33,873 nucleotides of DNA from Gammaproteobacteria bacterium. GTDB taxonomy: Bacteria; Pseudomonadota; Gammaproteobacteria; SZUA-229. The DNA is taken from assembly GCA_029881275.1 (NCBI GenBank), contig JAOUMX010000008.1, positions 1 through 33,873 of the forward strand. The letters run 5' to 3'. The notes under the pieces are model-generated. The model saw only the letters and a list, made by a program, of their open reading frames with translations. It had not been told where the DNA came from and did not search any database. The number at the start of each line of letters is the position of its first letter. Position 1 is the stretch's first letter. Below are positions 1 to 33,873 of the stretch, piece after piece. The translations under genes were made by a program, and so were the position numbers.

Positions 1-580
1 TTTCATCAATCTTTAATGACATGTGAGCCGCAATTGTATCGGATAACCGTGCCGGATCATCTATACCCGCAAGTGAAGTCAGAATTTCAGGTGGAACTTT
101 TTTATTCAGTTTCACATATTGATCAAAAACACCCAGTATTGAGCGCGACAAAACTTCCAGCTCGCGTGGTTTTTCCGGCTCCAGATCTTCAATAACAGTG
201 TAATCAGCTGTAAAAAACACTTTATCATCATACATACCATCTACCGATGCACGCTTACTACCTTCAACCAGCACCTTGATAGTACCATCAGGTAATTTTA
301 ACAATTGCAGTATGGTAGATAAGGTACCAATATCATGAACATCTTTAATACCAGGATCATCTATTTCAGCACTTTTCTGCGCAATAAGTAGAATCTGTTT
401 GTCTTTTTGCATAGCCGCATCAAGAGCTTGAATGGATTTATCACGACCCACAAACAAAGGAATAACCATATGGGGATAAACAACAACATCTCTTAAAGGC
501 AAAACAGGGATCTTGCCGTCATCAACAATATTGTCATCGTTAATTACTTCTAATTCATTTTCTTTATCTTGTTCAGACAC
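1..580 (-). CDS. lon: ATP-dependent protease Lon, N-terminal part (truncated by window edge)
   Basis: Reverse-strand reading from GTG at 578-580 gives MSEQDKENELEVINDDNIVDDGKIPVLPLRDVVVYPHMVIPLFVGRDKSIQALDAAM..., the Lon substrate-binding domain; located downstream of clpX as in the canonical tig-clpP-clpX-lon order. Not in the ORF track. Confidence 0.95.
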   Translation of the reverse strand, partial: MSEQDKENELEVINDDNIVDDGKIPVLPLRDVVVYPHMVIPLFVGRDKSIQALDAAMQKDKQILLIAQKSAEIDDPGIKDVHDIGTLSTILQLLKLPDGTIKVLVEGSKRASVDGMYDDKVFFTADYTVIEDLEPEKPRELEVLSRSILGVFDQYVKLNKKVPPEILTSLAGIDDPARLSDTIAAHMSLKIDE

Positions 581-755
581 AATTAAAACCTCTAATGATT
601 GAGCTATAGATTACTCAATCAGTTTACATACTGTTGAATATCAAATGGGGGTAAATTAACCCAGTTCAAGATACCAGACATATAAATAATCATCTGGTTG
701 CCAGATTATTTACATCATTTGCCAGTTTTACTTACTATTTCGAGTTTTGAACATG

Positions 756-784
756 AAAAAGCCGCGCTTAATGCGCGGCTTTTT
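756..784. terminator. Rho-independent (bidirectional-looking) terminator between clpX and lon
   Basis: AAAAA-GCCGCGC-TTAAT-GCGCGGC-TTTTT perfect 7-bp GC stem plus T tract. Confidence 0.85.
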
Positions 785-786
785 CA

Positions 787-2067
787 TCAATCATTAGATG
801 ATGCGGATTTTTTGCTGTCCCCACTTTCATAAACCATGTACGGTTTTGCATCTCCTTCTATAACAGCTTCATCAATTACCACTTTGGTGACATCTTCCAT
901 TGAAGGTAAATCATACATAGTTTCAAGCAGTGTGGTTTCCAGTATAGTTCTTAATCCACGAGCACCTGTTTTACGCTCCATAGCATGTTTAGCAACAGCA
1001 CTCAATGCATCATCACGGAACTCAAGTTCACAGCCTTCCATTTCAAACATTTTCTGGTACTGTTTGGTTAATGCATTTTTTGGTTGCGTCAGTATGGTAA
1101 TCAAAGCTTCTTCATCCAGCTCTTCCAGTGTCGCAACCACCGGTAAACGACCAACGAACTCCGGAATTAATCCGTAACGAATCAGATCATCTGCTTCAAG
1201 ATCCAGCAACAGCTGACCGGTTGTTTTTTTAGTATCTTTGCTTCTGACTTCAGCACCAAAACCAATACCGCTTTTCTCAGAACGATCACGAATAACCTGA
1301 TCAAGACCGGCAAACGCACCACCACAGATGAATAGAATATTAGACGTATCAACCTGTAAAAATTCCTGCTGCGGGTGTTTACGCCCACCCTGAGGCGGAA
1401 CAGAAGCAACAGTACCTTCAATTAATTTCAGCAGTGCCTGCTGAACACCTTCACCGGAAACATCGCGGGTAATGGAAGGATTATCAGATTTACGTGAAAT
1501 TTTATCGATTTCATCAATATAAACTATACCGGTCTGCGCTTTTTCAACATCATAATCACATTTCTGCAATAATTTTTGAATAATATTTTCAACATCCTCA
1601 CCCACATAACCAGCTTCAGTTAATGTCGTTGCATCAGCAATAGTGAAAGGAACATTCAACATACGCGCTAAGGTTTGCGCCAGTAATGTTTTGCCTGATC
1701 CAGTCGGACCAATGAGCATAATATTACTCTTGGCAAGTTCAACATCATCTTTTTTATGTTTAACTTCCAGACGCTTGTAATGATTGTATACTGCTACAGC
1801 CAGAACCTTTTTGGCTCTCTCCTGCCCGATGACATAATCATCAAGCAAGGCTTTAATTTCATGAGGTTTAGGTAATTTATCAACAGACGATGTAGCCTGT
1901 TCCTGCATTTCTTCACGAATAATGTCATTACATAATTCAACACATTCATCACAAACAAAAACAGATGGGCCAGCGATTAATTTTTTGACTTCATGCTGGC
2001 TTTTGCCACAGAAAGAGCAATACAGCAGCTTTCCTGAATCTTCATCATTATGTTTGTCGTCACTCAT
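787..2067 (-). CDS. clpX: ATP-dependent Clp protease ATP-binding subunit ClpX
   Basis: N-terminal zinc finger [11 protein letters not shown]...CDEC, Walker A GPTGSGKT, overall ClpX sequence; neighbours clpP. Confidence 0.98.
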
Positions 2068-2351
2068 GACGTGTCCTCTTACTAGCCCGAAGTTTCTTCA
2101 GTTGTTTACAAATTATATACTTTGCCCATATTGGGAAAAAGTTACAAGAATATAAAATAAGGGTTAATTATTAACATCCGACCAATTACTTCTAACAGGT
2201 CAGATATTTCGCATTCGCTACCCATAAAAGATAGCCCAAATCAGAATGAAAAAAAGTCAAAAAGATCAATTTTTAACATTTTCAATAAGCTGATTACATA
2301 GACCAAATTGCCAGACTCAGGTTCACCAGAAATACAGCCCAGCCAATAACT

Positions 2352-3005
2352 CTATGATTTACCAGCAGTTTTCATGTCTCGACTTGATAAAACATCATCA
2401 ATCAAGCCATACGCCTTAGATTCTTCAGCACTCATGAAGTTATCGCGCTCAGTATCATCCGCAATCTTTTCGATTTTTTGACCTGTATGATGCGCCAGAA
2501 TAGAGTTCAGTCTATCACGCATACTCAAAATTTCACGGGCATGGATCTCAATATCAGTAGCCTGCCCCTGGAATCCACCCAGCGGTTGATGAATCATTAC
2601 TCTGGAATGAGGCAAACAATAACGTTTACCTGCAGCCCCACCGGCCAGCAAAAGAGCTCCCATACTGGCAGCCTGACCAATACACAACGTCGATACATCC
2701 GGTTTAATAAACTGCATGGTATCGTAAATCGCCATGCCTGAGGTCACAACGCCACCCGGAGAATTTATATAAATAGAGATATCCTTGTCCGGATTCTCTG
2801 ATTCCAGATACAGCAACTGCGCCACAATCAGATTAGCCATGTGATCTTCAATCGGACCCACAATGAAAATAACACGTTCTTTCAATAACCTGGAGTAAAT
2901 ATCGTAAGCACGTTCACCACGGGCACTCTGCTCTACAACCATCGGCACAAGATTCAAAGCCTGTGCATTTAATGCCCCGTGTTTATCGTCAAATGCAGAA
3001 TGCAT
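2352..3005 (-). CDS. clpP: ATP-dependent Clp protease proteolytic subunit
   Basis: ClpP motifs [41 protein letters not shown]. Confidence 0.98.
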
Positions 3006-3090
3006 ACTGTTCTCCCAGGATTTTCTTTATATTAATAATATGTACTTAGATGATTGTATGGGCAGATTCAATTAAAACAAGTGCAGATAT

Positions 3091-3121
3091 AAAAAAAGCA
3101 GGCCTAAGCCTGCTTTTTTTT
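3091..3121. terminator. Rho-independent terminator between tig and clpP
   Basis: AAAAAAAGCAGGC-CTAA-GCCTGCTTTTTTTT hairpin. Confidence 0.85.
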
Positions 3122-3144
3122 ATAACTCACTGAAAAGTTGATCA

Positions 3145-4440
3145 TTATTTAGCCGCTGGCTTCATTAAATCATCAAATGACTTGGCCACATCCTTAACCT
3201 TTGCCTGGTTAACAACCCAGTCAACAACCATGTCTTCCATCGTCATAGCTTCAATACCGGACATCAACTGAGGATTACTCTTGTAGTGATTAATGACTTC
3301 CTGAGGATCTTCATAAGTTGCCGCAATATCATCAATCTTGGCTTTAACACGCTCGGCATCAACTTTGATTTCAGCTGCTTTAACCAGCTCACCGATAAGC
3401 AGACCCAGGCTTACACGACGTTTTGCTTCGCCTTCGAACAGATCCTTTGGCAAAGTCATATTGCCCTGCAACTGACCTGCCTGCGACATCTGTTTCTGTA
3501 AATTTGCCGCTTCATCATCAATTAGCGCTTTGGGCACTGTAATATCATTTGCTTTCAATAATGCATCCATTACATTATTTTTTAACACCGTCTGCACTTT
3601 GGTTTTTAATTCACGTTCCATATTAGTGCGGATATCTTTTTTCAACTGCTCAATACCGCCTTCAGTCACACCGAATGCTTTGGCAAATTCATCATCCACT
3701 TCTGGTAGTTTTGCTTCAGCAACAGAAACCACTTTTGCTTCGAATGTTGCAGGTTTTCCTTTCAGATGCTCGGCCTGATAATCCTCAGGGAAAGTCACTG
3801 TCATCTGGAATTCATCACCAGCAGATTTACCTGTCAACTGCTCTTCAAAACCAGGAATCATGCTGTGAGAGCCTATAACCACCGGCACGTTATCCGCTTT
3901 ACCACCTTCAAAGGCGACACCGTCAACAAAGCCTTCAAATGAAACCATGACCTGATCGCCATCTTTAGAGGCTCTTTCAACAACATTATAGGTAGTCCGC
4001 TGTTTTCTCAGAGTTTCAATCATAGAATCGATATCAGCATCAGCAACTTCAGCAGTCACACGCTCAATTTCAAGCTTGCTGCAATCACTCAGTGTCACTT
4101 CCGGGTAAATTTCAAATGTCGCTGTATATTCCAGCGGCTGACCCAGACCCATTGTTTTGGGCTCAATAGACGGTGCACCTGCTGGTTTCAAATCTTCTTT
4201 AATCACTGCATCACGAAAAGATGTTTGCAAAACATCACCAACAACTTCCTGATGAATCTGTTTGGCATATTGCTGTTTCACAATTTTGAAAGGTACTTTA
4301 CCAGGGCGGAATCCATCAATTTTCACACGTGAAGATAATGACTTCAGGCGATTTTCCACTTCTTTTTCAAGCGTCTCAGCTGAAACCTGAACCGTTAATT
4401 TACGTTCAAGACCTTCACCCGCTTCCAATGAAACTTGCAT
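3145..4440 (-). CDS. tig: Trigger factor
   Basis: 431 aa; N-terminal GFRPGKVPFKIVKQQY ribosome-binding signature, PPIase and C-terminal chaperone regions; upstream of clpP. Confidence 0.97.
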   Translation of the reverse strand: MQVSLEAGEGLERKLTVQVSAETLEKEVENRLKSLSSRVKIDGFRPGKVPFKIVKQQYAKQIHQEVVGDVLQTSFRDAVIKEDLKPAGAPSIEPKTMGLGQPLEYTATFEIYPEVTLSDCSKLEIERVTAEVADADIDSMIETLRKQRTTYNVVERASKDGDQVMVSFEGFVDGVAFEGGKADNVPVVIGSHSMIPGFEEQLTGKSAGDEFQMTVTFPEDYQAEHLKGKPATFEAKVVSVAEAKLPEVDDEFAKAFGVTEGGIEQLKKDIRTNMERELKTKVQTVLKNNVMDALLKANDITVPKALIDDEAANLQKQMSQAGQLQGNMTLPKDLFEGEAKRRVSLGLLIGELVKAAEIKVDAERVKAKIDDIAATYEDPQEVINHYKSNPQLMSGIEAMTMEDMVVDWVVNQAKVKDVAKSFDDLMKPAAK

Positions 4441-4521
4441 GTTAACCTCTTTAACAATGAGCTATTTAATAGTCCAGACAGCCCATGAAAACACAATAAG
4501 CATCTGATTTTAAACAAATAA

Positions 4522-4606
4522 TGGTGCGGGTGGAGAGACTCGAACTCTCACGTCTCGCGACACCAGAACCTAAATCTGGCGTGTATACCAATTTCACCAC
4601 ACCCGC
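4522..4606 (-). tRNA. tRNA-Leu (anticodon TAG)
   Basis: Reverse complement GCGGGTGTGGTGAAATTGGTATACACGCCAGATTTAGGTTCTGG...TTCGAGTCTCTCCACCCGCACCA; long variable arm, encoded CCA, loop TTTAGGT. Confidence 0.95.
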
Positions 4607-4625
4607 GTAAGGCGCGACATTATAT

Positions 4626-4655
4626 AATAAAAAACCCGCAGCGCGGGTATTTTTT
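4626..4655. terminator. Hairpin with T/A tracts between tRNA-Leu and tRNA-Lys
   Basis: aataaaaaACCCGC-AGC-GCGGGTatttttt. Confidence 0.65.
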
Positions 4656-4667
4656 ATGCCTGAATTT

Positions 4668-4743
4668 TGGTGGGCCCTCAGGGATTCGAACCCTGGACCA
4701 AGAGATTAAGAGTCTCCTGCTCTACCAACTGAGCTAAAGGCCC
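4668..4743 (-). tRNA. tRNA-Lys (anticodon CTT)
   Basis: Reverse complement GGGCCTTTAGCTCAGTTGGTAGAGCAGGAGACTCTTAATCTCTTGGTCCAGGGTTCGAATCCCTGAGGGCCCACCA; stem GGAGA/TCTCT, loop CTCTTAA. Confidence 0.95.
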
Positions 4744-4769
4744 GAAAATTGTTAGAACTAACAATAAAA

Positions 4770-4846
4770 TGGGGTGGATGAAGGGACTTGAACCCTCGAC
4801 GACCGGAATCACAATCCGGGGCTCTACCAACTGAGCTACACCCACC
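4770..4846 (-). tRNA. tRNA-His (anticodon GTG)
   Basis: Reverse complement (G-1)GTGGGTGTAGCTCAGTTGGTAGAGCCCCGGATTGTGATTCCGG...CATCCACCCCA; loop TTGTGAT, G-1:C73. Confidence 0.95.
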
Positions 4847-4852
4847 ATAACA

Positions 4853-4929
4853 TGGCGCGCCTGGCAGGACTCGAACCTGCTACCCTCGGCTTAGAAGGCC
4901 GATGCTCTATCCGGATGAGCTACAGGCGC
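4853..4929 (-). tRNA. tRNA-Arg (anticodon TCT)
   Basis: Reverse complement GCGCCTGTAGCTCATCCGGATAGAGCATCGGCCTTCTAAGCCGAGGGTAGCAGGTTCGAGTCCTGCCAGGCGCGCCA; loop CTTCTAA. Confidence 0.95.
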
Positions 4930-4986
4930 AGAATCTCTTAACTCGTCCTGCCGACATCTACACTCATTAGTGATGAATATAGAAGA

Positions 4987-5148
4987 AATTTGGTCGGGGT
5001 AGAGAGATTACAAAGTACATCCCGTACTTTGCCCTTCGGGCCGTGCTACACACGTTCAAAATCGCTCCCGGCGATTTTGTCGAACTCTATCGTTCGCCTC
5101 TCTCTACTAAGTCCCTTACACCGAATCACATACCTGTGAGTCAGTTAA
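4987..5148 (-). repeat. 162-bp tRNA-Pro-tail-containing unit with three internal hairpins
   Basis: 23-bp direct repeat AATTTGGTCGGGGTAGAGAGATT at 4987-5009 and 5149-5171 (the second is the 3' end of intact tRNA-Pro); hairpins 5012-5030, 5031-5041 and 5057-5079; closing stem GTAGAGAGA 4999-5007 / TCTCTCTAC 5099-5107. Confidence 0.8.
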
Positions 5149-5152
5149 AATT

Positions 5153-5229
5153 TGGTCGGGGTAGAGAGATTCGAACTCCCGACATCCTGCTCCCAAAGCA
5201 GGCGCGCTACCAGACTGCGCTATACCCCG
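5153..5229 (-). tRNA. tRNA-Pro (anticodon TGG)
   Basis: Reverse complement CGGGGTATAGCGCAGTCTGGTAGCGCGCCTGCTTTGGGAGCAGGATGTCGGGAGTTCGAATCTCTCTACCCCGACCA; loop TTTGGGA. Confidence 0.95.
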
Positions 5230-5392
5230 AAATCACTTGCAAAAACTCGCTATCGCAAGAAGATGCGGATATTACTTGGGTCAGTGGTCAAGGTCAACTA
5301 TCAGTGCATGCTAATCTGCATCACCTGACCCTTGTCGTCGCCCTACTGACCGTGCGAAAATCCCCCGCCTTCATTGACAGGAATTTTACATC

Positions 5393-6247
5393 ATGCCCGC
5401 CCAAATTATAGATGGCAAGCAGATTGCCGCCAACCTGCGCAGCACAATTAAAACACGCGTACAGCAACGCCTGGATAAAGGCCTGCGCGCACCGGGTCTG
5501 GCTGTTATTCTGGTGGGCAGTGATCCGGCATCCGAAGTCTATGTTCGCAACAAGCGCCGCGGCTGTGAAGAAACGGGCATTCTGTCAAAAGCCTATGATT
5601 TACCGGCCAGCACTACTCAGGATGAACTCAATCAGTTAATTGACACCCTCAATACCGATGATGAAATACACGGCATTCTGGTGCAGTTTCCTTTACCGGC
5701 AGGACTGGATCAGGATCAGGTCATTGAGCGCATCCACCCCAGCAAGGATGTCGATGGCTTCCACCCTTATAATCTGGGACGTCTCGCACAAAGAAAACCG
5801 GCACTGCGTTCCTGCACTCCCTATGGCGTCAAGCTGTTACTCGATTCCATTAATGAACCGTACAAGGGCAGAAATGCCGTGATAGTCGGTGCATCCAACC
5901 ACGTTGGACGCCCTGCAGGTCTGGAATTACTACTGGCTGGCGCAACCGTCACCATCACCCATCGTTTCACAACCGACCTTGAAGCCCACGTCCGTCGTTC
6001 TGATATTGTGGTGGTTGCGGTGGGAAAACCCGGACTGGTTAAGGGCGAATGGATCAAACCGGGTGCGACCGTTATTGATATAGGTATCAACCGTCTTGAA
6101 GACGGCCGCCTGGTCGGTGATGTTGATTTCGAAACGGCAGCTAAAAATGCAGCCTGGATTACCCCGGTACCGGGTGGTGTTGGCCCAATGACCGTTGCTG
6201 TATTACTCAATAATACAGCAGATGCTGCAGACAATATCGACAGCTAA
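5393..6247 (+). CDS. folD: Bifunctional methylenetetrahydrofolate dehydrogenase/cyclohydrolase FolD
   Basis: 284 aa; motifs [53 protein letters not shown]. Confidence 0.98.
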
Positions 6248-6254
6248 CCGGGCA

Positions 6255-6659
6255 CTATTCAATATCAACCAGACCGTGTAAAACCATATCAGTAAAGCTA
6301 ATAACACCAACAACTTCACCATTATCGATGACCGGTGCTCGTGATAAACCAAACCGGTCAAACAATCGAGCGCAATAGCGAATATCCATACTGGATTTAA
6401 CACTGATTACCGGTTTCGACATAATCTCATAAATATTCACACGATCCGGTGAACGGTCTTTTGCCAGCACATACTTGGCAATATCCGATAATAACACCAT
6501 GCCGTACTCATCATCTTCATGACGTTTTTCAACCAGCAATGATTTTGTTTCAATGTGCTTCATTGTTTTAAGCACATCTTTAACCGTCATTTTACCATCA
6601 ACAATATCGACCTGTTTTTTCATAACATCACGAACACGTATCAGTTTTTTATCACTCAT
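6255..6659 (-). CDS. CBS-domain-pair protein
   Basis: Two CBS-like motifs (VRDVMKKQVDIVDGKMTVKDVLKTM; YEIMSKPVISVKSSMDIRYCARLFDRFGLSRAPVIDNGEVVGVISFTDMV); ATGA-type overlap with upstream PII-like gene. Confidence 0.88.
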   Translation of the reverse strand: MSDKKLIRVRDVMKKQVDIVDGKMTVKDVLKTMKHIETKSLLVEKRHEDDEYGMVLLSDIAKYVLAKDRSPDRVNIYEIMSKPVISVKSSMDIRYCARLFDRFGLSRAPVIDNGEVVGVISFTDMVLHGLVDIE

Positions 6660-7006
6660 AACTCATCCTCCACAACACTCACCAGTTTTTCAACCTGATG
6701 CGCCACACCCACCGCATCTTCAACATCAATCTGAATGGCAATTCCTGTCCCAATATCCTTATCAAAATCACCAACATCACAAATCTTTTCCAGAATATGC
6801 CGGCTCAAATGTTCTTCGACCAGAAACAACAATACATCTCTTTGCGTCTCTAATGAAAGGCCAAAAAATGTTTTAGATTTTTCCAGGCCTTCTCCACGCG
6901 CATTACTAATTACAGTTGCACCTGTTGCACCTGCTTCACGTGCAGCAGTCATAACCTTGTCTGTTTTTACATCATCTACAAAAGCAATTATTAATTTAAA
7001 ATGCAT
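6656..7006 (-). CDS. P-II-like signalling protein (DUF1538-associated)
   Basis: Internal start MHFKLIIAFVDDVKTDKVMTAAREAGATGATVISNARGEG..., PII-like fold signature; GGGAGAG RBS precedes ATG at 7004-7006, so the 7048 ORF start is probably too long. Confidence 0.82.
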   Translation of the reverse strand: MHFKLIIAFVDDVKTDKVMTAAREAGATGATVISNARGEGLEKSKTFFGLSLETQRDVLLFLVEEHLSRHILEKICDVGDFDKDIGTGIAIQIDVEDAVGVAHQVEKLVSVVEDEL

Positions 7007-7034
7007 TTTTTCTCTCCCATAGAGACCATCATAC

Positions 7035-7841
7035 TCATGGATTATCAATCGTGTCTCTGGTTCTTCTTGCTTTCACTGCCAGCGACTGAAATTCGGAAAT
7101 CTGCGCATATGCCATTACTGACATAATTGGAAACAAACTGGCAAATGCAATTAAGCCAAAACCATCAATCAAAACATTTCGTCCGGGCACTGATTCCGCA
7201 AGCCCCAGACCTAGGGCCGTAACCAGAGGTACTGTTACCGTCGATGTAGTTACACCACCAGAATCATAGGCCAGAGGAACAATCATTTTGGGTGCAAAAA
7301 AAGTCTGAATGACAACAATGATGTATCCAAAAATAATAAAGTAATGAATAGGCAGACCCGTCACAATCCGATAACTGCCCAGTGCAATCCCTATGGCAAC
7401 ACCAATAGCCACCGCAATACGCAGACCCCAGGCATTAATAGCACCGCCAGATACCTCACTAGCCTTAATTGCAACTGCAATCAATGACGGTTCGGCAATA
7501 GTGGTACTAAAACCAATCGAAAATGCAAATATATAAACCCAGTAATAATCCAGCCAGTAAACAGTCTGCAAAGCCGTCTTAATACCTTCATAAATAAAAT
7601 CAGGATGCGTTAACTGATCGGCCATTAAACGCCCCAATGGGAATAATGCTTTTTCTAATCCCATCAAAAATAAAGATAGCCCCAGTAAAACGTAACTAAA
7701 ACCAATCAACACTTTACGCAAATTGGGAACAGGTTTGCGAATAACAAAAAACTGAAAACCGAAAATAATAACGGCTATAGGTAACACATCAATCAATGTG
7801 CTAAGCAAAGTCTGGGCAAGCTGTGAGATAAGATCCATCAC
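7035..7841 (-). CDS. DUF1538 membrane protein (putative transporter subunit)
   Basis: Hydrophobic; signatures GFSTTIAEPSLIAVA and [48 protein letters not shown], shared with the adjacent paralogue. Confidence 0.88.
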   Translation of the reverse strand: MMDLISQLAQTLLSTLIDVLPIAVIIFGFQFFVIRKPVPNLRKVLIGFSYVLLGLSLFLMGLEKALFPLGRLMADQLTHPDFIYEGIKTALQTVYWLDYYWVYIFAFSIGFSTTIAEPSLIAVAIKASEVSGGAINAWGLRIAVAIGVAIGIALGSYRIVTGLPIHYFIIFGYIIVVIQTFFAPKMIVPLAYDSGGVTTSTVTVPLVTALGLGLAESVPGRNVLIDGFGLIAFASLFPIMSVMAYAQISEFQSLAVKARRTRDTIDNP

Positions 7842-7848
7842 ATTAATA

Positions 7849-7959
7849 TCCTATAGCCCGGATCAAAAACTGTTAATAAGATAAACTTCATATCAGCATC
7901 CCGTAGCCCGATTCAAAAACCTTAAGTAAGATAAACTTCATATCAGCATCCCGTAGCCC
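7849..7959. repeat. 50-bp-period tandem repeat at the 3' end of the DUF1538 gene
   Basis: TAAGATAAACTTCATATCAGCATCCCGTAGCCC at 7877-7909 and 7927-7959 (33 bp identical, offset 50); degenerate extension to the left (ATCCTATAGCCCGGATCAAAAAC). Confidence 0.9.
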
Positions 7960-8672
7960 ATAACAAAAATCATAGGTGTCAAAGAAGCAAAGGCAATCAA
8001 ACCAAACCCATCAATCATAGGATTACGACCCCGAATAGCCGAAGCAAGTCCGACCCCCAGTGCCGTCACTAAAGGCACAGTTATGGTGGAGGTCGTAACA
8101 CCACCGGAATCATAAGCAATACCAATAATTTCACGAGGCGCAAATGCCGTCATGATCACCACCAGCACATACCCGCCGATAATTAAATAATGTATTGGCC
8201 AGCCTTTAATAATTCTTAAAACACCTATCACTATGGCCAATCCCACTGAAAATGCCACTGTCATGCGCAAACCATAAGCATAACTGGCTTTGGACTGATC
8301 ATAATTTTCAATCATACCGGCATTAGCTGCAACGTCAGCCGCTTCTGATGCCACAGCGATTAATGCAGGTTCCGCAACCGTTGTACCAAATCCCAGCGCA
8401 AATGCAAAAATCAATAACCAGCTAACACTGCCTTTTCGCGCAAAGGCATTAGCCATCGATTCACCAATAGGAAACAACCCCATTTCCAGACCATAAATAA
8501 AAAAAGTTAAGCCCAGAACCACAAAAAAGGTGCCAACAAGAATATCAAACATATTGGGAATAGGCTGCTGAAGAACAAACAACTGAAAGAAACCAATAAC
8601 CAGTATAATCGGCAGCAAATCACGAAAACTATCTAACATGGATCTGGCCAATAATTTTATGGTTTTATACAA
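7938..8672 (-). CDS. DUF1538 membrane protein (putative transporter subunit, paralogue of 7035-7841)
   Basis: [19 protein letters not shown] and [48 protein letters not shown]. Confidence 0.88.
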
Positions 8673-8969
8673 AGCAACCCCTGCTGATTAGAAGTATTGT
8701 TATAGTAATCCAATATAGTCTAGTTAATGTTTTAGATTCTTGCCATCTACCAGTCATCCCAGTTGAGTCATATCAATAAGACCAGCAAGATTCAATAAAA
8801 TGGGGAAAATGTTCCGGTCAACAGCTGGCTATTTCATACAAATAATTATCATGGAGAAATACTAATAGATTTCAGAAGTTACTCAACCAGTGGGGACGCG
8901 CACCCTCAGAAAACTACTGACGATGTATCTCAGAATAATACCTGTTTGATCTGAGATTGATTGACTCGA

Positions 8970-9338
8970 TCAGAAGCGACCGTGTTCCAGCATTAACAAG
9001 GTACAGTCTTTAACAAAGGGGATATTATGATGAAACAATGCCAGTTCCAGATCATCAGATTCCGTACCCGGATTCAAAATAACCCTGACAGGTTTTAATT
9101 TTATTATACTGTCGATTAAATCTTTGCTACGTTCCGGCCCGATATACATGGCCAGTGTATCAACCTGTTCAGTAATGTTTTCAAGTTTATGCTTAACTAC
9201 CAGTCCTTCAATATTTTCCAGCCGGGGGTGTACAGGGATAACATGATGACCATACTCAAGTAACATGCGTATAGCCTTATTGGCATAACGATGGGATTTA
9301 TTGCTGGCACCCAGTACAACAGTAGTGTGATTCTGCAT
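8970..9338 (-). CDS. CoA-binding domain protein (CoA_binding_2 / YccU-like)
   Basis: TTVVLGASNKSHRYANKAIRMLLEYGHHVIPVHP...VILNPGTESDDLE. Confidence 0.8.
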   Translation of the reverse strand: MQNHTTVVLGASNKSHRYANKAIRMLLEYGHHVIPVHPRLENIEGLVVKHKLENITEQVDTLAMYIGPERSKDLIDSIIKLKPVRVILNPGTESDDLELALFHHNIPFVKDCTLLMLEHGRF

Positions 9339-9724
9339 TAGCTGTTGAGCTGATCGGGCCTGATGAATTTCACAGGTTCTGCTTTTGCGTAGGCCCTATC
9401 GTAAATCAATTTAATAGACACTTCGCCATCCTTGTCTTCAGCCATAACCTGTTGCAACTCCGGTAGCCGGGTTGCCAGATAAGCCATAGTTGCTGCAATG
9501 AGCTGTTCGTTATCGGATTTAATGGCCATCACCAGCTGATCCGCAACAAACTGGGCTTTCTGTTGAATATCCGGTGCAAACAGATGCCCGGCTCCATGGG
9601 GAATGCCTTCATCCATTTTCTGATCCATTTTCTCCAGATATTGCTGCTGATGTGGCGGCAAATCTTTTGATCGATCATATTCAATTTGTGCGTCACCATT
9701 AATCACTGCAACCAGATTCTTCAT
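9338..9724 (-). CDS. Conserved-looking hypothetical protein
   Basis: ORF with probable start MKNLVAVINGDAQIEYDRSKDLPPHQQQYLEKMDQKMDEGIP at 9722-9724; overlaps the CoA-binding gene by 1 bp. Confidence 0.65.
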   Translation of the reverse strand: MKNLVAVINGDAQIEYDRSKDLPPHQQQYLEKMDQKMDEGIPHGAGHLFAPDIQQKAQFVADQLVMAIKSDNEQLIAATMAYLATRLPELQQVMAEDKDGEVSIKLIYDRAYAKAEPVKFIRPDQLNS

Positions 9725-9939
9725 AAATACCCTAAAAATCAAAATATCAGAAAGGCACATATTAACAGTTTTTACGGATATTTTCCCTTTTAAACCAGAA
9801 GATCATCAGCCTGACCATCACCGCCTGATACAAATATAATCTTCCATTTCCCATACACTACAAAACAAACAGCGCATACATCTGCTCACCCTGAAATTGA
9901 CAAGCAGTTTCTGAAATATCTTTTTTATAACTTCAATCA

Positions 9940-10368
9940 TTAAAAACTATTCTTCTGCACCACCGCCATGGTCAAACGCGAAATACAGATTAATCGATCT
10001 TTCTGGTCCTGTATTTTAATTTCCCAGACCTGGGTTGAACGTCCAAGATGCAAAGGTCTGGCAATACCGGTGACAATCCCCGCCCTGACACCTCGTAGAT
10101 GATTAGCATTCACCTCCATACCCACACAGTAGGCTTTTTCATGATCCACAACATAATTAGCAGCAATACTGCCTAGTGATTCCGCAAACAATACTGACGC
10201 ACCGCCATGCAGCAAGCCCAGTGGCTGACGAGTTCGCTCATCTACCGGCATAGTACCTTTTAAATAATCATCGCCCACTTCGACTATCTCAATCCCTAAA
10301 GCACTGACGGCTGTATTACTACCTCTTTGATTGAGTTCATCCAGATCAGGGCGCTTATACCAGATCAT
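9940..10368 (-). CDS. Hotdog-fold acyl-CoA thioesterase (PaaI/YdiI-like)
   Basis: GTMPVDERTRQPLGLLHGGASVLFAESLGSIAANYVVD motif. Confidence 0.9.
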   Translation of the reverse strand: MIWYKRPDLDELNQRGSNTAVSALGIEIVEVGDDYLKGTMPVDERTRQPLGLLHGGASVLFAESLGSIAANYVVDHEKAYCVGMEVNANHLRGVRAGIVTGIARPLHLGRSTQVWEIKIQDQKDRLICISRLTMAVVQKNSF

Positions 10369-10470
10369 AACTTCTTCCTTTCTTCACGTAATGTAAAGAC
10401 ATAATATACCTGTTCATATCATTCACCAAAAATGCTAAATTGCCACTTCAAATACTTTATTAATTAATTT

Positions 10471-11118
10471 ATGACAACATCTCGCAACCCTGAAGCACTT
10501 TTATTTATTGCCACTGGCTGTCAGCATTGCCCTTCGGTATTAGAGTCGCTCGCAGAACTGGTTAAATCAGGCATACTCAGCAGACTTGAAATTATCAATA
10601 TTCAACAACAACCTGAACGCGCCAGTGAACTTAATATACGCTCTGTTCCCTGGGTTAAAATTGGCAGTTTTGAACTAACCGGACTACGCAGTAAAAACGA
10701 ATTTGAACAATGGATAAAACGCGTCAACGACCCGGAAACCATGGGTGACTATTTTGCTGAACTCATCACATCAGGTGAACTGAAAAAAGTTCATAAAATA
10801 ATTAACAACAACCCGGAATATTTTTCAACGCTGTTTACATTAATGGCTGACACAGAAACATCTCTATCCGTGCGCATTGGCATTGGTGCGGTCATTGAAG
10901 ACTTTACTGGTAGCGAACTTCTAAAATCCGGCATTGATATTCTTGGTGGTTATACAAAAAACAAAGATGCTCGTATACGTAATGACGCCTGTTATTATCT
11001 GGGTCTTAGCCAGAGCAAAGACGCCATTCAATATATCCAGCCACTCTTACACGATGAAAATACAGAAGTTCGGGAAGTGGCCGAAGAAGCGCTAAATGAC
11101 ATCAATGATGCCATTTAA
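10471..11118 (+). CDS. Thioredoxin-fold protein with C-terminal HEAT repeats
   Basis: N-terminal FIATGCQHCPSVLESLAELV...SVPWVKIGSFELTG; C-terminal DARIRNDACYYLGLSQSKDAIQYIQPLLHDENTEVREVAEEAL. Confidence 0.8.
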   Translation: MTTSRNPEALLFIATGCQHCPSVLESLAELVKSGILSRLEIINIQQQPERASELNIRSVPWVKIGSFELTGLRSKNEFEQWIKRVNDPETMGDYFAELITSGELKKVHKIINNNPEYFSTLFTLMADTETSLSVRIGIGAVIEDFTGSELLKSGIDILGGYTKNKDARIRNDACYYLGLSQSKDAIQYIQPLLHDENTEVREVAEEALNDINDAI

Positions 11119-11150
11119 AAATAGCCAGTAACCTGACAATATAATCACCT

Positions 11151-11852
11151 ATGTTTCCTCTACACGACGACAATCCAGCCAGGTCAAATCCATATATAAC
11201 AATTATTATTATTCTAAGCTGTGTGCTCATTTTTTTATGGCAGCTTTCCCTGGGTAAATATGCCCAGAATGCAGTCTTCGCTCTGGGCATGATTCCAGCC
11301 GTGGTCTTTAACATCAAACAACTGTCACCTGATCTGGTCACGGTACCCGCGCTGGCAACCTTTTTCACCTCGATGTTTTTACACGGCGGCTGGATGCATT
11401 TAATTGGCAATATGCTCTATCTGTGGATTTTCGGTAACAACGTCGAAGATGCCATGGGTCATAAACGATTTATTCTATTTTATTTAATCTGTGGCGTTGC
11501 TGCCGCATTAACCCAGGCCATTCCCAATCCCGATTCTGTGATACCCATGATCGGTGCCAGCGGGGCGATTTCCGGCGTACTCGGCGCCTACTGGTTGCTC
11601 TATCCCCACGCCCGGGTTCTGATTGTTATCCCCATCGGTTTCTATTTGCACACCACCCGCATAAAAGCCGGCTGGGTGCTTGGATTCTGGTTTATTTTAC
11701 AAATTGTCAGCTCCATCATGTCTGCTGATCAGCAGGGTGGTGTCGCCTGGGGAGCTCATATCGGCGGTTTCGTAGCAGGCATAGCATTAATTCCTTTTTT
11801 CAAATACCGACATGTTCGCTTGTTTACACCGGCCCGCGGCAACTATCGATGA
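11151..11852 (+). CDS. Rhomboid family intramembrane serine protease
   Basis: FTSMFLHGGWMHLIGNMLYLWIFGNNVED, GASGAISGVLGAY, WGAHIGGFVAG. Confidence 0.95.
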   Translation: MFPLHDDNPARSNPYITIIIILSCVLIFLWQLSLGKYAQNAVFALGMIPAVVFNIKQLSPDLVTVPALATFFTSMFLHGGWMHLIGNMLYLWIFGNNVEDAMGHKRFILFYLICGVAAALTQAIPNPDSVIPMIGASGAISGVLGAYWLLYPHARVLIVIPIGFYLHTTRIKAGWVLGFWFILQIVSSIMSADQQGGVAWGAHIGGFVAGIALIPFFKYRHVRLFTPARGNYR

Positions 11853-11953
11853 GCATCACAATAGAAACAATCACCCAGGTAAATTAACTGATAATTTGTT
11901 ACACTCCCACCCCTAATTATTCTCTTTCACACCCACGTGTTGTAGCAAATATC

Positions 11954-13270
11954 ATGTCTCATCAGATTCCTAAAGTTGGTTTTATCAGTCTTGGCTGCCC
12001 AAAGGCACTGGTAGACTCGGAACAGATCATTACTCGACTCAGAGCCGAAGGCTACGAAATCAGCCCGAGCTATGATGGCGCCGATCTGGTGGTGGTGAAT
12101 ACCTGTGGTTTTATTGATGACGCAGTAGAAGAATCACTGGAAGCCATTGGTGAAGCGCTGAATGAAAATGGCAAGGTCATTGTCACCGGCTGCCTCGGCG
12201 CCAAGGGCGATATCGTTGCCAACAATTACCCACAGGTACTGGCTGTGACCGGCCCCCATGCTGCTCAGGAAGTCATGGAAGCAGTACATCAGCACCTGCC
12301 ACCACAGCATGATCCTTACATTAGCCTGATTCCACCACAGGGTATCAAGCTAACGCCAAAACATTATGCCTATTTAAAAATATCCGAAGGCTGTAATCAC
12401 CGTTGTACCTTCTGCATTATCCCATCACTCAGAGGTGACCTGGTCAGTCGTCCCATCGGTGAAGTGCTCAGCGAAGCAGAAAACCTGGTCAATGCCGGAG
12501 TTAAAGAGTTACTGGTCATATCTCAGGATACCAGCGCCTATGGTGTCGATGCCAGATACCAGACTGATTTCTGGCAGGGCAAACCGGTAAAAACCCGATT
12601 TGAAAATCTGGCGAAAGAACTGGGTGACATGGATGCCTGGATACGCATGCACTACGTCTACCCCTACCCCCATGTCGACAACGTTATTCCATTAATGGCC
12701 GAAGGAAAGATTCTGCCTTATCTGGATATACCCTTTCAGCATGCCAGCCCAAATGTATTAAAAGCCATGAAACGCCCGGCCAGTAGCGAAAACAATCTGC
12801 AGCGTATCAAGGGCTGGCGTAATATCTGCCCGGACATCACCATCCGCAGCACCTTTATTGTCGGCTTCCCTGGCGAAACCGAAGATGACTTTAGCGAACT
12901 ACTCGACTTTATTAATGATGCCGAACTGGATCGTGTCGGCTGCTTCACCTATTCACCGGTGGAAGGTGCTGTCGCCAATGAAATTAACCAGCAGATTCCG
13001 GAAGACATCAAACAGGAACGCCTGGAGCGATTCATGACATTACAGGCAGAGATCAGCGCAAACAAGTTATCTAAAAAAATAGGCCAGACCCTGCAGGTAA
13101 TTGTCGATGAAGTTGATGAAGAAGGGGTTATTGCGCGCAGCATGGCGGATGCACCGGAGATAGACGGTATGGTATTTATCGACAATTGCCAGTCATACGA
13201 GCCAGGCACATTCATAAATGTTAGAATTACCGACTCAAACGAACACGATTTATTTGCAGAAGAAATCTAA
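11954..13270 (+). CDS. rimO: Ribosomal protein uS12 methylthiotransferase RimO
   Basis: Radical SAM/MTTase: [38 protein letters not shown]-terminal TRAM region. Confidence 0.97.
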
Positions 13271-13289
13271 TAACAGGAATTACAACCCA

Positions 13290-14486
13290 ATGATCATTCA
13301 ACCAAAAATTCGCGGCTTTATTTGCACAACAACACATCCAACCGGCTGCGCGAAAAATGTCGCCGAACAGATTGAAAAAGTTAAAGCCAATGGCCCTGTC
13401 GAAAATGGTCCCAAAAATGTCCTTGTCATTGGTTCATCTACAGGCTACGGACTGTCCTCGCGCATTACTGCCGCATTTGGATCAAATGCCGCCACTATAG
13501 GCGTCTTTCTCGAAAAAGCACCAACAGAAAAAAAACCCGGTTCTGCCGGCTGGTATAACTCGGCTGCATTCGAGCAAGCCGCACATGCAGCGGGCCTGTA
13601 TGCCAAAAGTGTCAACGGTGATGCCTTCTCCGATGAAATGCGTGCCAAAGTTATTGATATTATCCAGCAGGATCTAGGTAAGATCGATCTGGTCATTTAT
13701 TCACTGGCGTCACCGGTGCGTAAATTACCGGCCACCGGCGAAGTTATCCGCTCAGCGTTAAAACCGATTGGTCAGGTTTATAAATCAACCGCCGTTGATA
13801 CCAATAAAGATGAAATCACCCAGGCTGAAATCGAACCTGCCAGCGAAGAAGAAATTGCCAATACCGTCACAGTGATGGGCGGTGAAGACTGGGAGCTGTG
13901 GATGAATGCACTGGCTAAAGCAGACGTTCTGGCCGATGGGATTAAAACCGTTTCCTACAGTTACATCGGTACAGACCTGACCTGGCCAATCTACTGGCAT
14001 GGTGCTTTAGGCAAAGCCAAAGAAGACATGGATCGAGCGGCAAATGCATTACGTCAGAACTTATCAAAGCTTCATGGAACAGCAAATGTGGCGGTACTAA
14101 AAAGTGTTGTCACCCAGGCATCAGCTGCTATTCCCGTAATGCCCTTGTATATTGCCATGAGCTTCAAAATCATGAAGCAACAGAATATCCATGAAGGCTG
14201 CCTCGAACAGATTGAGCGCATGTTCCGCACCCAGCTATATAAACAAAGTGGCCCCGATCTGGATGATAATAATCGTATTCGCATGGATGACTGGGAATTG
14301 CGTGATGAAGTTCAAAAACCAATCAAAGAACTCTGGCCCAGAATCACCACAGAAAACTTATTCGAGCTTACCGATTACCAGGGTTACAAAGATGAGTTCC
14401 TAAAATTATTTGGTTTTGGCATTAATGGCGTTGATTACGATGCTGAGGTTAATACCATGGTAGACTTTAATCCTGAAGAGATTTAG
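13290..14486 (+). CDS. fabV: Trans-2-enoyl-CoA (enoyl-ACP) reductase FabV
   Basis: Starts [24 protein letters not shown] (ORF track start 13218 is too long); [12 protein letters not shown] nucleotide-binding motif. Confidence 0.96.
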
Positions 14487-14580
14487 TCTTTAATACAGAT
14501 GAAAACGTCATACAACAGAATATCCAATTTAATTTGTTGTATGACAACCATTTACCAAAATACTTATGGCGTAAGTTATT

Positions 14581-15924
14581 ATGGAAAATTCACAAACAGG
14601 GACTTCGTCATTACATAACCTTTCGCCATCATTAGCGACGATTAATATCAGGGCTGAACAAACCCGCCATCTTTATAGTAACGTGACCACCGCAATAATA
14701 GCGAATACCGGTATTGCGATACTATTAATGTGGATTCTGAAAGATCGCGTTAATCAAACTAACCTGCTTTACTGGGGCAGTGCATTAGCCATTGTTTTAT
14801 TTGCTCGTGGCCTGGGACTCTACTTCTTTAAAAAACTATCCCCAGGCGATGAGGAAATCAACAACTGGCTGTATGGGTATGCCATAAAATCAACACTGAC
14901 TGCAATGATATGGGGTTTATCAATATGGCTATTTCAACCCTACAATGATCTGGAAACACCCGTTCTAATTACATTTGCACTGGGTGGCATGACCGCAGGC
15001 GCGGCCGCCATACTGGGTTCAGTCATCACAATATATTTTCTTTATGTACTGTTCTGTATGCTGCCTATTATCATCTGGTTTTTTCTACAGTCATCCGATA
15101 CACATTACATAATGGCAACAATGTTATGTATCTATAGTCTTGCCATGATATCCGGTGGTTTAACTTACAAAAAAGTCATGCTCAAATCGATTTTACTTTC
15201 CAAGCAGTTAATTACGGCAAAAGAACAGGCTGAACAGGCAAATCAGTCAAAAAGTATATTTCTATCACGCATGAGCCATGAATTACGCACCCCACTTAAT
15301 GCAATAATGGGATTTACGCAATTACTGTTAAATAATGAGAACCAGACAGAAAGCCAGAAAAACCATACAGAAGAAATTTATAAAGCGAGCCACCTGCTCT
15401 TAAAATTAATAGAAGACCTGCTTGATTTATCCAGAATCGAAGCCAACAGACTCGAGCTTCATATTAATAAAACAAATTATCAAAAATTAATTAATGAATG
15501 TATCGACTATGTCAGACCACTGGCAACACAACTCAATATTAGCATCGATTTCGAACCTGATATTCCAGACAATATCTATGTACTAGCAGATGAAATACGT
15601 CTACAGCAAATTTTACTCAATCTTGTTTCCAATGCCTGCAAATACAACCGAACTGATGGCACTATCACTATTAAATTACAGTTGATGAAAAATCACCAAA
15701 TCCGTATGAGCGTAATAGATACCGGCATAGGTATTGCCGCGGAAAAACAGGATAAAGTTTTTCAAAGCTATCAACGACTGGGCCATGAAGACTCCCTTAT
15801 CGAGGGCACCGGGCTCGGATTAGCCATCGTCAAGCAACTGGTAGAATTAATGAATGGAAAAATAGATTTCACCTCGAAAAAAGGCGAAGGTTCAACATTC
15901 TGGGTAGACCTGCCAGTCGCATAA
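14581..15924 (+). CDS. Membrane sensor histidine kinase (HisKA + HATPase_c)
   Basis: Multiple N-terminal hydrophobic segments; SHELRTPLNAIMGFTQLL H-box, NLVSNACKYN N-box, DTGIGI and GTGLGLAIVKQL G-boxes. Confidence 0.93.
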   Translation: MENSQTGTSSLHNLSPSLATINIRAEQTRHLYSNVTTAIIANTGIAILLMWILKDRVNQTNLLYWGSALAIVLFARGLGLYFFKKLSPGDEEINNWLYGYAIKSTLTAMIWGLSIWLFQPYNDLETPVLITFALGGMTAGAAAILGSVITIYFLYVLFCMLPIIIWFFLQSSDTHYIMATMLCIYSLAMISGGLTYKKVMLKSILLSKQLITAKEQAEQANQSKSIFLSRMSHELRTPLNAIMGFTQLLLNNENQTESQKNHTEEIYKASHLLLKLIEDLLDLSRIEANRLELHINKTNYQKLINECIDYVRPLATQLNISIDFEPDIPDNIYVLADEIRLQQILLNLVSNACKYNRTDGTITIKLQLMKNHQIRMSVIDTGIGIAAEKQDKVFQSYQRLGHEDSLIEGTGLGLAIVKQLVELMNGKIDFTSKKGEGSTFWVDLPVA

Positions 15925-16073
15925 CAGCACATGAAAATAAAACTTGTATTTAATTAAGATATTAAGGTATATATCAATACAGTATTAAACCAATCAAATA
16001 ATATAAGTCCAGTAACGCCTCGAATAATAATTCTACAACAAAAATTAGTCAGAAAGCAGATGGGACAAAATAC

Positions 16074-16514
16074 ATGACAAGTGAGTTAACCACAGTAGGC
16101 TGGCGGGAATGGGTATCATTACCACAACTTGAAATACCAGAAATTAAGGCCAAAGTGGATACCGGCGCAAAAACATCCTGCCTGCATGCTTTCGATCTTG
16201 AACCCTATCAGGACAATGGCATTGAAATGATCCGCTTTCTGGTTCATCCGATACAAAAACGAAATGACATTATCAAAGAATGTCACGCAAAAGTAACAGA
16301 TAAACGACGCGTCAGTGATTCTGGTGGTCACAGAGAATTACGCTATGTCATTACCACACGTCTTGAAATTGGCGACATGGGCTGGGATATCGAGATGACA
16401 CTGACAGATAGAGATACTATGTTGTTTAGAATGCTGCTAGGGCGCACAGCGATGAAGAATCGGTTAAATGTTAATCCGGCGCTGTCTTATTTAATTGGTA
16501 AGAAGCCTCAGTAA
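16074..16514 (+). CDS. RimK-associated-type ATP-dependent zinc protease family protein
   Basis: VGWREWVSLPQLEIPEIKAKVDTGAKTSCLHA...LLGRTAMKNRLNVNPALSYL. Confidence 0.88.
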   Translation: MTSELTTVGWREWVSLPQLEIPEIKAKVDTGAKTSCLHAFDLEPYQDNGIEMIRFLVHPIQKRNDIIKECHAKVTDKRRVSDSGGHRELRYVITTRLEIGDMGWDIEMTLTDRDTMLFRMLLGRTAMKNRLNVNPALSYLIGKKPQ

Positions 16515-16582
16515 TTTATATTTGATAATTTCAATTTTAGTTTTTTGACATTTTATAGTTTGTACTTATTACTCATGCTTTT

Positions 16583-17209
16583 GTTTCGCCCTTTCTGGGC
16601 GAGTTCATTTCTTTTGCCCGTGCAAAAGAAACCGAACCAAAGAAAACACGCCCCAGATCACAAGCCACCATGCAAACAACGCATGGCAGTGCCCTCGTCA
16701 CTCGCAATTGATGAGGCTGCTGCGGAACTCACGAATTAAAAAGCCAATTCGCTCAGACATCCTCGCAGAAAGCCCCTCATAAATTACTCCCACCTCAGCT
16801 TGCTCAATGGAGGAATCAAAATCAAAAGCGCTCCTTATCTGTCATTGCGAGGTACGAAGCAATTTAAGCTGTTAAACCTGAAATTGCTTAGCTGCGCTCG
16901 CAATGACAAATATAAACAACCGTGCGCAGCACACAACGCCTTTGACCCTCCACCCCTTCACAGTTTGCCGAGCATTGATTCCCGGCAGGGGCAATTTGCC
17001 ATGGACGGCAAATTGAGTTTTGTTGAGCCACGACGGCGAATCAAAACGACCCGACAACGAAGCCAGCACAGCATAAACTTGTAATAACATTCAAAACAGC
17101 AAGTGACCAATGCTCGGGCACCCGCAGGGCAAACTGTCTTGGGACGGCGTTTTCTTGCCTACTTCTTTGTCGCTGTTGACAAAGAAGTAGGTCGCCAGAG
17201 AGGCGAAAC
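16583..17209. repeat. Noncoding island of nested imperfect inverted repeats
   Basis: Left arm 16583-16655 and right arm 17141-17209 are divergent inverted copies, each with two hairpins; inner pairs CAGTTTGCC 16961-16969 / GGCAAACTG 17128-17136 and CCGAGCATTG 16968-16977 / CAATGCTCGG 17108-17117; hairpin CAATTTGCC-ATGGAC-GGCAAATTG 16992-17015. Confidence 0.75.
16840..16908. repeat. 69-bp imperfect palindrome (TGTCATTGCGAG...CTCGCAATGACA)
   Basis: tgtcattgcgaggtacgaagcaattt...aaattgcttagctgcgctcgcaatgaca. Confidence 0.9.
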
Positions 17210-17350
17210 AGACTGTTTATACAAATTTGTAAGTTTTTTAACTTGATCATTATAAAGAAAGTGTAGAATATATATTTTTAAATAATAAATGATAACAAGT
17301 CGTATTTATCACACACCTCTTAAATTAGTTGGGCATTAGATTAATAATAA

Positions 17351-18256
17351 ATGTTTAAATCAGATCAAATTGACGAATTTTATTTTAATGCTGTTAATCC
17401 TAGTCGTGGAATCGCTGAAAGAGTAGACATTGATAAGGAACTTATCCGTCTTAGATCATCTACACGAAGGTTAGCAAGTAAACATTTACAACTATGGATA
17501 ATATTAATTGATGAAGGAATACATTTTTTAATTCATCTTGAAAGGCTTTTAGCTACAAGGGATAAGATGGGAGTTACTCGATTTAATCTATTGACCCTCA
17601 TAGCTAAACTAAAAAGCTTAGCAATTTCCTTCAGAGAATTAATTCTTTTAGGACAAGCTGATTCTTCAAGGCTTTTATTAAGAGGATTTATTGAAACTAG
17701 TGATATCACCTTACCAGCAATGGCTGACCCAATATTTTGTGCCGAATATGCAGAAGACAATCCTGAACATGATGATAATAAATTTTGGAAAAACAAAATA
17801 GCATATGGAAAAATATACCCTGTAATCAAATCAGCTCTAAAGAAAGCTGACTTTGAAGACGATCAAATTGACAGTTTAATACAATGGAAGAAAAACTGGA
17901 AATCTCAATTATCTGGAGCAGTTCATGCTGCATCTTGGTCTTCATTTCAATCTTGTCTAATCCCGTCACTATCAGAACCCGGCATGTTTGTCGAACATCC
18001 ATTCGGGCATCTCAGCGCTTACTCGCCGGAACTATGCAATGTGATCATTCAAGAACTACTTATTTTATCAAGCACATTTGAAGGGTTGCTAGTAAGCACA
18101 AATATGCCTTCACATCTAAAAGGTTATCCAACAGGCCCTGAATACGCCAGTACATTGTCATCATCAAACACTATGCATGAGTTTTTTTATAAATTTTATG
18201 ATGATTTATTTATTCCAATTGAAGAATTGATACCTGACCTTGTTAATGAAGACTAA
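17351..18256 (+). CDS. Hypothetical 301-aa protein, putative integron cassette-encoded gene
   Basis: Full-length AT-rich ORF; no family recognised. Starts 15 nt after cassette-like boundary TTAGAT; stop codon overlaps ATCTAAC. Confidence 0.75.
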   Translation: MFKSDQIDEFYFNAVNPSRGIAERVDIDKELIRLRSSTRRLASKHLQLWIILIDEGIHFLIHLERLLATRDKMGVTRFNLLTLIAKLKSLAISFRELILLGQADSSRLLLRGFIETSDITLPAMADPIFCAEYAEDNPEHDDNKFWKNKIAYGKIYPVIKSALKKADFEDDQIDSLIQWKKNWKSQLSGAVHAASWSSFQSCLIPSLSEPGMFVEHPFGHLSAYSPELCNVIIQELLILSSTFEGLLVSTNMPSHLKGYPTGPEYASTLSSSNTMHEFFYKFYDDLFIPIEELIPDLVNED

Positions 18257-18342
18257 TCTAACAACTAAATCAAGTTTGCACATATAAAGCATGTGCATGG
18301 TCACCACTTAAAGTGCAGCACCTCTTATTTATAACGTTAAAC
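18256..18342 (+). other. Putative attC recombination site (R''-L''-...-L'-R')
   Basis: R'' ATCTAAC 18256-18262 (fits RYYYAAC); L'' TAAATCAAG 18266-18274; L' CTTATTTA 18324-18331 (complement of L'' minus one C); R' GTTAAAC 18336-18342 (fits GTTRRRY). Confidence 0.7.
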
Positions 18343-18372
18343 AAAAAAACCGCAGCAAGCTGCGGTTTTTTC
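18342..18372. terminator. Rho-independent terminator (end of oxidoreductase operon)
   Basis: AAAAAAACCGCAGC-AA-GCTGCGGTTTTTTC. Confidence 0.85.
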
Positions 18373-18396
18373 ATTCGATCAAAATCAAAATAGAGC

Positions 18397-20031
18397 CTAC
18401 AATTCCTCCGGCTCCATCAACATCGATCCACACGGACATTCCTCAACACACATACCGCATCCCTTGCAGTAATCATAATTAATCTGGAATCGATTACCAC
18501 GACCCAGTTTAATAATTGCATTGTCAGGGCACACCGTATAACAGTTATCACATTCGAAACAGTTACCGCATGACATGCAGCGGCGAGCTTCATATTGTGC
18601 ATTGGCCTCATCAAGATCACCGAGCACTTCGTTAAATGTGGTGGTACGTTTTTTCAGATCAAGCACCGGCTGCTCACGCATGTCTTCATCTTCATAGTAC
18701 CAGGTATTCAGTTTATCGAAAGAAGCAGTTTCGTGTTTTTCTGCGGGCGTATAAGTCTCGCCTTTCAGATAGGCATTGATATAACGGGCAGCTTTTTTAC
18801 CATGACCAACAGCAGTGGTTACAGTACGTGCTGATGGAATCATATCACCACCGGCAAACACACCTTGCATACCAGTCATGAACTGATCATTAACATTAGT
18901 AACACCGTCTTTTTCAACATCGATACCGGTGCAGTCATTAAACAGACTGGCATCCACCAGCTGACCTAATGCATAAATAACGGTATCGGCTTCAATGACT
19001 TCTGTTTTACCTGTCGATTCCGGCCAGCCTTCTGCATTCAGCTCCATGACGTCCAGAGTAATCTTGCCGCCTTTCATTTCCTTGATGGTACGCAGTTCGT
19101 TTAGCTTGACGTTTTCTTCCAGCGCTTCAACCACTTCGAAATCATGAGCCGGCATGTTTTTACGGTCACGACGATAAATCAGATTAACATCATCAGCACC
19201 TAAACGTACGGCTGTCCGAACACAGTCAATCGCAGTATTACCACCACCATAAACCGCAACTTTTTTACCCAGTTCAGGTTTTTTAGTTTCGGTTTCCATA
19301 TCACTAAGGAATTTAACCGCTTCAATGATTGTAACGGAACCATCATTGGGAATATCAATACTGCGACCAATATGAGCACCAATGGCTAAAAAGGCGGCAT
19401 CGTAACCACCTTCTTTTATGCTCGCGGCCAAATTATCAATGCGGGTATTAAATTTAAAAGTAACGCCCATTTTTTCAATATGCGCTACTTCAGAATCAAG
19501 CACATCACGAGGTAAACGGTAAGAAGGAATGCCATAACGCAACATACCACCCACTGCCGGCTTGGAATCAACCACGGTTACTTTATGACCCATTTTGCAT
19601 AAATGATATGCCGCAGAAATACCGCCAGGACCTGCACCCACGACCAGTACACTTTTACCTGTATCAGCTGCTTTTGAAATTGACCATTTATTTTTTAAAG
19701 CCTGGTCACCGAGGAAACGTTCAATCGCATGAATGCTCACCGGGTTTTCCATTTGCTTACGGTTACAGCCATCTTCACAAGGGTGGTAACAAACACGTCC
19801 ATGAACAGCAGGCAGTGGATTGTTATGCAAAATTTCTTCCCAGGCTTCCTGGTATTTACCTTCCTGTGACAAACCTAACCAGGCCTGAATGTTTTCACCA
19901 GCAGGACATTCAATATTACAGGGCGGCAAACGATCCAGATAAATTGGACGTTCTGTACGCCAGTCGCCGGTTTTATTCTTTAAACTGGAACCTACTTCCA
20001 GCGTAATTGCGTAAGGTAAAGTAAACGCCAT
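18397..20031 (-). CDS. GltD-like FAD/NAD(P)-binding oxidoreductase with C-terminal 2x[4Fe-4S] ferredoxin domain
   Basis: VVGAGPGGISAAYHLCKMGHKVTVVD and GGGNTAIDCVRTAVRLGADDVNLIYRRD; C-terminal CMSCGNCFECDNCYTVCPDNAI and CKGCGMCVEECPCG. Confidence 0.9.
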   Translation of the reverse strand: MAFTLPYAITLEVGSSLKNKTGDWRTERPIYLDRLPPCNIECPAGENIQAWLGLSQEGKYQEAWEEILHNNPLPAVHGRVCYHPCEDGCNRKQMENPVSIHAIERFLGDQALKNKWSISKAADTGKSVLVVGAGPGGISAAYHLCKMGHKVTVVDSKPAVGGMLRYGIPSYRLPRDVLDSEVAHIEKMGVTFKFNTRIDNLAASIKEGGYDAAFLAIGAHIGRSIDIPNDGSVTIIEAVKFLSDMETETKKPELGKKVAVYGGGNTAIDCVRTAVRLGADDVNLIYRRDRKNMPAHDFEVVEALEENVKLNELRTIKEMKGGKITLDVMELNAEGWPESTGKTEVIEADTVIYALGQLVDASLFNDCTGIDVEKDGVTNVNDQFMTGMQGVFAGGDMIPSARTVTTAVGHGKKAARYINAYLKGETYTPAEKHETASFDKLNTWYYEDEDMREQPVLDLKKRTTTFNEVLGDLDEANAQYEARRCMSCGNCFECDNCYTVCPDNAIIKLGRGNRFQINYDYCKGCGMCVEECPCGSMLMEPEEL

Positions 20032-21035
20032 TATTTATCTCCGTCATCCAGCAGGCCATAGTATTTAATATGTGCATCGGCAATCGCCTGAACACCTGCA
20101 AGATCTTGTGCATCTGCGCCTTTCTTAAATAAATGAGTAAAACGACGCTGCAATTTTAAATACTCATCAACGGGTACTTTCTTACGAATTTTTGTAACCC
20201 CGGTGATGACACCATGCTCGCCCTCGAACAAAGGATATAATCCGGATTCAACAGCCAGACGTGCCAGTTTAATAGTATCTTTTGGTAATGATCCCCAGCC
20301 CAGTGGACATGGCACATGAATGTGCAGATAACGTGCACCTTTCATTGACATCGCCTTGGTCACTTTAGCTTCCAGGTCACGTACATTGGCAATAGTCGCA
20401 GTTGCCACATAACCAATACCGTGGGCCATGGCAATTTTAGGTACATTTTTACCCTGACCAAAATTATTGCCCGGATGCGGACCCGATAAAGGTGTGGTTG
20501 CGGTACGAGCAGTCGGCGGTGTTGCACCTGAACGCTGTACACCGGTATTCATGTAAGCTTCGTTATCGTAACAAATATAAAGCACATCATCGTTACGTTC
20601 GAACATACCCGATAAACAACCAAAACCGATATCCACGGTACTGCCGTCACCACCCTGGGCGATAACAGTTACATCCTGCATACCTTTGGCTTTTAATGCC
20701 GCCTGTACACCGGTCGCCACCGCAGGTGCATTACCAAATAAAGAATGCAGCCATGGCACATTCCAGGATGTTTCCGGGAACGGTGTAGTAAATACTTCAA
20801 GACAACCAGTGGCATTAACCACATGAACCTTGTTCCTGCTCAGCTCCATGACCTTATCAATCGCCATGCGAGCACCCAGCGCCTCACCACAACCCTGACA
20901 AGCACGATGACCGGAGGTTAATGCATTAGCGCGATCTTCTGTAGATTGCACAGAAACGATATCAATCGACTGTAACCGGTTACCTGCAGTCAGGTTACCC
21001 GTTTGGGAAAATCCAGGTTTTAAATCTACTGACAT
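20031..21035 (-). CDS. 2-oxoacid:acceptor oxidoreductase beta subunit (TPP-binding, PorB-like)
   Basis: GHRACQGCGEALGARMAID, AQGGDGSTVDIGFGCLSGMFERNDDVLYICYDNEAYMNTGVQRSGATP. Confidence 0.93.
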   Translation of the reverse strand: MSVDLKPGFSQTGNLTAGNRLQSIDIVSVQSTEDRANALTSGHRACQGCGEALGARMAIDKVMELSRNKVHVVNATGCLEVFTTPFPETSWNVPWLHSLFGNAPAVATGVQAALKAKGMQDVTVIAQGGDGSTVDIGFGCLSGMFERNDDVLYICYDNEAYMNTGVQRSGATPPTARTATTPLSGPHPGNNFGQGKNVPKIAMAHGIGYVATATIANVRDLEAKVTKAMSMKGARYLHIHVPCPLGWGSLPKDTIKLARLAVESGLYPLFEGEHGVITGVTKIRKKVPVDEYLKLQRRFTHLFKKGADAQDLAGVQAIADAHIKYYGLLDDGDK

Positions 21036-21045
21036 AATAATTCCC

Positions 21046-22251
21046 CTATACGGCTTTCGTCATAAACAGGTCTTCACGTGTAATTTCACGATCTACCAGT
21101 GAGTGATCCAGATCGACAAAGCTGAGTTCTTCCAGCTCATCTTTCATCGCACGATCAAGGATTTTCATTAATGATTTTTTGAAAATAGGACGACCACCTA
21201 AACCACCAATGACACTATATACTTTTATATCCGTATCTTTTAACGCAATGGTAATGTCATTTGCCAGACAGCCACCGACGCCGGCAAAGATATCTTTTTC
21301 AACAACCACAACACGCTTGGCATGTTTTAACTGTTCTGCAATCTGCTTGGCCGGGAATGGACGGTAACAGCCAATTTTGAAAGAGCCAATAGAAACATTA
21401 TCCTGTTTGTACTCATCAATAATATCTTTTAATGTGCCATTCACTGATCCCAGTGCCACAACAACCGTTTCTGCATCTTCAGAATTGTAATGCTCATATA
21501 AACCGCCGGCTTTACGACCAAAAATCGTTTCAAACTCTTCAGAAATTTTCTGAATCGGCTCAATCGCATTATTAAAGTGAGCGATGTTTAATGCGCGTAC
21601 TTCCATAAAGGCTTCAGGACCCACCATAGCACCCATTGACATTGGGTTAGCACAGTCCAGTGCCTGCATCGGTTTGAAAGGTGGCAGGAATTCATCCACC
21701 TGTTCCTGAGTTGAAGACTCAATCTGTTCATAGGCATGAGTTAACAAAAAGCCATCCACACACACCATCACGGGAATACTTAACTGCTCGGCAATTTTAA
21801 ATGCCTGAATATGCAGATCACCGGCTTCCTGATTACTTTCAGCATGAATCTGAATCCAGCCAGCATCACGCATGGACATGGAATCCGACTGGTCATTCCA
21901 GATATTAATCGGGCCACCGATCGCACGGTTACCAATGGTCATGACGATAGGTAAGCGCATACCTGATGCGTTGTAAACCGCTTCCGCCATGAACAATAAA
22001 CCCTGAGAGCTGGTGGCTGTATATGAACGCACACCGGTTGCTGATGAACCAATACAGACGCTGAGTGCTGCAAATTCTGATTCAACATTTATATACTGAC
22101 AATTGCTGGCGATCTTGCCTTTACGAACCATGTCCGCAAGACCTTCAACAATATGTGTTTGTGGTGTAATCGGATAGGCACAAACCACATCCGGTCTACA
22201 CAGGCCTATAGCTTCCGCTACACCAATTGAACCTTCTACCTGCTTTAGCAT
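21046..22251 (-). CDS. 2-oxoacid:acceptor oxidoreductase alpha subunit (PorA-like)
   Basis: VVCAYPITPQTHIVEGLADMV, ATSSQGLLFMAEAVYNASGMRLPIVMT. Confidence 0.93.
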   Translation of the reverse strand: MLKQVEGSIGVAEAIGLCRPDVVCAYPITPQTHIVEGLADMVRKGKIASNCQYINVESEFAALSVCIGSSATGVRSYTATSSQGLLFMAEAVYNASGMRLPIVMTIGNRAIGGPINIWNDQSDSMSMRDAGWIQIHAESNQEAGDLHIQAFKIAEQLSIPVMVCVDGFLLTHAYEQIESSTQEQVDEFLPPFKPMQALDCANPMSMGAMVGPEAFMEVRALNIAHFNNAIEPIQKISEEFETIFGRKAGGLYEHYNSEDAETVVVALGSVNGTLKDIIDEYKQDNVSIGSFKIGCYRPFPAKQIAEQLKHAKRVVVVEKDIFAGVGGCLANDITIALKDTDIKVYSVIGGLGGRPIFKKSLMKILDRAMKDELEELSFVDLDHSLVDREITREDLFMTKAV

Positions 22252-22829
22252 TAGTTCAACCCCTTTGCTTCTAAAACTTCGTTAAAGGCAGCTCGTGCTG
22301 CTGCGACATTACCATCACCCACCGCACCGGCAAATTTCTTATGAATTGCCTTCTCGATGGATTCAAATTTCAACTGACCTGTAATTGCAGAAAAACCACC
22401 AATTAATGCCGCATTGGGGATTGGGCGACCCAGATGTTCGCGGGCAAGACCGGTTGCATTGACCACCATTAAATGACTGGCCGGAATTTTTTTCAGTTTA
22501 TCGGCGATACCTAATTCTTCAATCGTATGAGTGCTATTGATCAGCACATAACCACCTTCTTTCAAACCGGCGAACGTAGACTCATGAGACAGCAGTGTGA
22601 CGTCCTGAATAATTAAGCAGTCAGGCTCAATCACCGGTTCACGGGTACGAATATCATGATCTGAAAAACGCACGAAGGACTGTACGGGTGCACCCATACG
22701 CTCAGAACCAAAACTGGGTATTGCCTGGGCATGCTTGCCTTCAGTAAACACGGCTACAGATAACATTTCTGCTGCAGAAACAACACCCTGACCGCCTCTA
22801 CCGTGAATTCTTACTTCAAATAAGCTCAT
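22251..22829 (-). CDS. 2-oxoacid:acceptor oxidoreductase gamma subunit (PorG-like)
   Basis: MSLFEVRIHGRGGQGVVSAAEMLSVAVFTEGKHAQAIPSFGSERMGAPVQSFVR; probable start 22829 rather than 22841. Confidence 0.93.
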   Translation of the reverse strand: MSLFEVRIHGRGGQGVVSAAEMLSVAVFTEGKHAQAIPSFGSERMGAPVQSFVRFSDHDIRTREPVIEPDCLIIQDVTLLSHESTFAGLKEGGYVLINSTHTIEELGIADKLKKIPASHLMVVNATGLAREHLGRPIPNAALIGGFSAITGQLKFESIEKAIHKKFAGAVGDGNVAAARAAFNEVLEAKGLN

Positions 22830-23183
22830 AAAAAACCTCATATAATAGGTATAAGCTACTGGATTAATGACTTGTTAAAAACCCGTCTTCGACACGGATT
22901 TGCCTGTGTTTTTAACACTTAATTCCAATAAAAAATCAACAAGTCTATGATTTTATTAATTATTTTAAAACCAAGCCCTCAAAATCAGGCCCAATGATAC
23001 ACCATTTAGCAGCATTTTCATCGCATAAAGATGACTATTTTTCCCTTATCCATGCAGATATTGATAGATTTTTCTATGAAATTCATAGTCTTAGCAATAA
23101 CTGAGAGAATTGGTCGGGTATATTACCAGCTAAATGGGATTAAGCTAACCTTTTTTGACGTTTTTGCCAGCCCGCTAACAATT

Positions 23184-24371
23184 TTACAAACGGCTCAATA
23201 ATAACTGCCTGAGTTCTTCATCGGTCAATACAATAGGATTGGTCTTCATACTACTTCCTCTGGCATGTGCGACCACCTGATCCAGTCCTGTCTCATCCAG
23301 CTTGAAAGCAGACAGTCGCGGTAAGGCCATTTTTTCTGTCCAATCGTGAAGAATAGTCGTCAAAGCTTCCCAGGAAGCATGTTTATTTTTATGTTGCTGA
23401 CTGCTCAACACATCCCCGATAACTGAATATTTATCCAGTGCTGGATTGTTTGCTTCTCGACTCAGCATGGTACGAATATTCAAATCTGTTGCCTCTGCCA
23501 CCAGCGTGCCACAGGCCATGCCATGGGGCATGGGATAAAAAGCACCTAACGGTGATGCCAGGCCATGCACAGACCCCAGCCCTGTCTGCGCCAGCGTGAT
23601 ACCGGACATCAATGCTGCATAAGCCATTTTTTCTCTGGCCTCACGGGTATCGCCAACATGCTCATATAGCACCAGCAAACTGTCACGTATGGCTTGCAAA
23701 CCACTCAACGCCAGTGCATCAGTCACTTCATTGGCCCGGGTCGAGACATAGGATTCAATTAACTGAGTCAGCGCATCCATACCATTGGCCGCAATAATCT
23801 TTTTCGGGCAACTGGCCAGCAGATCCGGGTCAACCACGGCGTACTCGGCAACCAGTCGGTCATCACGAAAGGATTTTTTAAATCCATTCGCACCATGAAC
23901 ACTGAGTACAGCATTTTTAGTGGCTTCACTACCCGTGCCCGCCGTGGTTGGCACCGCAATAAATGGCACCGCTGGACCTTGATAAGGTAATTCAGGACCC
24001 ACCCCTTCAAGATAATCCATCACCGACCGTTTTACTTTTAATAACCCTGCAATAGCCTTGGCTGCATCCAGTGCGCTGCCCCCACCAATACCCAGCACCA
24101 CATCAATACCCGCGCCTGAGAATTGTTTAACTGCATCATCAACCAGTTGCGGTGATGGCTCTCCTGCCACAGGACAAATATGCATTTGTAAATGTGCTGA
24201 CGAAAAATCTGATTTCAGACGCTCAAACTGAATCGTACTCTGAAAAGAACGGGCTCCAGTAACCAGTAATACATTACTACCATACTGACGACACAGGTCG
24301 GTAACTTTTGTAATAGAACCACAACCAAATTCAATACGGGGTAAACGTGCGATGGAAAAATTAGCGAGCAT
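23184..24371 (-). CDS. Iron-containing alcohol dehydrogenase
   Basis: GIGGGSALDAAKAIAG, VPTTAGTGSEATKNAVL, GLGSVHGLASPLGAFYPMPHGMACG; start at MLANFS likely. Confidence 0.93.
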   Translation of the reverse strand: MLANFSIARLPRIEFGCGSITKVTDLCRQYGSNVLLVTGARSFQSTIQFERLKSDFSSAHLQMHICPVAGEPSPQLVDDAVKQFSGAGIDVVLGIGGGSALDAAKAIAGLLKVKRSVMDYLEGVGPELPYQGPAVPFIAVPTTAGTGSEATKNAVLSVHGANGFKKSFRDDRLVAEYAVVDPDLLASCPKKIIAANGMDALTQLIESYVSTRANEVTDALALSGLQAIRDSLLVLYEHVGDTREAREKMAYAALMSGITLAQTGLGSVHGLASPLGAFYPMPHGMACGTLVAEATDLNIRTMLSREANNPALDKYSVIGDVLSSQQHKNKHASWEALTTILHDWTEKMALPRLSAFKLDETGLDQVVAHARGSSMKTNPIVLTDEELRQLLLSRL

Positions 24372-24441
24372 AATCGTTATCTGTTTTACAGGGAGTTCAT
24401 AGATTGCCATGCTGCAACATTTCTAGCAATGACAAATAAAT

Positions 24442-24738
24442 TTAATCCACAGGATATAAACCATGATAAGGCACGCCTTTACGTGGTGATGCCATCCAGT
24501 CTGCAACGCGATCACGCCACGTTAAATAGTGTGACGTTTGTTTATGAGCTGCTGCATCTTCCTGGCTGGCATAAGCCTCATACAACACAAATTGACAGGG
24601 ATCATCTGCAGACTGAAGTATATCAAAACGGCGGTTACCGCTTTCTTCAATAGAGGCAAGATGATTGTTGCGTGTTGCCTCAATAAAATCACCCACATGT
24701 TCTGCTTTTACTTCGACATATACGAGAGTAACCTGCAT
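24442..24738 (-). CDS. Antibiotic biosynthesis monooxygenase (ABM)-family protein
   Basis: MQVTLVYVEVKAEHVGDFIEATRNNHLASIEESGNRRFDILQSADDPCQFVLYEAYASQEDAAAHKQTSHY; GGAGA RBS upstream of 24738. Confidence 0.88.
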   Translation of the reverse strand: MQVTLVYVEVKAEHVGDFIEATRNNHLASIEESGNRRFDILQSADDPCQFVLYEAYASQEDAAAHKQTSHYLTWRDRVADWMASPRKGVPYHGLYPVD

Positions 24739-24856
24739 TATCATTCTCCATTGACAGATAATTAATGATTGCCTGATAGCGCTCAGAATGACAGAATATT
24801 TATTCTGTTTAGATCTCACCAGGCCATAACATAATAACCAGGAAGATTATTTTTCA

Positions 24857-25414
24857 ATGAACACATCCACGCCCAGACTCATATTACACCCTGTCGATCA
24901 TCAATATATTCCTGATAATAACAGCCCTATACTGGAATCACTTAAAGCGGTTCAATTCATAAATCCATCTATACATGATTCAGGTACTTATCTTGCCGGC
25001 AATGAATTTATTAATTTGTTAAGTTTTTTGGGCTGTTCACCCGATATTATTCTTAGCCCTGATAATGGTGACAAATTTTGCAGCATTAGCATACCCGAAA
25101 CCCATGATGACATTACATTACTGGGCTACACATCAATGATTATTCCCGGCTGTCCTGTATGTAACCATAAAGTTGTCGACTGGAAACAGCATTTTCATCA
25201 ATGGAAAAAAGGTGATTACATTTATCATTGCACCGAGTGCCAGACAGGAACGCCGGTTCCCCGGTTAAAATGGCGACAGGAAGCCGGTTATGGACGTTTC
25301 TGTATCACCATCAGTCATATTCATCCTCACGAAGCAGTACCTTCAGAAAAACTGTTAAGCACGCTGCAACAAACATGCAATACTGACTGGACTTATTTTT
25401 ATGCCAACAACTGA
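24857..25414 (+). CDS. Hypothetical protein with zinc-ribbon-like CPVC...CTEC motif
   Basis: 185-aa ORF, GCPVCNHKVVDWKQHFHQWKKGDYIYHCTECQTG. Confidence 0.7.
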   Translation: MNTSTPRLILHPVDHQYIPDNNSPILESLKAVQFINPSIHDSGTYLAGNEFINLLSFLGCSPDIILSPDNGDKFCSISIPETHDDITLLGYTSMIIPGCPVCNHKVVDWKQHFHQWKKGDYIYHCTECQTGTPVPRLKWRQEAGYGRFCITISHIHPHEAVPSEKLLSTLQQTCNTDWTYFYANN

Positions 25415-25421
25415 AACACTC

Positions 25422-25793
25422 ATGAAACATATCAGAATAACCATTGGTAAAGTCATCATTGAAGCGGAGTTGCTGACAACGCCAACTGCACAGGCGATTG
25501 TGAATAACCTGCCATTTGCCAGTAAAGCACAAACCTGGGGAGACGAAGTTTATTTTGAAACTCCCGTTCAGGCAGAACTGGAAAGCGATGCAAAAAATAT
25601 CATTGACGCCGGTGAACTGGCTTTCTGGTGTGAGGGTGGCTGTATCGCGATCGGTTTTGGCCCAACACCCATGTCACAGGGCAAGGAAATACGTCTTGCC
25701 ACAAAAACCAATATCTGGGCCAGAACGCTGAATGATGTTAGCCAGTTAAAATCCGTTAAGCCTGATGATTTTATTTTTATTGAAGCAATATAA
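25422..25793 (+). CDS. Cyclophilin-like-fold protein (TM1367/DUF3830-type)
   Basis: IRITIGKVIIEAELLTTPTAQAIVNNLPFASKAQTWGDEVYFETPV...GCIAIGFGPTPMSQGKEIRLA. Confidence 0.75.
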   Translation: MKHIRITIGKVIIEAELLTTPTAQAIVNNLPFASKAQTWGDEVYFETPVQAELESDAKNIIDAGELAFWCEGGCIAIGFGPTPMSQGKEIRLATKTNIWARTLNDVSQLKSVKPDDFIFIEAI

Positions 25794-25834
25794 GCTGATC
25801 GATAAATCGCAACTTAATACTGGTGCTGTATAAC

Positions 25835-27049
25835 TCAAACCTTATAATGCCTGAGAAAATGATCAAGTCGCTCAAAGACTTTTTCCATTTCATCTTTTCT
25901 TGGCAAGAATACGATACGCACATGATCCGGCTTCGGCCAGTTAAAGGCTGTGCCCTGCACCAGCAGAATTTTTTCCTGGCTTAACAGATCATATACAAAT
26001 TTTTCATCGTCCTTTATTGGATACATTTCAGTATCCAGTTTTGGAAACAGATACATGGCACCTTTAGGTTTGACACAACTGATACCCGGCAGCTGATTAA
26101 CCATTGTCCATGCATAGTGCATTTGTTCGTACAGACGTCCACCGGGTTTAATTAAATCCTGAATACTTTGATAACCACCCAGTGCTGTTTGAATGGCATG
26201 CTGTCCGGGAACATTGGAACACAGGCGCATTGAGGCCAGCAGGGTCAGACCTTCAATATAATCCTTAGCCAGATGCTTGGCACCGGAAATTAACATCCAG
26301 CCGGAACGAAAACCGGCGACACGATAGGTTTTCGACAAGCCATTAAAACTGACAAACAGGACATCATCGGCCAGTGACGCAATGGTCACATGCTTGGCAT
26401 CATCATAAATTATCTTGTCATAAATTTCGTCCGCAAAAATAATCAGCCTGTGCTTACGCGCAAGGTCAACGATTTGCTGCAAAATCTCACGGGAATAAAC
26501 AGCACCGGTAGGATTATTAGGATTGATGATCACTATCCCCCGGGTATGGGAGGTGATTTTACTTTCGATATCGGCAATGTCCGGTTGCCAGTCATGGGCT
26601 TCATCACACAGGTAATGAACCGGGTTACCACCGGACAAACTCACCGCCGCAGTCCATAAAGGATAATCCGGTGCCGGAATCAGCATTTCATCGCCATTAT
26701 TGAGCAATGCCTGCATGGTCATGACAATCAGCTCACTAACGCCATTACCCAGATAGATATCCTCAATTTCCACACCTGAAACATGGCATGACTGATAATA
26801 CTGCATAACCGCTTTTCGGGCATAATAGACACCCTTGGAGTCACTATAGCCCTGACAGTTTGCCAGGTTGTAGATCACATCCTGAATAATTTCGTCAGGC
26901 GCCTCAAAACCAAAAGGTGCCGGGTTACCAATATTCAGTTTGGTAATACGATGGCCTTCTTCTTCAAGGCGTTTGGCTTCCTGTAAAACAGGTCCGCGAA
27001 TGTCGTAGCAGACCTGATCGAGCTTATCTGATTTATTGATGTTGGTCAT
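25835..27049 (-). CDS. alaA: Glutamate-pyruvate aminotransferase AlaA-like
   Basis: IRGPVLQEAKRLEEEGHRITKLNIGNPAPFGFEAP; PLP lysine region FNGLSKTYRVAGFRSGWM. Confidence 0.92.
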   Translation of the reverse strand: MTNINKSDKLDQVCYDIRGPVLQEAKRLEEEGHRITKLNIGNPAPFGFEAPDEIIQDVIYNLANCQGYSDSKGVYYARKAVMQYYQSCHVSGVEIEDIYLGNGVSELIVMTMQALLNNGDEMLIPAPDYPLWTAAVSLSGGNPVHYLCDEAHDWQPDIADIESKITSHTRGIVIINPNNPTGAVYSREILQQIVDLARKHRLIIFADEIYDKIIYDDAKHVTIASLADDVLFVSFNGLSKTYRVAGFRSGWMLISGAKHLAKDYIEGLTLLASMRLCSNVPGQHAIQTALGGYQSIQDLIKPGGRLYEQMHYAWTMVNQLPGISCVKPKGAMYLFPKLDTEMYPIKDDEKFVYDLLSQEKILLVQGTAFNWPKPDHVRIVFLPRKDEMEKVFERLDHFLRHYKV

Positions 27050-27149
27050 ACAAGTACATAGTGTGTTAAAAGAGCATATAGTATGTCATGTTATTTCAAA
27101 TGTCCTACAAAATATAATAGCTATTAATTCTTAAATAGGAACAGGTTTT

Positions 27150-27539
27150 ATGAATGTGGTAATGATTGATAGCAGTAACCTTGCTGGCGAAGCCGACTTT
27201 CCGATGATAAATCTGAACAAGTTTGGCTGGGAACAATACCAGCATCTTGAACAGAATGAAGTCGAACAGCGGTGCTGGCGATCAGATATTATTATTACTG
27301 CGGCTACAACAGTAGACCGGGCCGTTATCGACAAAGCATTCAAATTAAAACTGATTATTGCGGCCGGTCACGCCTATGATCATATTGATATTAATGCAGC
27401 TCAGGAGCGTGGCATAAAGGTTTGTCATGTACCCGAACTGGATCCCAGTGACAAAAACAACACCGCAAAAATCTGTTCCCAGGTAATAGATAACATCAAT
27501 GCATTCATTCAGGGTGAACCTATCAACAGGGTTGCCTGA
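27150..27539 (+). CDS. D-2-hydroxyacid dehydrogenase-like protein lacking the NAD-binding domain
   Basis: N-terminal catalytic-domain-like LKLIIAAGHAYDHIDINAAQERGIKVCHVPE followed after a short linker by a terminal-helix-like VIDNINAFIQGEPINRVA. Confidence 0.65.
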   Translation: MNVVMIDSSNLAGEADFPMINLNKFGWEQYQHLEQNEVEQRCWRSDIIITAATTVDRAVIDKAFKLKLIIAAGHAYDHIDINAAQERGIKVCHVPELDPSDKNNTAKICSQVIDNINAFIQGEPINRVA

Positions 27540-27547
27540 AAACTGAT

Positions 27548-28150
27548 TTATATTCTCTGCCAGGCCAGTATGTGATTATTAGCGGGCATTTCATAATCAG
27601 TATATAAAATCATATTGTTTTCTTTTGCCAGCAACACCAGGTCTTCAAAATTGCGTATTCCACTACTGGGATCTCGATTCTTCAACCATTGATCAAAACT
27701 CTGATTACTGGGACTGGTGTACTGACCATGATAATTAAACGGCCCATACTGACAGAAAATACCACCGGTTTTCAGAGACTGCGAAACACCACGAAACATC
27801 GACTTTACGTCAGGCCATGAGACAATATGCGTGGTATTGGCAGTAAATGCATAATCCATATTTCTAAATGGCCAGATTTCAATACTAACATCCAGCACGC
27901 TGGGCATTTTAATTCGATTATGCCCTGCTTCATTAATCCATAAACGAATTCCCGGCAGAGCTTCTTCGATATCGGTGGGATACCATTCTAAATGTGGCAT
28001 TTGCTGGCTAAAAAAAACCCCGTGCTGGCCTGTACCACTGCCAATTTCAAGAACCTTACCGGATTCTGTAAAAACAGTTTTCAGTACATCCAGAATGGGT
28101 TGCTTATTTTGCTCGCAGGATTCTGCATAGGGCTTATTCAACATTAACAA
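27548..28150 (-). CDS. DUF938 SAM-dependent methyltransferase-like protein
   Basis: KPYAESCEQNKQPILDVLKTVF...VLEIGSGTGQHGVFFSQQMPHLEWYPTD...GPFNYHGQYTSPSNQSFDQWLK. Confidence 0.92.
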   Translation of the reverse strand: MLMLNKPYAESCEQNKQPILDVLKTVFTESGKVLEIGSGTGQHGVFFSQQMPHLEWYPTDIEEALPGIRLWINEAGHNRIKMPSVLDVSIEIWPFRNMDYAFTANTTHIVSWPDVKSMFRGVSQSLKTGGIFCQYGPFNYHGQYTSPSNQSFDQWLKNRDPSSGIRNFEDLVLLAKENNMILYTDYEMPANNHILAWQRI

Positions 28151-28155
28151 TCGAT

Positions 28156-29439
28156 CTACTTGTAAAACTCTCTGAGCACACGGTAAAGATAATAACCATC
28201 CCAGCGCCCCGCCAGTTCACGTATCGAATGCATGGCAAACGTGGGCACACCCACATCCAGGGTTTTTACACCTAATTCACTGGCTGTGACCGGTCCAATG
28301 GTACTGCCGCAGGCCATGTCACTACGCACGACAAATGCCTGAACCGGCACATCCGCCTGATGACACAGACGCCTGAAAATAGCACTGGTTTCACTATTTG
28401 ATGCATAACGCTGGTTTGCATTGGTTTTAATCACTGGCCCCTGATTAATAATAGCGCCGTGATTATCATCATAACGATCCGCAAAATTGGGGTGAACCGC
28501 ATGCGCATTGTCTGCTGAAATAAACATTGAATGGGTCATGGTGCGAGTAAACTCTTCACCACAACCCGCAATACGTTCCAGTACTGATTTTAGAAAAGTA
28601 CCATAGGCTCCACTGGCTGAAGAACTACCCACTTCTTCATGATCATTACAGACCAGCAAACTGGTAACGTCATCACTTGCCTCGAATAAACTCATTAAAC
28701 CAGTATAACAACTTAACAAATTATCCAGACGTGCAGCTGCAATAAAATCCTGATGCAAACCGACAAATGAGGGAGGCTGAACATCATAAAAACTTAATTC
28801 ATAATCCAATACTTCAATGGCATCGGTTATGCCGTTTTGCTGTTTCATTAACTGTAATAAAATTGCCTTGAAATTTGGCTTATCTTCATTTGGCAGTTTA
28901 ATTAATACCGGTGGTATATCTTTTTGTGCATTGATACTGCGGTTTTCATTAGCCTCACGATCCAGATGAATAGCCAGACTGGGAATTACTGCAACAGGTG
29001 TTTCAAAATTAATCAGGGTATGAACAATTTCATCGTCATCAGCCAGATAACTGACTCGCCCCGCCAATGATAAATCACGATCAAACCAGGGATTAAGTAA
29101 TGCCCCACCATAAACTTCAACACCCAGTTGAAAATAACCATTTTTAACCATTTCAGGTTGAGGTTTTACTTTTAAACAGGGGCTGTCGGTATGCGCGCCG
29201 ACCATGCGCACACCGGTTGAGATAACATCTTGTTTACCTGTTTTAAATGCGATGATAGAAGAATCATTTCGGGTTACATAATAGCCCTGTCCTTTTTTCA
29301 GTTGCCAGGGTTCAGATTCAAATAGACACTGATACCCCATGCACTCGAGACGACCAATCATGGTCGCAACTGCATGAAAAGGTGTTGGCGATAATTCAAT
29401 AAATTCCATTAAACCCTGATTGAATTCTGTATCTTGCAT
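28156..29439 (-). CDS. apeB: M18 family aminopeptidase
   Basis: MVGAHTDSPCLKVKPQP, DHEEVGSSSASGAYG, HAVHPNFADRYDDNHG, SDMACGSTIGP. Confidence 0.93.
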   Translation of the reverse strand: MQDTEFNQGLMEFIELSPTPFHAVATMIGRLECMGYQCLFESEPWQLKKGQGYYVTRNDSSIIAFKTGKQDVISTGVRMVGAHTDSPCLKVKPQPEMVKNGYFQLGVEVYGGALLNPWFDRDLSLAGRVSYLADDDEIVHTLINFETPVAVIPSLAIHLDREANENRSINAQKDIPPVLIKLPNEDKPNFKAILLQLMKQQNGITDAIEVLDYELSFYDVQPPSFVGLHQDFIAAARLDNLLSCYTGLMSLFEASDDVTSLLVCNDHEEVGSSSASGAYGTFLKSVLERIAGCGEEFTRTMTHSMFISADNAHAVHPNFADRYDDNHGAIINQGPVIKTNANQRYASNSETSAIFRRLCHQADVPVQAFVVRSDMACGSTIGPVTASELGVKTLDVGVPTFAMHSIRELAGRWDGYYLYRVLREFYK

Positions 29440-29445
29440 TCTTTA

Positions 29446-30588
29446 CTAACCTATTTTGTATAACGTATGTTGATCATAACCGGTAATAATCTGAATCATC
29501 CCACATAATTCATGATTCAATTGTTCATCGCCGGTATCGACACGAATCGGTTGCCCTTTAAGTGCATGTAATTTTTCTGGTGTGGCAATAATGATAATAT
29601 TATCTTTGCCTATTTTTCGAATCACTGCAGCACTGAGTTGCTGATTGCCTCGACCAAATAAATGACCCTGACCACCAATAATGGTCAACACCATTTTAGC
29701 TGATTTATCTTTATCCAGAAATGACAGAATCTGTTGCTCACTAATGTCACTGGCAAGCAGCTGCCTGTTTTCAACCAGATCGACACCCAGTAAGGTTGCT
29801 TCAAGTCCAAGCTCATCCATAATCGCTTTTGGTGTGCTGCCTGAACCAATAAAATACAATGTATCCTCGTCCATGAGTTCAGTAATGTAAGCTGCGATAT
29901 CCTGTAACACCAGCTCTTCATGTTCCACGCCACCGTCTTTCATATTTTGCATATACTGATTTTCAGCAGGCACATGCAATTGACCATAACGTTTGGCTTT
30001 AACACGATCCTGGCGAAATGCGTCTTCATCTATATCCATCACCGCGGCTTCCTGCAATGTCAGTGGACGACCACGAATAATCAATGCCAGTAATTCTCCG
30101 GCATGTTTTGGCGTTACTGCGTACACGGCAGAATGTATTTTACAACCTGCAGGCACACCGATAACTGGCAACACATGATCCTGTTTTTTTACCTGCATAA
30201 TATTAAATACATTTCGTGCAGTACCATCGCCACCGGCAAAGAGTAACAAATCTATACCCTGATCAAGCAGGTGTGACACGGCTCTTTCGGTATCGTCGGC
30301 ACTGGTATCACCGGCGTTATTCTGGCTCACTACCTGCACCGTAAAACCCATCTGCTGACACAGGTTTTCACCCATCTCATTAGCGGCGGTATAGATAACC
30401 ATATCATCAGCATAGGCCTGGACCTGCTCCAGCGTTGAGCGCATTCTATTTTGCGCCGCTGGTCTGGCACCCCGTTCCTGGGCCGCTTTTACGGTGGCAG
30501 CACCATCGGAACCTTTCAATGCCACTGCTCCGCCAATGCCTGCCACTGGATTGATAACCAAACCTAATCTGAACAACGCAAACCCCAA
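29446..30588 (-). CDS. ATP-NAD kinase family protein (AcoX-like)
   Basis: GLVINPVAGIGGAVALKGSDG and LLLFAGGDGTARNVFNIM, VIGVPAGCKIHSAVYAVTP. Confidence 0.9.
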   Translation of the reverse strand: MGFALFRLGLVINPVAGIGGAVALKGSDGAATVKAAQERGARPAAQNRMRSTLEQVQAYADDMVIYTAANEMGENLCQQMGFTVQVVSQNNAGDTSADDTERAVSHLLDQGIDLLLFAGGDGTARNVFNIMQVKKQDHVLPVIGVPAGCKIHSAVYAVTPKHAGELLALIIRGRPLTLQEAAVMDIDEDAFRQDRVKAKRYGQLHVPAENQYMQNMKDGGVEHEELVLQDIAAYITELMDEDTLYFIGSGSTPKAIMDELGLEATLLGVDLVENRQLLASDISEQQILSFLDKDKSAKMVLTIIGGQGHLFGRGNQQLSAAVIRKIGKDNIIIIATPEKLHALKGQPIRVDTGDEQLNHELCGMIQIITGYDQHTLYKIG

Positions 30589-30768
30589 AACCTGATTGAA
30601 TGTAATTTTAGGAATGTATCATATAGTGCTATCATTAGCGCCGAATTCAACTGTTAGCCCCTGAAAATCATGAGTTTTTCTTTCATCTGCTAAAAACTGC
30701 GACAAATTTATATACCTCATGACTTTTTCGGTTCTTCCTTTAACGCCAATGACAAGATTAATTAAACC

Positions 30769-32001
30769 ATGAATTTTCCCGCTCCATTCAAACCCAGACG
30801 TGATTCAGTTGCTGTAAAAGTAGGTAATATCACGGTCGGTGGAGGCGCCCCTGTGGTTGTTCAGTCGATGACCAACACTGACACAGCCGATGAAATTAAT
30901 ACCGCCATACAAATTGCCGAACTGGCCAGCAGTGGCTCTGAAATGGTTCGTATTACCGTCAATACCGCCGAGGCAGCAGCAGCCGTACCCGGCATCAAGG
31001 CACGCTTGAAACACATGGGCATAGATGTACCCCTGGTAGGCGATTTTCATTTTAATGGCCATAAATTACTCAGCCAGCATCCCGAATGTGCCCAGGCGCT
31101 GGATAAATATCGCATTAACCCCGGCAATGTCGGTCGTGGCAAAAAACGGGATGAACAATTTGCCACCATGATTGAATTTGCCATCAAATATAATAAGCCT
31201 GTCCGTATCGGTGTTAACTGGGGCAGCATGGACCAGGAACTGTTAGCCAGGCTCATGGATGAAAATGCGCAATTGCCGGAACCCAGAGATCCCAAGGACG
31301 TCATGTTTGAAACCGTGATTCGTTCTGCCATTGATAGCGCGAAACAGGCAGAGGATATTGGCCTTGGCAAGGATAAAATTATTCTGTCCTGCAAAATGTC
31401 TGATGTGCAGGATTTGATCACCGTTTATCGTGAAATGGCCCAACGCTGTGACTATGCCCTGCATCTTGGTTTAACCGAAGCCGGCATGGGCTCAAAAGGC
31501 ATTGTTGCCTCGACAGCAGCTTTAGCCGTTTTATTACATGACGGTATTGGTGACACGATTCGGATTTCCTTAACACCGGAACCCGGCGCATCACGCACCA
31601 AAGAAGTCATTGTGGCACAGGAAATTTTACAGACCATGGGGTTACGCGCCTTTGTACCACTGGTAACTGCCTGCCCTGGCTGCGGCCGCACCAGCAGCAG
31701 TTACTTTCAGGAACTGGCAGAAAAAATTCAAAACTACTTACGCGAACAAATGCCTGTCTGGAAAGACCAATACCAGGGCGTGGAAAGCATGTCTGTTGCA
31801 GTCATGGGTTGCGTCGTCAATGGCCCCGGCGAAAGCAAACACGCTAACATCGGCATCAGTCTGCCCGGTACAGGTGAAACCCCGGTAGCCCCTGTTTATG
31901 AAGATGGGGAAAAAACAGTCACCCTGAAAGGTGATCACATCGCCGAAGAATTCCAGGAACTATTAAATAAGTACATCGAAAGAACCTATAGCAAACATTA
32001 A
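30769..32001 (+). CDS. ispG: 4-hydroxy-3-methylbut-2-en-1-yl diphosphate synthase (flavodoxin)
   Basis: [58 protein letters not shown]. Confidence 0.97.
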
Positions 32002-32002
32002 T

Positions 32003-32491
32003 ATGTCATCAGAAAACTTTTCCGAGCAGAAATTTCTCAATATCATTGATCAAACACCACTGGTATCAATTGATCTTATTATTGAGAATCCAGAAGGAAA
32101 AATTCTGCTTGGCATGCGCAATAATAAACCGGCTCAGAATTACTGGTTTGTTCCCGGTGGTCGCATACGTAAAAATGAAACCCTTGAACAGGCCATGAAA
32201 CGTATTTCCAAAACCGAGCTGGGTTTTGAAATTGACATAAATGACACAGAACTCATCGGTGCCTATGATCATATTTATACTGATAACTTTGCCAATGCCA
32301 AAGACATCAACACCCATTACGTGGCACTGGGACACCGTTACAAACTGAAAAATGAGATCCCGATCACAATAGACAACCAGCACAATAAAATTTTATGGTT
32401 AAATATCAGGGATCTGCTTAACCGGGATGATGTACATCAGAACACCAGAGCCTATTTCATAAATGGCAATAAGGTTTATAATCAACAGTAA
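32003..32491 (+). CDS. Nudix hydrolase, GDP-mannose mannosyl hydrolase-like
   Basis: NYWFVPGGRIRKNETLEQAMKRISKTELGF; starts 1 nt after the ispG stop. Confidence 0.85.
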   Translation: MSSENFSEQKFLNIIDQTPLVSIDLIIENPEGKILLGMRNNKPAQNYWFVPGGRIRKNETLEQAMKRISKTELGFEIDINDTELIGAYDHIYTDNFANAKDINTHYVALGHRYKLKNEIPITIDNQHNKILWLNIRDLLNRDDVHQNTRAYFINGNKVYNQQ

Positions 32492-32511
32492 AACAATACA
32501 GGTAAACAGCC

Positions 32512-32685
32512 ATGAGCGGTGGATGGGGCTGCCCCCATGAGGCAGACAATAAGTGTCAACGAGTAGAAAATCGTCCTTGTGATCCTGGCATGAAAGGCTG
32601 CATTCTAGCGGGCCGATTTGTTTTTAGTGATGACTCGAAAAATACACAACGGGCGATAAAGAAAAAAGCCCCGACAAAAAAATAA
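32512..32685 (+). CDS. Small four-cysteine protein (57 aa)
   Basis: Own translation: MSGGWGCPHEADNKCQRVENRPCDPGMKGCILAGRFVFSDDSKNTQRAIKKKAPTKK*. Below the ORF-track cutoff; 20 nt downstream of the Nudix gene. Confidence 0.7.
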   Translation: MSGGWGCPHEADNKCQRVENRPCDPGMKGCILAGRFVFSDDSKNTQRAIKKKAPTKK

Positions 32686-32861
32686 GTTTTAAATAACCCA
32701 ATATCCTGAACATCGAATAGCAAACTGCAATAATCTTTGCTTTAATCAACTTATCTGTTGAGTTCTTAACTTCAGGCAATTCAAATGATAAACCCTGCAA
32801 AACACTAACTTTAATCTAACCCGAATCATTTCATTCGGGCGTTATATAAAAGGTCTTTCAG

Positions 32862-33332
32862 GTGAACAAGAATATCCATACAATTAAAACTGCGTGCAAT
32901 AAACACTTTACCTTTGTTAATGCATATACTAAAAACGCCATTATCCCGCAAACAAAAATCTGTTTATACTGGTTGCTGACATTTATCAGGCAAACACTTT
33001 TTCCACACACCAGAACAACCTTGCAGCTTGCCCGCAATGAATTAATAAAAATCCATCAGAAACAGCACTGGTATAAACGCTGCAGCAAAACCATGTTTGA
33101 GAATTCCGTTGGCCTGGCAATGGCGATGCTATCGACAAAAATTATCCAGCACTTTGTCGAAATCAGAGAGTTTTCCAATCTCTGGGGCTTATTCGCCACA
33201 CGCCCGGTAGTCAGTGAAGCAACTTATGAAACACTTAGCTTTTTGATTGAATTTCTAATTGCCTTAATTGTATTTACAATTAGTGGTCATTTCTTTGAAG
33301 AGTATCGTGATAGAAATAATGCACAGCAATAG
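32862..33332 (+). CDS. Hypothetical membrane protein
   Basis: 156-aa ORF with hydrophobic C-terminal segment LSFLIEFLIALIVFTISGHFF. Confidence 0.55.
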   Translation: MNKNIHTIKTACNKHFTFVNAYTKNAIIPQTKICLYWLLTFIRQTLFPHTRTTLQLARNELIKIHQKQHWYKRCSKTMFENSVGLAMAMLSTKIIQHFVEIREFSNLWGLFATRPVVSEATYETLSFLIEFLIALIVFTISGHFFEEYRDRNNAQQ

Positions 33333-33362
33333 CCTGATCAAAATCATTATAACCTTTTAAGA

Positions 33363-33873
33363 TTACTTTCCAACTCTCACCAGACTGGTCAGTCCGGCAT
33401 TATCCAGTGCCTGATTAAATAAGGCGCGAATATCGGTAACATTTTCCATGTTCAGGGCTTCGCCAACCAGTTGCTCTGCCTGCTTGCGGGAAAACGAACG
33501 AATAGCCGATTTTACACGTAATAAACTGCCCACACTCATACTTAAACTATCAACACCCATTCCAATCAAGGCCAGTGCCGAGGCCGGATCACCCGCCATT
33601 TCACCGCAGACACTCACAGGCTTATTATGTTTATGTGCCACATTTACGACATAGCGAACAGCATTCAAAACTGAAGGATGTAAACTGTTATAAAGCCCTG
33701 CTACCTGTTTGTTATTTCTATCCACCGCCAGCAGGTACTGGGTTAAATCATTACTGCCAATCGAGAAGAATTCGACACGTTTAGTTAAAGCTTCCATCTG
33801 ATAAACCGCCGAAGGCACTTCAATCATTAAACCTATAACCGGATAGGGCACATCGATGCCCTCATTATTTAAT
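33363..33873 (-). CDS. ptsP: Phosphoenolpyruvate-protein phosphotransferase PtsP, C-terminal part (continues past window edge)
   Basis: LNNEGIDVPYPVIGLMIEVPSAVYQMEALTKRVEFFSIGSNDLTQYLLAVDRNN...VSVCGEMAGDP; frame stays open to the edge. Confidence 0.92.
   Translation of the reverse strand, partial: LNNEGIDVPYPVIGLMIEVPSAVYQMEALTKRVEFFSIGSNDLTQYLLAVDRNNKQVAGLYNSLHPSVLNAVRYVVNVAHKHNKPVSVCGEMAGDPASALALIGMGVDSLSMSVGSLLRVKSAIRSFSRKQAEQLVGEALNMENVTDIRALFNQALDNAGLTSLVRVGK

Follow-up and report, generated by a model that had tools for sequence, protein, structure and literature searches.

The repeat unit beside tRNA-Pro

The window, by which we mean the whole stretch of 33,873 nts analysed here, carries an intact tRNA-Pro(TGG) gene on the minus strand at 5153-5229 (ARAGORN; Rfam tRNA 68.5 bits). 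On its 3' side lies a 162-nt unit, also on the minus strand, whose terminus is an exact copy of nts 58-76 of this tRNA-Pro(UGG), from A58 to the CCA. A preliminary description of this DNA had reported a tail duplication at 4987-5009 and 5149-5171, the second of them forming the 3' terminus of an intact tRNA-Pro, and a unit that follows the tRNA and ends with its own CCA. All of this is borne out on the minus strand, and the duplication is exact and slightly longer than claimed (24 nts, 4986-5009 and 5148-5171). Chance falls far short of accounting for 19-24 nts of a tRNA tail being repeated exactly next to the tRNA itself.

Reading the minus strand from the tRNA (nts 58-76 at 5153-5171), the CCA is followed by AATTT (5148-5152), five nts common to the distal copy that the repeat and the flank comparison identify as lineage-specific native flank within the local duplication. 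Then comes a new 40-nt spacer (5108-5147) to which the native flank has no match (proximal score 19.0, shuffled mean 20.6). At 5092-5107 the T arm and acceptor 3' strand recur in inverted orientation as GTAGAGAGAGGCGAAC, as a comparison of GTAGAGAGA GG CGAAC with the reverse complement of the tRNA, GTAGAGAGATTCGAAC, shows. By pairing, this arm holds the 5' strand of the outer stem P1 (5099-5107) and the 5' strand of the next helix, GCGAAC/GTTCG(A), inside 5080-5096. After a short loop, GTTCGA (5080-5085) is the 5' half of the T-loop up to A58, as the sequence and the family-wide alignment indicate, and it stands ahead of a core module (C...GT, 5010-5079) that is set into the T-loop between A58 and A59 (alignment; 86.1 bits with our own model R1, whose training set includes the window). 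Four hairpins lie between GTTCGA (5085-5080) and the distal tail (5009-4991): hairpin 1, perfect, with the GGA loop CGGGA (5057-5079); hairpin 2, CGTGT-GTA-GCACG, from the alignment and the fold (5042-5054); GCCC-GAA-GGGC within GGCCCGAAGGGC, from the search pattern and alignment A1 (5031-5041); and hairpin 3, perfect, AAAGTAC-GGGAT-GTACTTT, again with a GGA loop (5012-5030). The distal copy of tRNA nts 58-76, AATCTCTCTACCCCGACCA (4991-5009), provides the 3' strand of the outer stem and, according to the repeat, the tail rule and the flank comparison, runs on into the native downstream flank, which begins with AATTT (4986-4990).

Three perfect hairpins and an outer stem (4999-5007 with 5099-5107) had been described earlier, and all are present where they had been placed. 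The helices at 5042-5054 and within 5080-5096 are additions to that description, as are the link to RtT RNA, the T-loop site of the core, and the recognition that the 5' strand of the outer stem is an inverted T arm. "Cloverleaf-like" is a loose term: the outer stem mimics the T stem and part of the acceptor, and D and anticodon arms are absent.

The next gene of the operon is tRNA-Arg(TCT) (4853-4929, minus strand, ARAGORN), followed by tRNAs for His, Lys and Leu. Upstream of tRNA-Pro there is a promoter-like site on the minus strand at 5269-5297 (TTGACC, 17 nts, TAATAT) with 9/12 consensus matches, where shuffled sequence would be expected to give about one such site by chance; several relatives have a similar TTGACC...TAATAT stretch 5' of tRNA-Pro. 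A search of the minus strand from tRNA-Pro to tRNA-Arg for a terminator-like site found none. With Arg, His, Lys and Leu following, this places the unit inside a tRNA operon, and in combination with the promoter-like site it means that the unit should be read through as part of a Pro-Arg-His-Lys-Leu transcript.

Fold, covariation and relation to RtT RNA

For 4987-5148 on the minus strand the folding energy is -61.8 kcal/mol, compared to -41.2 in shuffled sequences (z -5.66, with 0/200 shuffles as good), and the closed 121-nt unit has a folding z of -5.61. The preliminary description had asked for covariation, which is present and strong in the core hairpins. In 55 cores aligned by MAFFT alone, the covariation score is 0.478 compared to 0.131 for shuffled alignments and at most 0.107 for slid structures, and there are 258 double-changed cells compared to 82. 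The consensus structure behind these values was set by hand after viewing the alignment, guided by the fold of the window, and the sequences in both the covariation and the loop statistics are related, not phylogenetically independent. RNAalifold unaided finds helices 1 and 2 for the most part, and helix 4 in part. The invariance of the GGCCCGAAGGGC hairpin in alignment A1 is imposed by the search pattern and is uninformative.

The loops of hairpins 1 and 3 vary together. Amongst the 55 cores, 36 have GGA in both loops, 17 in neither and 2 are mixed (Fisher 2.5e-12, a value that overstates independence since the sequences are related); one mixed unit, L086, reads GGGGG. In a looser set of units the co-occurrence is weaker and in the same direction (3e-5). 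Many hairpin-3 loops are CAGGAUG or ACAGGGAUGU. Both loop classes can occur in one genome, as in Alteromonas KUL42 (L051 and L085).

The Rfam RtT model (RF00391) aligns to the window unit over its full length (1-130) at a lax threshold with 21.2 bits, where the gathering score is 45, and by covariance score alone the unit is not a member of that family. It shares with RtT the same-strand site 3' of a tRNA gene and in its predicted transcription unit, a terminus identical to the 3' 19 nts of the host tRNA including CCA, and a homologous core. Elsewhere in the same genome two tandem units with a tRNA-Gln-like tail score 38.7 and 28.4 bits; the gene 3' of them is one that we take to be a putative prs. 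The four tRNA-Tyr units of L025, which lie outside the R1 training set, have Rfam RtT scores of 129-136 bits and R1 E-values of 2e-8 to 8e-11. The RtT-scored L025, L046, L048, L087 and L139 are all recovered by R1, and only L046 amongst them is in its training set. Since R1, built from window-type units, recovers untrained tRNA-Tyr units that Rfam itself scores, homology of the core with RtT is supported, and judged from these sequence scores the window unit appears homologous to RtT yet more divergent.

The tyrT repeats of E. coli were discovered decades ago, and no agreed function or origin is known for them. Sequence similar to a tRNA-Arg unit (the query included some tRNA-flanking sequence) is found in 5395/5426 E. 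coli genomes at a median of 3 places, and amongst the matches listed the sole annotation is tRNA-Arg. RNAs of the RtT kind have been detected by Northern and sequencing in A. pleuropneumoniae (PMC4986893), and that article cites reports that the E. coli RtT RNA is released from a tRNA precursor and affects the stringent response. On a contig from a viral collection, L139 has three RtT units with a tRNA-Lys-like tail (12216-12644, minus strand), which may be a prophage flank. We also tried the COG3610-DE RNA (RF03066) and rejected it, as its 14.6 bits against 73.5 is chance level.

Copies, tails and insertion at the T-loop

The pattern GGCCCGAAGGGC-N10-30-GTAATC-N12-CCA is present in 9/274 genomes of the class (0 for a reversed control) and in at least 116 stretches of genome contigs. 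It has 142 matches, some at overlapping loci, and 118 of them have a same-strand ARAGORN tRNA upstream; the other 24 are mostly near the edge of the stretch examined. The preliminary description had asked whether copies sit at tRNA 3' ends with tails matching each host. They do: 104 of the 118 have a 19-nt tail identical to that of the upstream tRNA. AATC, CCA and the 19-nt maximum are set by the search pattern, and the test consists of the 12 free positions. Full 19-nt matches involve Arg, Ser, Gln, Pro, Lys, Tyr, Glu and Val tRNAs, and an Asp case matches over 17 nts.

Using R1 at an E-value of 0.001, we find the core in at least 165/369 genomes of the class, about 45% of the sampled Gammaproteobacteria; with 12 candidates scored per genome, the survey counts are lower bounds. 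At 0.0001, R1 has matches in 63/299 genomes of the phylum, including one family outside the class in which units are likewise found behind Ser, Asp and Gln tRNAs. The training on GTTCGA...GTAATC units biases R1 to tRNA-type copies. Amongst 37 further matches taken from the score-ranked matches listed (L234-L270), about half have a tRNA directly upstream and a few have one just downstream; the rest have none within the set limits, several of them still with a tRNA-like tail. The genome of the window (G000) has further copies with a different, Asp-like tail at C107 and a mirror-type copy ahead of tRNA-Gln at C229. At the C107 contig end (L197, C107:1-370) the units are tandem and a spacer contains a terminator-like hairpin. 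The breaks of contigs C107, C192 and C229 all fall within or next to units of this kind.

The 5' arm of the units resembles the reverse complement of the host tRNA T arm. In some units the inverted arm extends into the variable loop (L133 Ser, 19/19; L012 Arg, 20/21) and in others into the acceptor; in the window unit it pairs with the duplicated tail over 9 bp. At a fixed place, 30/98 units have a 5/5 complement to their own T-stem compared to about 0.1% for other tails (Wilcoxon p 3e-8, or 0.002 with one unit per T-stem class). At that place the remaining 68/98 fall short of 5/5, and units of the Ser class, whose T stem is CCCTC, are off that register with 0/16 at 4 or more. The register of the inverted arm varies between units. 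A blunter test of arm-tail complementarity that we had used earlier placed 30/98 units above the 95th percentile, and we do not use it as support.

Within the taxonomic order, unit-free tRNA-Pro loci exist beside filled ones (in G398, G407, G384, G371, G408, G402, G403, G404, G386 and others), and these empty sites carry one tRNA-Pro. We compared the native flank of an empty site with the two flanks of a filled one in two same-genus pairs. For the window and G398, a single genus-mate that is 72% complete and of moderate similarity, the native flank resembles the distal flank (47.5) and not the proximal one (19.0, shuffle maximum 33.5). For G409 and G407 the values are 91, 21 and 36. In the window and G409 loci, exactly five lineage-specific nts past the CCA appear in both copies. 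As the native flank follows the distal tail and not the tRNA in both pairs, the comparison shows, on the evidence of these alignments, an insertion at the tRNA-Pro T-loop that duplicated the local tRNA tail and five nts. Other filled and empty pairs that we compared are cross-genus or uninformative. In G381 both flanks resemble the native flank of a relative, which is a tandem-duplication pattern and implies more than one route.

Mirror units also occur. In G415, G397, G411 and G391, nts 1-59 of tRNA-Pro are followed by a core, a stretch starting AATCTCTCTAC or close to it, and an intact tRNA-Pro; G387 has a matching tRNA-Pro 1-59 fragment too. Tandem cores within a single unit (G401, G400, G373) place the boundaries of the module at C...GTA, between A58 and A59. 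On the minus strand of L200 (1-330), another mirror-type arrangement has a degenerate 5' part of tRNA-Gln, a core with extra hairpins, AATCCTCC-TTGA-GGGAGGAT, and the start of an intact tRNA-Gln at the contig end. Fragments resembling the 5' part of tRNA-Pro (CGGGGTATAGCGCAGTC... and similar) are seen upstream of tRNA-Pro in L223, L226 and L232, and those in L223 are tandem with a period of about 90 nts.

Near-identical dispersed copies away from tRNAs, with no clear orientation to neighbouring genes, are found in G122, G343 and G300. The module being found also outside tRNA genes argues for a dispersing structured repeat that prefers T-loops, and not for a decayed tRNA. In the genome of the window, tRNA-free tandem cores of about 80 bp lie directly 3' of a ccmB-like gene (L198/L022, G000 C9:9253-9420, minus strand).

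Competing explanations and known systems

The reading that we hold to be the probable one is that of an RtT-type tRNA-tail repeat nested in the T-loop: a structured module that disperses, is transcribed in a tRNA operon and probably yields a released RtT-like RNA. Both the insertion and the structure are well supported. Beyond the observed anatomy, covariation, homology, operon position and contrast with empty sites, we infer a copying mechanism with its enzyme, the release of a transcript, a purpose of the inverted arm and a cellular role. A copying event would put a hairpin core of roughly 70-85 nts at A58|A59 of the tRNA-Pro T-loop; the same event would leave the tRNA intact, add the new spacer and the inverted T-arm, and duplicate the local tail (nts 58-76) with five nts of flank. 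At the palindromic TTCGAA of the T-loop a template switch could go in either orientation, which would account for the inverted arm as well as for the two mirror types. Within the operon transcript, the inverted arm and the duplicated tail would pair, closing the RNA so that it ends in a T/acceptor-like stem plus CCA. This closure probably stops the extra tail from mispairing with tRNA-Pro, and tRNA 3' processing would probably release an RtT-like RNA ending in CCA. The preliminary description had offered a mobile or amplifying tail element or, instead, a structured tRNA-linked RNA. Both halves gain support, the element from being multi-copy, tandem and inserted relative to empty sites, and the RNA, still a candidate, from strong covariation and homology to RtT.

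Several other origins could leave a copied tRNA tail. A decayed second tRNA-Pro gene would explain why the tail copy carries a CCA, but the covarying core is unrelated to tRNA nts 1-57, units recur at other tRNAs and empty sites have a single tRNA-Pro; recurrence, covariation and empty sites refute this origin in its simple form, and we regard it as extremely improbable. The preliminary description had set against its own reading a single-copy sequence without covariation next to a decayed tRNA, and the unit is instead multi-copy and covarying, with a tail that is not simply a decayed tRNA. An attL/attR scar, or the remnant of an integrative element at the T-loop, comes closer in geometry, as the duplication from T-loop to 3' end and the displaced native tail are those of a tyrosine integrase. 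Here it is the same compact core that recurs across many genomes and tRNA isotypes, the duplicated five nts are local and not carried in, and a mirror type with a 5' duplication exists; there is no integrase beside the unit, and the repeats are 162 nts apart with no ORF of 80 aa or more between them. Recurrence, covariation and empty sites rule out a simple att scar, and the wider version is improbable. A purely DNA-level dispersed palindromic repeat (REP/BIME-like), moved as single-stranded hairpins, with T-loops as favoured and tolerated targets and no RNA role, is unlikely. The near-identical copies off tRNAs and their lack of clear sense bias would fit it, and so would a reported rtT-like similarity among BIMEs (PMC2965389). 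A Y1 transposase (PF01797) is in 25/29 genomes with cores compared to 12/27 without (p 0.0016, 56 genomes, with genome size and lineage uncontrolled). This domain has 0 matches in G000 itself, however, against 25 of the 28 other core-rich genomes. G-U pairs are rarer in well-aligned core stems than in tRNAs (4/267 compared to 317/5513, p 0.001), a fragile result, as the G-U fraction shifts under looser parsing and pair-type tests disagree between parsings. The detection of RtT-kind RNAs in A. pleuropneumoniae (PMC4986893) speaks against a repeat that acts as DNA only.

The GGA loops suggest a role as CsrA/RsmA decoy, in which hairpins 1 and 3 would bind a CsrA dimer and tRNA operons would release decoys coupling translation capacity to Csr control. 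The unit has GGA in two hairpin loops, the near all-or-none pattern is as in CsrA-binding hairpins, and the CAGGAUG and ACAGGGAUGU loops match the CsrB repeat and the CsrA SELEX consensus. csrA is present in most genomes with such units, in the genus-mate G398 and in 19/25 genomes of the family, and the sharing of a genome by both loop classes in Alteromonas KUL42 is also compatible with decoys. On the other side, a search for csrA in the assembly that holds the window found none (possibly an assembly gap), G196 (98% complete) has no csrA match over the cut-off, and the enterobacterial units that we read lack GGA though CsrA is present. Presence of csrA fails to separate the GGA and non-GGA loop classes, and the families of Rfam clan CL00106 (CsrB/CsrC/RsmX/Y/Z, TwoAYGGAY) have no match to the unit. 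We rate the decoy as unlikely on this balance, and the CsrA link as a lead, unproven. csrA does lie within about 1 kb of units in G328, G227, G062, G133, G250, G126, G311 and G285, a proximity owed only to csrA-tRNA-Ser-tRNA-Arg synteny. Elsewhere in the window, a long intergenic stretch with repeats and hairpins includes a TwoAYGGAY RNA (RF01731, CsrA-binding clan) at 16986-17057 on the plus strand, with 43.8 bits against a gathering score of 43. Doubtful as it is, a combined view can be stated in which a widespread class of structured repeats would nest in tRNA T-loops by a copying that regenerates the tRNA, the inverted T-arm locks the duplicated tail, and in many lineages the products are CsrA/RsmA decoys. 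If true, tRNA output would be linked to carbon-storage regulation.

A core site in the T-loop (A58|A59) with a host-matching inverted T-arm, the duplication of the tail and five nts together with its mirror case, and the near all-or-none GGA loops appear to be undescribed. Searches of the open-licence literature turned up neither T-loop nesting nor a link to CsrA, an absence that is weak evidence. For the T-loop-nested repeat of the RtT kind, its spread across about 45% of the Gammaproteobacteria sampled, the presence of empty as well as filled sites within one genus, mirrors and two loop classes make origin and function testable, including the route by which an insert arrives at a single precise position in essential tRNA genes and the possible binding of the RNA to a regulator such as CsrA.

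Amongst known systems, tRNA-targeting integrative elements share with the unit the direct repeat of a tRNA 3' end, the intact tRNA and the displaced native tail; the unit differs in its core of about 70-85 nts free of integrase or cargo and in the mirror-type 5' duplications. REP/BIME repeats with their Y1 transposases are, like the core, short dispersed hairpin modules, multi-copy and partly tandem. What sets the core apart is T-loop targeting with a matching tail and inverted arm, in a genome without PF01797. CsrB/CsrC/RsmX/Y/Z and TwoAYGGAY also present GGA in hairpin loops more than once per molecule, whereas the unit has a fixed four-hairpin core and a tRNA-operon site, and its CsrA binding is only putative. 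RtT differs in the host tRNA, and the window unit falls below its gathering score, has a wide non-enteric range of kin and carries GGA loops in hairpins 1 and 3 unlike the enteric RtT units that we read. With RtT the unit shares its place 3' of a same-strand tRNA, the last 19 nts of the host tRNA with CCA at its end, a core with GGCCCGAAGGGC and GTAATC, and tandem copies at some loci.

Follow-up and report, generated by a model that had tools for sequence, protein, structure and literature searches.

A single integron-type gene cassette, probably inserted at a secondary site of a gammaproteobacterial chromosome

How did a single gene bounded by what look like the ends of an integron cassette come to lie between two chromosomal transcription units? 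The question was raised by the 33,873-nt window analysed here (the whole stretch of DNA examined, to which all unlabelled positions refer), in which an earlier note, made from the sequence alone, had described a solitary cassette captured outside a recognisable integron. Integron integrases (IntI) recombine the folded bottom strand of attC sites; attI is the usual partner, secondary or attG sites serve less often, and the genes carried by cassettes commonly have no assigned function. The answer favoured by the present analysis, with a probability of roughly 0.83, is that a single cassette belonging to the host's own type of integron was inserted at a secondary (attG-type) site between the two units.

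The 87-nt attC site occupied positions 18256-18342 of the forward strand, on which the gene also lies, and possessed the R''/R' and L''/L' box pairs and the extrahelical base characteristic of attC. Read from 5' to 3', it comprised the R'' box ATCTAAC (18256-18262), which overlaps the stop codon of the gene, the L'' box TAAATCAAG (18266-18274) with one extra C, a first hairpin of the variable end (GCACAT/ATGTGC, 18278-18296), a second hairpin (18299-18322, from the bottom-strand fold), the L' box CTTATTTA (18324-18331, from the sequence and the fold), and the R' box GTTAAAC (18336-18342), in which the G would belong to the cassette and TTAAAC to the target. The boxes, the 5' TTAGAT, the start of the open reading frame and the overlap of TAA with R'' all lay exactly where the earlier note had placed them.

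Two covariance models were used to search for attC sites. Nine attC sites of class 1 integrons on annotated plasmids were the basis of model R1. A search with R1 at loci of the window's taxonomic family yielded 52 attC sites, the alignment of which gave model R2; one of the 52 came from the same genome (contig C179), and the window site was left out. With all filters off, R2 gave a full-length match to 18256-18342 (33.6 bits, E = 4e-6, or 3.3e-4 genome-wide, the E-values of both models being rough), and its second-best match in the window reached 12.3 bits only. The earlier note had held that failure of an attC covariance model to match would speak against a cassette; the match obtained coincides with the site to the nucleotide. 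The site was not among the matches of model R1 alone, probably because of its short, A+T-rich inner L box; an Rfam scan of the window reached no family threshold, and a pattern scan recovered the site only after its initially strict threshold had been lowered. No other attC was found by R2 anywhere in the 34-kb window. A 34-nt palindrome at 32814-32847 (ATCTAACCCGAAT...ATTCGGGCGTTATAT) resembled attC core boxes and gave a weak R1 score of 10.4 bits.

Homologous attC sites were present elsewhere in the same genome. In ungapped alignment, the window site was identical at 59 of 87 positions (68%) to the sites on contigs C200 and C222, with which it shares the terminal CTTATTTATAACGTTA. Among the 87-mers of 1.2 Mb of sequence, few places reached that identity to the C200 and C222 sites, the background maximum being near 48, and these high-scoring 87-mers are taken here to be attC sites themselves. 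Across five homologous attC sites, these three and two more from the family, 98.9% of the cells of the structure were paired, and four of the six pairs of the first hairpin had changed on both sides. The covariation score was 0.300, compared with a shuffle mean of 0.102 and with values of at most 0.089 when the pairing partners were slid. When folded to minimum energy, the bottom strand showed the R pair, an unpaired spacer, the L pair, in which one base was extrahelical, and a forked terminus, in agreement with the asymmetry that the earlier note had read from the extra base of L''; the canonical fold was restricted to this strand, the top strand not adopting the attC shape. The stability of the fold was only mildly above that of shuffled sequences (z = -1.5). 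The attC likeness of 18256-18342 is not due to chance.

The other end of the cassette was defined by the 5' box TTAGAT (17336-17341), whose six bases are all complementary to R'', as expected of the TTRRRY box in the circular form, which bears out the complementary ends proposed earlier. Because the two ends match, the left border (17335|17336) is fixed independently of the attC model. The same full complementarity was seen by eye in the cassettes of contigs C179, C200, C222, C191 and C211 and in the lipA-adjacent cassette of the sister species G001, and base composition alone predicts 0.04 occurrences of TTAGAT within 40 nt upstream of the ATG. The cassette thus delimited measures 1,001 bp (17336-18336, TTAGAT to G), with expected crossovers at 17335|17336 and 18336|18337. 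It had the usual layout of a single short gene pointing towards attC, with a leader of 15 nt between the border and the ATG, and no consensus promoter could be recognised in the sequence of this leader. The G+C content of the gene was 34%, similar to that of other cassette genes (33-34%), versus 45% for its neighbours.

The gene (17351-18256; ATG at 17351, TAA at 18254-18256, sharing position 18256 with R'') encoded a protein of 301 aa without recognised family or relative. No family matched it at useful significance, and no relatives were found by peptide patterns in plasmids, phages, viral contigs and GTDB species, nor among 369 genomes of the class; 399 genomes of the phylum yielded weak partial matches only, most of them within proteins about 1,200 aa long. 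Its single-sequence structure prediction had a mean pLDDT of 39. The cassette protein is an orphan.

Chromosomal DNA bounded the cassette on both sides, and the flanks were syntenic with those of G001, a sister species of the same genus in which the fabV, histidine-kinase and zinc-protease neighbourhood was kept. The G001 sequence was about 81% identical to window positions 17200-17326 and about 86% identical from 18336 rightwards, and the slot between them held a different gene, of 232 aa, assigned to Pyr_excise (PF03013, pyrimidine-dimer glycosylase). Since G001 has the same flanks around another gene, the 301-aa gene at this locus is replaceable, an insert that has not become fixed; the earlier note had counted fixation in relatives against a cassette. 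The G001 slot gene was itself considered as a cassette and rejected, as it possessed neither a detectable attC, even with filters off, nor an attC-like fold. In two further relatives (G002 and G006), the terminator and operon were in common with the window and the left side was different, so that no clean empty site was found among the three genomes. The zinc-protease gene was inverted between the sister species (window 16074-16514, locus L025 13464-13901), and the inversion adjoins repeat-rich DNA at 16800-17200.

On the right, as described earlier, the site abutted the terminator of the convergent oxidoreductase operon, a hairpin at 18344-18371 kept in three relatives, and TTAAAY adjoined this terminator in G001 too. 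On the left, the block shared with G001 (17200-17327) ended in the REP-like ATTTATCACACACCTCTTAAATT. The motif CACCTCTTA occurred both there and in the right attC (18319-18327), its left copy lying at 17314-17322, 8 nt from the approximate position first given (17322-17330). For this left flank the earlier note had offered either a remnant attC or a secondary insertion site. The remnant was rejected, as the left copy had no R2 match, was REP-like and belonged to a block common to the sister species; the flank is older REP-like sequence, and a secondary site is favoured. The left block was also considered as the seat of a shared promoter, and its forward strand held no consensus promoter. A position between REP-like sequence and terminator would disturb no gene. 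The REP-like flank and terminator interval might further be a recurrent landing site, a natural chromosomal hot spot for repeated IntI use, because the single gene found there differs between the two sister species and in each ends at TTAAAY beside the terminator; we regard this idea as quite doubtful.

Crossovers at attG sites reportedly show a GWT triplet. Secondary sites described in the literature carry a GNT triplet (PMC10127599). The left border of the present cassette reads A|TT, with A instead of the usual G as already remarked, and the deduced target triplet is ATT, which fits neither pattern; either a later G-to-A change or an atypical target would explain it.

IntI was absent from the window, as the earlier note had observed, and from the draft genome as a whole (231 contigs), so that no complete integron was recognised. 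The IntI-family matches in the draft were limited to a pair of full-length tyrosine recombinases that scored far below the cut-off and that we take to be XerC and XerD. In the family, 29 of 54 genomes possessed IntI, including G001, where the full-length gene adjoined metK and was preceded by a cassette-like gene (L053 603-1601, contig C41). At the metK locus of the present genome, similarity to G001 stopped short of the IntI position, and IntI may have escaped assembly or may have been lost. R2 found further attC sites in the draft, five at E < 1e-3 and a weaker sixth; two stood in tandem on C211, several were near contig ends, and several contigs ended inside cassettes, a way in which draft assemblies are known to break integrons (PMC9024848). 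The description of the cassette as solitary therefore holds within the window and not for the genome, where at least five other clear sites exist.

Several of these contigs showed features of their own. The same insertion-sequence end was present on C200 (1-130, L120) and C222 (4900-5205, L121), consisting of a transposase ending in ...YHSPMNYEKLCA followed by TGGTCCACTAAAGTGGTGCTAGATCA just before the attC-like 3' part, as if the element inserted into attC sites. Different cassettes on C191 (about 4665-4740, L123) and at the end of C179 (L100) were preceded by an identical AATCCGTATAACACACTG|TTATG, which on C191 came after a palindromic stretch beside a molybdate-transporter-like operon and might represent a recurring platform similar to attI or attG. 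Cassettes lay within about 5 kb of lipA-like sequence on C211 (L122) and directly beside lipA in G001 (C72, L101), which suggests a common array locus.

Insertion of a single cassette accounts best for these observations. It is supported by the attC match with exact borders, the homologous attC sites, their covariation and the bottom-strand fold, as well as by the complementarity of the ends, the different gene in the G001 slot, the low G+C content and the presence of IntI in the family; the attC match and the replaceable gene uphold in particular the proposed capture outside a recognisable integron. In this reading, the cassette would have been taken by IntI in circular form from an integron of the host lineage itself. 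The bottom strand of its attC, single-stranded and folded, would then have been recombined by the enzyme with a non-standard site in the chromosome, presumably close to ...TTGGGCA|TTAAACAAAAAAACC... (TTGGGCA|TTAAAC) beside the oxidoreductase operon terminator; uninterrupted, the site would have read ...TTAGTTGGGCA|TTAAACAAAAAAACC. Counting against insertion are the draft without IntI, the ATT triplet, the lack of a clean empty site and the mild z-score of -1.5.

Alternatively, the cassette could be the last of an older array at this locus that has lost its integrase and other cassettes, leaving an attC cluster shrunk to one. Cassettes without visible integrase on other contigs of the genome and a left border base A, as if G had decayed, would suit such a history, but neither a second attC nor an IntI remnant was found within 34 kb and the left block is common to the sister species without any attC match, which makes it unlikely. 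A misjoin of a cassette to the chromosome might be suspected in a fragmented draft of 231 contigs, several of which end inside cassettes; it is very improbable, as G001 carries both flanks, likewise ordered, on either side of one small gene, which shows that their closeness is real. Vertical inheritance of an ordinary gene with a 3' end that looks like attC by chance, an idea to which the short boxes and the miss by the class 1 model lend some colour, is scarcely credible and already contradicted by the family-model E-value of 4e-6, the homologous attC sites, their covariation, the circle complementarity and the different gene in the sister species.

Secondary and attG sites are recognised as rarer IntI targets (PMC10127599; PMC12901181; PMC11023631), and the inserted cassette of the window is a further case of single cassettes at secondary sites, already documented. 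As cited in PMC11023631 and PMC12901181, the attG insertions of Loot et al. (2024, Nat Microbiol) likewise place a single attC-bearing cassette in a chromosome outside an integron; the present case differs from that account in its ATT triplet, in a host IntI not found and in being a natural case from a gammaproteobacterial draft genome. The aadB cassette found in RSF1010 and in an Acinetobacter plasmid, at secondary sites in both (Recchia and Hall 1995; Segal and Elisha 1997, both as reported in PMC10127599), was similarly one cassette precisely inserted, whereas the insert described here is chromosomal and carries an orphan gene and an attC of the host's own type. A single-attC CALIN in the sense of IntegronFinder 2.0 also has attC without an integrase nearby; CALINs have been proposed to be degraded integrons (PMC9024848), whereas independent insertion is favoured for the window cassette. 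In this integron-rich gammaproteobacterial family, the locus would thus be a natural instance of a cassette that left the integron and settled in the ordinary chromosome, and so of the ability of integrons to supply genes to other parts of the genome.
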